A DNA stretch of 64,000 nt from Acidimicrobiaceae bacterium (GTDB lineage: Bacteria > Actinomycetota > Acidimicrobiia > Acidimicrobiales > RAAP-2): contig DAHUZT010000114.1 in assembly GCA_027315005.1 (NCBI GenBank), positions 1-64,000 of the forward strand. Direction: 5' to 3'. The translations under genes were made by a program, and so were the position numbers. Of this stretch, positions 1 through 64,000 are shown piece after piece. The notes under the pieces are model-generated. The model was not told the origin of the DNA. It saw nothing but the letters and a program-made list of their open reading frames with translations, and ran no database searches. The first letter of the stretch is position 1. Each line of letters begins with the position of its first letter.

Positions 1-1
1 C

Positions 2-1207
<1,206 letters not shown>

Positions 1208-1255
1208 CTCGAAGGAGTCGGCACCTGGGTCGAGGTCACGCGCCGGTGAATCTGT

Positions 1256-2554
1256 TCAGTGGTCCGCTGTCGCCTCCCCGAGGAGATGGGCGAAGCGTTC
1301 TCGGGCCTCTGCCCGCCGGGTGGGAACGTGCTCGCTCGGAACCGCGACCGGCGCATATCCCTTGAGTGTCTGGCGAGCCACGGTCACCTTGTGGACCTCG
1401 TCGGGGCCGTCGTATATCCGGGCCGCCCGGGCGTGCCGGTACATCGATTCGAGCGGGAGATCGGTCGAGAACCCGAGGGCGCCGTGGATCTGGACGGCCC
1501 GGTCGATGACGTTGTAGAGCACGCCCGCCCCGTAGTACTTGATCATGGCGATCTCCACCCGAGCGGCCGACGCCCCGACCGCGTCCATCTTCCACGCCGC
1601 GTACAGGGTCATCAAACGGGCGGCGGTCATCTCGGCCAGCGATTCGGCTACCCAGTTCTGGATGGTCTGCTTCTCGGCGAGCAGCGAATGGTGCGTGGTC
1701 CGCGACACGGCCCGCTCGCAAAGCATGTCGAAGGCCCGCCTGGACTGGCCCAGCCAGCGCATGCAGTGGTGAATACGACCCGGGCCGAGGCGCTGCTGGG
1801 CCAGGACGAATCCCTCCCCTTCCTTCCCCACCAGGTTTTCGTAGGGGACCCGTACCTCCCGATAGCGGATCTCGGCGTGGCCACCGAATTTCCCGAAATG
1901 CTCGACGGGATCCTCCATCGTGGCCACGTCGCGCACGATCTCGACGCCGGGGGTGCGGGTGGGCACCACGATCATCGAGCAACCCTGGTATGGGTGCACG
2001 TCGGGATTGGTGACCGCCATGACGATAAGAAAGTCGGCCACCGAGCCATTGGTGGTGAACCATTTGTGCCCGTCGATCACCCACGCGTCACCGTCTGCGA
2101 CAGCGGTGGTCGTGATCATGGTGGGATCCGCGCCCGCGCCCGGTTCGGTCATCGAGAAGCCGCTGCGCATGGTTCCTTCGAGCAACGGCTCGAGCCACCG
2201 GCTCCGCTGGCTCTCCCTACCCGAGGACGCGATGCCGATGGCCAACAACTCGGCGTTGCCCGAGTCCGGAGCGTTGTTGCCGAACACGACCGGCCCGTAA
2301 GGGGTCTCTCCGAGGATCTCGTGCATGAGCCCGAGGCGTACCTGTCCGAACCCACCTCCCCCGAGCTCGGGAGGAAGGTGTGATGCCCAAAGTCCCCGGT
2401 CCTTGACTTGTTGTTGAAGCGGCTTGATCACCTCGAGAAATCGGTCATAGGACAGCCCGAGTGTCTCAAGGGGATAGACCTCGGTGCGCACGAAACGACG
2501 CATCCAGTCGAGCTGCTCCTCGAATTCAGGATCTGTAGAGAAATCCCATGCCAT
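1256..2554 (-). CDS. Acyl-CoA dehydrogenase (ACAD10/11-like)
   Basis: FAD-dependent acyl-CoA dehydrogenase of 432 aa, a full single-domain length. The FAD/substrate loop MTEPGAGADPT is near residue 155, followed by HKWFTTNG. The C-terminal half carries VQIHGALGFSTDLPLESMYRHAR and ends its catalytic region with IYDGPDEVH, the ACAD10/11-type version of the usual YEGT motif. The ATG at 2554 has AAGG about eight bases upstream. It lies divergent to bioB with only about 55 bases between start codons. It is probably a fatty-acid or branched-chain catabolic enzyme; the chain-length preference cannot be read from the sequence. A second, unrelated-looking family member is at 14.0 kb. Confidence 0.9.
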   Translation of the reverse strand: MAWDFSTDPEFEEQLDWMRRFVRTEVYPLETLGLSYDRFLEVIKPLQQQVKDRGLWASHLPPELGGGGFGQVRLGLMHEILGETPYGPVVFGNNAPDSGNAELLAIGIASSGRESQRSRWLEPLLEGTMRSGFSMTEPGAGADPTMITTTAVADGDAWVIDGHKWFTTNGSVADFLIVMAVTNPDVHPYQGCSMIVVPTRTPGVEIVRDVATMEDPVEHFGKFGGHAEIRYREVRVPYENLVGKEGEGFVLAQQRLGPGRIHHCMRWLGQSRRAFDMLCERAVSRTTHHSLLAEKQTIQNWVAESLAEMTAARLMTLYAAWKMDAVGASAARVEIAMIKYYGAGVLYNVIDRAVQIHGALGFSTDLPLESMYRHARAARIYDGPDEVHKVTVARQTLKGYAPVAVPSEHVPTRRAEARERFAHLLGEATADH

Positions 2555-2597
2555 GGTGGCACCTTGCCTTCCTTTTCGCGCGACCGGCTCGGACCAC

Positions 2598-2603
2598 TAC
2601 CGT
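2598..2603 (+). promoter_or_regulatory. Putative -10 hexamer of a leaderless bioB transcript
   Basis: TACCGT ends six bases before the bioB ATG at 2610, which would place the transcription start at the A of the start codon. No Shine-Dalgarno sequence precedes that ATG and no good -35 hexamer is visible. The same spacing recurs before several other genes of the window. Confidence 0.5.
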
Positions 2604-2609
2604 AACGGC

Positions 2610-3713
2610 ATGACCGCTCACCCCACCGCCGATCCGGTTCCGACCAGTGTCAGCCTCTCTCCGTCGAACCACCGGCGCCGAGCAGTCCGAAACCCGCCCG
2701 AGGACAGACCCAGTGATGCCCGTGCACGGCTCGGTCGAGCCGAGAGCGCCCTTCTCGATGATCGACGGCTGCTCGACAGCGACGAGCTGGCCGGATTGGC
2801 GGAGCTGCCCGACCGGTGGGTCACCTCGCTCGCCGCCCTCGCCCATCAGGTGCGCCTGACCTGGTGCGGGTCCATGGTCGAGGTGGAAGGCATCCTTTCG
2901 GCCAAGACCGGGGGCTGCCCCGAGGACTGCCATTTCTGCTCTCAGTCTTCGCAGTTCGACACCCCGGTGAAAGCCACCCCCTTCCTCGATACGACCGAGG
3001 TACTCCGTGCGGCGATGGAAACGAAGCAAGCGGGCGCCACCGAGTTCTGCATCGTCCTCGCCGTCCGCGGTCCGGACGAACGCACACTCGAGCGGATCCT
3101 CGATCTTGTCCCGCAGGTACGTCGGGAGACCGGCATGAACGTGGCCGTCAGCGCAGGGCTCCTGACCGAGGTTCAGGCCCGGAGACTGGCGGAGGGGGGG
3201 GTCCACCGGTATAACCACAACCTGGAAACGGCGCGCTCGTACTTCCCAAACGTGGTGACCTCCCATACCTGGGAGGAACGACGCGAGACCTGTCTTCGAG
3301 TCCGCCGGTACGGAATGGAGCTGTGCTGTGGCGCCCTGATCGGAATGGGCGAATCGGTGGCGCAGCGCCTCGAGCTCATCGTACAACTACAAGAGCTGAA
3401 CCCGACCGAGGTCCCACTCAACTTCCTCAATCCGCGACCCGGCACGCCGCTCGGTGAGGCCACTCCCTTGGATGCGTGGGATGCCATCCGGTGGATCGCG
3501 CTCTTCCGCATCGGTCTTCCCGGCGTGATCCTGCGCTACGCCGGAGGTCGTGAGATGACCCTCCGCGAGCTCCAATCGATGGGGATGACTTCGGGAATCA
3601 ACGCACTGATCGTCGGGAACTACCTCACCACCCTTGGCCGAGAGGTCGACGAGGACCTTCAGATGCTGGCTGATCTCCGCATGCCGGTCGGTGCTTTGAC
3701 AGGTGTCATCTGA
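2610..3713 (+). CDS. bioB: Biotin synthase
   Basis: Radical-SAM enzyme that inserts sulfur into dethiobiotin, the last step of biotin synthesis. 367 aa, slightly longer than the usual ~345, with a non-conserved N-terminal extension of about 60 residues. The 4Fe-4S cluster motif CPEDCHFC places cysteines at residues 103, 107 and 110; YNHNLETARSYF and LNFLNPRPGTPL are typical family segments. I chose the ATG at 2610 because the region upstream overlaps the divergent dehydrogenase and because TACCGT sits six bases before it. A small Cys-rich gene starts two bases after its stop. The other synthesis genes bioA-bioF-bioD are 6.5 kb away on the opposite strand, so bioB is a separate transcription unit. 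Confidence 0.96.
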   Translation: MTAHPTADPVPTSVSLSPSNHRRRAVRNPPEDRPSDARARLGRAESALLDDRRLLDSDELAGLAELPDRWVTSLAALAHQVRLTWCGSMVEVEGILSAKTGGCPEDCHFCSQSSQFDTPVKATPFLDTTEVLRAAMETKQAGATEFCIVLAVRGPDERTLERILDLVPQVRRETGMNVAVSAGLLTEVQARRLAEGGVHRYNHNLETARSYFPNVVTSHTWEERRETCLRVRRYGMELCCGALIGMGESVAQRLELIVQLQELNPTEVPLNFLNPRPGTPLGEATPLDAWDAIRWIALFRIGLPGVILRYAGGREMTLRELQSMGMTSGINALIVGNYLTTLGREVDEDLQMLADLRMPVGALTGVI

Positions 3714-3715
3714 GG

Positions 3716-3892
3716 ATGACCGAAGAGGGCCAATACTGCACCGGATGTGGTTCGAACAGCTGCCGGGGCTGCGGACGCATCCTCGATCCACCACGATTCT
3801 GTCCCGAGTGCGGGAGCAGGATGACCGTTGCGGTGTCACCGTTGGCTTTCCGAGCCATCTGCCGTCAGCACGGGCAGATCAGCATGGAGTGA
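3716..3892 (+). CDS. bsaP: Biotin synthase auxiliary protein (BsaP-like), Cys-rich, 58 aa
   Basis: A small ORF whose ATG lies two bases after the bioB stop, with GAGG directly before it, so translation is almost certainly coupled to bioB. The 58-residue product has CTGC (C8, C11), CRGC (C16, C19), CPEC (C29, C32) and a lone C49 followed by QHG: a zinc-ribbon or Fe-S type arrangement. In mycobacteria a small Cys-rich protein directly downstream of bioB (BsaP) has been shown to be needed by BioB. Position, size and the pattern C..CGR.L....FCP.CG...CRQHG fit that protein. Orthology is inferred from position and motif; I cannot align it here. An alternative is an unrelated zinc-ribbon protein. 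Confidence 0.8.
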   Translation: MTEEGQYCTGCGSNSCRGCGRILDPPRFCPECGSRMTVAVSPLAFRAICRQHGQISME

Positions 3893-3904
3893 CCGTGGCC
3901 ACGG
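3893..3904. terminator. Perfect palindrome between convergent bsaP and DUF3039 genes
   Basis: CCGTGGCCACGG, a 12-base perfect palindrome, follows the bsaP stop directly and lies six bases from the stop of the opposing gene. It could act as a bidirectional stop. No U-tract is present and the loop is constrained, so support is weak. Confidence 0.3.
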
Positions 3905-3910
3905 CAGTGG

Positions 3911-4192
3911 TCAGCCGGCGGGCACCTTCCAACCGCGGGACAAGGCGATCTCCTTGCAGGTGGGACACAGCGGGTACCTCCCGGGATTGCGACCAGGGAT
4001 CCAGATCTTGCCGCACAGCGCTCTGACCGCAGTTCCGTTGACCATTCCCTCCACCACCGATGGCCCCGCCGGGACGAAGTCACCAGTGTCCGGCCGGAAC
4101 CCTTCGAGGACGATGTGTGTCATTCTCTCGTGATCGCCGTCTAGTTCAGGCTCGACCCGGGTCGGCTCCGGTGAGATGTCAACATCGGTCAT
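3911..4192 (-). CDS. DUF3039 family protein
   Basis: A 93-aa actinobacterial protein of unknown role. After an acidic N-terminus (DISPEPTRVEPELDGDHERM) comes the conserved block VRALCGKIWIPGRNP followed by YPLCPTCKE. Its three cysteines (ALCGK and CPTC) suggest a small metal-binding fold. The ATG at 4192 is preceded by GGTGGG; a longer in-frame extension to 4300 would overlap the divergent maf gene and is not needed by the family. It converges on bioB-bsaP and diverges from maf. Its presence supports an actinobacterial host. Function is unknown. Confidence 0.85.
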   Translation of the reverse strand: MTDVDISPEPTRVEPELDGDHERMTHIVLEGFRPDTGDFVPAGPSVVEGMVNGTAVRALCGKIWIPGRNPGRYPLCPTCKEIALSRGWKVPAG

Positions 4193-4245
4193 CCCACCAG
4201 GATCGCGCATGTGCGAACAACGTCGCGCCCGAGTGGGGGTCATCG

Positions 4246-4251
4246 TAGGCT
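4246..4251 (+). promoter_or_regulatory. Putative -10 hexamer of a leaderless maf-dus transcript
   Basis: TAGGCT ends six bases before the maf ATG at 4258, with no Shine-Dalgarno sequence between. This matches the leaderless spacing seen at bioB, birA, ftsH and others. No clear -35 element. Confidence 0.45.
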
Positions 4252-4257
4252 CGGTGC

Positions 4258-4860
4258 ATGCCCCGCCGCACCCTGGTCCTCGCCTCCAGTTCCCCTGCAC
4301 GACTTCGCCTCCTCGAGGATGCGGGATTCGACCCCAGAGTGGCGATCAGCGGCGTCGACGAGACGCAGGTGAGCTCCTCCGGACTCCCCGATCTGGTCCA
4401 GTTACTGGCGGAACTCAAGGCCCGGGCGGTGGCCCGACCGGGCGGCACCTCGGTGGTGGTCGGATGCGACTCGATGCTCGAGTTCGATGGAACCCCGCAT
4501 GGCAAACCCGCGTCCGAGGACGAAGCCCGCCGGTGGCTGCGGTCGATGCGGAACAGGTCGGGCACCTTGTTCACTGGACACTGCGTGGTCGACGAACAAA
4601 GTGGACGTCAGGCTTGTGCCACCGGCGCAACTCTGGTCCACTTCGGTCCGATCTCCGACGAGGAGATCGATGCATACCTGTCGACCGGCGAGGCGCTGAA
4701 CGTAGCCGGGGCCTTCACACTCGACGGTCGATCGGCACCTTTCGTCCGAGGCGTGGAGGGGGACCCAAGCAACGTGATCGGCCTGTCGCTGCCGCTGTTC
4801 CGTTCGATGCTCTCAGAGCTCGGTCTCACCGTGTCCGAGTTCTGGAAGGCTCCCATCTGA
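4258..4860 (+). CDS. maf: Maf-like nucleotide pyrophosphatase
   Basis: Hydrolyses non-canonical or modified nucleoside triphosphates to monophosphates ('house-cleaning'); Maf proteins are also linked to septum formation. 200 aa, a full-length Maf fold. It begins LVLASSSPARLRLL, followed by the catalytic-region motifs GCDSML and GKPAS, then GEALNVAGAFTLDG and the C-terminal GDPSNVIGLSLPLFRSML. These closely follow the mycobacterial Maf (Rv3282) pattern as I remember it. The stop overlaps the next ATG by one base (TGATG), so it forms an operon with the dihydrouridine synthase. Base specificity cannot be judged from sequence. Confidence 0.92.
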   Translation: MPRRTLVLASSSPARLRLLEDAGFDPRVAISGVDETQVSSSGLPDLVQLLAELKARAVARPGGTSVVVGCDSMLEFDGTPHGKPASEDEARRWLRSMRNRSGTLFTGHCVVDEQSGRQACATGATLVHFGPISDEEIDAYLSTGEALNVAGAFTLDGRSAPFVRGVEGDPSNVIGLSLPLFRSMLSELGLTVSEFWKAPI

Positions 4861-6005
4861 TGACTCCTCCCATCAGCGTTCATCGAGTTCACCCCTTCCG
4901 TCTCGGATCACTGGTCGTCGACCCGCCGGTGGTGCTGGCTCCGATGGCCGGGGTAACCAACGTGGCCTTCCGACGATTGTGCAGGCGCTTCGGAGCCGGG
5001 CTGTACGTGAGCGAGATGATCACTGCCCGGGCCCTGGTCGAGGGAAACGCCAAGACACTCCGAATGGCCGCCTTCGGCGAGGACGAGCCTGTCCGCAGCG
5101 TCCAGCTGTGCGGTGTCGACCCGGAGATCATGGGCGCAGCCGTTCGGCGGCTGGTCAACGAGATCGGTGTGGACCACATCGATCTCAACTTCGGCTGTCC
5201 GGCGCCGAAGGTCACCGGGCAAGGTGCGGGTGCGGCGCTTCCGCTCCATCGGCACCTGTTCGGGAACATCGTCGCCGCGGCGGTCGATTCGGCTGCTGGC
5301 GTACCGGTGACCGTCAAGATGCGGATGGGTGTCGACAGTTCCCACCTCACGTTCCTCGATGCCGGACGGATCGCCGAAGCAGCGGGGGTGGCCGCGGTCA
5401 CCCTGCACGCCCGGACGGCCGAGCAGCTCTACTCCGGATCGGCCGACTGGCAGGCCATCGCCCGGCTCAAGCAGGAAGTGACGACCATTCCCGTGCTCGG
5501 CAACGGTGACCTCTGGGAAGCTTCCGACGCACTGGACTTGATGGACACCACCGGATGTGACGGAGTGGTCGTCGGACGGGGATGCCTCGGACGCCCGTGG
5601 TTGTTCCGGGATCTCGCCGATGCCTTCTCCGGTCGCTCGGTCGACGCACCACCGACGCTCGGCGAGGTGATCGCAATCATGCGAGCCCACGTCGAGCTGT
5701 TGAGCGATACGTTCGGCGCCGATCTCGGAGTCCGGCAGTTCCGCAAACATGCAGGTTGGTACCTGGCCGGGCTTCCGGTTGGAGCGGCGTCGAGGAGTCG
5801 GCTGGCCCAGGCCGGTTCGGTGGACGAAATCGAAACCGTGCTGTCCGGGCTCGATCCGGAGTGCAGATTCCCACCGGGGGCGATGCGCATCGCCAGAGGC
5901 CACACCGGCGGACCGAGGCCAGTCCGCCTCCCAGCCGGCTGGCTCGACCTGGTAGGGGACCCGCGACCGCCCAGCGGTGGCGACCCGTATGCCTCAGGTG
6001 GCTGA
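4860..6005 (+). CDS. dusB: tRNA-dihydrouridine synthase (DusB-type)
   Basis: FMN enzyme reducing uridines in tRNA to dihydrouridine. 381 aa: a TIM-barrel begins at VLAPMAGVTNVAFRRL (about residue 23), the catalytic cysteine is in LNFGCPAPKVTGQGAG, and the helical RNA-binding tail includes VRQFRKHAGWYLAGL. The start at 4860 overlaps the maf stop by one base; the frame is open further upstream, but that stretch lies over maf and has no family similarity. The last 35 residues are a variable tail. A hairpin 21 bases after the stop probably ends the maf-dus unit. The exact Dus subfamily is inferred from the actinobacterial-type motif. Confidence 0.93.
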   Translation: MTPPISVHRVHPFRLGSLVVDPPVVLAPMAGVTNVAFRRLCRRFGAGLYVSEMITARALVEGNAKTLRMAAFGEDEPVRSVQLCGVDPEIMGAAVRRLVNEIGVDHIDLNFGCPAPKVTGQGAGAALPLHRHLFGNIVAAAVDSAAGVPVTVKMRMGVDSSHLTFLDAGRIAEAAGVAAVTLHARTAEQLYSGSADWQAIARLKQEVTTIPVLGNGDLWEASDALDLMDTTGCDGVVVGRGCLGRPWLFRDLADAFSGRSVDAPPTLGEVIAIMRAHVELLSDTFGADLGVRQFRKHAGWYLAGLPVGAASRSRLAQAGSVDEIETVLSGLDPECRFPPGAMRIARGHTGGPRPVRLPAGWLDLVGDPRPPSGGDPYASGG

Positions 6006-6025
6006 CAGCCGTCCCGGTCACCATG

Positions 6026-6042
6026 CCACCACGTCGTGGTGG
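6026..6042 (+). terminator. Hairpin after dus
   Basis: CCACCACG-T-CGTGGTGG is a 17-base perfect dyad starting 21 bases after the dus stop. It would fold as a strong GC stem, but there is no U-run after it, as is common in high-G+C genomes. Likely terminator of the maf-dus unit. Confidence 0.5.
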
Positions 6043-6090
6043 GCGGGCACGCTGATCGGTGATCGTATGCGACAATGGAGGCTTCCAGCC

Positions 6091-6148
6091 GTCCAAGCGA
6101 CTCAGCCGTGACAGCGACTCAGCTGTCCAAGCGACTCAGCCGTGACAG
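6091..6148. repeat. 34-base-period direct repeat between dus and the ABC-F gene
   Basis: A 24-base unit beginning GTCCAAGCGACTCAGCCGTG occurs at 6091-6114 and again, identically, at 6125-6148, a period of 34. GCGACTCAGC occurs three times. Between the copies GACAGC-gactca-GCTGTC (6110-6127) forms a six-base-pair hairpin. It lies 67 bases before the ABC-F start and could be a duplicated regulatory site or just a replication slippage product. Confidence 0.75.
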
Positions 6149-6214
6149 TCTGGGTACCGATCCGGTGTTCTGGCGCCGGTGGTCCTGTGCCCCGCAACGC
6201 TCCAACTCTCCCCC

Positions 6215-7813
6215 ATGATCGTCGGCTCCTCCCTCATCATCGAGATCGGTGATCGGATCCTGCTCGACGATGCTTCGTTCGTGGTCGGAGCCGGCGAGAA
6301 GGTCGGGCTGGTGGGCCGGAACGGAACCGGGAAGTCCACCTTCCTCTCGGTCATCACCGACCAGGCCGGCCCCAACGTCCGCTCATCGGGAAGGGCTGCG
6401 ATCCGTGGAACCTGCGGCTACCTTCCACAGGCGCCGGTCCCCGAGGGACTGGGGCTCGAACCCACCGCGTTCTCGCACGTCCTGTCCGGCCGGGGACTCG
6501 ACGTCCTCGACGACGCTCTGGGCAAGGCCCGCACTCAGATGGCCAAGGACCCCTCCTCCGAGAACATTGCCCTCTTCTCCGATCTCGAGGAGCAGTTCCG
6601 CCGGAACGGTGGCTACTCCGCAGAGTCGACGATGGCCCGGCTGGCCGACGGAGTAGGCCTGGCCGAGGATCTCCTTCTCGAGGATCTGAGCAGCTTGTCC
6701 GGTGGTCAGCGCCGTCGGGTCGACCTGGTGCGGGTCCTCTTCCAGGACCCTGACACGATGATCCTCGACGAACCGACCAATCATCTCGACCCGGCGGCCA
6801 AGCGATGGCTGATGGAGGAACTGGCGCGCTTCGACGGGGCCATCCTCGTCGTCTCCCACGACTTGAGGCTCCTCGACCGCTCGATCGACAAGGTACTCCA
6901 CCTGGCCGACGGAGCACTCCGCGAGTTCAAGGGGACCTACTCCTCCTATCGGGTCCAGCTCGAGGCCGACCAGTCCCAGCGCGAGCGAGCCGCGTCACTC
7001 GAATCCCGCGAGATCAGGCGTCTGTCGACGCTCGCGGATTCCATGCGAGGAAGCACCAGCCGTCGGGCCCGTGTCGCCAAGTCGCTCGACAAGCGGGTGG
7101 AGCGGCTCGACGGCCAGCGGACCGTCGTCCACAAGAGAGAGCGCTCGAGCCAGCTACGGCTCCCCGACCCTCGCCGATCCGGAGAGGTAGCCCTTCGGGT
7201 CTGTGACCTGTGCGTTCGCTACGGGGCGAACGCTGTCCTCTCTTCGGCCACCTTCCACTGCAGAAGGGGCGACCGACTCGTCGTGATCGGTCGTAACGGA
7301 GCCGGAAAATCGAGTCTGCTGCGCTGCCTCGCCGACGTCCAGTCCCCTTCGGCTGGAACTGTCGAGCCAGGACCGAACGTCACCGTCGGCTACTTCGCCC
7401 AAGAGCATGAGCAGGTCGATCCGGGCAAGACCGCCCTCGGTAACATCGACGACACCGTGCTCACCACGGAGACCGAGCGCCGATCACTCCTGGGCATGTT
7501 CGGGCTGCCTGGGACCGCGGCCCACCAGATGCCCGCCACCCTGTCCGGGGGTGAACGGGCCAAGCTCGGACTGGCCATGCTGGCAGCTGGCCGGGCGAAC
7601 GTCCTGCTCCTGGATGAGCCCACCAACAACCTCGACCCGGTGTCCGTCTCCGCCGTCGGCGCCATGCTCAGTCGCTGGCCCGGAACCATCGTCGTCGTCA
7701 GCCACGACCGGGCCTTCGTCGAAGCGCTGCGACCGACGCACAGCCTCTCCTTGCCCGAAGAGCGATTCGCCCACTGGCGAGACTCAGACCTCGACCAGGT
7801 CGAGCTCAAGTAG
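6215..7813 (+). CDS. ABC-F family ATPase (ribosome-associated type)
   Basis: Cytoplasmic protein of 532 aa with two fused ABC ATPase domains and no membrane segment, as in ABC-F translation factors. Domain 1 has Walker A GRNGTGKST, signature LSGGQRRRVDL and DEPTNHLD. The linker (about residues 240-305) is basic and helical. Domain 2 has GRNGAGKSS, LSGGERAKLGL and DEPTNNLD. I chose the ATG at 6215 because homology begins at once (MIVGSSLIIEIGDRILLDD); an in-frame GTG at 6179 would only add 12 unconserved residues. ABC-F proteins work at the ribosomal E site in stalled-ribosome rescue or antibiotic protection; which role applies here is unknown. It stands alone, with duplicated DNA upstream. 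Confidence 0.88.
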   Translation: MIVGSSLIIEIGDRILLDDASFVVGAGEKVGLVGRNGTGKSTFLSVITDQAGPNVRSSGRAAIRGTCGYLPQAPVPEGLGLEPTAFSHVLSGRGLDVLDDALGKARTQMAKDPSSENIALFSDLEEQFRRNGGYSAESTMARLADGVGLAEDLLLEDLSSLSGGQRRRVDLVRVLFQDPDTMILDEPTNHLDPAAKRWLMEELARFDGAILVVSHDLRLLDRSIDKVLHLADGALREFKGTYSSYRVQLEADQSQRERAASLESREIRRLSTLADSMRGSTSRRARVAKSLDKRVERLDGQRTVVHKRERSSQLRLPDPRRSGEVALRVCDLCVRYGANAVLSSATFHCRRGDRLVVIGRNGAGKSSLLRCLADVQSPSAGTVEPGPNVTVGYFAQEHEQVDPGKTALGNIDDTVLTTETERRSLLGMFGLPGTAAHQMPATLSGGERAKLGLAMLAAGRANVLLLDEPTNNLDPVSVSAVGAMLSRWPGTIVVVSHDRAFVEALRPTHSLSLPEERFAHWRDSDLDQVELK

Positions 7814-7826
7814 TCGCCGCGAGGGA

Positions 7827-8834
7827 TCAGACCTTGGTCTGTGGCGTCCTGCCGTTGCCCTGTACCGGGTCGGGCTGATCGGCCCCCGCGCCCTTGACAG
7901 CTTCGACCAGGGCTTGGGCAGTTCCGACCAGCCCGGCAGCCTCGTAGGGCACGACCAGCTTCGAATTTGGCGAGGATGCCAGGGTCTGGAGGGCGCGGAG
8001 CTGCAGAACGGCCAGTGTGTTCTGGTGGATGGTGGACGTGTCGATTGCATCCAGGGCCGCCGACTCACCCTCGCCCCGGAGCTGCGTCGCCTGCTTTTCG
8101 CCGTCGGCTCGCAGGACGAGGGCCTGCTGCTGCGCCTCGGCTCCCAGGATTGCCGCCTCCTTCTGCCCTTCGGCTTCGAGGATTGCCGCCTGCTTGCGAC
8201 CCTGGGCGCTGTTGATCGCCGACTGCTGTTCGCCTTCCGACTTCAGAATGGCCGCCCTCTTGTGCTGTTCGGCCTCCTTCTGCTCCGACATGGCCTGGAG
8301 CACATTGGTCGGCGGGGTGATGTCGAGGATCTCGATCCGGTTGAGGCGCACCCCCCATTTCAAGGTGGCCTCGGTCATGTGGTCCTGCATCTTTGCGTTG
8401 ATGGTCTCCCGTTCTGAGAGCGACTCGTCGAGGGTCAGCTCGCCGAACACGGCGCGGAGAGCGGTGCGTGCCATCTGGTCGATGGCGAGACCGAAGTCGT
8501 TGACCTCGAAGAGCGCCAACTTCACGTCGGTCACCTGGCAGAAGATTGTGGCGCTGACCTGGAGGGAGACGTTGTCCTTGGTGATCACGGACTGCTGGTC
8601 TCCGGTTCGGGGGAACTCGCGGACGTCCACTTTGTCCATCCGGTCCACCAGGGGTACGAGCAGATGCAGACCCGGCTGACGGATGGCCCGGAACTCGCCG
8701 AACCTCTTGACCACACCGACGCTCCCCTGCTGGACGACCTTGAGGGACGACCGAAGGAAACTCAGGACCAGCGCTGCGGCGACGATCGCCACCACCACCA
8801 GTCCGACGTCCAACCCGACTGAACCGATGATCAT
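7827..8834 (-). CDS. SPFH/band 7 (stomatin-like) membrane protein
   Basis: 335-aa protein with one N-terminal membrane anchor (about residues 5-25), then the SPFH domain (VVKRFGEFRAIRQPGLHLLVP, VDVREFPRTGDQQSV, ATIFCQVTD) and a long Ala/Glu/Gln-rich coiled coil from about residue 170 to 260. The coiled coil is made of imperfect AAILEAEGQ-type units. AGGAGG lies eight bases upstream of the ATG at 8834; the GTG at 8843 overlaps that site and is not the start. It lies just downstream of an NfeD-like gene, the classic SPFH/NfeD pairing tied to membrane microdomains and membrane protein quality control. Its partner proteins cannot be named from sequence. Confidence 0.92.
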   Translation of the reverse strand: MIIGSVGLDVGLVVVAIVAAALVLSFLRSSLKVVQQGSVGVVKRFGEFRAIRQPGLHLLVPLVDRMDKVDVREFPRTGDQQSVITKDNVSLQVSATIFCQVTDVKLALFEVNDFGLAIDQMARTALRAVFGELTLDESLSERETINAKMQDHMTEATLKWGVRLNRIEILDITPPTNVLQAMSEQKEAEQHKRAAILKSEGEQQSAINSAQGRKQAAILEAEGQKEAAILGAEAQQQALVLRADGEKQATQLRGEGESAALDAIDTSTIHQNTLAVLQLRALQTLASSPNSKLVVPYEAAGLVGTAQALVEAVKGAGADQPDPVQGNGRTPQTKV

Positions 8835-8917
8835 GGGGATCACCTCCTACCCCCCACTGTACGCACCTGGTGGCCCGATCGAGACGCAGCCCGAATCTCG
8901 TGCTGAGTGGCCCGAGC

Positions 8918-9136
8918 TCAGTTGGTGGGATAGACGACGAGCAGGCCGCGATCGACGTCGGCCACCACAACGGTGGTTCCGGCATCGATGGTCGTGTCGG
9001 GGAGGAGGGAGACGGCAAACCACACCTCGCCGCGGGTGAGCACCGATCCGGGCTGGTGGCGGTCGGACACGGTCTTGGTGACGACCGCTGTCTCGCCGAT
9101 CATGCCCGCGACCCCGTTCAACATCGCCGACTCCAT
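8918..9136 (-). CDS. Minimal NfeD-like OB-fold protein
   Basis: 72 aa, corresponding only to the soluble C-terminal OB-fold of NfeD: GMIGETAVVTKTV, then GSVLTRGEVWFAVS, then DAGTTVVVADVDRGLLVVYP. It lacks the membrane helices and serine-protease domain of long NfeD proteins. GAGGAGAGG precedes the ATG at 9136. It is the first gene of a two-gene unit with the SPFH protein 83 bases downstream. In characterised pairs the NfeD OB-fold binds the SPFH partner; with no anchor of its own, this one presumably acts as a soluble subunit. Assignment rests on motif and context. Confidence 0.75.
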   Translation of the reverse strand: MESAMLNGVAGMIGETAVVTKTVSDRHQPGSVLTRGEVWFAVSLLPDTTIDAGTTVVVADVDRGLLVVYPTN

Positions 9137-9144
9137 TCCTCTCC

Positions 9145-9170
9145 TCGATCATCCGACTCGATCATCCGAC
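9145..9170. repeat. 13-bp tandem duplication upstream of the NfeD-like gene
   Basis: TCGATCATCCGAC is present twice head to tail at 9145-9157 and 9158-9170. A further 8-base unit GGTCGTCC is duplicated at 9186-9201. Both lie in the 171-base divergent gap between the NfeD-like gene and the SCO6745-like gene. Confidence 0.8.
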
Positions 9171-9296
9171 CGCCCCGATCTCCCCGGTCGTCCGGTCGTC
9201 CGGGACGGGTCGGAGACCGACACTCCCTGCTCAGCACTATATGGCGTCAGCCCCGCGATCCGAGTGGCCACCCCCGGGATCCAGTCGGCCGTCAGC

Positions 9297-9302
9297 TACC
9301 CT
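9297..9302 (+). promoter_or_regulatory. Putative -10 hexamer, leaderless SCO6745-like gene
   Basis: TACCCT ends five bases before the ATG at 9308, and no Shine-Dalgarno sequence is present. Consistent with a leaderless message, one base tighter than the other examples in the window. Confidence 0.4.
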
Positions 9303-9307
9303 GCACC

Positions 9308-10183
9308 ATGGCTCGCTCCGCGTCGGTCTCCCCGCTCACTGCCCGAAAGACCTGGCGCACGGTCGAACCCCTGCATGCGATGGTCTACTTCGCACCCGAG
9401 GTGGCCGAAGCCCTCAGCGCACTCGGCCTGGAGGCCGAATGCCGCTACTTCGCTTCGCGTGCGGCGGCGATGGGGGCGGTGGAACCCGGAGTGGTGGTGG
9501 CCTCCTTCTTCAACTTCAACCCCGAGCTGGTCAGGGCGGCCATTCCTCGCGCCTGGCAGCTGGCCTCGCCCGCGTCGGTGCTGGATGCCCGGCTGTCGGG
9601 CGCCGATCGTGCACTGTGCCGCATCCTGGGTGGCGATGTGGACTCACCCGGTCTGGCCCGGGCGGCAGCACTGGCTCGGGCAGCCGCCGAGCGCGCGGCG
9701 GACCGACCCGAAGGTCGCCCCCTCTTCGCTGCTCATGCCGCCCTTCCCTGGCCCGAACCTGCCCACCTCGTCCTGTGGCACGCCCAGACTCTGCTCCGCG
9801 AGTTCCGGGGTGACGGGCACGTGGGGCAGCTGGTCGCCGCCGGGATCGACGCCATCGAAGCACTCGTCCTCCACGTGGCGTCCGGAGAGGTTCACGAGCG
9901 GTTCCTCCGATCGACACGCGGTTGGGGCGATGACGACTGGGGCGCCGGAGTCGACCGCCTCGTCCGGCGTGGTCTGGTGATCCGGGTCGCTCCCGGAGAC
10001 GGCCGCAGCACCTTGGGCCTGACCGATGCAGGCCGATCGTTCCGGGAAGCGATCGAGGACGGCACCGACCAACTTGCCGTCTTCGCCTACGACGTGCTGG
10101 GTGAGGACGGGTGCGAAGCGCTGCGTACCGCCGCCCGCCCCTTCAGCCAGGCCGTGGTGGCCGCCGGAGACCTTCCCCGCTGA
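9308..10183 (+). CDS. SCO6745-like helix-rich protein, unknown function
   Basis: 291 aa. Begins with the family-like segment RTVEPLHAMVYFAPEVAEAL, then PGVVVASFFNFNPELVRAAIPRAW, and a central region with LPWPEPAHLVLWHAQTLLREFRGDGHV. The C-terminal third reads like a winged helix (VDRLVRRGLVIRV...LGLTDAGRSFREAIEDGTD). This resembles the actinobacterial SCO6745-type proteins, which look like degenerate MarR-type regulators but have no known role. I chose the ATG at 9308 because the homologous region starts there; upstream sequence in frame is unlike protein. It stands alone and converges on bioD. Confidence 0.8.
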   Translation: MARSASVSPLTARKTWRTVEPLHAMVYFAPEVAEALSALGLEAECRYFASRAAAMGAVEPGVVVASFFNFNPELVRAAIPRAWQLASPASVLDARLSGADRALCRILGGDVDSPGLARAAALARAAAERAADRPEGRPLFAAHAALPWPEPAHLVLWHAQTLLREFRGDGHVGQLVAAGIDAIEALVLHVASGEVHERFLRSTRGWGDDDWGAGVDRLVRRGLVIRVAPGDGRSTLGLTDAGRSFREAIEDGTDQLAVFAYDVLGEDGCEALRTAARPFSQAVVAAGDLPR

Positions 10184-10188
10184 AGCAT

Positions 10189-10222
10189 CCGGGTCGTCAC
10201 CCGGGCCGAGCCGGCCGGCTCG
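10189..10222. terminator. Double hairpin between convergent genes
   Basis: CCGGGT-cgtc-ACCCGG (10189-10204) starts six bases after the rightward gene's stop, and CGAGCCGGCCGGCTCG (10207-10222), a 16-base perfect palindrome, ends three bases before the leftward bioD stop. Together they fill the gap and probably serve as a bidirectional terminator without a U-tract. Confidence 0.55.
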
Positions 10223-10225
10223 AAT

Positions 10226-10906
10226 TCATGTCCCCATGACCAGGTCGACCAGCCGAGCCTCCTCCCCGGGCAGCGTCACGACGGTGTACCCGTCACGCTC
10301 GACGAGCCACCTCCGGTTCCGGCAGTGCAGGTCGTGCTCGCTGTCGTAGCGGTCGAGCACCACCACCGCGGCGGGAGCGACACTCGTGTCGGCCGCTCCG
10401 AGCGCCTCCATCGAGAGGCGCACCAGATTGATGGTACCGAGACCGGCATCGGCCACCAGCACCACCAGCCCGGGCCGGAGCGCGCCGACCAGATGGGTCA
10501 CGTCACCATCGGTGGCCTGGGGCGAGCGCACGCCCCCGGCCGTCTCGACGAGGCCCACCTCGACGGAAGGCGTCGGCCAGTCGACGGCTCCGAGTAGGTC
10601 TGCGACTGTGAAGTCGGGCAGGCCGAGCGCTTCGGCGGCCATCGGCGGCGCCATGGCCCGGTGGAAGGTGTGCCCCGGTGGGCAGACCCGGTCGGCTGGC
10701 TCACCGGATGCCTCCCCCAGGAGCTCGGCGTCGGTCGGGCCCCCTACAGGGTTATTCGCCGCGTCGAGGTCGAAGGACTGGGCAGGCTTGCGGGCGGCCA
10801 CGCTGACACCGCGGCCCCGTAGATCCCCGAGCAGGCGAGCGGCCACCCAGGTCTTTCCGACCTCGGTTCCCGTCCCGCACACGAGGACCAGGCGTTCAGG
10901 AAGCAT
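10226..10906 (-). CDS. bioD: Dethiobiotin synthetase
   Basis: ATP-dependent carboxylation and ring closure of 7,8-diaminopelargonate to dethiobiotin. 226 aa from the ATG at 10906. P-loop CGTGTEVGKTW is at residues 10-20; KPAQSFD, the catalytic-glutamate segment VETAGGVRSP and VLVADAGLGTINLV follow. The start I chose overlaps the bioF stop by 11 bases; a start at 10924 would add six residues without support. Last gene of the leftward bioA-bioF-bioD unit, ending at a double hairpin. KPAQSFD replaces the KPV.TG form of the E. coli enzyme. Confidence 0.94.
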   Translation of the reverse strand: MLPERLVLVCGTGTEVGKTWVAARLLGDLRGRGVSVAARKPAQSFDLDAANNPVGGPTDAELLGEASGEPADRVCPPGHTFHRAMAPPMAAEALGLPDFTVADLLGAVDWPTPSVEVGLVETAGGVRSPQATDGDVTHLVGALRPGLVVLVADAGLGTINLVRLSMEALGAADTSVAPAAVVVLDRYDSEHDLHCRNRRWLVERDGYTVVTLPGEEARLVDLVMGT

Positions 10907-12113
10907 GCCGCACCGCGGTGCCAAGCAACCGTTCCAGGGCGACGAGAAGCCGGTCCACCTGCTCGTCGGTGTGTGCAGCCGAAAGCGTCACCCGCAGTCG
11001 CGAGGTTCCGGTCTGCACGGTCGGAGGGCGGATCGCTGGCACCCACAGTCCGTCCTCCAGCAGCCGGTCCGATGCGACGAGCGCTTCCCGCTCGTCACCC
11101 AACACGATGGGGATGATCGGGGAAGGGTGGCCGTCGAGCCCGACCGCCTCGGACACCCGGGTGACGTGGTTCCTCAACCGCGCGAGGAGCGCATCTCCCT
11201 CGGCGGAACGCATCACGGTGAGGCTGGAGAGGGCGGCGGCGGTGTCTGCCGGGGTGGGTGCGGTGGTGAAGATGTACGGACGGCCCCGGTTGACCAGGAG
11301 GTCGCAGAAGGCAGCAGGTCCGCTGACGAACCCCCCGAGAGAGCCGAGTGCCTTCGACAACGTACCCACCCGGAGGATCGGGGTGGTATCGCGGACGGCC
11401 GGAAGCTCGGGCCCGAGCACCGCGTGGGCCTCGTCGAGGATGACGAGTGCGCCATGGCGACCCGCCACCGACAACAGTCCATCGACGTCCGCGTTGTCAC
11501 CATCCATCGAGAAGACGGTGTCGGAGACCACCACGGACCGTCCGGCAACCGCGCCCAGAGCACGGTCGAGGTGCGCCAGATCGCGATGGGGAAAGATCCG
11601 TACAGACGCCCGGGCCAGCCGGCATCCGTCGACGATCGATGCGTGATTGAGCTCGTCGGAGAAGATCACCACGTCATCGGAACCGAAGACCGACAGTACC
11701 GAGAGATTCGCGGCGAAGCCGGTCGGGAAGAGTACTGCCCGCTGGTCACCCTTCCAGGTGGCGAGCGCCGCTTCCAGCTCGACATGGACCGGGCGTGACC
11801 CGGTGACCAGGCGAGAGGCGCCCGCGCCGGATCCCCACCGTTCGGTGGCCACACCCGCCGCTTCGATGACCGCCGGATGCTCGGACAGACCCAGGTAGTC
11901 GTTGGAGGCGAAGGACACGACCCGGAGCACGGTCCCCGGGCCGGTCTCCAGTGAGCCTGCAGGACCGAGGGCGTCGAACGTACGCGGTCTGCGCCACCTT
12001 CCCGAAGCCTCCACACGCCGGCAGGCATCGTCCACCCACGCCGCCCATCCCGTGCCGCTCGGAACTCGCTCGGCCGGTCGTTCGGCCTCGGGCCGCAGAT
12101 CCCTGGGAGTCAT
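10896..12113 (-). CDS. bioF: 8-amino-7-oxononanoate synthase
   Basis: PLP enzyme condensing pimeloyl-thioester with alanine. 405 aa. SFASNDYLGLSEHPAV opens the fold; SDELNHASIVDG, the DEAHAVLG aspartate that contacts the PLP ring nitrogen, and the PLP-lysine segment GTLSKALGSLGGFV are all present. The start ATG at 12113 overlaps the bioA stop as ATGA, which decides it over the GTG at 12125. Coupled downstream to bioD. The N-terminal 60 residues are longer and more basic than in E. coli BioF. Confidence 0.95.
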   Translation of the reverse strand: MTPRDLRPEAERPAERVPSGTGWAAWVDDACRRVEASGRWRRPRTFDALGPAGSLETGPGTVLRVVSFASNDYLGLSEHPAVIEAAGVATERWGSGAGASRLVTGSRPVHVELEAALATWKGDQRAVLFPTGFAANLSVLSVFGSDDVVIFSDELNHASIVDGCRLARASVRIFPHRDLAHLDRALGAVAGRSVVVSDTVFSMDGDNADVDGLLSVAGRHGALVILDEAHAVLGPELPAVRDTTPILRVGTLSKALGSLGGFVSGPAAFCDLLVNRGRPYIFTTAPTPADTAAALSSLTVMRSAEGDALLARLRNHVTRVSEAVGLDGHPSPIIPIVLGDEREALVASDRLLEDGLWVPAIRPPTVQTGTSRLRVTLSAAHTDEQVDRLLVALERLLGTAVRHAS

Positions 12114-13417
12114 CGGCTGTCCCACAAGAGGACCGTGTCGATAGCTTCGGCAAGCACGTCGACGATTCGTCTGATCTCATCGGTGGTGGTGGTGAGTGGC
12201 GGCATGAGCACCACCACATCCCCGAGCGGTCGGAGGAACACGCCGTTCCGGACGGCCTCGGCACACACCCGGCGACCCAGCCGCACCGATCGCGCCGGGG
12301 GCGCCAGCTCGACTCCGGCCATGAGACCCCGTCGGCGCACAGCAGCCACACCGGGACGGCCGACCAGAGTGTCGTCCAGTCTGGACGCGAGGTGGTCACC
12401 GACCTCACCCACATGGTCCAGGACCTTCCACTCGTCCAACAGCTCGAGGTGTCGGCGGGCCACGGCACAGCCCAGCGCATTCCCGCCGTAGGAATGTCCG
12501 TGGTAGAGGGTCTTCGGCCCTAGATCGGCCCCGTCGAAGGCGTCGAACACCGGGCCCGATACGACGGTGGCCGACAGGGGGAGGTATCCGCCGGTGATGC
12601 CCTTGCCCAGACAGATCAGATCCGGGCGGAAGGCAGGTCCCGCCCACTCTGAGGCGAACAACTTTCCTGTCCGGCCGAATCCGGTGGCCACTTCGTCGCA
12701 GATGAGAAGCACTCCCGAGTCCCGGCAGGCCTCACCCACCCGGGCCAGGTCGGACGGTTCGGAGACCAGCATTCCCGAAGCGCCCTGGACCATCGGCTCG
12801 ATCACCAATGCCACCAGCTCGTCGGCATGACACTCGATGGCAGACACCGCCTTGTCTGCCCAATCGGAGACTGCATAACCGGGGGTCCGGACCACGGGAA
12901 ACCGCAGTGGGTCGAAGAGCTTGGTCCCGAAGCCCCCGTCCCCAAGCGAGAGGGCGCCCATCGTGTCGCCGTGGTAGGCATCCCCCAGCGCGAGAAAGTG
13001 TCGACGTTCGGCCTCCCCGCGGTTGACCCAGTACTGGAAGGCGATCTTCGCGGCCTGCTCCACGGAAACGGCACCGTCGGACGCGAACAGGATGTGGGCG
13101 TCGTCCACCGGCACCACGGCAGCCAGGGCCTCGGCCAGCTCGATGGTGGCGCGGTTGCCGTTCCCGAGCAAGGTCGAGTGCGCGATCCTCCCGAGCTGGT
13201 CGATGACCGCGGCGTCGAGCTCGGGAACCCGGTGCCCGAGCGTGGTGACCCACAGGGAGGAGATGGCGTCGAAGTACCGGTTGCCGTCGACGTCGATGAG
13301 CTCTCGGCCCTCGCCCCGTTCGATCACGATGGGGGCGCTGTCGACATAGCTGGCCATCTGGGTGAAACCGTGCCAGACGACGGCGCTGTCCCTCGCCACC
13401 CAGTCGGCCGCGGTCAC
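12110..13417 (-). CDS. bioA: Adenosylmethionine-8-amino-7-oxononanoate aminotransferase
   Basis: Class III PLP transaminase that uses SAM as amino donor to make 7,8-diaminopelargonate. 435 aa. WHGFTQMASY near the start is the BioA substrate-site signature; YFDAISSLWVTTLGHRVPE, GDAYHGDTMGALSLGD, CDEVATGFGRTGK and the PLP-lysine segment ICLGKGITGGYLPLSATV follow. GTG start at 13417 with GAAAGAG upstream. First gene of the tightly overlapping bioA-F-D unit. No pimelate-forming genes (bioC, bioH, bioW, bioI) are in the window. Confidence 0.96.
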   Translation of the reverse strand: MTAADWVARDSAVVWHGFTQMASYVDSAPIVIERGEGRELIDVDGNRYFDAISSLWVTTLGHRVPELDAAVIDQLGRIAHSTLLGNGNRATIELAEALAAVVPVDDAHILFASDGAVSVEQAAKIAFQYWVNRGEAERRHFLALGDAYHGDTMGALSLGDGGFGTKLFDPLRFPVVRTPGYAVSDWADKAVSAIECHADELVALVIEPMVQGASGMLVSEPSDLARVGEACRDSGVLLICDEVATGFGRTGKLFASEWAGPAFRPDLICLGKGITGGYLPLSATVVSGPVFDAFDGADLGPKTLYHGHSYGGNALGCAVARRHLELLDEWKVLDHVGEVGDHLASRLDDTLVGRPGVAAVRRRGLMAGVELAPPARSVRLGRRVCAEAVRNGVFLRPLGDVVVLMPPLTTTTDEIRRIVDVLAEAIDTVLLWDSR

Positions 13418-13499
13418 CGCTCTTTCGTCCGCGGGGGATACGCTTCGGTCATCTTGGAGAGTCTTGTCGACGGAGGGGGCCAGGTCTAACGAGTCCCAT

Positions 13500-13505
13500 T
13501 AGGCT
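13500..13505 (+). promoter_or_regulatory. Putative -10 hexamer, leaderless riboflavin synthase
   Basis: TAGGCT ends six bases before the GTG at 13512, again the leaderless spacing, with no ribosome binding site between. Confidence 0.45.
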
Positions 13506-13511
13506 GCTGCA

Positions 13512-13988
13512 GTGGACCGGATCGGTATCGTCGACACCATGTTCGCCCGTTACGACATGGGCGCCGAGGCCGCCGCCGAGCTGGCTACGTGCCCGGGGTT
13601 CGGAGTGCGGTTCGAAGTCCTCTACCGCACGGTTCCCGGCTTCAAGGACCTTGCCGTCGAGTGCAAGCGTCTGATCGAGCTCGACGGATGTGACATCGTG
13701 GTGGCCCTCGGCATGCCGGGACGGGCTGCGATCGACCAGGTCTGTGCCCACGAGGCGTCCCAGGGACTCATGCAGGCCCAGCTGATGACCTCGACCCACA
13801 TCCTCGAAGTGTTCGTGCACGAAGACGAGGAGGACGACCCGGTGCGTTTGGCTGGCGTCTGTGTGGACCGGGCCCGCAAGCACGCCCGTAACGCCTATTG
13901 GATGCTCTACGAGCCCGAGCAACTCAGCCGCCGGGCCGGGCAGGGAATCCGGCAGGGCTACGAGGATGCCGGGACACTGACCGGCTGA
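13512..13988 (+). CDS. ribC: Archaeal-type riboflavin synthase
   Basis: 158-aa protein of the archaeal riboflavin synthase family (related to lumazine synthase), which dismutates two 6,7-dimethyl-8-ribityllumazine molecules. It is unrelated to the trimeric bacterial RibE enzyme. Diagnostic stretches are VDTMFARYDMG at the start, YRTVPGFKDLAVECKRLI, VVALGMPGRAAIDQVCAHEAS, QLMTSTHILEVFVHEDE and the C-terminal MLYEPE with IRQGYEDAG. Length matches the archaeal enzyme. It is alone, divergent from bioA, with no other rib gene in the window. Codon usage and GC look like the neighbours. Family call is from memory of the archaeal motif set; acquisition by transfer is inference. Confidence 0.85.
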   Translation: MDRIGIVDTMFARYDMGAEAAAELATCPGFGVRFEVLYRTVPGFKDLAVECKRLIELDGCDIVVALGMPGRAAIDQVCAHEASQGLMQAQLMTSTHILEVFVHEDEEDDPVRLAGVCVDRARKHARNAYWMLYEPEQLSRRAGQGIRQGYEDAGTLTG

Positions 13989-14006
13989 ATCGGTACCGGA
14001 GGAAGA

Positions 14007-15179
14007 TCACCCGCCCGGATCGTGGGGCATGCCAAGGGTACGTTCGGCGATGATGTTGCGCTGCACTTCGGCCGTTCCGCCACCGATGGTGAGGGCAGGA
14101 GCGAAGAGGAAGCCTGTGGTCCAGATCGAATCGGGCCATCGCCCGGCAGCAACCGGACCCGTGGCCGGCCCGGTCCCCGACAGCATTCCTCGTGCCCCGG
14201 CCAGATCGCGTGCCAATCCCATCACCTGCTGACCGTGCCGGTCGGCCAAAGCCTTGCTCACCGATGCCTCCGGGCCAGGCTCGAACCCAGCCAGTGCTGC
14301 CGAAACGGTTCGAAGCCGGAGCACCCGGAGGATCTCGCCGTCGATGAAGAGCCGGACGAGGCGGTCACGGAGCTGCGGCGTTACGGTCTCACCCTCCCGC
14401 ACCGATTCCACCAGGTCGGTCGCGGTGGGACCCATGCCCCAGAGCGACCCCGAACCTGAAAGCGATATTCGTTCGTTGCCCAGGGTGACCTTGGCCAGGG
14501 ACCAGCCGGCACCCCGCCGACCCACCAGGTTGGCCCCGGGTATCCGGACCTCGTCGAGGAAGACTTCGTTGAAGGTGTGGGCGCCGGTCATGTCGACGAG
14601 CGGCCGAACGGTCACCCCTTCTGCGTGCATCGGACAGATGAAGTAGGAGATCGCCGCGTGTGACGGGACGTCGGTTTCCGTCCGGGCCAAGAGGATGCCG
14701 AAATGGGCGACATGAGCGTAGGATGTCCAGACCTTCTGACCCGTCACCACCCACTCGTCCCCGTCGAGCTCCGCCCGGGTGGTCAGCGACGCCAGATCGG
14801 AGCCGGCGCCGGGCTCGCTGAACAGCTGGCACCACACCTCCTCACCGGCCAGCATCGGCAGCAAGTAGCGAGACTTCTGCCTGCGGGTCCCGGCGTGCAG
14901 GATGGTGGGACCGGCCCATCCGATGCCGATCGGATTGTCCGGCCGGTGGACGCCGGCCGCGGCAAGCTCCTCGTCCACCACGATCTGGTTCGCAGGATCG
15001 GCTCCGAGCCCGTAGGGAGCCGGCCAGTGGGGGGCCACGAGACCCCGTTCCGCCAGTTGGCGAGGGCTCGGACGGGGATTGGCGTCGAGCCACTTCCTGA
15101 TCTCACGTCGAAGCCGTTCGAGACCCGACCACCCGGCCGGATGGCCACCGGATGGTTCGGATGCTGGAGCGGCGAACAC
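14007..15179 (-). CDS. Acyl-CoA dehydrogenase
   Basis: 390 aa FAD-dependent dehydrogenase. FSEPGAGSDLASLTTRAELDG (FAD/substrate loop) and VVTGQKVWTSYAHVAHFGILLAR are typical, and the C-terminus has TIGGGTAEVQRNIIAERTLGMP, the usual ACAD ending. The GTG at 15179 is chosen: TACGCT lies six bases upstream and the family N-terminus begins soon after (LRREIRKWLDANPRP); the much longer open frame upstream runs through the divergent ligase gene. It shares an 84-base intergenic region with that acyl-CoA ligase, so the pair probably activates and then oxidises the same acyl substrate. The form resembles steroid or fatty-acid pathway dehydrogenases of actinobacteria. Confidence 0.9.
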   Translation of the reverse strand: MFAAPASEPSGGHPAGWSGLERLRREIRKWLDANPRPSPRQLAERGLVAPHWPAPYGLGADPANQIVVDEELAAAGVHRPDNPIGIGWAGPTILHAGTRRQKSRYLLPMLAGEEVWCQLFSEPGAGSDLASLTTRAELDGDEWVVTGQKVWTSYAHVAHFGILLARTETDVPSHAAISYFICPMHAEGVTVRPLVDMTGAHTFNEVFLDEVRIPGANLVGRRGAGWSLAKVTLGNERISLSGSGSLWGMGPTATDLVESVREGETVTPQLRDRLVRLFIDGEILRVLRLRTVSAALAGFEPGPEASVSKALADRHGQQVMGLARDLAGARGMLSGTGPATGPVAAGRWPDSIWTTGFLFAPALTIGGGTAEVQRNIIAERTLGMPHDPGG

Positions 15180-15185
15180 GGTGCA

Positions 15186-15191
15186 AGCGTA
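15186..15191 (-). promoter_or_regulatory. Putative -10 hexamer, leaderless acyl-CoA dehydrogenase
   Basis: On the minus strand TACGCT ends six bases before the GTG at 15179. Same leaderless geometry as elsewhere in the window. Confidence 0.45.
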
Positions 15192-15263
15192 GGCTGACGC
15201 CAATCTCTCTGCGGGGTGAAGGCTGACGCTCGGAGAGCAGCACGGCTCGGTGAGGAGACGACG

Positions 15264-16898
15264 TTGAGTGCCTGGAACTTCGCAGACGTGTGGGAGACGG
15301 TGGCAGAGGTGCTTCCCGAGGCACCCGCCCTCGTACACGCCGGCCAGACCGTTTCGTGGGGTCAGCTCGACGAGCGGGCCAACGCCCTGGCCCGGTGGCT
15401 GCTCGACGGTGGGGCGGTCCGACAGGACAAGGTGGGCATCTACCTGTACAACTGCCCCGAATACCTGGAGACCGTCTTCGCCTGCCTGAAGGTCGGCCTG
15501 GTCCCCGTCAACACCAACTACCGGTACGCCGACGAGGAGTTGGCCTACCTCTGGGAGAACTCGGATGCCGTAACCGTGATCTTCCACGGTTCCTTCACCG
15601 AGCGCTTGGAAGGCATTCGTGGACGGCTGGGCGGGATCCGGAGCTGGCTGTGGGTCGACGACGGCACCTCGACCTGTCCGGACTGGGCTGAATCGTACGA
15701 AGCTGTCCGTACCGCTCCGATTGCACGTCGGGTTGATGCTCCCTGGGGTCGCAGCCCCGACGACCTGTTCATGCTCTATACCGGGGGAACCACGGGTTTG
15801 CCCAAGGGGGTGATGTGGCGCCAGGACGATCTCTTCGTCCGGCTCAACGGCTCCGGCTTCAGGCGCTACCCCGAGGACGGCACGATCGAACAGGTCCGGG
15901 AGCTGCTCGTTCAGAGCGGCCCCGGCATGGCCCTGTTGCCCGCGTGCCCACTCATGCACGGAACCGGAGGGTTCACCGCACTCGAGTGCCTCAGTGAGGG
16001 AGGCCGTGTGGTCACCCTGGCAACCCGGACCTTCGATCCGATCGAACTGCTCGACACGGTAGAGCGGGAAAGCGTCAATGGAGTGGTCATCGTCGGAGAC
16101 GCCTTCGCCAGGCCGATCCTCGGCGCCCTCGACGACCATCCGGATCGGTGGGACCTGACCGGTCTGGTCGGGATCATCTCATCGGGCGTGATGTGGAGCG
16201 AGGAGACCAAGCAGGGACTGCTCCGTCACCATGGGGACCTGCTCCTCATCGATGCATTCAGCTCGTCGGAGGCCCTGGGGATGGGCAGCTCGGTCTCGTC
16301 GGGGAACGCGTCGGCCAAAACGGCCCGATTCCAGCTCGGACCCGATGTCCGAGTCATCGACGCAGCCGGACACGACGTCGTCGCAGGTTCGGCCGAACCC
16401 GGAGTCCTCGCCCTCGGAGGCCGGATCCCGCTCGGCTACTACAAGGACGAGATCAAGACCGACAACACGTTCCGGATCATCGACGGCAAGCGCTACTCGG
16501 TACCCGGGGACTACGCCGAAGTGGACAAGGATGGCACCATCCATCTGCTCGGCCGAGGCTCGGTGTGCATCAACACCGGCGGGGAGAAGGTCTATCCCGA
16601 AGAAGTCGAAGAGGTGGTGAAGACCCTCGAGGGTGTGGTCGACGCCGTCGCGGTCGGGATACCGAATGAACGATTCGGTGAGGAGATCGTTGTCGCGATC
16701 GAAGTGGGTGGCGGCGCCGATGCCCACTCCCTCACACCCGAACGGGTCATCGAACACGTGAAGGAGCGGTTGGCCGGGTACAAGGCACCTCGCCGGGTTC
16801 GCTTCGTCGAGTCGATCGGGCGCTCCCCATCGGGAAAGGTCGACTACAACCGCCACCGGACCGAATCTGCCGAGTGGGCCGGTGTCGCGCTCGGCTGA
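15264..16898 (+). CDS. Acyl-CoA ligase, AMP-forming (FadD family)
   Basis: ANL-superfamily enzyme that activates a carboxylic acid to its CoA thioester through an acyl-AMP. 544 aa. The P-loop-like motif FMLYTGGTTGLPKGVMW is near residue 175, the acyl-binding region follows, and the C-terminal domain has YSVPGDYAEVDKDG, GRGSVCINTGGEKVYPEEVE and the catalytic lysine in RSPSGKVDYN. GAGGAG lies six bases upstream of the TTG at 15264, which I prefer over the GTG at 15216 without such a site. The N-terminus WNFADVWETVAEVLPEAPAL resembles actinobacterial FadD19/FadD3-type enzymes of sterol degradation; substrate is not provable here. Divergent from an acyl-CoA dehydrogenase. Confidence 0.9.
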   Translation: MSAWNFADVWETVAEVLPEAPALVHAGQTVSWGQLDERANALARWLLDGGAVRQDKVGIYLYNCPEYLETVFACLKVGLVPVNTNYRYADEELAYLWENSDAVTVIFHGSFTERLEGIRGRLGGIRSWLWVDDGTSTCPDWAESYEAVRTAPIARRVDAPWGRSPDDLFMLYTGGTTGLPKGVMWRQDDLFVRLNGSGFRRYPEDGTIEQVRELLVQSGPGMALLPACPLMHGTGGFTALECLSEGGRVVTLATRTFDPIELLDTVERESVNGVVIVGDAFARPILGALDDHPDRWDLTGLVGIISSGVMWSEETKQGLLRHHGDLLLIDAFSSSEALGMGSSVSSGNASAKTARFQLGPDVRVIDAAGHDVVAGSAEPGVLALGGRIPLGYYKDEIKTDNTFRIIDGKRYSVPGDYAEVDKDGTIHLLGRGSVCINTGGEKVYPEEVEEVVKTLEGVVDAVAVGIPNERFGEEIVVAIEVGGGADAHSLTPERVIEHVKERLAGYKAPRRVRFVESIGRSPSGKVDYNRHRTESAEWAGVALG

Positions 16899-16939
16899 TC
16901 TCCAATACCAATCGGTCAGCCCCGATCGGCGTCTTTCGG

Positions 16940-17683
16940 TCAGTCCTTGTTGGCACCATTTCCTCGAACGAAGTCGTTCACCGCGTAATAGGCGTCGATC
17001 GACTCGCCGGCGTCGCCCCAGAAGCCTTCGAGGACGTCGTAGGCCATCGCTCCCTGTTCGATGTAGTAGTTGTTGACGTCGGTGATCTCGAGCTCACCTC
17101 GACCCGACGGAGCGAGGGTGGGAATGACCTGGAACACGTCGGCGTCGTAGCAGTAGATCCCGGTGACCCCGTAGTTGGAAGTCGGCTGCTCGGGCTTCTC
17201 GATGATCCCTACCACCCGTCGGTCCTCGTCGAAGGAGGGAACGCCCAGGTGACGGAGATGTTCCTCCTCCTCGACCTGGGTGAGCAGGATACGCGCTCCT
17301 TTGGGTTGCCGTTTGAAGGCGTCCACCATCGGCTTGATCGAACGTTCGACGATGTTGTCGGCCAGCATCACGAGCACCGGATCGCCATCCACGAACCGCT
17401 CGGCCAGGCCCAGTGCTTCGGCGATTCCACCGGGCCGGTCCTGATAGCCATAGCTCAGGCGATCGATCCCGAACTCCTGGCCATTGCCGAGCAGTCGCAG
17501 GAATTCACCCGCGTGGGTCCCCCCCGTCACCAGCATGATCTCGCGGATACCGGCGTTGACCAGCGCTTCGATGCCCCAATTGATCATCGGCCGGTCGTAG
17601 ATCGGCAGCAGGTGCTTGTTGGTGATGCGGGTCAGCGGGTGCAGCCGGGAGCCGGTTCCCCCGGCGAGGATGACGCCCTTCAT
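16940..17683 (-). CDS. rmlA: Glucose-1-phosphate thymidylyltransferase-like nucleotidyltransferase
   Basis: Sugar-nucleotide pyrophosphorylase of 247 aa with ILAGGTGSRLHPLTRITNKHL (nucleotide and Mg binding), VLVMLADNIVE (the usual GDN is ADN here), GIIEKPEQP and the late FWGDAGESID. It is about 45 residues shorter than canonical RmlA and lacks its C-terminal helical region, so it is the short RmlA-like type; it may still make dTDP-glucose. ATG at 17683 has GGTGGG upstream and a TAGGCT nine bases before the ATG. It sits alone, 37 kb from rmlB and rmlD; no rmlC is in the window. The exact nucleotide (dTTP or UTP) is uncertain. Confidence 0.8.
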   Translation of the reverse strand: MKGVILAGGTGSRLHPLTRITNKHLLPIYDRPMINWGIEALVNAGIREIMLVTGGTHAGEFLRLLGNGQEFGIDRLSYGYQDRPGGIAEALGLAERFVDGDPVLVMLADNIVERSIKPMVDAFKRQPKGARILLTQVEEEEHLRHLGVPSFDEDRRVVGIIEKPEQPTSNYGVTGIYCYDADVFQVIPTLAPSGRGELEITDVNNYYIEQGAMAYDVLEGFWGDAGESIDAYYAVNDFVRGNGANKD

Positions 17684-17849
17684 CGGCCCACCAGCCTACC
17701 GGGACGGATCATCCCGTGCCCACGGTGGGAGAGGTGGGGGAAGGTCACTCAACCTCATCGCCGGGCCGACCAACGTGGCCGGTCGGGCCGGCCTGGCGAC
17801 CGAACTCGGCCAGGACCCCGTCCGACACGACCGGCCATGCCTGCTGCGC

Positions 17850-18656
17850 CTAGGGGCCGAAGGCACGGTCAGCGACAGCAACACAGGCGAGCCCGGCGAC
17901 CGGGTCGACCCACAAGAACGCGCCGCTCCGGCCGAAGTGTCCGTAGGTCGAGGGCGAATTCGCGGTGCCGGTCCAGTGAGGCTGCTTGTCACCACGCACC
18001 TCGACACCGAGTCCCCAGTCGCATCGATCGAACCTCCCAAATCCGGGAAGCACCCCGGGCAGCCCGGGCAGGTTGATCCCGGTCGCCATCCGGTGGACTC
18101 CGCTACTGATCAAGGTGGGGGACGACCATTCGATTGCCAGTGCGATCAGGTCGACCAGGGGACCCGACAGGCCCGCCGCCGGCCCCCCCGACTGGGGAAC
18201 CTGGTCGAGGATCGTTCGGGTCATGCCCAGCGGGTCGGTGACCCCGATGGCCAGATAGTCGACGAAGGCCATCCCGGAGCGCTCGGACAGAAGATCGGCG
18301 AGCAGGTGATAGCCGAAATTCGAATAGATGCGGACCGAGCCGGGCCGGGCAAGTGGCGGGCCGGGGTCCGGTCCGAGACCCGATGCGTGGGCCAGCAGAT
18401 GCGCGACGGTCGAGCCCGGTGGTCCCGCCGGCTCGTCGATGGCCACGATTCCCTCTTCGACGGCAACGAGCACACTCAGAGCTGTGGCCAACTTGGTCAC
18501 CGATGCCCATGAGAATCGGCGATCGATCGGCCCTGTGGTGGCGAGTAGTGGTAATGGGCTCCCCGCCCCGTCGAGCCCAGTGGAGCCGATCCGGACCACG
18601 GCGGCGGCGGCGGCTTCCACCGGCCAGGAGGACACCGCTTCGAGTGCTCCCCTCAC
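17850..18656 (-). CDS. Serine hydrolase, beta-lactamase/class C PBP family
   Basis: 268 aa. The nucleophile motif SxxK is in SWASVTKLA (about residue 50), the second motif Y-x-N is in IYSNFGYHLLADLLSERSG, and HFGRSG takes the place of the KTG/HTG box. It is shorter than typical class C enzymes (350-400 aa) and shows no signal peptide, suggesting a cytoplasmic esterase or peptidase rather than a secreted penicillinase. GTG start at 18656 without a clear ribosome site. It follows ftsX on the same strand with a 45-base gap and may share its transcript. The natural substrate cannot be inferred. Confidence 0.82.
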   Translation of the reverse strand: MRGALEAVSSWPVEAAAAAVVRIGSTGLDGAGSPLPLLATTGPIDRRFSWASVTKLATALSVLVAVEEGIVAIDEPAGPPGSTVAHLLAHASGLGPDPGPPLARPGSVRIYSNFGYHLLADLLSERSGMAFVDYLAIGVTDPLGMTRTILDQVPQSGGPAAGLSGPLVDLIALAIEWSSPTLISSGVHRMATGINLPGLPGVLPGFGRFDRCDWGLGVEVRGDKQPHWTGTANSPSTYGHFGRSGAFLWVDPVAGLACVAVADRAFGP

Positions 18657-18701
18657 CTGGTGCCGCCGAGGATGTCTGCCGTCGGACGGGCGCTTTCGAA
18701 C

Positions 18702-19592
18702 TCAGACGTCGAGGAAGCGGCGAACGGCGAACGCCGAGCCGGCCACACCCACCCCGATACCGACGATCGCCACCACCGCGCACGTTCCGATGACGTTCCA
18801 TCCGCTCACCGCCATCTCGTGGAGGATGCTCCCCTGGTTGGCCACGGTCCCCGTGGTGTCGAGGCCGAGTCCCCAGTACAGACCGAGCACGGCCAGGACG
18901 GCGATACCGGCACCGAGCAGTCCCTGGATCAGTCCCTCGGCCATGAACGGCAGCCGGATGAACCAGTTGGTCGCGCCCACCAGCTTCATCACCGACACCT
19001 CCCGGCGCCGGGCGAATATGGCCATGCGGATGGTGTTCAAGATGAGCACCGCGGCCGACAGCAGGAGGATGACTGCCACCGCCAGGAAGACCCACTGGAG
19101 GACGCGGATCACGCTCTGCATGGTCTTGATCTGCTGGCCGGGATATTTGACGGCGAAGACACCTGGCCGGCCGATGAATTGCTGGTAGACCGCCGGGGCC
19201 TGCGACGGGTCGTTGAGCACGCAGCGGTAGGAAGAGGGGTAGTCGCTCTGGGTCGTGGCCTGGAGCTCGTCAGCGGGAAGGAGGTGCTTCGCTTCGTTGT
19301 AGTCGTAGGGCTGGCTACGCCAGACGCACGACTTCACGTAGGGGGACTGCCGGAGCTCCGACCCGATCGAGGAAATGAGCGGCGTGGCCGCGTTGGGCTT
19401 CACCCACACGATGGCCTGCACGCCGTTCTGCCACTGGACCGTGGCCTTCGACGCCCCTTGCTTCAACAGCAGGGCGGAGCCCACCAGAGCGAGGGAGACC
19501 GCCACGGTGAGGATCGCCGCCACTGTCATCAGCCGGTTGCGCCACAGGTTGGTCGCCGCCTCACGCGACACGTAGGACGGGGAGACCGGCAT
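18702..19592 (-). CDS. ftsX: Cell division permease-like protein FtsX
   Basis: 296 aa. Integral membrane half of the FtsEX complex, which transmits ATP hydrolysis to a periplasmic cell-wall hydrolase during division. One membrane helix at about 22-42 is followed by an extracytoplasmic loop of about 130 residues (with PGVFAVKYPGQQ), then three helices at about 170-195, 220-240 and 260-285. The start ATG shares one base with the ftsE stop (TGATG). C-terminus FAVRRFLDV. The loop size matches actinobacterial FtsX, whose loop binds RipC in mycobacteria; no such hydrolase gene is in the window. Confidence 0.95.
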   Translation of the reverse strand: MPVSPSYVSREAATNLWRNRLMTVAAILTVAVSLALVGSALLLKQGASKATVQWQNGVQAIVWVKPNAATPLISSIGSELRQSPYVKSCVWRSQPYDYNEAKHLLPADELQATTQSDYPSSYRCVLNDPSQAPAVYQQFIGRPGVFAVKYPGQQIKTMQSVIRVLQWVFLAVAVILLLSAAVLILNTIRMAIFARRREVSVMKLVGATNWFIRLPFMAEGLIQGLLGAGIAVLAVLGLYWGLGLDTTGTVANQGSILHEMAVSGWNVIGTCAVVAIVGIGVGVAGSAFAVRRFLDV

Positions 19593-20401
19593 CAGGTCCG
19601 GCCGGCGTAGCGGTGAGCGGCTCCCGTCCCACCCGGAATGGCGCTCGGCGCTCCGAGGACCGCTGCCTGATCGACGGGCAGTCCGACCGCTGGCCGAGTG
19701 TCTGCAGCCGCTCCCACGCTGTCAATGCCGTAGACGCCGTTGGCCTGGTCGCGCACGATGGCGCCCCGGTCGAGTTCGATGACCCGGCGGCGCATCTGGT
19801 CGACCATCCCGGCGTCGTGAGTGGCGACGATCACCGTCGTGCCGGTCCGGTTGATACGATCCAGCAGCCGCATGATGCCGAGGCTGGTAGTCGGGTCGAG
19901 GTTGCCGGTGGGCTCATCGGCGAGGAGGATCAGCGGTCGATTGACGAAGGCCCTGGCAACGGCCACCCGTTGCTGCTCACCGCCAGAGAGCTCGTGAGGA
20001 AGGTTGTCGCGCTTCTTGGCCAGACCGACCAGCTCGAGCACCTGGGGCACCTGGGACTCGATGACGTGCTTCGGTCGGCCTATCACCTCAAGCGCGAATG
20101 CGACGTTCTCGAAGACGCTCTTGTTTGGAAGCAACCGGAAATCCTGGAAGACGCAGCCGATGTTTCGACGAAGGTACGGGATCCGCCACTTGGGCAGCCG
20201 ACCGATCTCCTTGCCCGCCTCCCAGATGCATCCGGAGGTCGGAGCCTCTTCGCGCAGCAAGAGCCGAATGAAGGTGGTCTTACCGGATCCGGAGGGGCCC
20301 ACAAGGAAGACGAACTCGCCCTTGTCGATCTCCACCGAGCAGCTGTGCAGGGCGACTGTCGATCCCTTGTACGTCTTGGTGACGTTCTGGAACGTGATCA
20401 T
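19592..20401 (-). CDS. ftsE: Cell division ATP-binding protein FtsE
   Basis: ABC ATPase of the FtsEX complex. 269 aa: Walker [13 protein letters not shown]-loop [10 protein letters not shown], signature [15 protein letters not shown], Walker [12 protein letters not shown] and H-loop ATHDAGMV are intact. It carries a C-terminal tail about 40 residues beyond the usual ~229-aa FtsE, rich in Ala, Gly and Pro. The start ATG is at 20401; a strong promoter is seen about 70 bases upstream. Coupled to ftsX by TGATG. Confidence 0.96.
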
Positions 20402-20467
20402 GGTGGAGGGGCGAGATACCTGGGGGACGTGGGGGGGCAGGGTCCGGAGGTGTTGCTCGTGGGCTCC

Positions 20468-20495
20468 ATGCTAACCGGACGGAGCCGGCTGTCAA
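20468..20495 (-). promoter_or_regulatory. Sigma70-type promoter of ftsEX
   Basis: On the minus strand a perfect TTGACA (20490-20495) is followed after 16 bases by TAGCAT (20468-20473), the best -35/-10 pair in the window. Expected start of transcription is near 20461, giving ftsE an about 60-base leader. This separates ftsEX from the prfB transcript upstream. Confidence 0.65.
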
Positions 20496-20544
20496 AGACA
20501 GGCCCGCTGACCTCGGGCGACACCGTCTCTGTCACGGTCGGACG

Positions 20545-21696
20545 TCAACGACGGCGGTGTTCGGCTCGCCGCCGGAGTTCGGACTCGATGAAGCCATCGA
20601 TGTCGCCATCGAGGACCGCATCGACGTTCCCCGACTCGAGGTTGGTGCGCAGATCCTTCACCAGCTGGTATGGAGCCATGAAATAGGAGCGGATCTGGTT
20701 CCCCCAGGCGTTGTCGGTGCGCTCACCCGACAGCTCGTCCAACGTCGCCTGTCGTTCGGCGCGCTGGCGTTCGGCCAGCTTGGCCGCCAGTACTTGCATG
20801 GCCTTGGCCTTGTTCTGATGTTGGCTGCGCTGGTTCTGACACGACACCACGATGCCGGTGGGCAGATGGGTGAGGCGGACGGCCGAGTCGGTCTTGTTGA
20901 CGTGCTGCCCACCGGCACCCGATGACCGGTAGGTATCGATGCGGAGATCCTTCTCGTCGATGTCGACCTCGCCCGAAGCGTCCTCGAGGAACGGCACCAC
21001 GTCGAGCGATGCGAAGCTGGTCTGGCGGCGGTGCTGCGCGTCGAACGGGGACATACGCACCAGGCGGTGGACGCCACGTTCGGCAGAGAGGAGCCCGTAG
21101 GCATATCGACCCCGGATGATGAACGTGGCCGACAAGAGACCGGCCTCCTGACCCGCGGTGGCCTCCTCCAATTCGAGCTCGAAGCCTCGGCGTTCCGCCC
21201 AACGGGTGTACATCCGAACCAGGAGCTCAGCCCAGTCCTGAGCGTCGGTACCACCAGCTCCGGCGTGCACCTCGGCCACCGCGTCCCCGTCATCGTGCGG
21301 ACCACCGAAGAGCGCCCGGAGCTCCAGGCCGGCCAGCTGCCGGTCGAGTCCATCGAGCAAGATCGACACCTCGGGACGCAGAGACTCGTCATGCTCCTCC
21401 TCGAGCAGCTCGTTGAGCGTCGCTGCATCCGAGAGCTCGGTGGCCAGCGCGGCGAGTACCCCGAGGTCCTCGTTGACCCGGCCGAGCTCGGTCGTGACCG
21501 TTCGGGCATGGTCGGCGTCCTTCCAGAGATCGGGTGCAGAGACCTGACCTTCGAGCTCTGCCCTCCTCGCCTTCAACCGATCGGCGCCGAGGAACTGCGC
21601 CGCCTCGTTCAGGCGATCAGCAAGTGACGCGAGGGCGGCGGGGACATCGGCGCGCTCGACCTCGCCCGCGCCCCCTCGGGGGCTATCGCCACCCAT
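20545..21696 (-). CDS. prfB: Peptide chain release factor 2
   Basis: Recognises UGA and UAA stop codons and releases the peptide. 383 aa. The anticodon-like SPF tripeptide is in RMSPFDAQHRRQTSF and the universal GGQ in SSGAGGQHVNK; HAGAGGTDAQDW and QNQRSQHQNKAKAM also match RF2. The ATG at 21696 lies immediately after the secA stop. The frame is continuous from start to GGQ, so the programmed +1 frameshift that autoregulates prfB in many bacteria is absent. Likely cotranscribed with secA. Confidence 0.96.
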   Translation of the reverse strand: MGGDSPRGGAGEVERADVPAALASLADRLNEAAQFLGADRLKARRAELEGQVSAPDLWKDADHARTVTTELGRVNEDLGVLAALATELSDAATLNELLEEEHDESLRPEVSILLDGLDRQLAGLELRALFGGPHDDGDAVAEVHAGAGGTDAQDWAELLVRMYTRWAERRGFELELEEATAGQEAGLLSATFIIRGRYAYGLLSAERGVHRLVRMSPFDAQHRRQTSFASLDVVPFLEDASGEVDIDEKDLRIDTYRSSGAGGQHVNKTDSAVRLTHLPTGIVVSCQNQRSQHQNKAKAMQVLAAKLAERQRAERQATLDELSGERTDNAWGNQIRSYFMAPYQLVKDLRTNLESGNVDAVLDGDIDGFIESELRRRAEHRRR

Positions 21697-21697
21697 C

Positions 21698-24469
21698 TCA
21701 GCCGGCGCCGTGGCAGAGCTTGTACTTCTTGCCACTGCCGCACCAGCACGGTTCGTTCCGGCCGAGCTTCTCGCGCTCCGATTTGACGATGGGCAGCTGT
21801 GTCTCACCGTCATCGGCCAACCTGTTGGTCACAGTCGTAACCGGTCCATCCCCGCGGGTATCGAGGTCGTCGACCGTGGCAGGTGTGAAGACCGCTTCCG
21901 AAGCTTCGAACGCCGCTGCAATTGCGTTATCGCCCTCCACCGGTTCGTAGGCGGCGACGTAGCTGGCCTGCTCCAAGCTGGGCTCCGCGGACGGTTCGGC
22001 GATCACCTGGACATGGAGCACGTGCCGCAGGTAATCGTCGTCGATGCCGGCCATGAGTTTGCCGAACAGATCGAAGCCTTCCCGCTGGTAGGCCACGAGC
22101 GGGTCCTGATTTCCCATGGCCCGGAGGTTGATGCCCTCCTTCAGGTAGTCCATGTCAGCCAGGTGGGCTTGCCAACGCTGGTCGATGATGTGGAGCATGA
22201 TGTCTCGCTCGAGCTGACGCGCCATGTCAGGGCCACCGGGGATGGTCTCATCACGTTCGCCGTAGAGCTCGAGAGCCTCGGCGATGACGCTCTCGGTGAT
22301 CTGTCCGACCGTCGTCGCATCGGTCAGGTCGTCGGACACGAACCGGGTCGGGTAGTACTGGGCCAGCTCGGTGACCAGACCCGAGAGGTCCCACTCTTCG
22401 GGATAGTCGGAAGGACAGGACTGGGCCACCACGGCGGTCAACGCCGATTCGAGAAGCTCTACCGTCTCCTCGTGCAGATCCTCACCGTCAATGATCTGGC
22501 TCCGGCGTCGGTAGATGACCTTTCGCTGCTGGTCCATGACATCGTCGTACTTGAGGACATCCTTGCGCGATTCCGCGTTGCGACCCTCGACGGTGTTCTG
22601 GGCCCGTTCGATGGCCCTGGTCACCATCTTCGCCTCGATCGGCACGTCCTCGGGCAGCGCCCTGCCCATCACCCAATTCATGGCCCCGGTGGCGAACAGG
22701 CGCATGAGGTCGTCCTCGAGGGAAAGGAAGAACCGGCTCTCGCCCGGGTCGCCCTGGCGCCCAGACCTGCCCCGGAGCTGGTTGTCGATCCGCCTGCTCT
22801 CGTGACGCTCACTGCCCAGCACGTAGAGACCACCGAGCTCACGCACCCCCTGGCCCTCTTTGGCGCACACCCGCTCGAACTCCTCGGCCAGGGCCCTCTG
22901 CTCGGCCTGTCCCTCATCGGTGGTCACGTCGATGCCCCGGGACACGACCTCGCGTGCCAGCAGTCCCTCCGGGTTGCCGCCGAGGATGATGTCGACCCCA
23001 CGGCCGGCCATGTTGGTTGCGACGGTGACCGCGCCCAACCTGCCTGCCTGTGCCACGATCTCTGCTTCACGGAAATGCTGCTTGGCGTTGAGCACCTCGT
23101 GGGTGACTCCCCTCTTGTCCAGCAGCCGCGACAGATGCTCGGACTTGGACACCGAGGCGGTTCCGACCAGTACCGGCTGGCCCTTCTCCCGGCGCTCCAC
23201 GATGTCCTCGACGACGGCGGAGAACTTCGCCTCTTCGCTCTTGTAGATGAGGTCTGGTTGGTCGGCGCGGATCAGTGGCTTGTTGGTCGGGATGGGCACG
23301 ACGGGCAGGTCATAGGTGTTGGCGAACTCAGAAGCCTCGGTCTCGGCCGTACCGGTCATCCCGGCCAATTTCTCATACAGGCGAAAATAGTTCTGGAGAG
23401 TGACCGTCGCCCACGTATGGTTCTCCTCTTTGATCCTGACCCGCTCCTTGGCTTCGACCGCCTGGTGGAGCCCGTCGGACCACCGGCGACCCTCCAGGGT
23501 GCGACCGGTGAACTCGTCGACGATCTTCACCTCGCCGTCGGCCACCAGATAGTCCTTGTCCCGGCGGTAGAGCTCCTTGGCGTACAGGGCCTGAGTCAGG
23601 TGGTGTACGTAATTGACGGAGATCGCATCGTACAGATTGTCCACTCCCAGCTGCTTCTCGACCTTCTCGATCCCCTGCTCGGTGGGCACCACCGTGCGCT
23701 TCTCCTCGTCGACCTCGTAGTCGACCTCTGGACCGAGCGTGCGTACGATGCCTGCGAACTGGTAGTAGAGCTGTGCCGCTTCGGCTGCCGGGCCGGAGAT
23801 GATCAGCGGGGTGCGCGCCTCATCGATGAGGATCGAATCGACTTCGTCGACGATGGCGTAGCTGTGCCCGCGCTGGACCATCGCGTCCTTGGAACGGGCC
23901 ATGTTGTCGCGCAGATAGTCGAATCCGAACTCGGTGTTGGTCCCATATGTCACGTCGCTGGCGTAGGCAAGTCGCTTGGCGCCCGGATCGGTGACGTCCG
24001 GTCCGGTCCGACCCACCGTCAGTCCGAGGAAGCGGTAGAGAGCTCCCATCCACTCCGAGTCGCGGGTGGCCAGGTAGTCGTTTACCGTGACCACATGAAC
24101 GCCCCGTCCTGCCAGCCCGTTCAAGTAGACCGGCAGCGTGGACACCAGGGTCTTGCCTTCACCGGTCTTCATCTCGGAGATCCAGCCGAAATGGAGCGCC
24201 ATCCCCCCCATCAGCTGGACGTCGAAATGGCGCTGGCCGAGCGTGCGCCAGGCGGCCTCCCTCACGACGGCGAACGACTCGACGAGGACGTCCTCCATGC
24301 TCTCGCCATTGTCGAGCCGCTGCCGCAGCATCCCGGTCATTGCGGCCAGCTCGGCATCGGAACGGGCCTCCATCTCCGGCTCGAGGGCGTTGACCAGCGG
24401 AACCAACTCGGCCAGGCGACGGACCTTTTTCCCTTCGCCCGCGCGCAGGACTTTGGTGAACACGCTCAT
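21698..24469 (-). CDS. secA: Preprotein translocase ATPase SecA
   Basis: Motor that drives unfolded preproteins through SecYEG. 923 aa. NBD1 has Walker A MKTGEGKTLVSTLP and the DEVD box in AIVDEVDSILIDEART; the preprotein cross-linking domain, NBD2 (VATNMAGRGVDI; LRGRSGRQGDPG) and helical scaffold follow. The C-terminus ends EPCWCGSGKKYKLCHG, the zinc-binding CxC-x8-CH tail that contacts SecB or ribosomes. ATG at 24469, with TAGAGT nine bases upstream. It is followed at once by prfB and preceded by hpf, as in the mycobacterial secA1 neighbourhood. Confidence 0.98.
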   Translation of the reverse strand: MSVFTKVLRAGEGKKVRRLAELVPLVNALEPEMEARSDAELAAMTGMLRQRLDNGESMEDVLVESFAVVREAAWRTLGQRHFDVQLMGGMALHFGWISEMKTGEGKTLVSTLPVYLNGLAGRGVHVVTVNDYLATRDSEWMGALYRFLGLTVGRTGPDVTDPGAKRLAYASDVTYGTNTEFGFDYLRDNMARSKDAMVQRGHSYAIVDEVDSILIDEARTPLIISGPAAEAAQLYYQFAGIVRTLGPEVDYEVDEEKRTVVPTEQGIEKVEKQLGVDNLYDAISVNYVHHLTQALYAKELYRRDKDYLVADGEVKIVDEFTGRTLEGRRWSDGLHQAVEAKERVRIKEENHTWATVTLQNYFRLYEKLAGMTGTAETEASEFANTYDLPVVPIPTNKPLIRADQPDLIYKSEEAKFSAVVEDIVERREKGQPVLVGTASVSKSEHLSRLLDKRGVTHEVLNAKQHFREAEIVAQAGRLGAVTVATNMAGRGVDIILGGNPEGLLAREVVSRGIDVTTDEGQAEQRALAEEFERVCAKEGQGVRELGGLYVLGSERHESRRIDNQLRGRSGRQGDPGESRFFLSLEDDLMRLFATGAMNWVMGRALPEDVPIEAKMVTRAIERAQNTVEGRNAESRKDVLKYDDVMDQQRKVIYRRRSQIIDGEDLHEETVELLESALTAVVAQSCPSDYPEEWDLSGLVTELAQYYPTRFVSDDLTDATTVGQITESVIAEALELYGERDETIPGGPDMARQLERDIMLHIIDQRWQAHLADMDYLKEGINLRAMGNQDPLVAYQREGFDLFGKLMAGIDDDYLRHVLHVQVIAEPSAEPSLEQASYVAAYEPVEGDNAIAAAFEASEAVFTPATVDDLDTRGDGPVTTVTNRLADDGETQLPIVKSEREKLGRNEPCWCGSGKKYKLCHGAG

Positions 24470-24602
24470 GAGCCCACAACTCTACCGCCGTGCTCTTCCC
24501 CGAACCGCTGCACCGCCGACCCACGCGCCCACCGAGCCTCCTCGCCATCGGCTGCGAGGAGATCTGCCGAGGCGAGCTGCCGAGACGACCTCCAGAGACG
24601 AC

Positions 24603-24962
24603 TCAGGCCGTTCGCATGCTGTCGAAGAGCGCCATCCGGTCCGAGGCACGGTGCGGATGGGAGCGATCGACCATACGACCTTTGGTCTTCTCGAGCTGGT
24701 GCTCGAGCTTGTTCACCACCCGATCGACCGCCACCAACGGCGAAGGGCCGGCGGCATGGGCCCGGAAGGTCCGGCCGTGACCACTGAGGAGGACTTCGCA
24801 GCGCTCTCGATCGGCGATCCTCGGATTGCGCTCCTCGGAAAAACCGACCTGCGCTCGCTCGAGCCCTGGACAGAGACGACCGAGCCGAGCCACCTTCTCA
24901 CCAGTCAGAACCCGGACTTCGTCGGGCACGATGTTCCTGCCGTGTGCGATGATCACGTCCAT
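24603..24962 (-). CDS. hpf: Ribosome hibernation promoting factor, short form
   Basis: Binds the 30S subunit decoding site and silences ribosomes in stationary phase. 119 aa: the S30AE domain (MDVIIAHGRNIVPDEVRVL at the N-terminus, CEVLLSGHGRTFRAHAAG, then AVDRVVNKLEHQLEKTKGR) with only about 20 residues after it. GGGAGG lies eight bases upstream of the ATG at 24962, which fixes the start; the frame is open upstream but low in complexity. Most actinobacterial HPFs are long forms with a second dimerisation domain; this one lacks it. Upstream of secA on the same strand. Confidence 0.9.
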   Translation of the reverse strand: MDVIIAHGRNIVPDEVRVLTGEKVARLGRLCPGLERAQVGFSEERNPRIADRERCEVLLSGHGRTFRAHAAGPSPLVAVDRVVNKLEHQLEKTKGRMVDRSHPHRASDRMALFDSMRTA

Positions 24963-24980
24963 CCGTCGGCCTCCCTTGGG

Positions 24981-25080
24981 TCGCTGTGCTCCTCTGTACC
25001 TGTGTCGTGTATCTGTGTCGTGTATCTGTGTCGCTGTGCTCCTCTGCTGCTCTGTCACGACCGTGTCGCTGTGTCGCTGT
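24981..25080. repeat. Low-complexity TGTGTCG tract in the hpf leader
   Basis: TCGCTGTGCTCCTCTG occurs identically at 24981-24996 and 25031-25046. TGTGTCGTGTATC is tandemly duplicated at 25001-25013 and 25014-25026, followed by TGTGTCGCTGTGC. The tract continues as GTGTCGCT repeats to about 25080. On the minus strand it is an A/C/G-rich leader just before hpf. Confidence 0.8.
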
Positions 25081-25243
25081 GCTGATCGACCGGGTCGATG
25101 ACGGCGTGAGCTGCGCCCGGCTGACCTGGTCTTTGGCCCCACACTCGCCTGCCGCGGGGGTTGCGACCGGAGCACCGGCGGCGCCGACCGTCGCCGATCC
25201 GGCTCCCTTCGGGTCTCCATAGTGACCGCGTCGTCCCGTCTCC

Positions 25244-25275
25244 GCCCGCCCCCGCCGATCGGGGGCTCGGCGGGC
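25244..25275 (-). terminator. GC-rich hairpin downstream of the sugar isomerase
   Basis: GCCCGCC and GGCGGGC arms enclose an 18-base stretch that can itself pair in part (CCCCG with CGGGG). It is about 225 bases after the leftward isomerase stop and has no U-run. Plausible but unproven transcription stop. Confidence 0.35.
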
Positions 25276-25499
25276 AGGTCTTACTCCTAAGCCGCACCAT
25301 GCTCAGCAACCACGAGTTGCCTTACGTGGGTCGTTTCGCCTGCGACTGGCATCGACTTGCAACCACAGACCCGAACGCAGCTCACCACCTGCAGTCTACG
25401 CTCGATGCCACCCAATTGCAGTGGCCGTGCGGGCAAGGTTCACCCAGCCGTCACCGCACCGTCATCCGGTCGTAACCGTCGGCCCCACGGAGGTACCCG

Positions 25500-26579
25500 T
25501 CAGGTCCCCTCGGATCCGAGACGCTGTTTGATCTCGTCGAGCACCGGGATGGGGCCCGGATCGACGCCCGCGTCGTCCGCCAGATGGAGCGAGACGAAGT
25601 CTCCCACCAGGACCAGGTCGAGCAGCTGGGCCAGATCCCCCTCGCCTGCTGCCCGCACCTCGAGCACGCCGGCGACCGCCTCCCGTACGACATCGGCGAC
25701 CAGCTCGACCCAGCGGCTGACCTGGGGATGCTCAGCATCGTGACGCAAGTTCACCAGGGTGATGAGCTGGCGGGTGGCATCCCCGTGCTGTCCCCATCCT
25801 GCGACCTCGTTGTGGCAGAGCTCAGGATAGACATTGGCGAACGCCGGAGACTTGGCATTTTCGTTGACCTGTCCCTTCCACCGGAGTGCTGCCACCTTCC
25901 CCAGGTCGCCCGAGCTGTAGACGAGGGGGATGGTCCGCCCGATGCGCCGCGCCAGCTCCTCGGCCTGGCTTCCGGGAAGGACCAGCTCGTCCCTGCGGCG
26001 ACGCAACTGGTCGACGGCCTGGTGGACCCACTGGAGCGCACCGGGGAACAGGCCGATCTTCTCCAAGATGGCGAGGGGCGGAACGGCCAGCGCCGCCAGG
26101 GCGGCCCGGGGCTGCGGGATCCCCTCGGGTACCGGCACGTGGGGCACGTCCCACTCGTCGGCCAAGTCGGCCAAGGCACCGCCTCGAGCCACGACGATCA
26201 GGGACGAACCTGCCTCGAAGGCACCGGTGGCCGCCTCGATCGTCTCTTCGGTATCGCCCGAGAAGGACATGGCGAAGACCAGCGACCCGGGTCCCACGTA
26301 ATCAGGGGGTTCGTACCCCTTCACCACGGTCACCGGCACCGGCATGAACGGGGCGGCGGTAGCCACGATCACGTCCCCGGCGATACCACTGCCGCCCATG
26401 CCCAGGACCACCACGTTCTCCACCTGCTCCCGCCGGGGCAGACGGTCGACGTCGATGTGAACGGCCGCTGACGCGGCGTCGGCGGCCTGCTCGGGGAGGG
26501 AGGCAGTTGCATCCCACAGGTCGAGGCTGTCCAGGGCCAGCGGGGAGGTGGTGACTTCCACAGGTGTCGGCGTCGTCAC
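25500..26579 (-). CDS. Bifunctional phosphoglucose/phosphomannose isomerase-like SIS protein
   Basis: 359 aa with two SIS (sugar isomerase) halves. NVVVLGMGGSGIAGDVI is the first phosphosugar loop, VFAMSFSGDTEETIEA the second, and ALRWKGQVNENAKSPAF with YPELCHNEVAGW are typical of the PGI/PMI family that interconverts glucose-6-P, fructose-6-P and mannose-6-P. The GTG start at 26579 overlaps the preceding stop as GTGA. Third gene of manB-Trm112-SIS, an arrangement conserved in actinobacteria (Rv3256c-3258c region of M. tuberculosis), which argues for feeding mannose-phosphate synthesis. Catalytic activity in actinobacterial members is not well established. Confidence 0.85.
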   Translation of the reverse strand: MTTPTPVEVTTSPLALDSLDLWDATASLPEQAADAASAAVHIDVDRLPRREQVENVVVLGMGGSGIAGDVIVATAAPFMPVPVTVVKGYEPPDYVGPGSLVFAMSFSGDTEETIEAATGAFEAGSSLIVVARGGALADLADEWDVPHVPVPEGIPQPRAALAALAVPPLAILEKIGLFPGALQWVHQAVDQLRRRRDELVLPGSQAEELARRIGRTIPLVYSSGDLGKVAALRWKGQVNENAKSPAFANVYPELCHNEVAGWGQHGDATRQLITLVNLRHDAEHPQVSRWVELVADVVREAVAGVLEVRAAGEGDLAQLLDLVLVGDFVSLHLADDAGVDPGPIPVLDEIKQRLGSEGT

Positions 26580-26821
26580 GAACCGGCATCCCTTCCGGTC
26601 GTCACTGCCCCGCCGGCGTCGGCCTTCTCCACGAGGCGCGAGTGCTCGTTGTCGTCGACTGCAGAGGCATCCTCGACCAACATGTCGGGGACGCCGTCCC
26701 GGACGGCATAAGCGCGCTTGAGGCGGGGGTTGTAGAGGAGGTCCTCGTCGGCGAAGTAGAGGAGAGGACCCTTGTCCTGCGGGCAGGCCAGAACGGAGAT
26801 CAGCAGCGGGTCGAGTGTCAT
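26576..26821 (-). CDS. Trm112-like small protein
   Basis: 81 aa. The N-terminal segment LISVLACPQDKGPLLYF and the later AYAVRDGVPDMLVEDA match the Trm112 fold. Classical members have two CxxC pairs; here the first is reduced to CPQD and the second is replaced by YNPRLKR, so zinc binding is probably lost. It overlaps manB by ATGA and the isomerase by GTGA, so three proteins are made from one transcript in fixed order. Trm112 proteins activate methyltransferases in eukaryotes; the bacterial role inside the manB cluster is unknown. Confidence 0.82.
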   Translation of the reverse strand: MTLDPLLISVLACPQDKGPLLYFADEDLLYNPRLKRAYAVRDGVPDMLVEDASAVDDNEHSRLVEKADAGGAVTTGRDAGS

Positions 26822-28242
26822 GCTCCACTCCTCTCGGGCCGGCCGCCTGCCACCCCGATGGGGCTGGCCAGCCGTTCGATGTCGGCCTGGATCTCCGCAA
26901 CGTGGAGCGCGCACCGCCCCGGGTCTGGCCCCTCCACGTTGAGGCGGAGCAGTGGCTCGGTATTGGACGGACGTACGTTGTACCACCAGTCCCCCCGATC
27001 GACGGTGAGCCCGTCCAGCCGGTCGGTGGTCCCGAGGGCACCACCCGCCGCCTCCACCTCGTGGCACAGCTGCTCCACCACGGCGGCAGGGTCGTCCACG
27101 GTGGTGTTGATCTCCCCCGAATCGGAATACCGGCGGTAAGGCTCGAGCAGTTCGGAGAGGGTCGAGGACCCGGCGCTGAGCATACCGAGGACGACTAGGG
27201 CGGCGATGATACCCGAGTCCGCACGGTAGTTGTCCCGGAAGTAGTAGTGACCCGAGTGCTCGCCGCCGAAGACTGCCCCGGTCTCGGCCATGACCTCTTT
27301 GATGTAGCTGTGACCGACTTTGGTGCGGACGCCCACCCCACCCCGCTCGGCGATCACCTCGGGCACCACCCGGGAGCAGATGCAGTTGTAGAGCACGGTC
27401 GCACCGGGGTGCTTTTCGAGCATGGCCGACGCGACGAGGGCGGTCGTCAGCGAGCCGGACACCGCATCGGCACGCTCGTCGACCAGGAAGACCCGGTCGG
27501 CATCGCCGTCGAAGGCGAGCCCGACGTCGGCGCGCCCGTCGACGACTGCGGCTTTCAGCGCGACCAGGTTCTCCGGCTGGATCGGATCGGCTGGATGGTT
27601 CGGGAAGGTACCGTCCAGCTCGGGGAAGAGAATCTCGAGCTCGAAGGGGAGGCCCTCCATGACCTTGGGGACGACCAGGCCGCCCATGCCGTTGGCGGTG
27701 TCCGCCACCACCCGCAGCGGCCGCAGCGAGGCGGGGTCCACGAACGAGCGAACGTGATCGGCGTAGGCTTCGAGGGTCGAGCGCTCCTCGATCGGCGCCA
27801 GCTCACTGAAGGTCGGAGGACCGGTCATCTCCCATTCTTCGAGTAGCGCCTCGGCGGTGGATTGGATCTCCACCAGCCCGGTGTCACGGCCGATGGGTCG
27901 GGCACCTGAGCGGCACAGCTTCAGCCCGTTGTACCGGGCCGGATTGTGCGACGCGGTGAACATCGCCCCCGGAGCGTCGTAGGCACCCGAGGCGAAGTAG
28001 AGCAGATCGGTCGAAGCCAACCCCAGGTCGATGACGGCCACCCCCTGCGAGCGCACCCCGTCGGCAAAGGCCCGTGACAGCTCGACGCCCGACCGGCGCA
28101 TGTCCCGGGCCACCAGGACCTCGGGCCCCCCGGTGAACTGGGCCAGTGCCACCCCTATCGCCCGGAACTGCTCGGCGTTCAGCTGATCGGGAACCACACC
28201 TCGGATGTCGTAGGCCTTGAAGACGTCGGACAGGCTGCTCAT
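26818..28242 (-). CDS. manB: Phosphomannomutase/phosphoglucomutase
   Basis: Interconverts sugar-6-phosphate and sugar-1-phosphate; supplies mannose-1-P for GDP-mannose. 474 aa alpha-D-phosphohexomutase: N-terminal FKAYDIRGVVPDQLN, the phosphoserine loop MFTASHNPARYNG, the metal loop AFDGDADRVFLVDE, the sugar-binding GGEHSGHYYFRDN and the phosphate-binding C-terminal RPSNTEPLLRLNVEG. ATG at 28242 with TAGGAT nine bases upstream, so a very short leader. It pairs functionally with the GDP-mannose pyrophosphorylase-like gene at 47.5 kb. Confidence 0.95.
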   Translation of the reverse strand: MSSLSDVFKAYDIRGVVPDQLNAEQFRAIGVALAQFTGGPEVLVARDMRRSGVELSRAFADGVRSQGVAVIDLGLASTDLLYFASGAYDAPGAMFTASHNPARYNGLKLCRSGARPIGRDTGLVEIQSTAEALLEEWEMTGPPTFSELAPIEERSTLEAYADHVRSFVDPASLRPLRVVADTANGMGGLVVPKVMEGLPFELEILFPELDGTFPNHPADPIQPENLVALKAAVVDGRADVGLAFDGDADRVFLVDERADAVSGSLTTALVASAMLEKHPGATVLYNCICSRVVPEVIAERGGVGVRTKVGHSYIKEVMAETGAVFGGEHSGHYYFRDNYRADSGIIAALVVLGMLSAGSSTLSELLEPYRRYSDSGEINTTVDDPAAVVEQLCHEVEAAGGALGTTDRLDGLTVDRGDWWYNVRPSNTEPLLRLNVEGPDPGRCALHVAEIQADIERLASPIGVAGGRPERSGA

Positions 28243-28336
28243 GGCCGGGCCATCCTAGTGTCCGGCTCCGCGGCGACGTGGTGGCTCGGAAGCGGCGGGC
28301 GGCCGGCACGGTCCGGTACTCCCGAGGAGGGTGGTC

Positions 28337-28987
28337 TCAGCAGCCGCGACCTCCCAACAGGGCGGTCACGTCGTCGGCCATGGCCGTGCACAGCTCACAG
28401 AGGAGTCGCATCCGGACAAGGCCGTCGTGGCATCCGAGCAGTCGTTGCCGGTCGAGGAGATCGAGCGGCGCCAGCTCGCAGAGGGTCCACCCCGTCGCCC
28501 CCTCGTCACCGGAGAGGTCGAGGTCGTGCGGCAGTGCCGGGATGTCGTAGAGCTCGGAGAGCAGGGATCGAAGCCGGACGACCGCCCGGCGCGCCTCGTC
28601 GAGGGCTGGGCCGAGGGACCCGGATCCGCCGGCCACGATCCCATCGGTGACCGTCTCCACCACCGCGCACGGGTAGGGATCCTCGGCTGCCCATCGCACG
28701 ATCCGTATCCTCTCGACCCCCCGCGCCAGCACGGCCAGACGACCGCCTCCGAGAGGGTGGCCCTCGACCACGCGTGCCTCGGTTCCGAGGCCGACCCGCT
28801 CGTCGCCCCCACCCACCTCGGACCCCCGGCTGATCAGCACCACGCCAAAGGTCCTCCCGCTGGACCGGCAGTCGGCCATCAGTGCCTGGTAGCGCGCCTC
28901 GAACACGTGGAGGGCGAGGGCTGCACCCGGAAACAGGACCGTCGAGAGCGGGAACATCCCGATCGCGCCTGATGGAGGGGACGGCAC
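28337..28987 (-). CDS. LON substrate-binding-domain protein
   Basis: 216 aa consisting only of the N-terminal substrate-recognition domain of Lon, with no ATPase or protease part. MFPLSTVLFPGAALALHVFEARYQALM and GVVLISRGSEVGGGDE are characteristic, as is the GGGRLAVLARGVERIRIV strand. Such free-standing domains are common in actinobacteria; they may hand over or protect substrates, but no function is established. The start is uncertain between the GTG at 28987 and the ATG ten codons later, where homology begins. It lies six bases after the preceding membrane protein gene and is likely cotranscribed. Confidence 0.85.
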   Translation of the reverse strand: MPSPPSGAIGMFPLSTVLFPGAALALHVFEARYQALMADCRSSGRTFGVVLISRGSEVGGGDERVGLGTEARVVEGHPLGGGRLAVLARGVERIRIVRWAAEDPYPCAVVETVTDGIVAGGSGSLGPALDEARRAVVRLRSLLSELYDIPALPHDLDLSGDEGATGWTLCELAPLDLLDRQRLLGCHDGLVRMRLLCELCTAMADDVTALLGGRGC

Positions 28988-28993
28988 TTCCGG

Positions 28994-31510
28994 TCAGCCC
29001 GGCCCATGGCCGGGCAATACCGCATGTCGCCACCGTCGCCACCGTCGCCACCGTCGCCGCCGTCGCCGCCGTCGCCACTCGATGATGCAGACGAGGGAGC
29101 CGATCACCACGGCTCCGACGGTCAGGATCTGACCAGCGACCTCCGAAGGCGAGGTTCCGTAGGTGAGCGAGACGTCGTGGCTGGTCGGGACGACGACCAT
29201 CAGATTGGGAGCCACCCGCCACGGCCCCTCGGCCCCTCGGGCGTGCCAGTCGGGGAAGTACGACACCTTCACCTCCACAGGGACACCGGTGCGGGCCACG
29301 TGGAAGGTGACCGAGCTGGTTGTCTGGTCGATGCCGGAGACAGTGGTGGTCGCTTCTGGCACCGATGGTGGCCGGGGATCGCCGATGGGAACCCGATCCC
29401 ACGATCGGGGGCCACCGGCGGATGGGACCACGTCCCACCGTGACGGATGGTCGTACCACTGGACCGCGGGACCGAGCCAGGCGCTTTGGCTCTGTCCGAT
29501 CCCCTGCCAGACGACCGGCCGGTGGGTCAGGGGAACCACGACTGCCGACTGCTTGACCTCGTACACCTTCCAGGTCGTGGTGAGTGGAACTCCGTTGTAA
29601 TTGGTGCTCCACGGTCCGGTCGACGCCACCGGCACGAGGTTGGGATCTGCGTTCGCCGCCTGTTCCACCGAGGGAGAAGAGGCCATGAAATACCGGACCC
29701 CGAGCTGCTGCAGGTGCTCGACGCCGAGCGGGACGTCCAGGCCGCCGTAGGTGATGGCGGGACTGGTAATCGCCATTGACGGATCGAGCGAGAGCTCGTC
29801 CTGGTCGATGAAGTGGAACGGCGTGGTCGAAGAGGATTCGAAGAGGAGGCCCTCCATCGAGTCGATACAGCCGTTCGTCCAGTACGGCAGCAGCATCAGT
29901 GACATGGTGGTCCCGAACCGGTTCAGCGCTGGGTTGTACTCCCACATGGCCCGACCACAGCCGTGCTCCCGACCGACGGCCGCCATCGTCGAGATCACGG
30001 CCCGGTACTCGGGGTAGCTGGGCTTCCTCTGGTAGCCCGAGTAGTTCCACGCCGCCCACGCAGAGGGCTGGTTCGCACCGGGGGTGACGCCCAGGTCGTG
30101 GAGGGCAGAGGTGGACAGCACGAAGGGTGGAACGACCGCCAGGCAGGCGGCCGCCAGGGCGACGAGCGGTCCGACGACCGACCCGGCCGCGACTCCGTTC
30201 GGCACCGGCCGCCGGTATCGGGTGACGCGCCCTCCCGGCCTCCAGGACGACGGGTCCACTCGGCTCAGCCGATCGCGCACGGCCAGCACCCAGAACTCGA
30301 GGCGGCGGCGGCGTTGCCAGCGGGCCAGACCGGACACCGTCTCACCCAGGGCGTACCCGGCCATGAGGTAGAGGCAGACGAACCAGAGGGGGAGGAACCG
30401 GGCGTTGTACAGCTTGTTGACCGGATCGAGGCAGAGGGCGCCGGCACAGAGGCCACCCATGATGGCGATGAACAGCCCCACTCGGTTGCGGCGCACCACC
30501 ACCGCCACCAGTCCGACCGCGTCGGCGACAAGCACCCAGCGGGCCGAGGCCGGGAACAGCACGTGGAGGAAACCGGTGACGTTGGAATAGCCCATGTTGG
30601 TGGTGTACGCCTGGAACGCGGCGAACGGTAGGAGCCACCAAGCGGTGAGTCCGGCGGCGAGGGCGCCGGCGACGGCAGACCAGGCCAGGCGGCGTCGCCA
30701 ACGGATCCGGGCCAGATGGCCGGCGAACCCCGTGCGGAACGCACGGACCAGGTCGGCATCGAGCAGGAGCCAGACGAGTGCGCCGGCGATGACGAACATG
30801 GCCGGCAGGAGATGGCTCAGCAAGGTCAGCGCGAACAGCACCGCGGCCAGTACCCGGTGCCGGCCGGTGCGCAGACCTCGTTCGATCACCCCGAGGCAGA
30901 CCAGCGAGATGGAGAGGCTGAGGGAGAAGGAGAACTCCCCGGCCAGGGTCGAGAGGATGTTGCCGCCGTAGATGGTGAAGCTCGGTTCGAACAGGAACGG
31001 CAGCATGGCGGCGGCCAGGCACGCAGGTAGCGGATCGCGAAGGCGTACCAACCGCCCGAAGGCCCAGGCGCTCACCGGAAGTGTCAGGGTACCGAGCACT
31101 GTCACCAGCTTGAAGGCGACGTTGTACGGAGCCAGCAGGCTGAAGATCACGACGATCAGACCGGGCAAGGGGAAGTAGAAGGTGTAGACGGGGAAGCCGT
31201 CATACCAGGCGGGGTCCCAACCGGTCAGCCTGCCGTGGGCGAGCAACTGCGACTTGAGGAACGCCGGAAGCATGACGTGCGCGCCGGTGTCACCTCCGGT
31301 GGTCGTGGTGTTCGCCAGCAGTAACGACGGATGCAGCTGGCTGAGGGCTACGAGGGTGACCCCGAGCACCGCGATGAGATTCGCCCACGCCGGCCAGGTC
31401 GATCGCCGAACGAGACGATGCAGGGGACCTCGGGGGGGCGGACGCCTCGCCAGGCGGGCGGCAACCGGTACGGATCCGGCCGGGGACGCCTCGACGGAGG
31501 TCGTGGTCAC
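28994..31510 (-). CDS. Large polytopic membrane protein, 6-PTPS-related/GT-C-like
   Basis: 838 aa. About ten hydrophobic helices occupy residues 40-480, then a large extracytoplasmic region (to about 790) and a last helix near 795-815. The first loop after helix 1 contains GGDTGAHVMLPAFLKSQLLAHGRLTGWDPAWYDGFPVYTFYFPL, quoted here in pieces as GGDTGAHVM, GWDPAWYDG and YTFYFPL; this is the 6-pyruvoyl-tetrahydropterin-synthase-related membrane family, which resembles GT-C glycosyltransferases with the acidic pair in the first loop. The C-terminus ends in a basic RRRRRRRWRRWRRWR tail encoded by a 9-base repeat. GTG start at 31510. Probably adds sugars to a lipid-linked or envelope glycan; substrate unknown. 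Confidence 0.7.
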   Translation of the reverse strand: MTTTSVEASPAGSVPVAARLARRPPPRGPLHRLVRRSTWPAWANLIAVLGVTLVALSQLHPSLLLANTTTTGGDTGAHVMLPAFLKSQLLAHGRLTGWDPAWYDGFPVYTFYFPLPGLIVVIFSLLAPYNVAFKLVTVLGTLTLPVSAWAFGRLVRLRDPLPACLAAAMLPFLFEPSFTIYGGNILSTLAGEFSFSLSLSISLVCLGVIERGLRTGRHRVLAAVLFALTLLSHLLPAMFVIAGALVWLLLDADLVRAFRTGFAGHLARIRWRRRLAWSAVAGALAAGLTAWWLLPFAAFQAYTTNMGYSNVTGFLHVLFPASARWVLVADAVGLVAVVVRRNRVGLFIAIMGGLCAGALCLDPVNKLYNARFLPLWFVCLYLMAGYALGETVSGLARWQRRRRLEFWVLAVRDRLSRVDPSSWRPGGRVTRYRRPVPNGVAAGSVVGPLVALAAACLAVVPPFVLSTSALHDLGVTPGANQPSAWAAWNYSGYQRKPSYPEYRAVISTMAAVGREHGCGRAMWEYNPALNRFGTTMSLMLLPYWTNGCIDSMEGLLFESSSTTPFHFIDQDELSLDPSMAITSPAITYGGLDVPLGVEHLQQLGVRYFMASSPSVEQAANADPNLVPVASTGPWSTNYNGVPLTTTWKVYEVKQSAVVVPLTHRPVVWQGIGQSQSAWLGPAVQWYDHPSRWDVVPSAGGPRSWDRVPIGDPRPPSVPEATTTVSGIDQTTSSVTFHVARTGVPVEVKVSYFPDWHARGAEGPWRVAPNLMVVVPTSHDVSLTYGTSPSEVAGQILTVGAVVIGSLVCIIEWRRRRRRRRWRRWRRWRHAVLPGHGPG
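29027..29077. repeat. 9-base minisatellite at the 3' end of the membrane protein gene
   Basis: TCGCCACCG and its variant TCGCCGCCG are repeated about 5.7 times at 29027-29077. On the coding (minus) strand this specifies the Arg/Trp-rich tail with three RRW units. The unit is a multiple of three, so copy-number change lengthens or shortens the tail without frameshift. Confidence 0.9.
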
Positions 31511-31522
31511 CGGTTCACCCGG

Positions 31523-32506
31523 TCATCGGATCAGGGACAGGGGCTGGACCAGCGGGGTCACCACCGCAACCACGGCCACCAGGTTGAAGCTGGCGTGGGC
31601 GACCATGCTCATCCCGAGCCGGCCGGTCCGGTACGAGACGAAACAGAGGACGACACCGAACGTGGCCAGACCGAGCAGCTGGAGAGATTCGTCGTGGGCG
31701 AGCCCGAAGAGGACACCGGTCACCACGATGGACAGTGTCGGTCCCACCCACCCACCGATGTTCCCGAAGAGGCGGGACATCGACCGCAAGAGGACCCCGC
31801 GGAAGAAGAGCTCCTCGAAGAACGGGGCGCCCACCACGGTGAGCAGGGCGATCACCACGTACCCGGCACCGTGGGAGCCGCCGGTGAGGCGTTGGCTCGG
31901 GGCAGCGAAGCGCTGATTGAAGTTGTGGACGTGCTGGGAGATCGGGACGTAGATCAGTGCGACCAGGAACTGGCCGGCCACCCCGATGGGGATGCCGGCC
32001 AGATCGACCCATCGGAATCGGAGTCCGAGGTCGGCAGCCAGACGCCTCGTACCCTTCAACCAGCTCGACATCCAGGCCGCACCGAGAAATCCGGCCCAGA
32101 GTCCGATCAAGGTGGCGGCGATGTACCAGGTGGGAGGCTCGCTCGCCGAGGTGATCGCCGTCAGGGATCGGAGATCGCCGGCGGCGGCGGCGGCGGCCAC
32201 GATGGCGACCGCCGCCAGCACCTGCCCCACCACGAAGCCGATGCCGCAGAAAAGGAGCCACATCCACGCCGCGGACCGGTCGACCGGTGGCGCTCCCCGG
32301 GCGAGCTGGACACCCAGGGAACGGTTCACCGGTACGGCCTCACCGCCGTCCGATGCCGGCACCGGAACCGTTCCCCCCGGCGGTCGTGCGGGAGGAGGCC
32401 ACAGCGGAGGGGTTCCCTGCGCCAGCGGAGCCGGAGCATGCGGCGCACCCGGCCGGCTCTCGGTGCCGGGCACGGGGTCCGCCCCCTGTTCGGACCGCTC
32501 GATCAC
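31523..32506 (-). CDS. CPBP-family intramembrane glutamic endopeptidase
   Basis: 327 aa. The first 80 residues are Pro/Ala-rich and cytoplasmic; then about eight membrane helices. The ABI/CAAX-protease motifs are all present: FFEELFFRGVLL (EExxxR), VTGVLFGLAH, and MVAHASFNLV. The GTG at 32506 is preferred; the frame stays open to 32641, but that would overlap the divergent ftsH start. Upstream of, and probably cotranscribed with, the PTPS-related membrane protein (12-base gap). CPBP proteases act in protein maturation or bacteriocin immunity; target unknown. Confidence 0.87.
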   Translation of the reverse strand: MIERSEQGADPVPGTESRPGAPHAPAPLAQGTPPLWPPPARPPGGTVPVPASDGGEAVPVNRSLGVQLARGAPPVDRSAAWMWLLFCGIGFVVGQVLAAVAIVAAAAAAGDLRSLTAITSASEPPTWYIAATLIGLWAGFLGAAWMSSWLKGTRRLAADLGLRFRWVDLAGIPIGVAGQFLVALIYVPISQHVHNFNQRFAAPSQRLTGGSHGAGYVVIALLTVVGAPFFEELFFRGVLLRSMSRLFGNIGGWVGPTLSIVVTGVLFGLAHDESLQLLGLATFGVVLCFVSYRTGRLGMSMVAHASFNLVAVVAVVTPLVQPLSLIR

Positions 32507-32615
32507 GGGCCCACGATATCGACGGAACGTCGCGGCGCCAGGGCGGCCCGCGCCAACCTCGCCGCGGTGCTCCCCACCCGGAGGTGGCGATGCCTCAAAC
32601 GCCTGCCGACGCGAA

Positions 32616-32621
32616 TAGCAT
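32616..32621 (+). promoter_or_regulatory. Putative -10 hexamer, leaderless ftsH
   Basis: TAGCAT ends six bases before the ftsH GTG at 32628. The GGAGG that overlaps this region is too close to the GTG to serve as a ribosome binding site, which favours leaderless translation. Confidence 0.5.
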
Positions 32622-32627
32622 GGAGGG

Positions 32628-34856
32628 GTGACCCCGCCCAACCCCGAAGTACCCGACGGCCTCCCCGGTCCCGGTGGCCGGGGTGGCGTCCCCCCGGGCC
32701 AGGGGAGGAACCGGCTCGTCCTCTACCTGGTGGTCGTGGTGGCCATCGTGGCGGTCCTGGTGGTGCCGGGACTGGTCCACAAGTCGAAGACCAACACCCT
32801 CACCTACACCACCTTCCTCTCCGAGGTTGGAGGCAAGCAGGTGAAGACGGCGACCGTCGACCAGACATCGGGCGTGATCACCGGGCAGCTGACCGACGGA
32901 TCCAGCTACACCGTAAACGGACCGGCCACCGTGACCGATTCGGAACTCGCCGCCCTCAAACCTCTGGGCACGAATTTCAAGCTGGTGACCACCACGACCA
33001 ATCCGCTCGTGTCGCTGCTCTGGTACCTGTTGCCGGTGGCGCTCCTCGTCGGCATCTTCATCTACTTCAGCCGCCGGGCCCAGGGACAGATGGGCAGCAT
33101 CATGTCCATCGGACGGTCCAAGGCCAAGCTCTATTCGACCGAGCGGCCCTCGACGACCTTCGACGACGTGGCGGGCTACGACGGGGTCAAGCTCGAGATC
33201 AGCGAGGTCGTGGACTTCCTGAAGACACCGGCACGCTTCAAGGACATCGGCGCCCGCATCCCCAAGGGGATCCTGCTCGTCGGTCCTCCCGGCACCGGTA
33301 AGACCCTGCTGGCCCGGGCCGTGGCAGGAGAGGCTGGAGTGCCCTTCATGTCGGTCAGCGGATCGGACTTCATGGAGATGTTCGTCGGAGTGGGAGCGAG
33401 CCGGGTTCGCGACCTGTTCGCCACCGCCCGCAAGCAGGCCCCCGCCATCGTGTTCATCGACGAGATCGACTCGATCGGCCGGAAGCGGGGGGCGGGTCTC
33501 GGTGGCGGGCACGACGAGCGCGAGCAGACCCTCAACCAGATGTTGTCGGAGATGGACGGGTTCGATCCCACCGAGGGCATCGTGGTGATGGCAGCCACCA
33601 ACCGGCCGGACATCCTCGATGCCGCCATCCTCCGCCCCGGCCGATTTGACCGGCAGATCGTGGTTCCCCTCCCCGATCTCGACGAGCGGCTCCCGATCCT
33701 CCAGGTGCATTGCAAGGACAAGCGCGTCGATCCGACGGTCGACCTCGGCAAGGTCGCACGGGGGACCCCGGGGATGAGCGGAGCGGCCCTGGCCACCCAG
33801 GTCAACGAGGCTGCCCTGCACGCGGTGCGGCGGGGGTCCAAGATGATCCAGAACGAGGATTTCGAGGCTTCGCGTGACCGGGTCCTCATGGGCCAGCGCC
33901 GGGAGAGTCTGGTGCTCTCCGGTGCCGAAAAGGAGCGGGTCGCCTTCCACGAGGGGGGCCACGCCGTGCTCGCCTACGTGCTGCCCGATGCCGACCCGGT
34001 CCACAAGGTGACCATCCTGCCGACCGGGATGGCTCTCGGGGTCACCATGCAACTTCCCCTGGAGGAGAAGCACATCCATCCTCGCCAGCACATCGAGGAC
34101 TCGCTGGCTGTGCGGATGGGAGGTCGGGCGGCAGAGCTGCTCGTCTACGGAGATCTGTCCACCGGTGCCAGTAACGACCTGGTGGGCAATACCGAGCTCG
34201 CCCGCAAGATGGTGCGCGAATGGGGCATGAGCGACAAGATCGGACCCATGGCCTGGGGATCCCAGGGTCAAGTCTTCCTCGGTGAGGACCTGATGCACAC
34301 ACGCGACTACTCGGAGCACACCAGCCAGATCATCGACGACGAGGTCGAGCAGATCCTCCGGGCCCAGGAGGAGCGGGCCCTCGAGGTCTTGTCCCGCCAT
34401 CGAGGTGGCCTCGATGCCGTGGCACGGGCCCTGCTCGACGAGGAAACCGTCGACGGGGAGACCGTGGGTCGCCTGGTCGACACCGCCTACGGACGACCGG
34501 TCCACGAGCACGGTGTGAAGACGGTGCCGCCCATCTTCGTCGCCGCCCAGCACGGACCGAGCGGTGTCGAAGACGCAGACGCTCCTCCAAAAGGTCCGGC
34601 CACCGGTGCGATGAGGGCTTCGGTCAGTGCTGCCGACGACGCCCCGACGCGGGACGAGCCCGCGGTGGCCGGAACGGCCCAGGCCACCGACGGGGCCGTT
34701 CCGCAGCGGGAAACCGGGGCACAGCCGATCCCCGCACCACCATCCGAACCGCAGCAGTGGCCGCAACCACCGGCTCCGGTTCCGGCGCCTGGTCCTGGCC
34801 ACTGGCCCCACCAGGCGCCCTGGCCGCCGCCTCCGGCGCCACCTTCCACCCGGTAG
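32628..34856 (+). CDS. ftsH: ATP-dependent zinc metalloprotease FtsH
   Basis: Membrane-anchored AAA+ protease for membrane and regulatory protein turnover. 742 aa: helix 1 at about 30-50, a periplasmic domain of about 75 residues, helix 2 at about 126-146, the AAA module (Walker [11 protein letters not shown], Walker [10 protein letters not shown], second region of homology [19 protein letters not shown]) and the protease domain with the zinc site [11 protein letters not shown] and the third ligand aspartate in TGASNDL. The usual HEAGH reads HEGGH; the catalytic residues are intact. The last 130 residues are disordered and Pro-rich ([18 protein letters not shown]). GTG start. Confidence 0.96.
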
Positions 34857-34860
34857 TCCC

Positions 34861-36360
34861 TCACCTCCCCCCGCCGAACAGCGGGAACCCGTTCGAGGCC
34901 AGCACGCCGGGCGCCCCCGATGGGCCGCTGTCGGCCTCGACGGCCACCGGAGCGGTGGAACGAACCAGCAAGGGATCCAGCCCGTTGAACCGCCCACCGG
35001 CCAGCACGGACACCCGGTTCGCTGCGACGGTCAAGGAGAGTGTCGGAGCGCCCCCGCCGAGGGGGGCCACCACCACCTGGACCGGCTTCCCCAGGGGATT
35101 GGCGATGGCCAGCGTCTCGAGCGAGGCACCCGGGGCGGCCGGTGCCGCTGGGGCGCCCGGACCTGTCACCAGCCAATGGTCCGACACGGTGGTGCTCGCG
35201 AGGGAGCTTCCCCACTGCGGCGCCGCGGAACCCGCCGATGCCACGACCGTCCGGCCGACCACCAGCGGGCCGGTGGCCTCGACGGTCATCGAGAAGGGAA
35301 CCTGCTGGGGGAACCCGGCCGGTGCCCCGGCGGGCAGCACCGCTAAGGACTGAGCCCCCACCTCGACCTGCCGAGGCTCGATCGAGCCGGTACTGAGCCC
35401 GAACGCCACCGTCGCCGACACCGGAACTGCGCCCGGGTTCGCCAGGGTCAACTGGACGGTGGCACCGGGTGTCGCGGTGGTCTGGGCCAGGTACCAGGTG
35501 GCGGCAGGCTGGGGTGACCCGAGGACGAGCGACAGCCCCGACGGGCCACCGGACCGATTCTCCAGCTCGGTGGCGACCACGGCGCTGCTCTGGGTGCTCA
35601 CGACGGTGGCGAGGTCCGAAGCGTTCGGAACGTAGTCGCCCACGTTCTCCACGACGACCCGGCCGGGCGGGACGACGACGCCCTGGTACATCTGGGGTGT
35701 GACCGGCCCGGACGGCGTCACGAACGAGACGTTCACCATCGCCTCGGTGGCCGTCGGGTTGAAGACTGCCAGCGCCACCGCGCTGCCGGCCACGGTCGCA
35801 CCACCGGCGAAGGACCAGGTGGTGGCCGTCCCGGTGGCGCACGGGGACGTACTCCAGCCGTCGGGACCCGAGACCGACTGGTCGGCGACGACCCCCCCGG
35901 CGGTGAACGCGAAGGTCGTGGCCGCCGGGGCCGCCGGCAGACCGGTCGAGGGATGGACGACCAGTTGACCGCGTGCAGGCACCGAAAGCGACCGGTGGAC
36001 CTCGGACACCTTGCCCGAGGTGCCGGTGGCGGTCAGTGCGGTCATCACCCCGCTGACCATTCGGCCCGTGGAATTGGTGAGGACCACCGAGGTCGACTCC
36101 CCCGTGCCGATGCCCGCCGCGCAGAAGGCCGACGACGACACCGAATCGGCGGGAGCCACCGAGGTTCCGTTCCCCGCGAGGGTGACCGGCGCCATGGCCG
36201 GAGGCGGAGCGGCGGCGTCCACGGCGATCCCCGCCACGACGATCATCACCACCACTGCGGCGGCCAGCAGTCTCCCTGGTACCGGAGAACGGTGACCGTA
36301 CCTGCTCGGGTGGCGGGCCAGAGCGGGCCGATCGACGTCGGACGTCCCATCTTCGCTCAC
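34861..36360 (-). CDS. Secreted or anchored DUF5719-type protein
   Basis: 499 aa. A membrane segment at about residues 30-50 (LLAAAVVVMIVVAGIAVDAAA) is followed by an entirely extracytoplasmic part rich in Val, Ala, Thr and Ser, made of beta-sandwich-like repeats (LANPGAVPVSATVAFG; LAIANPLGKPVQVVVAP; AVFNPTATEAMVNVSFV). I recognise this as the actinobacterial DUF5719 type. The GTG start overlaps the stop of the giant glycosyltransferase gene upstream as GTGA, so the two proteins are made together and probably work on the same envelope structure. Two cysteines in the mature part (FCAAGIG; TSPCATG) may pair. Function unknown. Confidence 0.75.
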   Translation of the reverse strand: MSEDGTSDVDRPALARHPSRYGHRSPVPGRLLAAAVVVMIVVAGIAVDAAAPPPAMAPVTLAGNGTSVAPADSVSSSAFCAAGIGTGESTSVVLTNSTGRMVSGVMTALTATGTSGKVSEVHRSLSVPARGQLVVHPSTGLPAAPAATTFAFTAGGVVADQSVSGPDGWSTSPCATGTATTWSFAGGATVAGSAVALAVFNPTATEAMVNVSFVTPSGPVTPQMYQGVVVPPGRVVVENVGDYVPNASDLATVVSTQSSAVVATELENRSGGPSGLSLVLGSPQPAATWYLAQTTATPGATVQLTLANPGAVPVSATVAFGLSTGSIEPRQVEVGAQSLAVLPAGAPAGFPQQVPFSMTVEATGPLVVGRTVVASAGSAAPQWGSSLASTTVSDHWLVTGPGAPAAPAAPGASLETLAIANPLGKPVQVVVAPLGGGAPTLSLTVAANRVSVLAGGRFNGLDPLLVRSTAPVAVEADSGPSGAPGVLASNGFPLFGGGR

Positions 36361-39300
36361 TGCCCATCACCGGCGGCCCGGTCGGGCTCGGAGCGGCGCC
36401 GACGGGTCGCCGTCGGGCGCCGACCGAGGAGGGCCACCAGCGCAACCAGCCACGTGAGCAGCGAGGCCACGAAGGTGATCGGGACGGTGATCCCACCCTC
36501 GAAGCCGAGGACCGCCGGACCCGGTCGAGTCACCTGATAGCGGGCCGCCCATCCGAACGACTGAGACTCGTGCGCCGGCGTGCCGCCGGCCTGGGTCAGC
36601 ACCCACGACCCCGAGGGTGCGAGGGCGGCGAAGACGGTGCCGGCCGACACCGGGCCCCGATAGGCACGGGCGGCCGGCGTCCCGGTGAGGACGGGCCGGG
36701 CACCGGGTACCGGGCTCGTCCCCGGTCGCCCGGCGAGCACGCCGACCCCCCCTTGGGAAACCGGGCGCCGTCCTGCAGGCAGCTCGGCCTGCTGGGGGAG
36801 CCAATCGGTGTTGCCGTAGACGGTGATCCCGGTACCGGAGATGATCTCGCTCAAGTCGAGCTGTCGGGCGAGAGCGGGGGCGAGTCCGGGCGGAACCGGA
36901 TAGGTGGCCGGGGACTGCTCACCGGTGATCTCCGGAGCCAGGGCGGTCACGAGCACCACGTAGCGGATCCCGGACGAGGCGAGGAGGTGACCGAGGCGAT
37001 CGGTACGCCCCGATCGGGCCAGATCGACCTCGGTGGAGATCTTGGAGGCCGGACCGGCCCCGCCGGGCACCCAGAGCCACCGGGCATCGGGGGCGCCGTC
37101 CTCGGAGGTGGCGTACGCGAGGCCTCCGCCGGCGCTCCACGAACCCTGGTTGAGTGCGCGCGGATCACCGAGCCAAAGGACCCGGAATGCCCCCGAGGAC
37201 GTCCTCGACCGCATCCAGGTCACGGACTGGCTGAAGTCGTTGTAGGGCAGGTCCCATCTTCCGGGCAGCGCCGAGACGACGGTGGGCAGTGCACCCAGCA
37301 CGGCCATCAGCGCGGCCGAGCCTGCCACCACTTGACGCCAGCCGAACTGGGACGACGGTAGATCCTTCTCGAAAGCCGACATCCCGATGCCGATCGCGGC
37401 AGCCAGTGCGGCTGCGGCCGGTGCCAGGAGGACGAGGGTGTCGACGGCCAGACTTCCCACCCATCCCCGACCGATGGTCCAGGCGGCCAGACAGAACAGG
37501 AGCGCCAACGACCAGAGGCGGAACGCCCACCGGAAGCGCTCCGCCCGGGAAAGCATCAGCACCGCCCCTGCGGCGGCGGCGAAACCCCAGGCCAACGGCG
37601 AATCTCCGATTGGTCCGGAAGCGAAGCGGAGCAACGACCCCCACGGCGGAGCCTGCGACGGCGCCACCGGCACACCGAACAGCGAGAGCGCACCCCCCGA
37701 CGCGAACGAACCGATGAGCCAGGGTAGGCAGAGCGCTCCGGCCACCAGCGACCCGGACAGGGCCACCGCGGCGGAGCGCGCCATGGCTCGCCACTCCCCG
37801 ATCACCGACGAGGAGAGGACGAGGGCGACAGCGGCCAGCACGACGACGATGGCGGCCGCCGGCACGAACGAGACCAACACCGCCTCGAGGAGGCCGAGCA
37901 CCAGTACCCGGCGGAGTTGTGCAGACCGGATCAACGGGATCCTGCCGCGCCCACCCCCTCCGTTGGCCGGACCGACCAGCGTTCCATAGGGATCCGCTCC
38001 GCTCGCCCGGAACAGGAGGAGCAGCACCCAGGGCGCCCCGGCATAGACGATCAGCGCGTCCCAGCGGCCCTGCGACAGGGCGTCGTAGGGCACCGCCATG
38101 GCCAGGTAGGTCAGCCCTGCCACCACCGGGCCACGGGGGGAGGGAAACGGACGCACGAGCCGCGCGACGCCCCAGACACCGACCGGCACACAGCCGAGGA
38201 TCAGCACCTTTCCGGTCAGCCCCATGGCTCCGAGCAGGACGGTCGCGACGAGGCCGACCATGGCCAGGGCCGGTGTCGAAGGGGCGGTCGTCCCGAGACC
38301 GGTTGGGTGCCATCCGGTGGCGAAGGCGGTGAAGGTGGCCGACCAGCGCGGGAAGGGCACGAACTGCCCGACAACCGGGATTCCCCCGGTCAAGAGCCCC
38401 CGGGTGCCGATCACCGCGATCAGCACTCCCAACAGCCATGCGACGAGCCGGCCCCGCCCGGGGTTGTCGGATTCGGACTGCTCGAGGTGAGAGGCCGGTG
38501 CGGATCCAGCGGCCGCAGACCGTTCCTCGTCGTGGGCGCCGCGGAACCCCACCTGCACCACCCGCCTGCCGTAGGTGGACAGCCGGGCGCTCCCGCTCAG
38601 CTGGAGCTGACGGATCTCCCGGTCGCCGAGCCGACGATGCGACCGCACTTCGGCTCGCTGGCGGCGGATGGCCGGGACTCGTCCGAGGTTCCATCTCCAT
38701 GCCCGAACGACCGCGCGAGCCCGCTCCTGGTTGCCGGACAGGCCAGCCACGATCACCTCACCGATGGACAGGACCACCAACTGGGGGACGATCCGAATCA
38801 GGTGGAACGGGCCGTAGCACTTGAAGACCGCCAGTAGCTCGTGGCGTCGCTGGAGCTCCTGGAGGGTGACCGGGGGGACGGCGGGCGTCTCCCCCATCGG
38901 CGTCACGAGGGTCGGATCGACCGGCCGGGTGCCAGACGCGAGCTCCTCGCGGTGGCGGACCAGCGCGTCCGGCGCGACGATGACCCGCGCCCCGGCGACC
39001 TGTGCACGCCAGCACAGGTCGAGATCTTCGCCCATGGCCACGATGGCAGGATCGAATCCGCCGATCTCACCGAAGAGATCGGCCCGTATCAGGGTGACCC
39101 CGCCAGGGGCGACGAAGACGTCGCGCACCGCATCGTGCTGCCCGTGATCGATCTCGAAGGGTTGGACCCGTTCGACGACCGAGCCACCTTTGTCCACCGT
39201 CATCCCCACATGCACCAGCTGTGCGGGGTCGTCCCAGCTCACGACCTTGGAGGAGACGATGCCGGCGTTGGAACGGAATGCCTCTTCGACCATGAGGTGA

Positions 39301-39605
39301 ACGGCATCCGCCGCGAGGGCGACATCGTCGTGACAGAGCAGGAGGTAGTCGGCTCCGCCCACCATGTCGACCACCTCGTTGGCGGTGGGCCCGAAACCGC
39401 GATTCTCTTCGAATCGGCGCACATAGGCGGTGGGGAGGACCGGGGCGACCCGGGCTGTCAGGTCCTCGGCGCTGCCGGAGTCGAGCACCAGCACGGCCAG
39501 CTCCCCGTAGTCTTGAACGGAGAGAGAGCCCAGCAACACCTCGAAACTGGGGCCCGGATCGTGTGCCACCACGACAGCGGCGACCGAGGGCGCGAGCTCT
39601 TCCAT
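36357..39605 (-). CDS. GT2 glycosyltransferase fused to a large membrane domain
   Basis: 1082 aa. Residues 1-260 are a GT-A fold family 2 transferase: VAAVVVAHDPGPSFEVLLGSL, RFEENRGFGPTANEVVD, LLLCHDDVALAADAV (metal-binding DD) and EDLDLCWRAQVAGARVIV (catalytic EDLDL). From about residue 370 onward come a dozen or more hydrophobic helices with extracytoplasmic loops, and a final helix near 1045-1065. Such fusions in actinobacteria are thought to make and export or extend cell-wall polysaccharide. ATG at 39605 is where homology begins. Coupled by GTGA to the DUF5719-type gene. Donor and acceptor sugars unknown. Confidence 0.85.
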   Translation of the reverse strand: MEELAPSVAAVVVAHDPGPSFEVLLGSLSVQDYGELAVLVLDSGSAEDLTARVAPVLPTAYVRRFEENRGFGPTANEVVDMVGGADYLLLCHDDVALAADAVHLMVEEAFRSNAGIVSSKVVSWDDPAQLVHVGMTVDKGGSVVERVQPFEIDHGQHDAVRDVFVAPGGVTLIRADLFGEIGGFDPAIVAMGEDLDLCWRAQVAGARVIVAPDALVRHREELASGTRPVDPTLVTPMGETPAVPPVTLQELQRRHELLAVFKCYGPFHLIRIVPQLVVLSIGEVIVAGLSGNQERARAVVRAWRWNLGRVPAIRRQRAEVRSHRRLGDREIRQLQLSGSARLSTYGRRVVQVGFRGAHDEERSAAAGSAPASHLEQSESDNPGRGRLVAWLLGVLIAVIGTRGLLTGGIPVVGQFVPFPRWSATFTAFATGWHPTGLGTTAPSTPALAMVGLVATVLLGAMGLTGKVLILGCVPVGVWGVARLVRPFPSPRGPVVAGLTYLAMAVPYDALSQGRWDALIVYAGAPWVLLLLFRASGADPYGTLVGPANGGGGRGRIPLIRSAQLRRVLVLGLLEAVLVSFVPAAAIVVVLAAVALVLSSSVIGEWRAMARSAAVALSGSLVAGALCLPWLIGSFASGGALSLFGVPVAPSQAPPWGSLLRFASGPIGDSPLAWGFAAAAGAVLMLSRAERFRWAFRLWSLALLFCLAAWTIGRGWVGSLAVDTLVLLAPAAAALAAAIGIGMSAFEKDLPSSQFGWRQVVAGSAALMAVLGALPTVVSALPGRWDLPYNDFSQSVTWMRSRTSSGAFRVLWLGDPRALNQGSWSAGGGLAYATSEDGAPDARWLWVPGGAGPASKISTEVDLARSGRTDRLGHLLASSGIRYVVLVTALAPEITGEQSPATYPVPPGLAPALARQLDLSEIISGTGITVYGNTDWLPQQAELPAGRRPVSQGGVGVLAGRPGTSPVPGARPVLTGTPAARAYRGPVSAGTVFAALAPSGSWVLTQAGGTPAHESQSFGWAARYQVTRPGPAVLGFEGGITVPITFVASLLTWLVALVALLGRRPTATRRRRSEPDRAAGDGQ

Positions 39606-39681
39606 CAGACGCGTGAGGCTATCGGGCCCTGCCGGCCCCGAGGAAACCGGCCGCCTCCCTCCCGCGGGGCGGATTCCTCCC

Positions 39682-39729
39682 GCAAGTGCTTGCAACTGTT
39701 ATACAGCTGGTATACACTTGTTGCACAAG
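39682..39729. promoter_or_regulatory. Dyad-rich, AT-richer operator/promoter-like element
   Basis: Between the divergent GT2-fusion and coiled-coil genes. It holds GCAAG-tg-CTTGC (39682-39693), outer arms TGCAAC (39691-39696) and GTTGCA (39720-39725) around TTATAC and GTATAC boxes, and CTTGT-tgc-ACAAG (39717-39729). TATACA occurs at 39700-39705 and 39711-39716, usable as -10 boxes, with TTGCAA 15 bases before the second. The nested symmetry suggests binding of a dimeric repressor at a divergent promoter. Confidence 0.5.
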
Positions 39730-39830
39730 GCCCCGGAACCTGCGGGCGGCATCACCCGGTGGGAACACCGCCGGTTGGTGGCGCCAGGCACCGCGAGCGA
39801 ATGGGAACGAGAGACGCAGAGGAGCGCACC

Positions 39831-40262
39831 ATGCCCACCACCAAGAAGTCCGGCATCACCATTCCGGAGATCAGCACCGACGTCACCAAGACGGCGAAGG
39901 ACCTGACCGCCCTGGCCAAGGATGTGTCCTACGTGGCAATCGGCGCCGGAGTGCTCGGGTTCCAGAAGGTCCAGGTCCATCGTCATGAGCTGGCCAAACG
40001 GATCGCGGAGCCACGGACGGGCATCGACGACCGGCTCAGCTCGGCCCGCAGCGAATTGAGCGGAGCCCTCCAGACCGTGGACGCCACCGTCGAAGAGTTG
40101 CTGGAGCGAGTGGAGGACCTGGTCGAGCAGTTCGAGGACGCGCTGGCGCCGCTCGAAGACCGCCTTCCGACCCAGGCTCGCGACCTGGCTCAGCAGGTGC
40201 ATGTGCAGTCCAGGCAGATCCGCCAGCAGCTCCGCTCGCGGATTCCGACCATGGCGGCCTGA
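39831..40262 (+). CDS. Helical coiled-coil protein (phasin/HbhA-like in character)
   Basis: 143 aa, no signal peptide. After a short polar start, residues 10-60 (DVTKTAKDLTALAKDVSYVAIGAGVLGFQKVQVHRHELAKRI) form an amphipathic helix with one hydrophobic patch AIGAGVLGF; residues 70-140 are long charged helices (ATVEELLERVEDLVEQFEDAL). GAGGAG lies seven bases before the ATG at 39831. I do not recognise a named family; the character recalls phasins, HbhA or other helical surface/lipid-droplet proteins. It has an approximately 100-base leader downstream of a dyad-rich operator-like element, so it looks like an individually regulated gene. Confidence 0.7.
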   Translation: MPTTKKSGITIPEISTDVTKTAKDLTALAKDVSYVAIGAGVLGFQKVQVHRHELAKRIAEPRTGIDDRLSSARSELSGALQTVDATVEELLERVEDLVEQFEDALAPLEDRLPTQARDLAQQVHVQSRQIRQQLRSRIPTMAA

Positions 40263-40307
40263 CCCGGTCGGCCCACAGATCAGCGGGCGAGGTCCGTTTC
40301 TCGGAGT

Positions 40308-41207
40308 TCAGCCGAGCTGACGGTGCCAGAAGTTGAGCACGTCGGCGAGGGTGTCCTCGAGGGCGATCTCGGGAGTCCACCCGGTCGCCACCTCGAGCCG
40401 GCCCGGATCCCCCCACAGCACAGGCACCTCCACCGCCCGCACCAACCCTCGATCGGGTTCGAGGGCAAGGGAGGCGCCGGCCAGCTCGAGCAGTGTCCCG
40501 GCGATGGAGTCGATTGCGACGTCCCGACCCGAGCACACGTTGTAGAGACCATCCGGAGCGTCTTGTTCGACGAGCAGCCGGTATGCCCGGACCACGTCAC
40601 GTACGTCGGTGAAGTCGCGGCGCGCCGAGAGATTGCCCACCGGGATGGTGGCGGCTCCGGCACGCTCGGCTTCGACGATCCGCTTGGCAAGTCCCGCTAC
40701 GACGAAGTTCGGCGACTGTCCGGGACCGATGTGGTTGAACGGACGCACGATGACCACGTGCTGACCGTGGCCGAGCCGGGCCTGGGTGCACATCGCCTCG
40801 ACCGCGAGCTTCGAGGCCGCGTACGGAGTGAGCGGGGCGGTGGCCGACAGCTCGGTCAGCGGTAGCGACGATGGGTCGGTGACCGCCCCGTACACCTCGG
40901 CCGAGCTGGTCACCAGGATACGCGGCTCGGTCGCACACTGCCGGGCGGCAGCGAGGAGCACGGCCGTCCCGATGACGTTCACCTCGAGCACCTGGAGCGG
41001 CTCGTCCCACGACCGGCCGACATGGGTCAGCGCGGCCAGATGGTAGATGGCCTCCGGCGCCGAATCCTCCAGCGCGGCCAGCACTGCTCCGGGATCGGTG
41101 ATCTCCACCTCCCGGTCGATCTGGACGACGTGGTCACCCCGACTGCGGAGGTGCTCGGCCAACCAGGTCCCGACGAAGCCCCGGCCACCGGTGATCAACG
41201 AGCGCAC
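40308..41207 (-). CDS. NAD-dependent sugar epimerase/dehydratase, Rmd-like
   Basis: 299 aa short-chain dehydrogenase of the extended (NDP-sugar) type. Rossmann motif ITGGRGFVGTWLAEHL at the N-terminus, SSAEVYG with the active-site serine, YAASK (Tyr and Lys catalytic pair) and PFNHIGPGQSPNFVVAGLAKRI, which is typical of GDP-4-keto-6-deoxymannose reductase (Rmd) or GDP-mannose 4,6-dehydratase relatives. GTG start at 41207, with TAGGGT eight bases upstream. First in position next to three GT4 genes, hence probably supplying a deoxyhexose for them. Specific substrate is inferred; a generic epimerase is the alternative. Confidence 0.82.
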   Translation of the reverse strand: MRSLITGGRGFVGTWLAEHLRSRGDHVVQIDREVEITDPGAVLAALEDSAPEAIYHLAALTHVGRSWDEPLQVLEVNVIGTAVLLAAARQCATEPRILVTSSAEVYGAVTDPSSLPLTELSATAPLTPYAASKLAVEAMCTQARLGHGQHVVIVRPFNHIGPGQSPNFVVAGLAKRIVEAERAGAATIPVGNLSARRDFTDVRDVVRAYRLLVEQDAPDGLYNVCSGRDVAIDSIAGTLLELAGASLALEPDRGLVRAVEVPVLWGDPGRLEVATGWTPEIALEDTLADVLNFWHRQLG

Positions 41208-41265
41208 GACGGGTCACCCTATCGGTTGGACGGGCGACGGCCTCGTTGGCTCGGTATCGGCTCGG

Positions 41266-42414
41266 TCATCGAGCTGCCTCGGTGTAGCAGGCGCGCGTGG
41301 CTGCCACCGCCTTGTCCCAGGAGTGCTCGCGGGCCCAGACCAGCCCGGTGGCGATTCGGGCCCGGCGGGTGGGCTCGTCCTCGAGCAGCCCGGCGATGGC
41401 ACCGGACCACTGCTCGACGTCACCGGGTGGTACCAGCTCGGCACACCCTCCCGACGCCTCTCTCAGGCTCGGCAGGTCCGAGCAGACAACCGCTGTGCCG
41501 TGTGCCATCGCCTCCAGCACCGGCATGCCGAAGCCTTCGTGCAGGCTGGGCAGTGCCACCAGGGCCGCCCTGCGGTACAGGGCGCTGAGGGTGGCCTCGT
41601 CGACCGGCCCCAGCTCGATCAGATGGTCCCCGAGGGCTTCCCGTGCGGCACGGTCGATGAGGTCGGTGTTCAGCCAGCCGGGGAAGCCGACCAGCACGAG
41701 TGTCGGAGAGCCGGGACGCCTCCTGTGGAGACCGGCCATGGCTGCCGCCAGTGTTCCGACGTCCTTCCGGGGCTCCAGGCTGCCGACCCACAACACGTAC
41801 TCCCGTCCGGCCAGGCCCACGGCGGCCAACCGGGACCGTCCTCCATCTTCCTCGGTCCTGGGGACGAGAACTCCATGGGGCACCACCCTGATCTGTTCAC
41901 GCCGCACCGGGCTGAGCTCGACGACCTCGTCGGCTGCTGCCTCAGACGGGGTGATCACCACGGCGGCCCGACGTGCGGCCGCCTGCATCCCCAGCCGGTG
42001 GAAGCGCCGGCCGCGGGCGGTGAATGCCTCGGGGAACCGTTCGGGGGCCGCGTCGTGAACGGTCACCACCAGTCCGTACCGACCGCTCGGCGGCACCGCC
42101 ACCGACGTGGCGTGGACCACATCGAGGTCGACGAGACCGGTGGCCGGAAAGGCCAGCGGCGGGAGTCCAGCTACCTGCCAGACCTGGTAGAGCACCGGGC
42201 GGGGCAGCGGCAACACTTTCGGTAGGGACGTACTCGGCAGTGCCCGTGCCGACCACACCGCCCGAACCTCGGAGTCCGCATGGCGGGCGCAGAAGGTCAC
42301 CAGACGATCCTCGGGGAACAGCACCGGCAGTAGGCTCACCAGCTGTGTCGCGTACCGGCCGATGCCTCCCGGCGACGGGTGGAGGAGCTGCTCGACAGTG
42401 ATGGCTACTCGCAC
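41266..42414 (-). CDS. GT4 family glycosyltransferase
   Basis: 382 aa, GT-B fold. N-terminal ITVEQLLHPSPGGIGRYATQLVSLL carries the glycine-rich acceptor-side loop; the linker has YVLWVGSLEPRKDVGTL (nucleotide-sugar binding) and the C-domain has ALVALPSLHEGFGMPVLEAMAHGTAVV with the conserved EGFGMPVLE motif. Likely a mannosyl- or rhamnosyl-transferase of polymer assembly. GTG start at 42414 has AGAGGA eight bases upstream; its first 14 bases overlap, antisense, the start of the next GT4 gene. Cytoplasmic, peripheral to the membrane. Confidence 0.9.
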   Translation of the reverse strand: MRVAITVEQLLHPSPGGIGRYATQLVSLLPVLFPEDRLVTFCARHADSEVRAVWSARALPSTSLPKVLPLPRPVLYQVWQVAGLPPLAFPATGLVDLDVVHATSVAVPPSGRYGLVVTVHDAAPERFPEAFTARGRRFHRLGMQAAARRAAVVITPSEAAADEVVELSPVRREQIRVVPHGVLVPRTEEDGGRSRLAAVGLAGREYVLWVGSLEPRKDVGTLAAAMAGLHRRRPGSPTLVLVGFPGWLNTDLIDRAAREALGDHLIELGPVDEATLSALYRRAALVALPSLHEGFGMPVLEAMAHGTAVVCSDLPSLREASGGCAELVPPGDVEQWSGAIAGLLEDEPTRRARIATGLVWAREHSWDKAVAATRACYTEAAR

Positions 42415-43579
42415 CAGGCGGATCCTCTCGATTCAACCGGTGGCCGAACGGGGGGGTTCGGACCAGGCGCTGCTCAGCATGGTCCGTCGGCTCGGCCGGG
42501 AGGGATGGGAGTGCCACGTGGCCATGCCCGGCCCCTCACCCATTGCGTCCGAATGGAGCCATGCAGGCGCTGTCGTGCACAGCGTACCGATGCGCCGGAT
42601 CAGTGGCAGTGCCGGCCGGCGCCACTGGGCTGCCTACGCGCTGGCCTGGCCCGCCGTGGTGTTCCGCCTGGCCCGCCTGGCCTGCCGGCTCGACGTCGAT
42701 GTCGTGCACACCAACTCGCTCCACTCGTGGTACGGATGGGCGGCAGCCGCGCTGGCCCGCCGACCACACGTCTGGCATGCCCGGGAGATCGTCGTCCAAT
42801 CGGGCGCCGCCTTGCGATTGGAACGCTTCTTGGTCCAACACTTCGCCGACCAGCTCATCGCCGGGTCGGTCGCCATTGCCTCCCAGTTCCCCGAGGTTCG
42901 CGCCTCCCGCCTCTCCGTCATCACCGACGAGGCGGATCCGGATCGCTTCAACCCCCGCTACGCCGGAAACTTCCGGACCGGTCAGGGGATCGCCGACGAC
43001 GTCTTTCTGGTCGGAGCGGCCGGGCGCATCGACACCTGGAAGGGAATCGAGGTACTGCTCGACGCCGTTCCCATCCTCCGCCGACGGTTCTGTGACCTCA
43101 CCGTGGCGGTGGCCGGCCTTCCGGTACGAGGTAAAGAGCGCTACGCCCGTGGACTCGAGGAGAAGGCGGTGGCCACCCCCGGAGTCAGATGGCTTGGATC
43201 CGTCGGAGAGATCGCCGGGTTCATGGCCGACCTCGACGTGTTCGTCCTCCCCTCCACCGAACCGGAGCCGTTCGGTCTGGTCGTGGTCGAGGCCCTGTCG
43301 AGCGGCGTACCCGTCGTGGCATCCGCCGCCGGGGGTCCGACGGAGATCCTTGCCGATCAACCACCGACGGTCGGTCGCCTGGTCCCTCCCGGAGACGCCG
43401 GAGCGCTGGCTGCTGCGGTGGCAGATCTGCTTCCCGCCGGGACGTCGACGGTCGCACGTCGGAGCCGGACGGGGGTGCACCCGGGTCCACCCCCGGATTA
43501 CGCCTCGGCCCTGGAAGCGGCGATCAGGGCGAGGACGACTGCTGCTGGGCACGTCACGAGCGCGTTCAGGCACCGGTGA
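42401..43579 (+). CDS. GT4 family glycosyltransferase
   Basis: 392 aa, GT-B fold. Starts RRILSIQPVAERGGSDQALLSMVRRL, with the acceptor-side GGS loop, then DVVHTNSLHSWYGW and VWHAREIVVQ. The C-domain has VGAAGRIDTWKGIEVLLDAVPIL and VFVLPSTEPEPFGLVVVEALSSGVPVVA (the E..E pair of the retaining active site). Divergent from the GT4 at 41.3-42.4 kb with a 14-base overlap of the two 5' ends, and convergent on the next GT4 with a 14-base overlap of the stops. ATG at 42401; GGAGGAG lies 13 bases upstream, rather far. Confidence 0.9.
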   Translation: MATRTRRILSIQPVAERGGSDQALLSMVRRLGREGWECHVAMPGPSPIASEWSHAGAVVHSVPMRRISGSAGRRHWAAYALAWPAVVFRLARLACRLDVDVVHTNSLHSWYGWAAAALARRPHVWHAREIVVQSGAALRLERFLVQHFADQLIAGSVAIASQFPEVRASRLSVITDEADPDRFNPRYAGNFRTGQGIADDVFLVGAAGRIDTWKGIEVLLDAVPILRRRFCDLTVAVAGLPVRGKERYARGLEEKAVATPGVRWLGSVGEIAGFMADLDVFVLPSTEPEPFGLVVVEALSSGVPVVASAAGGPTEILADQPPTVGRLVPPGDAGALAAAVADLLPAGTSTVARRSRTGVHPGPPPDYASALEAAIRARTTAAGHVTSAFRHR

Positions 43580-44768
43580 CGCCCCACTTCCTCGCTCCTG
43601 CCCGAGCCTCCAGGGCGTCCCGGTAGAGATCGGCGAGACCATCGGCACAGGTGTCCCAGCGGAACCGCTCAGCGACCAACCGACCACGCTCGATCAATGC
43701 CGCCCGCTCAGATCCGACCGCCAGGAGGTCCTCCAGGGCGCTGGCCAGCGCATCCCCGTCCCCTGGTGCCACCAGGATGGCCCCATCCCCCACCACCTCG
43801 GGAACCGCGCCCGCGGCGGTGGCCACCACTGGGATCCCGGCCGCCATGGCCTGGAGCGGTGGGAAGCCGAACCCCTCGTAGACCGACGGATAGGCCAGGA
43901 CCTCGGCGCGCCGCAGGGTGGCGGCCAGGTCCCGATCGGAGAGGTAGCCGGGGCGCATGATGCGCCGGCGGGCCGGCGAAGCCTCCACCGCGGCTCGGAA
44001 CCGCTCGACGCCCCATCCGTCCCCACCCACCACGACGAGTGCCACATCGGGATGGATGGCGGTCGCCTCCCCGAACGCCGAAACCAGCAGCGGGTAGTCC
44101 TTCCGGGGCTCGACGGTTCCGACGGCCAGCACGTACCGCCGACAACCCTCGGGCAGGTCGAATGGCAGCGCCTCATCGGACCGGAAGCCCGGCAACGGGG
44201 GAATCCCGTGGTGGACGGCTCGCACCCGTGCGGGATCGGCACCGAACTCGGCCACCACTTCGTCGGCCACGAAACGGGACGGAGTGTGCACCCAAGCCCC
44301 GGCGTCGAGCGCGCGACGGATGAGCTTCGGGAAGATCAGGGTGGGTGGTTCGCACAGCTCGGGGAAGCGCAACACGGTGAGGTCGTGCACCGTGACCACC
44401 CGGGCGGCCGACGACGTGGGTGGGACGACGAAGTTCGAGCCGTGGACTATGTCCCACCGACCGATGAACCACTCAAGCGGAGGTAGGTCCCCATGTCTCC
44501 AGGCCGCCTGCAGCGGGCGGGCCGGCATCGCCCGATCGAGGACGGTGACACCAGGTGGCACCCGGGCACCGAGGGCGTGACGCCGGCGCCAGGTCACCGC
44601 GAACGCGCCGACCGCGAGATCCTGCCGGGCGGCCAATCCCGAGAGGGCGCCGGAGCAGAACTTGCCCACACCGGTGGGGCTCCCGAGCAGCGGCGTGGCG
44701 TCGACGGCCACCGAAAGCCGGTCGGTGGGTTGACCTGGCTCCTCCGGCACGTTCGGAGCCTTGCACAA
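43566..44768 (-). CDS. GT4 family glycosyltransferase
   Basis: Up to 400 aa, GT-B fold. VAVDATPLLGSPTGVGKFCSGALSGL is the acceptor-side N-terminus, WDIVHGSNFVVPPT and RVVTVHDLTVLRFPEL follow; the C-domain has YVLAVGTVEPRKDYPLLVSAF and VLAYPSVYEGFGFPPLQAMAAGIPVVA. It resembles mannosyltransferases of polysaccharide operons. The start is doubtful: the open frame begins with TTG at 44768, but GTG at 44750 or 44711 would remove only unconserved residues, and family homology begins at VAVDATPLLG. It diverges from fbiA and its stop overlaps the previous GT4 by 14 bases. Confidence 0.88.
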   Translation of the reverse strand: MCKAPNVPEEPGQPTDRLSVAVDATPLLGSPTGVGKFCSGALSGLAARQDLAVGAFAVTWRRRHALGARVPPGVTVLDRAMPARPLQAAWRHGDLPPLEWFIGRWDIVHGSNFVVPPTSSAARVVTVHDLTVLRFPELCEPPTLIFPKLIRRALDAGAWVHTPSRFVADEVVAEFGADPARVRAVHHGIPPLPGFRSDEALPFDLPEGCRRYVLAVGTVEPRKDYPLLVSAFGEATAIHPDVALVVVGGDGWGVERFRAAVEASPARRRIMRPGYLSDRDLAATLRRAEVLAYPSVYEGFGFPPLQAMAAGIPVVATAAGAVPEVVGDGAILVAPGDGDALASALEDLLAVGSERAALIERGRLVAERFRWDTCADGLADLYRDALEARAGARKWGVTGA

Positions 44769-44813
44769 CCCCGGGGACCGGACGTCGCCGACGGCACCCG
44801 GACCGCTTTTGGC

Positions 44814-44819
44814 TAGCCT
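44814..44819 (+). promoter_or_regulatory. Putative -10 hexamer for the fbiA leader
   Basis: TAGCCT ends six bases before an ATG at 44826 that opens a 12-codon ORF. Spacing is that of the leaderless promoters elsewhere in the window; no -35 element is evident. Confidence 0.45.
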
Positions 44820-44825
44820 GCGCCG

Positions 44826-44864
44826 ATGACCCCTGCCGCCACGCTCCTCGGGTCCCGCCGGTGA
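44826..44864 (+). CDS. 12-codon leader ORF overlapping fbiA
   Basis: ATG at 44826 opens MTPAATLLGSRR and ends in a TGA at 44862-44864 that overlaps the fbiA GTG (44861-44863) as GTGA. With TAGCCT six bases upstream, the message would start at this ATG, so ribosomes would load on the leader ORF and re-initiate on fbiA. The peptide has no run of a regulatory amino acid, so coupling rather than attenuation is the likelier purpose. It may also be chance; the frame is only 12 codons. Confidence 0.4.
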   Translation: MTPAATLLGSRR

Positions 44865-45787
44865 TCACCGCACTGGCCGGTGGGGTGGGTGCCGCTCGTC
44901 TGTTGGCCGGAGTCGTCCAGGTGGTTCCCCCCTCCGAGGTCACCGCCGTGGTGAACACCGGCGACGACACGGTGCTCCACGGGCTGCACATCTCTCCCGA
45001 TCTCGACACGGTGCTCTACACGCTGGCCAACGTGGTCGACCCCGAAACCGGGTGGGGTCGTGCCGGCGAGACCTGGAGGGTGATGGACGGCCTCCGTCGA
45101 CTCGGAGGTGTCACCTGGTTCAACCTGGGGGACCAGGATCTGGCCACCCACTGCTACCGGACACAGCGTCTGGCCGAAGGTGCGTCATTGTCCGAGGTCA
45201 CCGCCGAGCTGGTCCGCGCCTTCGAGGTCGGGGTCCGGCTCTTACCGGTGACCGAAGATACCCTCCGTACCCGGGTACAGCTGGCCGGCGGACCCGAAGT
45301 CGGATTCCAGGAGTACTTCGTACGCCTGCGTCACGAGGTGGCCACGGACGGCATCCGCTTCGAGGGGGCGGATTCCGCCCGCCCGGCGCCCGGTGTGCTC
45401 CCGGGGTTGGAGGATGCCGACACCATCGTCGTGTGCCCGTCAAACCCGGTTGTCTCGATCGGACCGCTGCTCGCCGTCGCTGGAATCAGCGACGTCCTCC
45501 GGCGCCGCCGGGACCGGACCGTCGGCGTGTCGCCAATCGTGGCCGGCAGGGCCCTGAAGGGGCCGGCCGGTCGCCTCCTCGTGGAAGGCGGATTCGAGTC
45601 GTCGGTGGTCGGTGTCGCCCGCTTCTATCGAGAGTGGCTGGGGACCCTGGTCATCGACGAGGCGGACCGCACACTGGCTCCCGCCGTTGAGGACCAGGGG
45701 GTCCGCTGCGTGGTCGCTCCGACCATCATGTCCGACGCGGAGCACGCCGCCGCCCTCGCACGGGTGGTGCTCGATGCGGCCGGGTGA
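44861..45787 (+). CDS. fbiA: 2-phospho-L-lactate/phosphoenolpyruvate transferase FbiA
   Basis: Transfers the lactyl (or phosphoenolpyruvyl) phosphodiester to Fo, giving (dehydro-)F420-0. 308 aa of the CofD family: ITALAGGVGAARLLAGV at the N-terminus, VVNTGDDTVLHGLHISPDLDTVLYTLA (metal and Fo binding), WFNLGDQDLATHCYRT and CPSNPVVSIGPLLAVAG. The GTG at 44861 is chosen because family homology starts there. It is followed by fbiB with a 14-base overlap. fbiC (Fo synthase) and fbiD are not in the window. Confidence 0.94.
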   Translation: MITALAGGVGAARLLAGVVQVVPPSEVTAVVNTGDDTVLHGLHISPDLDTVLYTLANVVDPETGWGRAGETWRVMDGLRRLGGVTWFNLGDQDLATHCYRTQRLAEGASLSEVTAELVRAFEVGVRLLPVTEDTLRTRVQLAGGPEVGFQEYFVRLRHEVATDGIRFEGADSARPAPGVLPGLEDADTIVVCPSNPVVSIGPLLAVAGISDVLRRRRDRTVGVSPIVAGRALKGPAGRLLVEGGFESSVVGVARFYREWLGTLVIDEADRTLAPAVEDQGVRCVVAPTIMSDAEHAAALARVVLDAAG

Positions 45788-46511
45788 GGCCGCTCCGGTG
45801 ACCGTGATCCCGGTCACCGGACTGGACGAGGTGCGGCCCGGTGACGACCTCGGCGGTGTGCTGAGTGACGCCGTCTCGGGAGGTCCGGCCGGCTCGACCA
45901 CCCTCCTCGTAGACGGCGACGTCCTGGTCGTGACCCAGAAGGTGGTGTCGAAGGCCGAAGGCCGCATCGTCCCGGTGAGCGACGATGCCGAGGCCAAACG
46001 TGCACTCATCCGATCGGAATCGGTCCGGATCGTCAGGTACCGGGGCGAGTTGCTGATCACCGAGACCCGGCACGGGTTCATCTGCGCCAACGCCGGCGTG
46101 GACCTGTCGAACGTGGAAGAAGGTACCGCCGCGCTCCTTCCGGTCGATTCGGACCGCTCGGCCCGTCGGATCCGAGCAGTCCTCGGACGCCGGCTGGGAG
46201 TCGAGGTCGGTGTGATCATCTCCGACACGTTCGGACGGACCTGGCGGCGTGGTGTCACCGACGTCGCCATCGGCGCCGCCGGGGTCGCCGGGGTCATCGA
46301 CCTGCGGGGAACCCGCGACGCCAACGGTCGGATCCTGGAAGCCACCGAGGTGTGCGTGGCCGACGAGCTGGCCGGAGCGGCCGAGCTGGTCATGGGAAAA
46401 TCCAAGCGCATCCCGGCAGCCATCATCCGGGGAGTCGACCGCAGCTGGTTGCGGCCGTCGTCGGTGGCGGGCGAGATCGTCCGGCCGCCGTCAGAGGATC
46501 TCTTTCGTTGA
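45774..46511 (+). CDS. fbiB: F420-0:gamma-glutamyl ligase FbiB, ligase domain only
   Basis: Adds gamma-linked glutamates to F420-0. 245 aa of the CofE family: VIPVTGLDEVRPGDDLGGVL, VLVVTQKVVSKAEGRIVPV, TRHGFICANAGVDLSNVEEG, VIISDTFGRTWRRGVTDVAIGAAGV. Mycobacterial FbiB is about 450 aa with a C-terminal FMN-dependent reductase domain that converts dehydro-F420-0; here the protein ends after the ligase domain. A free nitroreductase-like protein is encoded at 62.7 kb and could in principle supply that step. The ATG at 45774 lies inside fbiA, so the pair is translationally coupled. Confidence 0.92.
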   Translation: MRPGEAAPVTVIPVTGLDEVRPGDDLGGVLSDAVSGGPAGSTTLLVDGDVLVVTQKVVSKAEGRIVPVSDDAEAKRALIRSESVRIVRYRGELLITETRHGFICANAGVDLSNVEEGTAALLPVDSDRSARRIRAVLGRRLGVEVGVIISDTFGRTWRRGVTDVAIGAAGVAGVIDLRGTRDANGRILEATEVCVADELAGAAELVMGKSKRIPAAIIRGVDRSWLRPSSVAGEIVRPPSEDLFR

Positions 46512-46553
46512 GCACCTTCCGGGCGCCGACAACCGAGGACCGGGCCCCCACTC

Positions 46554-47516
46554 CTACCCGCTGCCGTCGGCCGCCTCGCGCCGGACAGACGCCAGCACGG
46601 CTTCGGTGCCCGAGGACAGATCGGTCCAGGGTCGCCATCCCAGCTGGATCCCGGCCCGCGCCGGATCGAGGCAGTTCCGGGCGAGCTCTCCGGGTCGGGA
46701 CGGGGCGTGGATGGGATCCAGGGTGGTCCCACCGTGAGCAGCCATCTCGCGGTACAGGTTGTTGATCGAGGTCTCCCGACCAGTTCCGACGTTGCACACC
46801 AGCCCGCCGCCCTTGGTCGCGGATCTCACAAAGGCGTCGACCACGTCGTCGACATAGACGAAGTCACGGGTCTGCTCTCCGTCGCCGAAGATCGTCACCG
46901 GTTCATCGTGCAAGAGTCGGTCGGCAAAGATCGCCACCACACCCGCTTCACCGTGGGGATCCTGGCGCGGACCGTACACATTCGCCAACGCGAGAGCGAC
47001 GAACTCAACGGCGTGGAGCTCACGGTAGGCGACAAGGTAGTCGATGCCGGCCTTCTTCGACACTCCATAAGGCGAGAGCGGCCTGTGCGGCAGCGACTCC
47101 TTGAGTGGGAGTTCGGCGGCATCCGGTTCGCCGTAGAGGGTGCCGCCACTGGCGGCGAACACCACCCGGAGTGCGCGACAGCTCCGTGCCCCCTCGAGGA
47201 CCCGCAATGTTCCGATGAGGTTGATGTCCGCGTCCAGCACCGGATCTGCCACTGACACCCGCACGTCAGCCTGCGCAGCCAGGTGAAAGATCACCTCGGG
47301 TCGTCGGCGATCCATCAGCTCGATCACCTCGGTGGACCGAACGTCCATCTGGTGGACGGTCAGCTGTCGTCCACCTACGGCCCTGGCTTCAGCCAGATTG
47401 GCCAAAGAACCGCTCGAGAGGTCGTCGATTACCTCGACAGAATGACCTTCAGCGAGCAACCGGTCGACCAGCGTCGAACCGATGAAACCGGCTCCTCCCG
47501 TGACGAGCGCCCGCAC
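46554..47516 (-). CDS. UDP-glucose 4-epimerase-like NDP-sugar epimerase
   Basis: 320 aa extended short-chain dehydrogenase: VTGGAGFIGSTLVDRLL, HLAAQADVRVSVADPVLDADIN, ASGGTLYGEPD, YGVSKKAG (catalytic Tyr and Lys) and LANVYGPRQDPHGEAGVVAIF. QADVRVSV and YGPRQDP are typical of actinobacterial GalE-like epimerases such as Rv3634c. GTG start at 47516, three bases after the pyrophosphorylase stop, so last gene of the leftward nucleotide-sugar unit. UDP-glucose/galactose interconversion is the likeliest reaction, but related epimerases use other NDP-sugars. Confidence 0.85.
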   Translation of the reverse strand: MRALVTGGAGFIGSTLVDRLLAEGHSVEVIDDLSSGSLANLAEARAVGGRQLTVHQMDVRSTEVIELMDRRRPEVIFHLAAQADVRVSVADPVLDADINLIGTLRVLEGARSCRALRVVFAASGGTLYGEPDAAELPLKESLPHRPLSPYGVSKKAGIDYLVAYRELHAVEFVALALANVYGPRQDPHGEAGVVAIFADRLLHDEPVTIFGDGEQTRDFVYVDDVVDAFVRSATKGGGLVCNVGTGRETSINNLYREMAAHGGTTLDPIHAPSRPGELARNCLDPARAGIQLGWRPWTDLSSGTEAVLASVRREAADGSG

Positions 47517-47519
47517 CGT

Positions 47520-48614
47520 TCAACTACCCGGGTCGATCCGTTCGCCGTCGACCAGCGACCCGGATGCGGTCACCACACCGGCGCCCACGACCGAGAGCGG
47601 CCGGAGCTCGCAGCGTTGGCCGACCGTCGCCCCGAGGCCGATGATCGAACCTTCGACCGAGGCTCGCGACGCAACCCGGGCACCGGGGAGGAGCACCGAT
47701 CCAACGATCGTGGCACCCTCCTCCACGACGGAGCCGGCGCCCAACACCGATTCTTCCACGACCGCCTCGGATAACACATGCGAACCACGACCGAGGAGCG
47801 AGCGGGAGACACGGGCACCTTGATCGACCTCGACGACCCCGATCCTCCAGACGCCGGGGCCGAGCGAGGTGTCGCGATGAGCGGAGGGTGCGGGAGGCCG
47901 GCAGCGTTCTCCCATCACCAGATCACGGTGCGCCCGAAGAAACGCTTCAGGGGTACCGGCATCGAGCCAGTACGCAGTCGAACCTCGTGCATAGAGGACA
48001 CCCGCCTCGACCATCTCGGGGAATGTCTGCCGCTCGATGGACACCCGTTGGTCACCGGGAATACGTCGGAGCACGGAGGGCTCGAGGACGTAGGTACCGG
48101 CGTTGATCAGATTTGACGGTGCTTCGTCGCGCGGAGGCTTCTCGATGAACGCGAGGACACGTCCTCGGTCGTCCGTGGCGACCACGCCGTATGCGCTCGG
48201 ATCGTCGACCGGGGTCAGCTCGATCGTGGCCTCTGCTTGGGCCCGCCGGTGGAAATCGACCAGGTCAGTCAGGTTCGAATCAGTGAGAACATCGCCGTTG
48301 ACCACCACGAACGTTTCATCGATCCCTGCATGTCCTGCGGCGAAACGGATGGCTCCTGCCGTATCCAGTGGCGCCGGCTCGACCGCGTAGGAGAGCTTGA
48401 CAGCTCCGATGCGACCTCCGGGGTAGGCGTTGATGAACGCGTCCGGCCGGTATCCGAGCGAGAGCACCACATCGTCGATCCCGTGCTCGGCCAGGTGACC
48501 CACTACACGCTCGATCATCGCCTGCTCGGCGATGGGGAGCATCTGCTTGGGCGTTGTCAAGGTGAGCGGCCGGAGACGAGTTCCTTCGCCGCCGACCTGG
48601 ACGACGGCCCTCAC
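47520..48614 (-). CDS. Sugar-1-phosphate nucleotidyltransferase, GDP-mannose pyrophosphorylase-like
   Basis: 364 aa. The catalytic domain opens VQVGGEGTRLRPLTLTTPKQMLPIA (the usual LAGG is QVGG here) and contains VVNGDVLTD, FIEKPPRDEAPSNLINAGTYVLEP and the sugar-site WLDAGTPEAFL. From about residue 250 a left-handed beta-helix of hexapeptide repeats follows (GRGSHVLSEAVVEESVLGAGSVVEEGATIVG). This two-domain form matches actinobacterial mannose-1-phosphate guanylyltransferase (M. tuberculosis Rv3264c). The GTG start overlaps the upstream stop as GTGA. It should use the mannose-1-P made by ManB. Guanylyl specificity is inferred. Confidence 0.87.
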   Translation of the reverse strand: MRAVVQVGGEGTRLRPLTLTTPKQMLPIAEQAMIERVVGHLAEHGIDDVVLSLGYRPDAFINAYPGGRIGAVKLSYAVEPAPLDTAGAIRFAAGHAGIDETFVVVNGDVLTDSNLTDLVDFHRRAQAEATIELTPVDDPSAYGVVATDDRGRVLAFIEKPPRDEAPSNLINAGTYVLEPSVLRRIPGDQRVSIERQTFPEMVEAGVLYARGSTAYWLDAGTPEAFLRAHRDLVMGERCRPPAPSAHRDTSLGPGVWRIGVVEVDQGARVSRSLLGRGSHVLSEAVVEESVLGAGSVVEEGATIVGSVLLPGARVASRASVEGSIIGLGATVGQRCELRPLSVVGAGVVTASGSLVDGERIDPGS

Positions 48615-49363
48615 TTGGCGGATCCGCCAGATTTCTGGGTTGTCGAGGAAGTGGGGGCAGAAGTGGGTGTCGAGGTGGACGGGGTGGAGCTGGAGGTGAT
48701 CGCGGTGATCAGATTAGAGACGGCGGTCGCTGGAGGCTTGGGTACGGGGGATGTGGTCGGAAGGTAGGCCACGGTGATGAGCTGTCCGTTGGAGAATTGC
48801 AAGTCCTGGGGATTGCCACTCGTCTCGGTCCCCTTGCCACGTGAGGTGTAGCTGGGCCAGCTGACGGAAAGTACCACGCCGGTCTTGCCGGCGTCAGGCG
48901 TTCCCCCCGGGCAGATCTCACCATTGGAATAGGTCCGCCTCCCCGGGTACCTGATGGTGGTGGCGTTGAGCTCGAGCCCCTTGTAGTGGCTGACGAACGT
49001 GGCCAGCGTGGCATTGCTGCCCGACTCGGAGCTGTTCAGCGGGTGAACGGTGATCACGCCGTTCCCGTTGGCCGTGAGGCCCGTCTTGGTCGCGTTCGAA
49101 CTTGGGGGGAGGTTGGGCTGCATCTTGCCGCAGATGTCGATGCCGAGGGCCGCGTACCAGGTCTGGCTGGTGGTCGGCGGGCCCGAGGACAATGTGCTCT
49201 GGTGGGTACGTTGGTACCGGCTGAAACCGATGAGGACCAACCCCACAACGCAGATCAGGACGAGAGTCGCGTACCAGTTCACCGGTGCCTGGCCGCGATA
49301 GGTGCGCCCACCACCGGTCGTCGCAGCCCGCTCGACCCATCTGCCCGTCGAATTGCTCGCCAT
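48611..49363 (-). CDS. Single-pass secreted-domain protein, unknown
   Basis: 250 aa. Residues 1-28 are cytoplasmic and basic; 29-50 (WYATLVLICVVGLVLIGFS) are a membrane anchor; the rest is outside. A folded part (about 65-200) contains WYAALGIDICGKMQPNLP and EICPGGTPDAG with two cysteines likely to pair; a Thr/Ser/Pro-rich tail (PSTSTPTSAPTSST) follows. I do not recognise the family. Its stop overlaps the pyrophosphorylase start as GTGA, so it is part of the glycan operon and may help assemble or anchor the polymer outside. ATG at 49363. Confidence 0.7.
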   Translation of the reverse strand: MASNSTGRWVERAATTGGGRTYRGQAPVNWYATLVLICVVGLVLIGFSRYQRTHQSTLSSGPPTTSQTWYAALGIDICGKMQPNLPPSSNATKTGLTANGNGVITVHPLNSSESGSNATLATFVSHYKGLELNATTIRYPGRRTYSNGEICPGGTPDAGKTGVVLSVSWPSYTSRGKGTETSGNPQDLQFSNGQLITVAYLPTTSPVPKPPATAVSNLITAITSSSTPSTSTPTSAPTSSTTQKSGGSAK

Positions 49364-49427
49364 GATCGGACGACACCATACAACCTGATCGCAGGCTCTC
49401 CATCCTCACGCCAGGGAGATGGACGGT

Positions 49428-49453
49428 TCCCCTCCCGTCGTCCCCTCCCGTCG
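49428..49453. repeat. 13-bp tandem duplication upstream of the membrane-anchored protein
   Basis: TCCCCTCCCGTCG is present twice head to tail at 49428-49440 and 49441-49453, between the rhamnosyltransferase stop and the next gene. Confidence 0.8.
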
Positions 49454-49456
49454 AGT

Positions 49457-50338
49457 TCAGCTGCTCGTGTAGCGCACCGCGCAAGCCACACCGACCCGCA
49501 GTCCGATCCCCACGGCGATCAGAGGCAGCAGTGCCGCTCGCCAGCCACTCGAGGACCTCGCTGCGAACCGGAGCAGCGACCGGTGATGTTCGACGATCAT
49601 CCGATAGGGATGGCGATCGGTCGACACGCCCTGGAGGTGGGTCACCTCGCTCGACGGCACGTATCCCACCTCCCATCCTTGACGCCTGAGACGCCAACAC
49701 AAGTCCACGTCCTCGACGTACATGAAGTAGGTCTCGTCGAACCCCCCGACCTGTTCCAGAGCCTCCCGGCGGGCGAGGAAGCAGGCCCCGGACACCCAGT
49801 CGACGGTGGTCTCACCGATCGACACATCGTCGAGCTGAGTCTGTCGGTAGGCACGGGTGAAGCGGTTGTCCGGAACGAACATCCCGAGGACGGCGTGCCC
49901 GACGGCGTCGCCGAACGAAGGGAATCGGCGGGCCGACGGATAGCGATGACCGTCCTCGTCGAGAACACGAGGCCCGGCAACGGCCCAGTCCGGATGATCG
50001 GTGAGCGCCTTCGACAAGCGCGCGGTGGCACCGGGTTCCATCTCCAGGTCGGGATTGCAGACGAGAACGAATGGTGCAGAAGTGGCGGCCAACCCCCGGT
50101 TGACGGCGGCCCCGTACCCCAGGTTGTATCCCGTGGCGATCACGCCGACCTCTCCGAAGAGCAGGCGCGCCCGATCGACCGAGCCGTCGGAGGAACCGTT
50201 GTCGACGATCACCGTCTCGGCGGGCACCTCCCCGAGCAGATCGCCGATACACCGCTCGAGCGCCGAGCCAGACTCGTAATTGACCACTACCGCGGCGAAG
50301 CGGTCGTCGCCCGGCTGACGGCCGACACCGCCGCTCAC
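49457..50338 (-). CDS. wbbL: GT2 glycosyltransferase, WbbL rhamnosyltransferase-like
   Basis: 293 aa GT-A fold: AAVVVNYESGSALERCIGDLL, VIVDNGSSDGSVDRA, NLGYGAAVNRGL, VLVCNPDLEMEPGA (metal-binding region), VDWVSGACFLARREALEQVGGFDE and YVEDVDLCWRLRRQGWEV (catalytic EDVDL). These are the motifs of WbbL, which adds rhamnose from dTDP-rhamnose to a polyprenyl-PP-GlcNAc; rmlD and rmlB lie 3.5 kb upstream. The C-terminus has a hydrophobic stretch (ALLPLIAVGIGLRVGVAC) that may dock to the membrane. GTG start overlaps the next upstream gene as GTGA. Confidence 0.86.
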   Translation of the reverse strand: MSGGVGRQPGDDRFAAVVVNYESGSALERCIGDLLGEVPAETVIVDNGSSDGSVDRARLLFGEVGVIATGYNLGYGAAVNRGLAATSAPFVLVCNPDLEMEPGATARLSKALTDHPDWAVAGPRVLDEDGHRYPSARRFPSFGDAVGHAVLGMFVPDNRFTRAYRQTQLDDVSIGETTVDWVSGACFLARREALEQVGGFDETYFMYVEDVDLCWRLRRQGWEVGYVPSSEVTHLQGVSTDRHPYRMIVEHHRSLLRFAARSSSGWRAALLPLIAVGIGLRVGVACAVRYTSS

Positions 50339-51102
50339 CGTTCCATCGGGGTGAACCGGTACTTCACCAGCGTGATCAGGGCGACAAAGCCGTCACGCCA
50401 GGTGATCTTCTTCCCCTCGTGCACCTCCCTGCCGGCATAGGAAACGGGGACCTCGTAGATCCTGTAGCCACGCCTGAGCACTTTGGCAGTGATCTCCGGT
50501 TCGAATTCGAACCGCTCGGACTCAACGGTGATCCCTTCGAGCACCTTCACGTCGAACAGTTTGTAGCAGGTCTCCATATCCGACAGGGTCGACGAATAGA
50601 GCACGTTGGTGACCAGCGAAAGAAACCGGTTGCCGATCCAATGGAGCGGCATCATGTTCTTCCGCGGCCCGGTGAAGCGGCTGCCATAGACCACCTGCGC
50701 CTTGCCACGGAACACCGGATCGAGCAACGCCTTCCAATCCTCGGGGTCGTACTCGAGATCCGCATCCTGGATGAGCATCAAGTCGCCACGCATGGAGTCC
50801 ATGCCGGTCCGGATCGCAGCACCCTTTCCCCTGTTGCGAGGGTGCCGGATCACCCGCACCGTCGAATCGCTCAACGCCGAGAGCACCTTGTCGGTACCGT
50901 CCGAAGACCCGTCATCGACGACGATGATCTCGACCGGTATTGGAAGGTCCACCGCCCGGATGCGGCGGATGATCTCCCCCACGGTGGCCAGCTCGTCGAA
51001 CACCGGGACGATCACCGAGAGGAGGGAGAAGCGGCAGCTCCGGCCGCTCCCGTTCACCGATCCCGGGTCGTCCTCTTCCGATCCCTGGTCGATCCTGGTC
51101 AC
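50335..51102 (-). CDS. GT2 glycosyltransferase, polyprenyl-phosphate mannosyltransferase-like
   Basis: 255 aa GT-A enzyme of the dolichol-phosphate-mannose synthase type: LLSVIVPVFDELATVGEIIRRI, IIVVDDGSSDGTDKVL, GKGAAIRTGM, LMLIQDADLEYDPEDW and YGSRFTGPRKN. It has no membrane helices, as in DPM1 subfamily III. The start is uncertain: GTG at 51102 has GGAAGG nine bases upstream and is chosen; an ATG at 51162 would add 20 unconserved residues. It ends in GTGA overlap with wbbL. It would load mannose (or glucose) on polyprenyl phosphate for GT-C enzymes such as the large membrane proteins nearby. Confidence 0.88.
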   Translation of the reverse strand: MTRIDQGSEEDDPGSVNGSGRSCRFSLLSVIVPVFDELATVGEIIRRIRAVDLPIPVEIIVVDDGSSDGTDKVLSALSDSTVRVIRHPRNRGKGAAIRTGMDSMRGDLMLIQDADLEYDPEDWKALLDPVFRGKAQVVYGSRFTGPRKNMMPLHWIGNRFLSLVTNVLYSSTLSDMETCYKLFDVKVLEGITVESERFEFEPEITAKVLRRGYRIYEVPVSYAGREVHEGKKITWRDGFVALITLVKYRFTPMER

Positions 51103-51223
51103 CGTTCGGTCCCTTCCGCTCGCCGGCCGGGTACCCCCCGGTCCCCCGGCGGGTGCCCCCATCTCTTGACATTGTTGTCGTAATTGTTGCCCGGGCGCGG
51201 AGGTGGGCGGAAAAGAGTGGGAG

Positions 51224-52177
51224 CTACCCGAGGCCCTCGCCACCGAGGTCATCGGCAAAGAAGCGGGCAGTAGCCGCCAGACCATCGCCGATAGTGGTGG
51301 TCGGAGTCCAACCCAGCCGTTCCCGGGCGAGGGTAATGTCCGGCCGACGCCGGGTGGGATCGTCGGCCGGCAGCGGGAGGTGGACGATCTCCAATCCGGG
51401 ATCGAAGAGCTCGGCGACAGCCCGGGCGAGCTCGAGGACCGTATGCTCGTCCGGGTTGCCGATGTTGATGGGCCCGGTGAGTTCGGAGTCGAACAGCGCG
51501 ATGAGGCCGCTCACCTCGTCGTCGACGTAGCAAAGGCTGCGGGTCTGGTTTCCGTCACCGTAGACGGTGAGCGGTTGGCGGCGCATGGCCTGCACCAGGA
51601 AGTTGGACACCACCCGGCCGTCATCGGGCCGGAGACGGGGACCGTAGGTGTTGAAGATGCGGGCGATCACGACATCGGTACCGAGTGTGCGGTGGTATGC
51701 CATGGTCAGCGCCTCAGCGAATCGCTTGGCCTCGTCGTAGACGCTCCGGGGCCCGACCGGGTTCACGTTTCCCCAGTACGACTCGATCTGGGGGTGTACG
51801 TGTGGGTCTCCGTAGACTTCGCTGGTCGACGCGAGGAGAAACCTGGCTCCCTGTCTCTGAGCGAGCTCGAGAGCCCTTCGGGTCCCCTCGCTGCCAACCT
51901 GCAGCGTCTCCAACGGACGTGCGAGGTAGTCGGGCGGGGACGCAGGGCTGGCCAGGTGCAGCACGCCATCGACCCGGCCGTCGACCGGAAGGGCCACGCT
52001 GATGTCCGCCTCGACGAGGCTGAAGCCGTCTTCGCCATCCAGGTGGGCGATGTTGCTCCGCCTCCCGGTGGAGAAGTCGTCCACACAGACGACGGCATCC
52101 CCTCGTTCGAGCAACCGGTCGCAAAGGTGCGACCCCACGAACCCGGCGCCTCCGAGCACCAACAGGCGCTGACTCAC
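51224..52177 (-). CDS. UDP-glucuronate decarboxylase (UDP-xylose synthase)-like
   Basis: 317 aa. VLGGAGFVGSHLCDRLLERG is the NAD site; HLASPASPPDYLARPLETLQVGS, LASTSEVYGDPHVHPQ, YWGNVNPVGPRSVYDEAKR (catalytic Tyr and Lys) and ARIFNTYGPRLRPDDGRVVSNF are the diagnostic UXS segments. It oxidises and decarboxylates UDP-glucuronate to UDP-xylose. The GTG start at 52177 overlaps the ugd stop as GTGA; ugd makes its substrate, so the pair forms a two-step pathway from UDP-glucose. Confidence 0.92.
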   Translation of the reverse strand: MSQRLLVLGGAGFVGSHLCDRLLERGDAVVCVDDFSTGRRSNIAHLDGEDGFSLVEADISVALPVDGRVDGVLHLASPASPPDYLARPLETLQVGSEGTRRALELAQRQGARFLLASTSEVYGDPHVHPQIESYWGNVNPVGPRSVYDEAKRFAEALTMAYHRTLGTDVVIARIFNTYGPRLRPDDGRVVSNFLVQAMRRQPLTVYGDGNQTRSLCYVDDEVSGLIALFDSELTGPINIGNPDEHTVLELARAVAELFDPGLEIVHLPLPADDPTRRRPDITLARERLGWTPTTTIGDGLAATARFFADDLGGEGLG

Positions 52178-53508
52178 CGACGTCCGATCCCCGAGTACTC
52201 GAATCCGATCCGGCGCAGCTGAGCAGGGTCGAGCAGGTTGCGAGCATCGACCACCACAGGCTTCGACATGACCGAACGGACCTTGGTGAAGTCGAGCCAG
52301 CGGAATTCGTCCCACTCGGTGAGCACGACCAGAACAGAGGCTCCCTGGCAGGCGAGGTACGGATCAGGGTAGGCCTGGACGGGGCTCGGGGCCGCCGAGC
52401 CGACGGTGGGAGTCGGTCCCTCCGCCCCACCCACCTCGACGGTTGTCGACTTCTGGCCGCCGGGGACCTTCACGGTCGGATCGTAGGCCCGGACCGACGC
52501 GCCAGCCCCGACCAGGCGACGGGACACCTCCATGGCCGGCGAATTGCGAAGGTCGTCGGTTCCCGCCTTGAAGGTGAGGCCCCACACCGCCACCACCGAT
52601 CGGTCCAGATCCCCACCCAAAGCCGACCGCGCCTTGTCGACCACCCTGACGAACTGCTCATCGTTGGTGGAGATCGCCCCCTTGAGGAACGAGAAGTCGT
52701 AGCCGGCCTGGTCGGCGATGTGGACCAGTGCCCTGGTGTCCTTCGGAAGGCAGCTACCTCCCCAACCCGGACCGGGCCGCAGGTACTCGAACCCTATCCG
52801 CTTGTCGTACCCCAACCCGAGGATGACGTCGCGGACGTCGGCACCCACCGCCTCGCACAGTCCGGCGACCGCGTTCACGAAGCTCAGCTTGGTGGCGAGA
52901 AAGGCGTTCGATGCGTACTTGATCGTCTCGGCAGTGGCCGCGTCGGTGATCAGCAACGGCGCGTGGGTGCCGCTGAAGAGCTCCCCGACCCGGGCCGCGG
53001 CCGACTGGTCGTCAGCGCCGACCACGATCCGCTCGGGATGCAGGCTGTCTCCCACCGCTGTCCCCTCCCGGAGGAATTCCGGGTTCGAGACCACGTTGAC
53101 GTCCTTGCGCCCGAGGACCCGCTCGACGACAGTGGTCGACCCGACCGGTACCGTCGACTTGTTGACGATGACTGCGTCGGGTTGGAGGTGAGGTGCGATC
53201 TCCTCTGCCACTGCCTCGACGAAGGAGAGGTCGGCCGAACCGTCAGGGCCCTGGGGGGTCGGCACGCAGAGGAACACGAACTCGGCACCCTGCACGGCCG
53301 GTGTCGCACCGACCACGAAACGGAGTCGTCCGGCGGCCTGACCCTCGTGGAGGAGCTCTTCCAGATGGTCCTCCACGATGGGTACCCTGCCCTGCTGGAG
53401 GAGAGCGACCTTTCCGGCGTCGGCGTCACCACAAGTCACCCGGTGACCAAGATGCGCCAGTGTGGCAGCGGTGGGCAGCCCGACATAGCCCACGCCGATG
53501 ACTGCCAC
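52174..53508 (-). CDS. ugd: UDP-glucose 6-dehydrogenase
   Basis: NAD-dependent four-electron oxidation of UDP-glucose to UDP-glucuronate. 444 aa: VAVIGVGYVGLPTAATLAHLG at the N-terminus, NPEFLREGTAVGDSLHPERI, KYASNAFLATKLSFVN, the catalytic cysteine in GPGWGGSCLPKDTRAL, and AVWGLTFKAGTDDLRNSPAMEV. I start it at GTG 53508, which begins the Rossmann strand and has AGGGG seven bases upstream; the frame is open to an ATG at 53655 but those 49 residues are not family sequence. Coupled to the UDP-xylose synthase by GTGA. Confidence 0.95.
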   Translation of the reverse strand: MAVIGVGYVGLPTAATLAHLGHRVTCGDADAGKVALLQQGRVPIVEDHLEELLHEGQAAGRLRFVVGATPAVQGAEFVFLCVPTPQGPDGSADLSFVEAVAEEIAPHLQPDAVIVNKSTVPVGSTTVVERVLGRKDVNVVSNPEFLREGTAVGDSLHPERIVVGADDQSAAARVGELFSGTHAPLLITDAATAETIKYASNAFLATKLSFVNAVAGLCEAVGADVRDVILGLGYDKRIGFEYLRPGPGWGGSCLPKDTRALVHIADQAGYDFSFLKGAISTNDEQFVRVVDKARSALGGDLDRSVVAVWGLTFKAGTDDLRNSPAMEVSRRLVGAGASVRAYDPTVKVPGGQKSTTVEVGGAEGPTPTVGSAAPSPVQAYPDPYLACQGASVLVVLTEWDEFRWLDFTKVRSVMSKPVVVDARNLLDPAQLRRIGFEYSGIGRR

Positions 53509-53802
53509 CGAGTGGCCCCTTCTTTGGGGTAGTACTCGGACCGCTCCCCCGCCGTGGCCGAAATAGGAGCCGGCAGGACCAGATTCGGGCTCGTTGACCT
53601 GCTTCCGGGCAGCACGGCGTCGATCACCGATCGGACCAACGTGACTACCACTCATCGGTCACTGCCCTCGCTCCCATCTGGCGGTGTCCGAACTCACCGC
53701 TCCATCCGTTCTTCATCGCGGTTTGCACTCGTACGACCACGTCTTGTCGGTTGATTCCTCCTGCGCCTGAAGCGGGAGGGGGGTACCGGCACCGCTCGCC
53801 GA
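53509..53802. other. Gap of 294 bases between rmlD and ugd
   Basis: No convincing gene is visible. The in-frame extension of ugd up to 53655 is Arg/Gly-rich and unlike the family. The gap presumably holds the ugd promoter on the minus strand, but I see no clear -35/-10 pair. Confidence 0.5.
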
Positions 53803-54735
53803 TCAGTGGCTCGCGCCGAGGAACCCCACCAGCCGTTCGAGGGCGTCCCTCCAGTCCGGAAGCAGAGGGAGACCGGACATCGCCAAGGCCGAATTCGCCA
53901 GCCGCGAGTTCGCAGGCCGGGGGGCGGGACGGGGGGGATCGAGTTCGGCGGAGGCGATGGCTCGGACCCGTTCGGGGTCGAGTCCGACAGCAGACAGGAC
54001 CGCCCGGGCGAAGCCGTACCAGCTCGTCTCCCCCTGATTGGTCACGTGGAACGTACCTGGGCGCCGATCCAAACCTAGACGGACCAGGGCTGGCGCCAGA
54101 TCGGCCGTGAAGGTCGGGCAACCGACCTGATCGTCCACGAACCGGAGCCGGCCATCACGTTCGCCGGCCAGGCGGAGGATCGTCTTCACCATGTTCTGCC
54201 CGTGCGCTCCACTCACCCACGCGGTGCGGACCACCGTGGCCGACGGTCCGGCCAGCGCTCGGACTTCTTCCTCGCCGGCGAGCTTGCTCCGACCGTAGAC
54301 CGACCGCGGATTAGGCCGGTCCCACTCTCGGTACGGCAGCTCCGAGGTTCCGTCGAACACGTAGTCCGTCGAGACGTAGACCAGATGTGCTCCGGTGGTC
54401 ACGCACGCCTCTGCCACGTTTCGGGTTCCGAAGGCATTGACGGCGAAGGCGACGTCGACGTCCGCCTCGCAGCGGTCGACTGCGGTGAAAGCGCCGCCGT
54501 GGAGGACGATATGGGGTCGGTAGTCGGCGAAGGCACTCAGAACCGCCCCACGATCGGACACGTCCAACGTGTCGATGTCCGTCGACAGAACGTCGATGGC
54601 ACCGGTGGGCGGAACGGGGAGCAGCAACGGTGCCATCTCGCCTCCGGAGGGGACCGCTCCGCTCAGGACGTCAACCAGGTCCCGGCCGAGCTGGCCGTTT
54701 CCGCCGGTCACGATCACCCGCAGCTCGGCGCTCAC
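53803..54735 (-). CDS. rmlD: dTDP-4-dehydrorhamnose reductase
   Basis: Last step of dTDP-L-rhamnose synthesis (NADPH-dependent). 310 aa: VIVTGGNGQLGRDLVDVL, VLHGGAFTAVDRCEADVDVAFAVN, VYVSTDYVFDG, YREWDRPNPRSVYGRSKLAGE (catalytic Tyr and Lys) and TAWVSGAHGQNMVKTIL. All are RmlD hallmarks. The GTG start at 54735 overlaps the rmlB stop as GTGA. rmlC, the epimerase acting just before it, is not in the window. Confidence 0.95.
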   Translation of the reverse strand: MSAELRVIVTGGNGQLGRDLVDVLSGAVPSGGEMAPLLLPVPPTGAIDVLSTDIDTLDVSDRGAVLSAFADYRPHIVLHGGAFTAVDRCEADVDVAFAVNAFGTRNVAEACVTTGAHLVYVSTDYVFDGTSELPYREWDRPNPRSVYGRSKLAGEEEVRALAGPSATVVRTAWVSGAHGQNMVKTILRLAGERDGRLRFVDDQVGCPTFTADLAPALVRLGLDRRPGTFHVTNQGETSWYGFARAVLSAVGLDPERVRAIASAELDPPRPAPRPANSRLANSALAMSGLPLLPDWRDALERLVGFLGASH

Positions 54736-55766
54736 CGCCCTGTGCTCGGACCTGTGGTCGGACGGGGCCTGTCCCACTCCCCTTCGACCACCGGTGCCCG
54801 ATCGCGCAACGGCTCCCACCAGCTCCGGTGAGCGCCGTACCAGGCCACCGTATCGGCCAGGCCCTGTTCGAAGGGAACCTCTGGTTCCCAGCCGAGGAGG
54901 CGACGGATCTTCGAGGAGTCGAGGAGGTAACGCCGGTCGTGGCTGGGACGGTCCGGCACGATCTCCTTCAGGCTGTCGGGCTTGCCGGTGGCGGAGAGGA
55001 CGGCATCGGCGATCTCCTCGATACTGGCCTCGACTCCGCTACCCACGTTGTAGGTCTCGCCCACCTGACCCTGCTCGAGCACGAGCTCGATCGCCCGGCA
55101 ATGGTCGTCGACATGAAGCCATTCGCGCCGGTTGGCCACCGACTCGTACAACGGGAGCGGCTGGTCATCGAGTGCACGCGAGGTGAACAGGGGGATGACC
55201 TTCTCGGGGAACTGGAAGGGACCGTAGTTGTTGCAACAGTTGGTGATGGTGGCAGGCAGCCCGAACGTCTCGACGTAGGCACGTACCGCATGGTCCGCAC
55301 CGGCCTTCGATGCGTTGTAGGGAGTGCGCGGCCGGTACGGGGTTTCCTCGGTGAAGCACTCGTCCGAATCGAGCGGGAGGTCCCCGTAGACTTCGCAGGT
55401 GGAGATGTGGTGGAACCGGCTCACACCGTGGAGGCGTGCCGCCTCGGCAAGGGTCTGGGTTCCCAGCACGTTGGTCCTGAAGAAGCGCCCTGGATCGAGG
55501 ATGGCCAGGCTATTGTGCGATTCGGCGGCGAAGTTGACGATCACCCCGATCCCGTGATCGGCCAACGCCTTGGACACGGTCTCGCCGTCACCGATATCCC
55601 CCTCGACGAAGGCGATCCGGTCCTCCATGTCCGCGAGATTGGGGCGGTTACCCGCATAGGTGAGCGCGTCGAACGCCACCACGGTGTCGGCGGGGTGGTT
55701 CCGCACCCAGTAGCGGACGAAGTTCGATCCGATGAACCCGGCAGCCCCGGTCACGAGCAGTCGCAT
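54732..55766 (-). CDS. rmlB: dTDP-glucose 4,6-dehydratase
   Basis: Second step of dTDP-L-rhamnose synthesis. 344 aa: LVTGAAGFIGSNFVRYWV, TYAGNRPNLADMEDRI, NFAAESHNSLAILDPGRFFRTN, HISTCEVYGDLPLDS, PYNASKAGADHAVRAYVETFG and NCCNNYGPFQFPEKVIPLF follow RmlB closely; TCEVYGDL carries the catalytic Ser/Thr region. ATG at 55766 with TAACCT nine bases upstream. First gene of the rmlB-rmlD pair at the end of the leftward nucleotide-sugar cluster; birA lies 12 bases upstream on the same strand. Confidence 0.96.
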   Translation of the reverse strand: MRLLVTGAAGFIGSNFVRYWVRNHPADTVVAFDALTYAGNRPNLADMEDRIAFVEGDIGDGETVSKALADHGIGVIVNFAAESHNSLAILDPGRFFRTNVLGTQTLAEAARLHGVSRFHHISTCEVYGDLPLDSDECFTEETPYRPRTPYNASKAGADHAVRAYVETFGLPATITNCCNNYGPFQFPEKVIPLFTSRALDDQPLPLYESVANRREWLHVDDHCRAIELVLEQGQVGETYNVGSGVEASIEEIADAVLSATGKPDSLKEIVPDRPSHDRRYLLDSSKIRRLLGWEPEVPFEQGLADTVAWYGAHRSWWEPLRDRAPVVEGEWDRPRPTTGPSTGR

Positions 55767-55778
55767 GGAACTGGAAGG

Positions 55779-56603
55779 TTACTCCTGTGGGGGTGGGCGC
55801 CCCGGGCCGGGTGGCACGAACCGGCTGCTTGGGCGCAGGTGGACGACGTCACCGGCCACCACGGTACGGAGACGACCATGATCATTCACCACGAGATGGC
55901 CCTCGGGTGTGAGCTCGACGGCCGTGCCCTCGAATGCCGTGCCGGGAAGCTGCACGTGGACGTCTGCCCCGATGGTGATACAGCGGGATCGGAGTTCGGC
56001 ATGCAGGCAGAGGCGCCCGTCGGGTTCCGAGAGGCCTGCGACCCGCGGCTCCAGATGGGCGAGGAAGGCAGAGAGCAGGGCTTCGCGATCCACCGGATGG
56101 CCGAGCTGCTGTCGCAACGACGTGGCTGCACCGACCAGGTCGCCCGGAAGGTCGGTGTCGGTTGCTGGCCAGTTGACGTTGATGCCGATACCCACGACCA
56201 CGGCCGGACGGACTCCGGGTGCTCCGGAGGCACCATCGAGCTCCGCTTCGGCCAAGACCCCCGCCACCTTACGACCGTCCGCGACCACCAGATCGTTCGG
56301 CCACTTGACCCAGAGCTCGATCCCGGCGTCGGTCGCCGCATCGGCCGCGGCCAGGGCCACCGCCGCGGTGGCCAGGTGGCGTTGTCCGGACAAGAGATCG
56401 GGACGGAGCAGCACCGAGACGAGGAGGCTGGAGCCGGCCGGCGCCTCCCAGCGGCGACCCAGCCGGCCGCGGCCCGCCGACTGATGATCGGCCACGGCCA
56501 CCAGCCCTTCAGGAACCCCGGTCCTCGCCTCGTCGACCAGGTACCGGTTGGTCGAGTCGAGTTCGTCGAACCGCCTGACGTCGGTGAACCTGGGTCCCAA
56601 CAT
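55779..56603 (-). CDS. birA: Biotin-[acetyl-CoA-carboxylase] ligase
   Basis: Activates biotin to biotinyl-AMP and attaches it to the BCCP lysine of carboxylases. 274 aa: ELDSTNRYLVDEA, ADHQSAGRGRLGRRWEAPAGSSLLVSVLL (the biotin-adenylate loop, with GRGR), LWVKWPNDLV and VGIGINVNWP. No N-terminal helix-turn-helix, so it is a mono-functional ligase and cannot repress bio genes. ATG at 56603 with TAGGGT six bases upstream. Divergent from a biotin-dependent carboxylase subunit, its substrate. Confidence 0.95.
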   Translation of the reverse strand: MLGPRFTDVRRFDELDSTNRYLVDEARTGVPEGLVAVADHQSAGRGRLGRRWEAPAGSSLLVSVLLRPDLLSGQRHLATAAVALAAADAATDAGIELWVKWPNDLVVADGRKVAGVLAEAELDGASGAPGVRPAVVVGIGINVNWPATDTDLPGDLVGAATSLRQQLGHPVDREALLSAFLAHLEPRVAGLSEPDGRLCLHAELRSRCITIGADVHVQLPGTAFEGTAVELTPEGHLVVNDHGRLRTVVAGDVVHLRPSSRFVPPGPGRPPPQE

Positions 56604-56609
56604 GCACAG

Positions 56610-56615
56610 ACCCTA
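56610..56615 (-). promoter_or_regulatory. Putative -10 hexamer, leaderless birA
   Basis: On the minus strand TAGGGT ends six bases before the birA ATG; no ribosome binding site is present. Confidence 0.45.
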
Positions 56616-56673
56616 CGGGCCGTGACAGTGTGGTAGCGCCGCCAATCCGTCCGACTGATCCGAAAGGCACAGC

Positions 56674-58437
56674 GTGCTGAAGAAGGTTCTCATCGCCAAC
56701 CGGGGAGAGATCGCGGTCAGGGTCATTCGAACCTGCCGCGAGCTGGGGATATCGACCGTCGCCGTCTACTCGGAACTCGACCGGGACGCCCTCCATGTGC
56801 GACTGGCCGACGAGGCCTACCCGCTCGGGGGCCAGACGGCGGCGGAGAGTTATCTCAACACCGACGCATTCCTCCGCATCATCGACGCAAGCGGGGCCGA
56901 CGCGGTCCATCCGGGGTACGGCTTCTTCTCCGAGAACTCCGAATTCGCCCGGGCGATCACCGACCGTGGAATCACCTTCATCGGCCCACCACCTGAGGCC
57001 ATCGAGGTGATGGGGGACAAGATCAGCTCCCGCGAGGCCGCCGAGCGGGCCGGAGTGTCCGGTGTGCCCGGCCGTTCAGCGGTTCTGACCGGTGCCGAAG
57101 AGGTCATCGCCTTCGGCGACGAGTGCGGATGGCCGGTCGCCATCAAAGCCGCCTACGGAGGCGGTGGGCGGGGTATGAAGGTGGTGGAGGGACCCGGCGA
57201 AGCCGCCGAAGCCCTCGAATCGGCCATGCGCGAATCGCTCGCTTACTTCGGGCGGGACGAGTGTTACGTCGAGCGTTACCTGGCATGGCCACGGCACGTC
57301 GAGATGCAGGTGATCGCCGACACCCATGGAAGCGTCCTCTGGCTGGGGGAGCGTGACTGCTCAGCCCAGCGCCGGCATCAGAAACTCATCGAGGAGAGCC
57401 CCGCACCGCTCTTCCCCGACGCGGTGCGTCAGGCCATGGGGGAAGCGGCCGTCGAGGTGGCGCGCGCGTGCGGCTACGTGAACGCCGGCACGGTCGAGTT
57501 CCTCTATCAGGACGGAGAGTTCTTCTTTCTCGAGATGAACACCCGGCTGCAGGTCGAGCACCCGATCACCGAGTTGGTTACCGGCCTCGATCTGGTCGAG
57601 TGGCAGCTCAGGGTGGCCTCGGGCGAGCCCCTCGGCTTCGCCCAGGAGGACGTGGCTCGCCACGGACACGCGATCGAGGTTCGGATCAACGCCGAGGATC
57701 CGGCCGGCGGTGCCTTCCTCCCCTCGCCCGGCACCATCACCCGGTTCGTTGCTCCAGGCGGCCCCGGAGTCCGGCTCGACACCGGCTACGAGTCAGGCGA
57801 CACAGTCAGCCAGTACTACGACAACCTGGTGGCCAAGCTGGTGGTCTGGGGCCACGACCGCGAGGCGGCACGGCGGCGCATGCTCCGCGCCATCGATGAG
57901 ACCGTCATCGAGGGTGTGGCCACCACCTTGCCTGCCGACGTGGCCATCCTCTCCCACCCCGACTTCATCGAGGCCCACCACTCGACCAACTGGGTCGAGC
58001 ACTCGCTCGACCTCTCGGGCATCGTGGCCACCCCCGCCGCCAGCCCACAGGACGGTGACGGTTCGACGTCGAACGTGCTCCGTCAGGTGACCGCCGAGGT
58101 CGACGGACGCCGGTACCAGGTGAATTTGTGGGTACCCGATCTCGGGGAACCGGCGCTCACCTCGGCTGGCTCGGCGCGAGGAGCCGGTCTTAGGCGGCCG
58201 AAGGCCGCCCCCACCGGAGGCGGGTCGGGAACCGTTGCCGTCCCCATGCAAGGAACCATCGTGAAGGTCCTGGTTTCCGTGGGGGACCTGGTCGGGGTCG
58301 GGGATCCGATCTGCGTCCTCGAGGCCATGAAGATGGAGAACGCGGTAGCCGCCGAGAAGTCGGGCACCATCGCCGAAGTGCGTGTGGAAGCGGGCCAGTC
58401 CGTTGGGCCTGGCGACGTGATCGCCGTGATCGCATGA
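56674..58437 (+). CDS. Acyl-CoA carboxylase alpha subunit (biotin carboxylase + BCCP)
   Basis: 587 aa, the long actinobacterial AccA3 type. Biotin carboxylase: VLIANRGEIAVRVIRTCRELG, the ATP-grasp loop AAYGGGGRGMKVV, CSAQRRHQKLIEESPAP, FLEMNTRLQVEHPITELVTG and EVRINAEDP. The C-terminal biotinyl domain has VLEAMKMENAVAAEKSG with the biotinylated lysine. It carboxylates acetyl- or propionyl-CoA with a separate beta subunit that is not in the window. GTG start at 56674 with GAAAGG six bases upstream. Divergent from birA, and coupled by ATGA to the amidohydrolase gene. Confidence 0.95.
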   Translation: MLKKVLIANRGEIAVRVIRTCRELGISTVAVYSELDRDALHVRLADEAYPLGGQTAAESYLNTDAFLRIIDASGADAVHPGYGFFSENSEFARAITDRGITFIGPPPEAIEVMGDKISSREAAERAGVSGVPGRSAVLTGAEEVIAFGDECGWPVAIKAAYGGGGRGMKVVEGPGEAAEALESAMRESLAYFGRDECYVERYLAWPRHVEMQVIADTHGSVLWLGERDCSAQRRHQKLIEESPAPLFPDAVRQAMGEAAVEVARACGYVNAGTVEFLYQDGEFFFLEMNTRLQVEHPITELVTGLDLVEWQLRVASGEPLGFAQEDVARHGHAIEVRINAEDPAGGAFLPSPGTITRFVAPGGPGVRLDTGYESGDTVSQYYDNLVAKLVVWGHDREAARRRMLRAIDETVIEGVATTLPADVAILSHPDFIEAHHSTNWVEHSLDLSGIVATPAASPQDGDGSTSNVLRQVTAEVDGRRYQVNLWVPDLGEPALTSAGSARGAGLRRPKAAPTGGGSGTVAVPMQGTIVKVLVSVGDLVGVGDPICVLEAMKMENAVAAEKSGTIAEVRVEAGQSVGPGDVIAVIA

Positions 58438-59633
58438 CGGTTCGGCCAGTCGATCCGCTCACCGACCCGATCCCACTCAAGCAGGCGGCGAGGGACGCGA
58501 TCGACCATGAGCTCGGCGGACTGGTCCAGCTCAGCCACGCGATCCACGGCTACCCGGAGACGGCCTTCGAGGAGTCCCGGGCATCGGCCTGGTCGGCGGA
58601 GGCCCTGGCCGACGGCGGATTCTCCGTTGCTGCCGGGACCGCGGACATGCCTACGGCATTCTCGGCCGAGATCGGCTCGGGCCCTCTCGTGGTGACCGTC
58701 TGCGCCGAGTACGACGCCCTGCCCGGGATTGGGCACGCCTGTGGACACAACATCATCGCCGCTGCCGCCGTCGGGGCCGGGCTCGGGCTCGCAGGGGTGG
58801 CCGATGATGCTGGGCTGACCGTTCGAGTCCTCGGAACCCCGGCCGAGGAGGGAGGCGGCGGAAAGATCGCCATGCTGGATGAGGGGGTGTTCGACGACGT
58901 GCACGCGGCGATGATGATCCACCCCTGGCCCTATGACCGCCTGAGAGGCAGCTGTCTCGCTGTCTCCCACTTCGACGTCCACTTCTCGGGCAGGAGTGCC
59001 CACGCTTCGGCAGCACCCTTCGAAGGAGTCAACGCCGCCGACGCCATGGTGGTGGCGCAGGTTGCCATCGGCCTGCTCCGCCAGCAATTGAGGCCGGGTG
59101 ATCAGGTCCACGGCATCGTGCACAACGGCGGAGAGGCGGCCAACGTCATCCCCGAGTCAGTGACCGGCCGGTTCATGTGCCGGTCGGAGAATCTGGCGTC
59201 CCTCGAGCGCCTCGAACCGCGGATCATGGCCTGCTTCGAATCCGGTGCGACGGCCACCGGGGCGGAGCTGAGCCGTTCCGACCTAGCACCCGTGTACTCC
59301 CACATGGAGAGTGATCTCGACCTGCTGGCGTGTTACCGCGCCAATGCCGAGAAGCTGGGCCGGTCCTTTCCCTGTGACGACGACGGTTCTGCGCCCCCGA
59401 CCTTCTCGACCGACATGGCCAACGTCTCGCTCGCCGTTCCCACGATCCATCCCCTGCTGGGAATCGACGCTGCCGGATCGGTCAATCACCAGCCTGCGTT
59501 CGCTGCCGCCTGCGTCTCGTCCTCCGCGGACGCCGCCGTGTCGGACGGGGCTGCGTCCATGGCCTGGACGGCCATCGATGCAGCCACACGCGAGCCGTTG
59601 CGTCGTCGGCTGCTCGATCGAACCTCCCGTTGA
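58434..59633 (+). CDS. M20 family amidohydrolase
   Basis: 399 aa zinc metallohydrolase of the M20D group (aminoacylase-1-like 2 / AbgB relatives). VTVCAEYDALPGIGHACGHNI carries the metal ligands Cys and His; LGTPAEEGGGGKIAMLDEG holds the catalytic glutamate pair; the dimerisation lid starts at FSGRSAHASAAPFEGVNAADA. It cleaves an N-acyl or dipeptide bond; the substrate is unknown. Its ATG overlaps the stop of the carboxylase subunit as ATGA, an unusual partnership which suggests that both are expressed in fixed ratio. GHACGHN is complete, so it should be active. Confidence 0.9.
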   Translation: MTVRPVDPLTDPIPLKQAARDAIDHELGGLVQLSHAIHGYPETAFEESRASAWSAEALADGGFSVAAGTADMPTAFSAEIGSGPLVVTVCAEYDALPGIGHACGHNIIAAAAVGAGLGLAGVADDAGLTVRVLGTPAEEGGGGKIAMLDEGVFDDVHAAMMIHPWPYDRLRGSCLAVSHFDVHFSGRSAHASAAPFEGVNAADAMVVAQVAIGLLRQQLRPGDQVHGIVHNGGEAANVIPESVTGRFMCRSENLASLERLEPRIMACFESGATATGAELSRSDLAPVYSHMESDLDLLACYRANAEKLGRSFPCDDDGSAPPTFSTDMANVSLAVPTIHPLLGIDAAGSVNHQPAFAAACVSSSADAAVSDGAASMAWTAIDAATREPLRRRLLDRTSR

Positions 59634-59657
59634 GGGATCCGGTCTGCCGATGGATGA

Positions 59658-61259
59658 TCAGCCGTTGGGATGGAACTCGCCGAATACCCCTCGGAGCACG
59701 TCGGACACCTCTCCAAGGGTGGCCATGGCGGCCAGAGCCGACTTCATCGGAACCAACAGGTTCTGAGTCCCGCGAGCGGCGGCCTCGACAGCTGTGAGGG
59801 TGGCGTCCACCGACGACTGATCGCGCTCGGCCCTCACCCGCTTGACCCTGGCCACCTGGGAACGTTCGAGTCCGGGGTCGATGGGGAACACTTCTGCGCC
59901 CTGGGTCTCGTCATCGGCGAAGCGGTTCAATCCCACGATGATCTTGTCCTCTGCATCGACGGCCTTCGCATAGGAATAGGCGGCCTGCTCGATCTCCTGC
60001 TGCATGAACTGGGCCTCGATGGCGTCAACGGCGCCGCCCATGGCATCGATCCGTTCGAGGTACTCCCATGCCCGGGCCTCGACCTCGTCGGTCATGGACT
60101 CGACGAACCACGAGCCGGCCAGCGGGTCAACCGTGTCGGCAACGCCCGATTCATAGCCGATGATCTGCTGGGTGCGGACCGCGATCTTCGCCGCTCGCTC
60201 CGTGGGGAGTCCCAGCGCCTCGTCGAATCCATTGGTGTGCAGGCTCTGGGTACCTCCGAGGGCGGCCGCCAGGGCCTGGAGGGTCACCCGCGCGATGTTG
60301 TTCTCCGGCTGCTGGGCGGTGAGCGTCGACCCGCCGGTCTGGGTATGGAACCGGAGCAGGGTGGACCGCTCGTCCTTGGCCGCGAACCGCTCTTTCATCA
60401 GCTTGGCCCACATCCTCCGGGCCGCCCGGTACTTGGCGATCTCCTCGAAGAGGTTGTTGTGGGAGTTCCAGAAGAAGCTCAGACGCGGGGCGAACGCATC
60501 CACGTCGAGGCCGGCCGAGAGAGCCGCCTCTACGTAGGCGATCCCGTTGGCGATGGTGAAGGCGATCTCCTGGACCGCCGTGGAACCGGCTTCACGGATG
60601 TGGTAGCCGGAGATGGAGATGGTGTTCCACGCCGGGAGGTTGACCGCGCAGTAGGAGAAGGTGTCCGTGACCAGCCGCATCGACGGTCGTGGTGGATAGA
60701 TGTAGGTCCCCCTGGCCACGTACTCCTTCAGGATGTCGTTCTGGATTGTTCCACCGAGCCGGGCAGGATCGACTCCGTTCTCCTCGGCCACCAACTGGTA
60801 CAGCAAGAGCAGTATGGCGGCGGTGGCGTTGATCGTCATCGAGGTGGTCACTCGATCGAGTGGCAGTCCGGCAAGCAGGAGGCGCATGTCGGTCAGGGAG
60901 TCGATGGCCACGCCCACCTTGCCCACCTCACCCTCGGACCGGGGATGATCCGAGTCGAACCCCATCTGGGTGGGGAGGTCGAAGGCGCACGAGAGGCCGG
61001 TCTGACCGGCACCGAGGAGGAACTTGAACCGCTCGTTGGTCGACTCGGCCGTGCCGAAGCCGGCATACTGCCGCATCGTCCACAGCCTGCCCCGGTACAT
61101 GTCGCCTCGGATGCCGCGAGTGTACGGGAACTGTCCGGGCTCGCCCAGCTGTTGTCGCGGGTCCCAGCCATAGAGGTCCTCCGGACCGTAGACCGGTCTC
61201 ACCTCGATGCCGGAATCCGTGTACCGCCCGCGCCCGGGCTGCTGTGATCGGGAATCCAT
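59658..61259 (-). CDS. Methylmalonyl-CoA mutase family, large subunit without B12 domain
   Basis: 533 aa covering only the TIM-barrel substrate domain. [35 protein letters not shown], in parts FPYTRGI and [13 protein letters not shown], is the substrate/cofactor entry; [50 protein letters not shown] and [18 protein letters not shown] follow the family. The B12-binding domain (DxHxxG) is absent, so a separate small subunit is needed; none is in the window. It may be a methylmalonyl-, isobutyryl- or hydroxyisobutyryl-CoA mutase. ATG at 61259; TAACCT lies seven bases upstream. Confidence 0.88.
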
Positions 61260-61306
61260 CTTCCCCAGGTTAGAGGGGTGCCGAGTCAGCGGGAAATGCG
61301 CTCGGC

Positions 61307-62500
61307 TCAGGGTGCGGAGCCGGCTGGGACCAGCGCGTGCGGCATGCAAAGCTCGTCGTACTCGGCGATGACGATCTCGGGCGCACCGGGCCCGCAAGAC
61401 GGGCAGTTCGGATCGCGGTGGACCTTGAAGGTCCGGAAGCTCTCCTCCAGGGAGTCATAGGCGAGCAACCGTCCCTGGAGGGTATCGCCGATGCCGAGGA
61501 GCACCTTGATCACCTCGAGCGCCTGGATCGAACCGACGATTCCCGGCAGAACGCCCAGCACACCCGCCTCGGCACAGCTCGGCGCCAACTCGGCCGGCGG
61601 TGGCTCGGGGATCATGCACCGGTAACAGGGTCCCTCGTAGGGATTGAACACGGTCGCCTGGCCCTCGAAACGGAAGATCGAACCATGCACCACCGGAATG
61701 CGCTTCACCAACGAAGCGTCGTTAACCAGATAACGGGTGGGGAAGTTGTCGGTTCCGTCGACGATGACGTCGTACCCGTCGATGATGTCCAGGATGTTGT
61801 CAGCCCCCAGACGGACGTCGTAGGTCACGACGTTCACGTCGGGATTGACCAGGGTGAGGGTCTTCTTTGCCGAATCCACCTTCCGTTCACCCACCCGGTC
61901 GGTGTTGTGGAGGATCTGGCGCTGGAGATTGGAGGCGTCGACGACGTCCATGTCGATGACCCCGATGGTCCCCACCCCGGCGGCCGCCAGATACATCCCG
62001 GCCGGCGACCCGAGGCCTCCGGCACCGAGCAGGAGCACCTTCGAACCGAGGAGCTTCAGCTGGCCCTCCTCCCCCACCTCGGGAAGCAGCAGTTGACGCT
62101 GGTAGCGGTTCCGCTGCTCGGGCGTGAGCGTCTCGGGCACCGACCAGGACCGGTGCTCGTCCTTCCACCGGTTGAAACCGCCTCGGAGGGAGGTGACGTC
62201 GGTGTACCCCAAGTGCTGGAGGGTCTGGGCGGCGAGGGCGGAGCGCGCGCCGGCTGCGCAGTAGACGAACAGGTGGCTCGATTTGTCCGGTATCCGCCCC
62301 TCGACGGAGGGCTCGAGGGTCCCACGCGGGATGTGGATGGCGCCAGGAAGCGCGCCCTGGTCATACTCGTCTGGCTCGCGTACGTCGAGGACCACCGCGC
62401 CACCCGCAGCGATCTCCTCCTCGGCCTGAGCGGGGTCGATCTCACGAATTCCGGCCTTGGCCTGGGCCAGCATCTCCCTGAACGTCGGCACGTCGATCAC
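61307..62500 (-). CDS. Rhodanese-ThiF/MoeB fusion (MoeZ-like)
   Basis: 397 aa. Residues 15-115 are a rhodanese domain ([22 protein letters not shown]; active-site Cys in VYCAAGARS), and residues 125-370 an E1-like adenylyltransferase: [52 protein letters not shown], with zinc cysteines in [10 protein letters not shown] and CPSCGPG. It adenylates the C-terminus of a small sulfur carrier and loads sulfur for molybdopterin, thiamine or thiolated cofactors. In MoeZ and MOCS3 the rhodanese is C-terminal; here it is N-terminal. GTG start at 62500 with GGAAGG upstream. No carrier protein gene is in view. Confidence 0.9.
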
Positions 62501-62678
62501 GGTCCTTCCATCGGCGCCGTTCCTTCTCCCTTCGGGATCCGGAACTCTCTGGCGCGCTTCTCCTCACTAAACACTACCAGAATGGTCAACATTCCCTACT
62601 CGCGGTGATCGGCGGCCAAGTGGCGTACCGTCCGCTCGACGGACTCCCGACCGGTAGCCTGCTGCAGGTGGAGGGACG

Positions 62679-63299
62679 GTGGAGCTGACCGAGGTCATGC
62701 GCCGCCGTCGGATGACCCGGAACTTCGGACCCGGGCCGGTGGCCCCCCAGGTCGTGGATGAGCTGTTGGAAGGGGCCCTTCGGGCTCCGTCGGCCGGGAA
62801 CACCCAGGGACGGGAGTTCCTGGTCCTCGAGGGCGCAGCCGAGACGGCGGTGTTCTGGGAGACGGTGACCGACGGCGGGTGGCGGGGCAGGTCGCGCCGG
62901 TATCCGGGCCTGGCCCGGGCGCCGGTGATCGTCCTCGTCTTCGCCGATCCTGCCGCCTATGCCCGCCGCTACGCCGAGCCCGACAAGGTCCCTTCTGGAG
63001 GCGAGGTGGGCGAATGGTCCGTCCCGTACTGGTTTGTCGACGCCTCGTTCGCCACCATGGCGATGCTGCTCGGGGCCACCGACCGTGGCCTCGGTGCCGC
63101 CTTTCTCGGCAACTTCCGCGGCGAAGACCGCTTACGGTCGGCCCTGTCCGTGCCCGAACATGTCCGCTGGCTCGGAGCCGTCCTGATCGGGTACCCGGAT
63201 CAACCCGATCCGCCATCCAGTTCGCTCCAACGTCCCCGGCGGACGGTGGCCGACAGCGTGCACCGGGGCCGCTGGCGGGGCAGTGACCCCGGAGCGTGA
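62679..63299 (+). CDS. Nitroreductase-family FMN protein
   Basis: 206 aa. Begins TEVMRRRRMTRNFGPGPVAPQVVDELLEGALRAPSAGNTQGREFLVL, of which RRRRMTRNFGPGPV and LRAPSAGNTQG are the FMN-phosphate-binding elements; the C-terminal part has WFVDASFATMAMLLGATDRGLGAAF and RWLGAVLIGYPDQ. GTG at 62679 with GGAGG upstream. Such proteins reduce nitro groups, quinones or flavins; a related free-standing protein in other phyla does the dehydro-F420-0 reduction missing from the FbiB here. The link to F420 is a hypothesis. It converges on a methyltransferase gene. Confidence 0.87.
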   Translation: MELTEVMRRRRMTRNFGPGPVAPQVVDELLEGALRAPSAGNTQGREFLVLEGAAETAVFWETVTDGGWRGRSRRYPGLARAPVIVLVFADPAAYARRYAEPDKVPSGGEVGEWSVPYWFVDASFATMAMLLGATDRGLGAAFLGNFRGEDRLRSALSVPEHVRWLGAVLIGYPDQPDPPSSSLQRPRRTVADSVHRGRWRGSDPGA

Positions 63300-63379
63300 C
63301 CGGGTCATGGACGCCCCTCACCGCGAGGCCAGCACCGCAAGCCTGGCGCCGTTCGTACGCCCCGCCTGTTGACGCCAGA

Positions 63380-64000
63380 TCACCTCGGGGGGGCGAGCGC
63401 CTCCACGTACACGGTCTCGGGAATGCGTACGGCACTGTCGGGAGCCGGTTCGATCCGAGACGTTCCTCCGGGCATGACCGAGGTCTCGTCGAATCCGGCC
63501 TCGTCGACCACCAGGCACAAGGTCTCCCCATCCCAGGCCGATACGTGGCCGTGCTCCTGAAAGACCTCGCTCAGAGCCAGCATGGCCGTCGGCCGTGCGG
63601 GACGGAGCCGTCGGACCGACTGGTCTCCGGTCACGTACCCGGTGGCGTACAACCCTGCGTCGGGAACGCCCAGCCGTAGGACTCCACCGGGGATGAGCAC
63701 CTTCCTACAGTTGCGAAGGACGGTCAGCCCCTCGACCACGGTCATGTGCTCGAGCACGTGCTCGAGGAAGACCGCCTCAGCCGTGGCCGGTGCGAAGGGC
63801 AGGGGACGACGCAAGTCCCAGGCGACATCGGCATGGGCTCCGACCAGGTCCAGGTTGATCCACCCTGGAAGATTGTTGCCACCGGATCCGAGGTGGAGGC
63901 GCAGGCGGCCCCCACCTTCGACGGTGCGGGCCTTGCGGCGGCTCCGTGGTGCCAGCAGGTTGGTGGCCAGCTGCTTGCCGAGGAGGCGGACCCCCGGGGA
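63380..64000 (-). CDS. SAM-dependent methyltransferase, 5' truncated by window edge
   Basis: The C-terminal 206 residues are visible; the start lies beyond 64000. The frame is open from the last base of the window and reads LHLGSGGNNLPGWINLDL (motif I region), DVAWDLRRPLPFAPATAEAVFLEHVLEHM (motif II/III region; EHVLEH is typical of class I methyltransferases of the polysaccharide type) and LIPGGVLRLGVPDAGLYATGY. A TTG at 63814 is internal to this frame and not a start. Related genes often methylate sugars in glycan clusters. Substrate unknown. Confidence 0.85.
   Translation of the reverse strand, partial: SPGVRLLGKQLATNLLAPRSRRKARTVEGGGRLRLHLGSGGNNLPGWINLDLVGAHADVAWDLRRPLPFAPATAEAVFLEHVLEHMTVVEGLTVLRNCRKVLIPGGVLRLGVPDAGLYATGYVTGDQSVRRLRPARPTAMLALSEVFQEHGHVSAWDGETLCLVVDEAGFDETSVMPGGTSRIEPAPDSAVRIPETVYVEALAPPR

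Follow-up and report, generated by a model that had tools for sequence, protein, structure and literature searches.

Biotin synthase (BioB) from Mycobacterium tuberculosis and M. smegmatis requires a small partner protein, BsaP, and hundreds of actinobacterial BsaP homologues have been described, most of them encoded downstream of bioB (Qu et al. 2024, PMC11099021). According to the same study, maximal activity of the M. tuberculosis system was obtained when BioB and BsaP were reconstituted together with Fe and S, Cys-to-Ala substitution made M. tuberculosis BsaP unstable, and the mycobacterial protein may bind an oxygen-sensitive Fe-S cluster; a natural BioB-BsaP fusion was predicted to put BsaP near the auxiliary cluster of the synthase. 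BioB enzymes associated with BsaP carry a characteristic set of substitutions—Cys128 to Ala, Ser43 to Glu, Arg95 to Glu, Tyr149 to Arg and Ser218 to Glu—and conserved arginines (R49, R63 and R66) lie near the cysteines of M. tuberculosis BsaP (PMC11099021). The wider question is how a BioB that misses a ligand of its [2Fe-2S] cluster makes biotin with BsaP. The family and its actinobacterial spread are already known, an NCBIfam model exists, and the points added by our comparison are modest: a candidate His/Cys fourth ligand and a second candidate site that is absent from mycobacterial-type BsaP.

The locus under study lies in a window of 64,000 nucleotides (the whole stretch of DNA that was analysed), with the following features:

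2610 to 3713, forward strand: bioB of the BsaP-associated type (TIGR00433, 366 bits against a cut-off of 225); the start was set at 2610, and an in-frame start exists further upstream.
3716 to 3892, forward strand: bsaP, encoding a biotin synthase auxiliary protein of 58 amino acids (equivalog match to NCBIfam NF052237).
3737 to 3772, forward strand: N-terminal candidate metal site, Cys8/Cys11/Cys16/Cys19 (CxxC-x4-CxxC), with the pattern CxxC...[C/H]...C in relatives.
3800 to 3871, forward strand: C-terminal core, a candidate metal site formed by Cys29/Cys32/Cys49/His52 (CxxC-x16-CxxH).
10379 to 13378, reverse strand: bioA, bioF and bioD candidates (TIGR00508 over its cut-off; TIGR00858 at 2e-109 and TIGR00347 at 3e-15, both under cut-off).

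Translation of positions 3716-3892 gives MTEEGQYCTGCGSNSCRGCGRILDPPRFCPECGSRMTVAVSPLAFRAICRQHGQISME, followed by a stop; the product contains seven cysteines (8, 11, 16, 19, 29, 32 and 49) and a histidine at position 52. The bioB stop codon TGA (3711-3713) is followed by GG and then by the bsaP ATG at 3716, a gap of 2 nt, and the two genes are probably translated together. The first-pass annotation had described this 58-codon frame, two bases past bioB, with cysteine motifs and coordinates that proved exact, and had proposed that it is coupled to bioB and encodes a BsaP ortholog. The 58-aa protein scores 46.3 bits against NF052237 (cut-off 39, E = 3.1e-12), or 44.1 bits in the genome-wide search, and is therefore a BsaP; the description as an ortholog outside the mycobacteria holds in substance, but it is not new, having been preceded by Qu et al. 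2024 (PMC11099021) and by the NCBIfam model. The coupling is borne out both by the short gap and by the recurrence of the arrangement: in 118 distinct loci, bioB is followed by an HMM-detectable BsaP within about 200 nt—a number that is not a frequency, roughly half of these loci having been found by searching for BsaP. For the contig scan a narrower alignment was used, the broad BsaP alignment being too diverse. In comparisons with three close relatives, 18 to 21 of the 26 to 31 nucleotide differences fall at third codon positions. This bias, the curated model match and the 118 bioB-linked loci together argue that the frame is not there by chance. The genome search returned a single convincing bsaP copy, and the nearest named relatives of the protein come from Acidimicrobiaceae metagenome-assembled genomes, so that the DNA probably stems from a member of the Acidimicrobiia.

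Compared with Rv1590 and MSMEG_3195, the mycobacterial BsaPs, the protein has in common the gene position directly downstream of bioB, a Cys128-less BioB as partner, the CxxC-x16-C core and the PPR[FY]CxxCG motif; it differs in being shorter and in adding the N-terminal CxxC-x4-CxxC (the M. tuberculosis side of this comparison is known by its published numbering). The partner enzyme conforms to the same type. Aligned to E. coli K-12 BioB, it retains the radical-SAM cysteines, Cys97, Cys188 and Arg260, Cys128 is replaced by Ala, and the residues at the other diagnostic positions are E43, E95, A128, R149 and E218 (E. coli numbering), giving the signature ECCCECARCER at positions 43/53/57/60/95/97/128/149/188/218/260 (row L051). 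All BsaP-associated substitutions listed in PMC11099021 are thus present. With the bioA, bioF and bioD candidates at 10379-13378 on the reverse strand, the ring-assembly pathway appears complete. Downstream of bioB-bsaP lie a DUF3039 gene on the other strand and then maf and dus genes; the DUF3039 gene (3911-4300 of the window, reverse strand) is convergent to bsaP and likewise carries a CxxC motif.

To place this pair in a wider context, we surveyed 198 genomes drawn from the phylum and 148 from the order (about 340 in all), counting matches over the family cut-off in the former and matches at E up to 0.001 in the latter. BsaP and bioB matches occurred together in 70 genomes, and 69 of these could be typed from the BioB sequence, each having at least one BioB without Cys128; the BioB of G220 is a contig fragment and was left untyped, and the bsaP-adjacent BioB copy of G288 is too short to type. 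BsaP was present in 69 of the 74 genomes with a Cys128-less BioB and in 0 of the 42 with Cys128-type BioB only (Fisher p = 2e-26, a value that ignores shared ancestry), which bears out the co-occurrence of bioB and BsaP across actinobacteria that the first-pass annotation had suggested checking. The Cys128-less enzymes may form one clade, so the association may reflect few evolutionary events. As it stands, the presence or absence of Cys128 in BioB predicts BsaP from sequence in nearly all examined genomes. Five genomes with a Cys128-less BioB (G016, G040, G257, G275 and G324; 85-99% complete) yielded no detectable BsaP; hence either not every such enzyme may depend on BsaP, or some BsaPs are too divergent to find.

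Several loci in the survey depart from the usual arrangement. BsaP-associated BioB does not always have Ala in place of Cys128: Asn and Ser were found as well, and the idea of a universal Ala was rejected. Beside the Asn128 BioBs (L096, L099, L104, L145, L147 and L157) an adjacent bsaP is mostly absent; some of these genomes carry bsaP at another place or beside a second copy of bioB, and L147 stops at a contig edge. BsaP does not adjoin bioB in G239, G242, G253 and G183, and in G253 (L075 / L191) it lies near a bioD-like gene on the opposite strand. One order genome (G272) gave a weak BsaP match (E = 1e-4) without bioB. In G040, a Cys-rich ORF with the motif CPVC-x16-CLCLGC follows the Cys128-less bioB directly (L038), in the place of a recognisable BsaP; it could be a helper that replaces BsaP, or a BsaP that has diverged strongly. 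Among the fetched loci, no BioB-BsaP fusion was seen.

One pattern within the protein concerns the core. Its CxxC-x16-C spacing is invariant in all 118 bioB-linked BsaPs and equals that of Cys44, Cys47 and Cys64 in M. tuberculosis BsaP (numbering from PMC11099021), whose R49, R63 and R66 correspond by spacing to positions 34, 48 and 51—here S, I and Q, with R35 and R50 close by. At position 52, the third residue past the last cysteine, we found His in 102 proteins, Cys in 10 and another residue in 6 (L107 and L200 were read by eye and both counted as having an N-terminal Cys site and a core His); by a quick method, His/Cys changes at this position occurred at least six times on the BioB tree, and the neighbouring positions 50 and 51 vary. 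His/Cys interchange is typical of metal ligands, and here it points to a Cys3His/Cys4 site of the zinc-ribbon or rubredoxin-like kind, with His52 as the candidate fourth ligand alongside Cys29, Cys32 and Cys49. The residue that the first-pass annotation had read as a lone Cys before QHG, namely Cys49, is thus likely partnered by His52, which is mainly replaced by Cys in relatives. A term search that covered the main text of PMC11099021 turned up neither zinc nor a histidine ligand; we do not claim priority for the fourth ligand or the second site.

The N-terminal cysteine pairs, which had been regarded as extra, are indeed present, but they are extra with respect to mycobacterial-type BsaP only: a CxxC...[C/H]...C pattern occurs in 110 of the 118 bioB-linked BsaPs, which is not an unbiased frequency because about half of the loci were collected by scanning with a DPPRFCPxC pattern and with a query that itself bears the N-terminal site. 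All eight proteins without the pattern stem from the genome survey. The third ligand of this site swapped between Cys and His at least seven times on the BioB tree. A mycobacterial-type clade of five members (L004-L007 and L057, family f31, which we infer to be the mycobacterial family; SH-aLRT 94) is without the site and is nested in a 14-member group (SH-aLRT 98), the other members of which—Pseudonocardiaceae and one Rhodococcus-labelled record—have it. The site is also absent from the BsaP on a plasmid of Tsukamurella, a member of the Mycobacteriales (P0002), and present in that on an Arthrobacter plasmid; where it is absent, YNVYTG, FNVYTG, YNPFTG or YDVYTG stands in its place (L004-L007, L057 and P0002). 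The simpler reading of these sequences, made less certain by a midpoint root and a quick tree, is that the site was apparently lost in the Mycobacteriales branch. We lean towards the view that BsaP was ancestrally of a two-site, double-zinc-ribbon type and that the mycobacterial form is reduced, its N-terminal site lost and its fourth core ligand supplied by H67 (M. tuberculosis, by spacing). If so, the core Cys3His/Cys4 site would serve the Cys128-less BioB, and the protein studied in mycobacteria would be a reduced form. Short two-site BsaPs like the 58-aa one may be better suited to spectroscopy or structure determination.

Structure prediction is compatible with a core of the zinc-ribbon type without proving one. 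The AlphaFold2 model (56 sequences; pLDDT 80, pTM 0.61) is small and largely loop, with short strands at 37-40, 45-49 and 53-55 only. A fold search with this model gave no significant match, the best being to a two-Zn model of E. coli YfgJ (E = 0.49, probability 0.69); a Pfam search of the 58-aa protein returned no family above cut-off, with weak zinc-ribbon matches below it, and a PDB sequence search with the BsaP profile found nothing significant. Double zinc ribbons of the YfgJ (Zn_ribbon_6) type and rubredoxin-like knuckles have in common with BsaP the CxxC...CxxC/H knuckles and short strands, but the sequence and fold matches are weak and not significant, and BsaP is set apart by its linkage to bioB and by the PPR[FY]C motif, both specific to it.

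Taken as a whole, family membership, linkage, co-occurrence with Cys128-less BioB and the ligand pattern are read directly from the genomes, and they lead us to consider it highly probable that the ORF is bsaP and encodes a metalloprotein enabling the Cys128-less BioB through a four-ligand core, the N-terminal site being mainly structural. We infer that the 58-aa BsaP acts as the mycobacterial protein does, and likewise its metal and its effect on the cluster. BsaP would bind a BioB whose sulfur-donating [2Fe-2S] cluster misses one ligand (Cys128 to Ala); its CxxC-x16-CxxH core, a putative zinc-ribbon or rubredoxin-like knuckle with four ligands, would hold a single Fe or small Fe-S centre; and this centre, placed beside the auxiliary cluster, may complete, feed or rebuild that cluster, so letting the enzyme insert sulfur into dethiobiotin. 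The second site, the N-terminal CxxC-x4-CxxC, would have a mainly structural role, and some lineages could dispense with it. Counting against this reading are the 6 of 118 BsaPs in which position 52 holds a residue other than His or Cys, the five genomes that have a Cys128-less BioB but no detectable BsaP, and the lack of significance of the fold match. The anaerobic spectra of M. tuberculosis BsaP, which suggest an Fe-S cluster (PMC11099021), fit less well with a mononuclear zinc-ribbon version of it.

Should the protein instead be a zinc ribbon with a structural role only, keeping the altered BioB active site stable or in position and doing no Fe-S or redox chemistry, the free exchange of His and Cys at both sites would follow easily, since a finely tuned redox centre would presumably tolerate it badly, and the weak zinc-ribbon matches in the Pfam and fold searches would fit as well; we nevertheless hold this unlikely, as M. 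tuberculosis BioB in vitro needed BsaP that had been reconstituted anaerobically with Fe and S (PMC11099021). Slightly less likely is a [3Fe-4S]-like cluster on three cysteines, with His52 and the N-terminal cysteines as non-ligands: Qu et al. likened the three cysteines to those of a [3Fe-4S] ferredoxin and observed increased absorbance at 420-452 nm after anaerobic reconstitution, whereas a thesis, as cited in PMC11099021, terms BsaP rubredoxin-like. The four-ligand pattern speaks against it too, with His or Cys at position 52 in 112 of 118 proteins, repeated swaps there and variable neighbours, and would make [3Fe-4S] less likely than mononuclear Fe/Zn or a [2Fe-2S] Cys3His/Cys4 centre; the same pattern supplies a candidate fourth ligand that can be tested. 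That an unrelated small zinc-ribbon ORF sits behind bioB by chance—such CxxC-rich frames are common, and the neighbouring DUF3039 gene on the other strand has a CxxC motif—is refuted by the curated NF052237 match, by a core common to 117 other bioB-linked relatives and by the absence of BsaP beside all Cys128-type BioBs examined.

Three further observations concern the records themselves. On an Arthrobacter plasmid, a bsaP-like ORF between bioB and bioA (L242:2376-2613) has no gene listed over it; as PLSDB lists genes incompletely, this is no more than a hint that bsaP escapes gene callers. The BsaP of the Rhodococcus rhodnii-labelled record (L232) is almost the same as the Kibdelosporangium one, and the record is probably mislabelled. 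The same probably applies to three Bifidobacterium breve-labelled bins (L208, L221 and L226), which carry bioB-bsaP of the Acidimicrobiia type.
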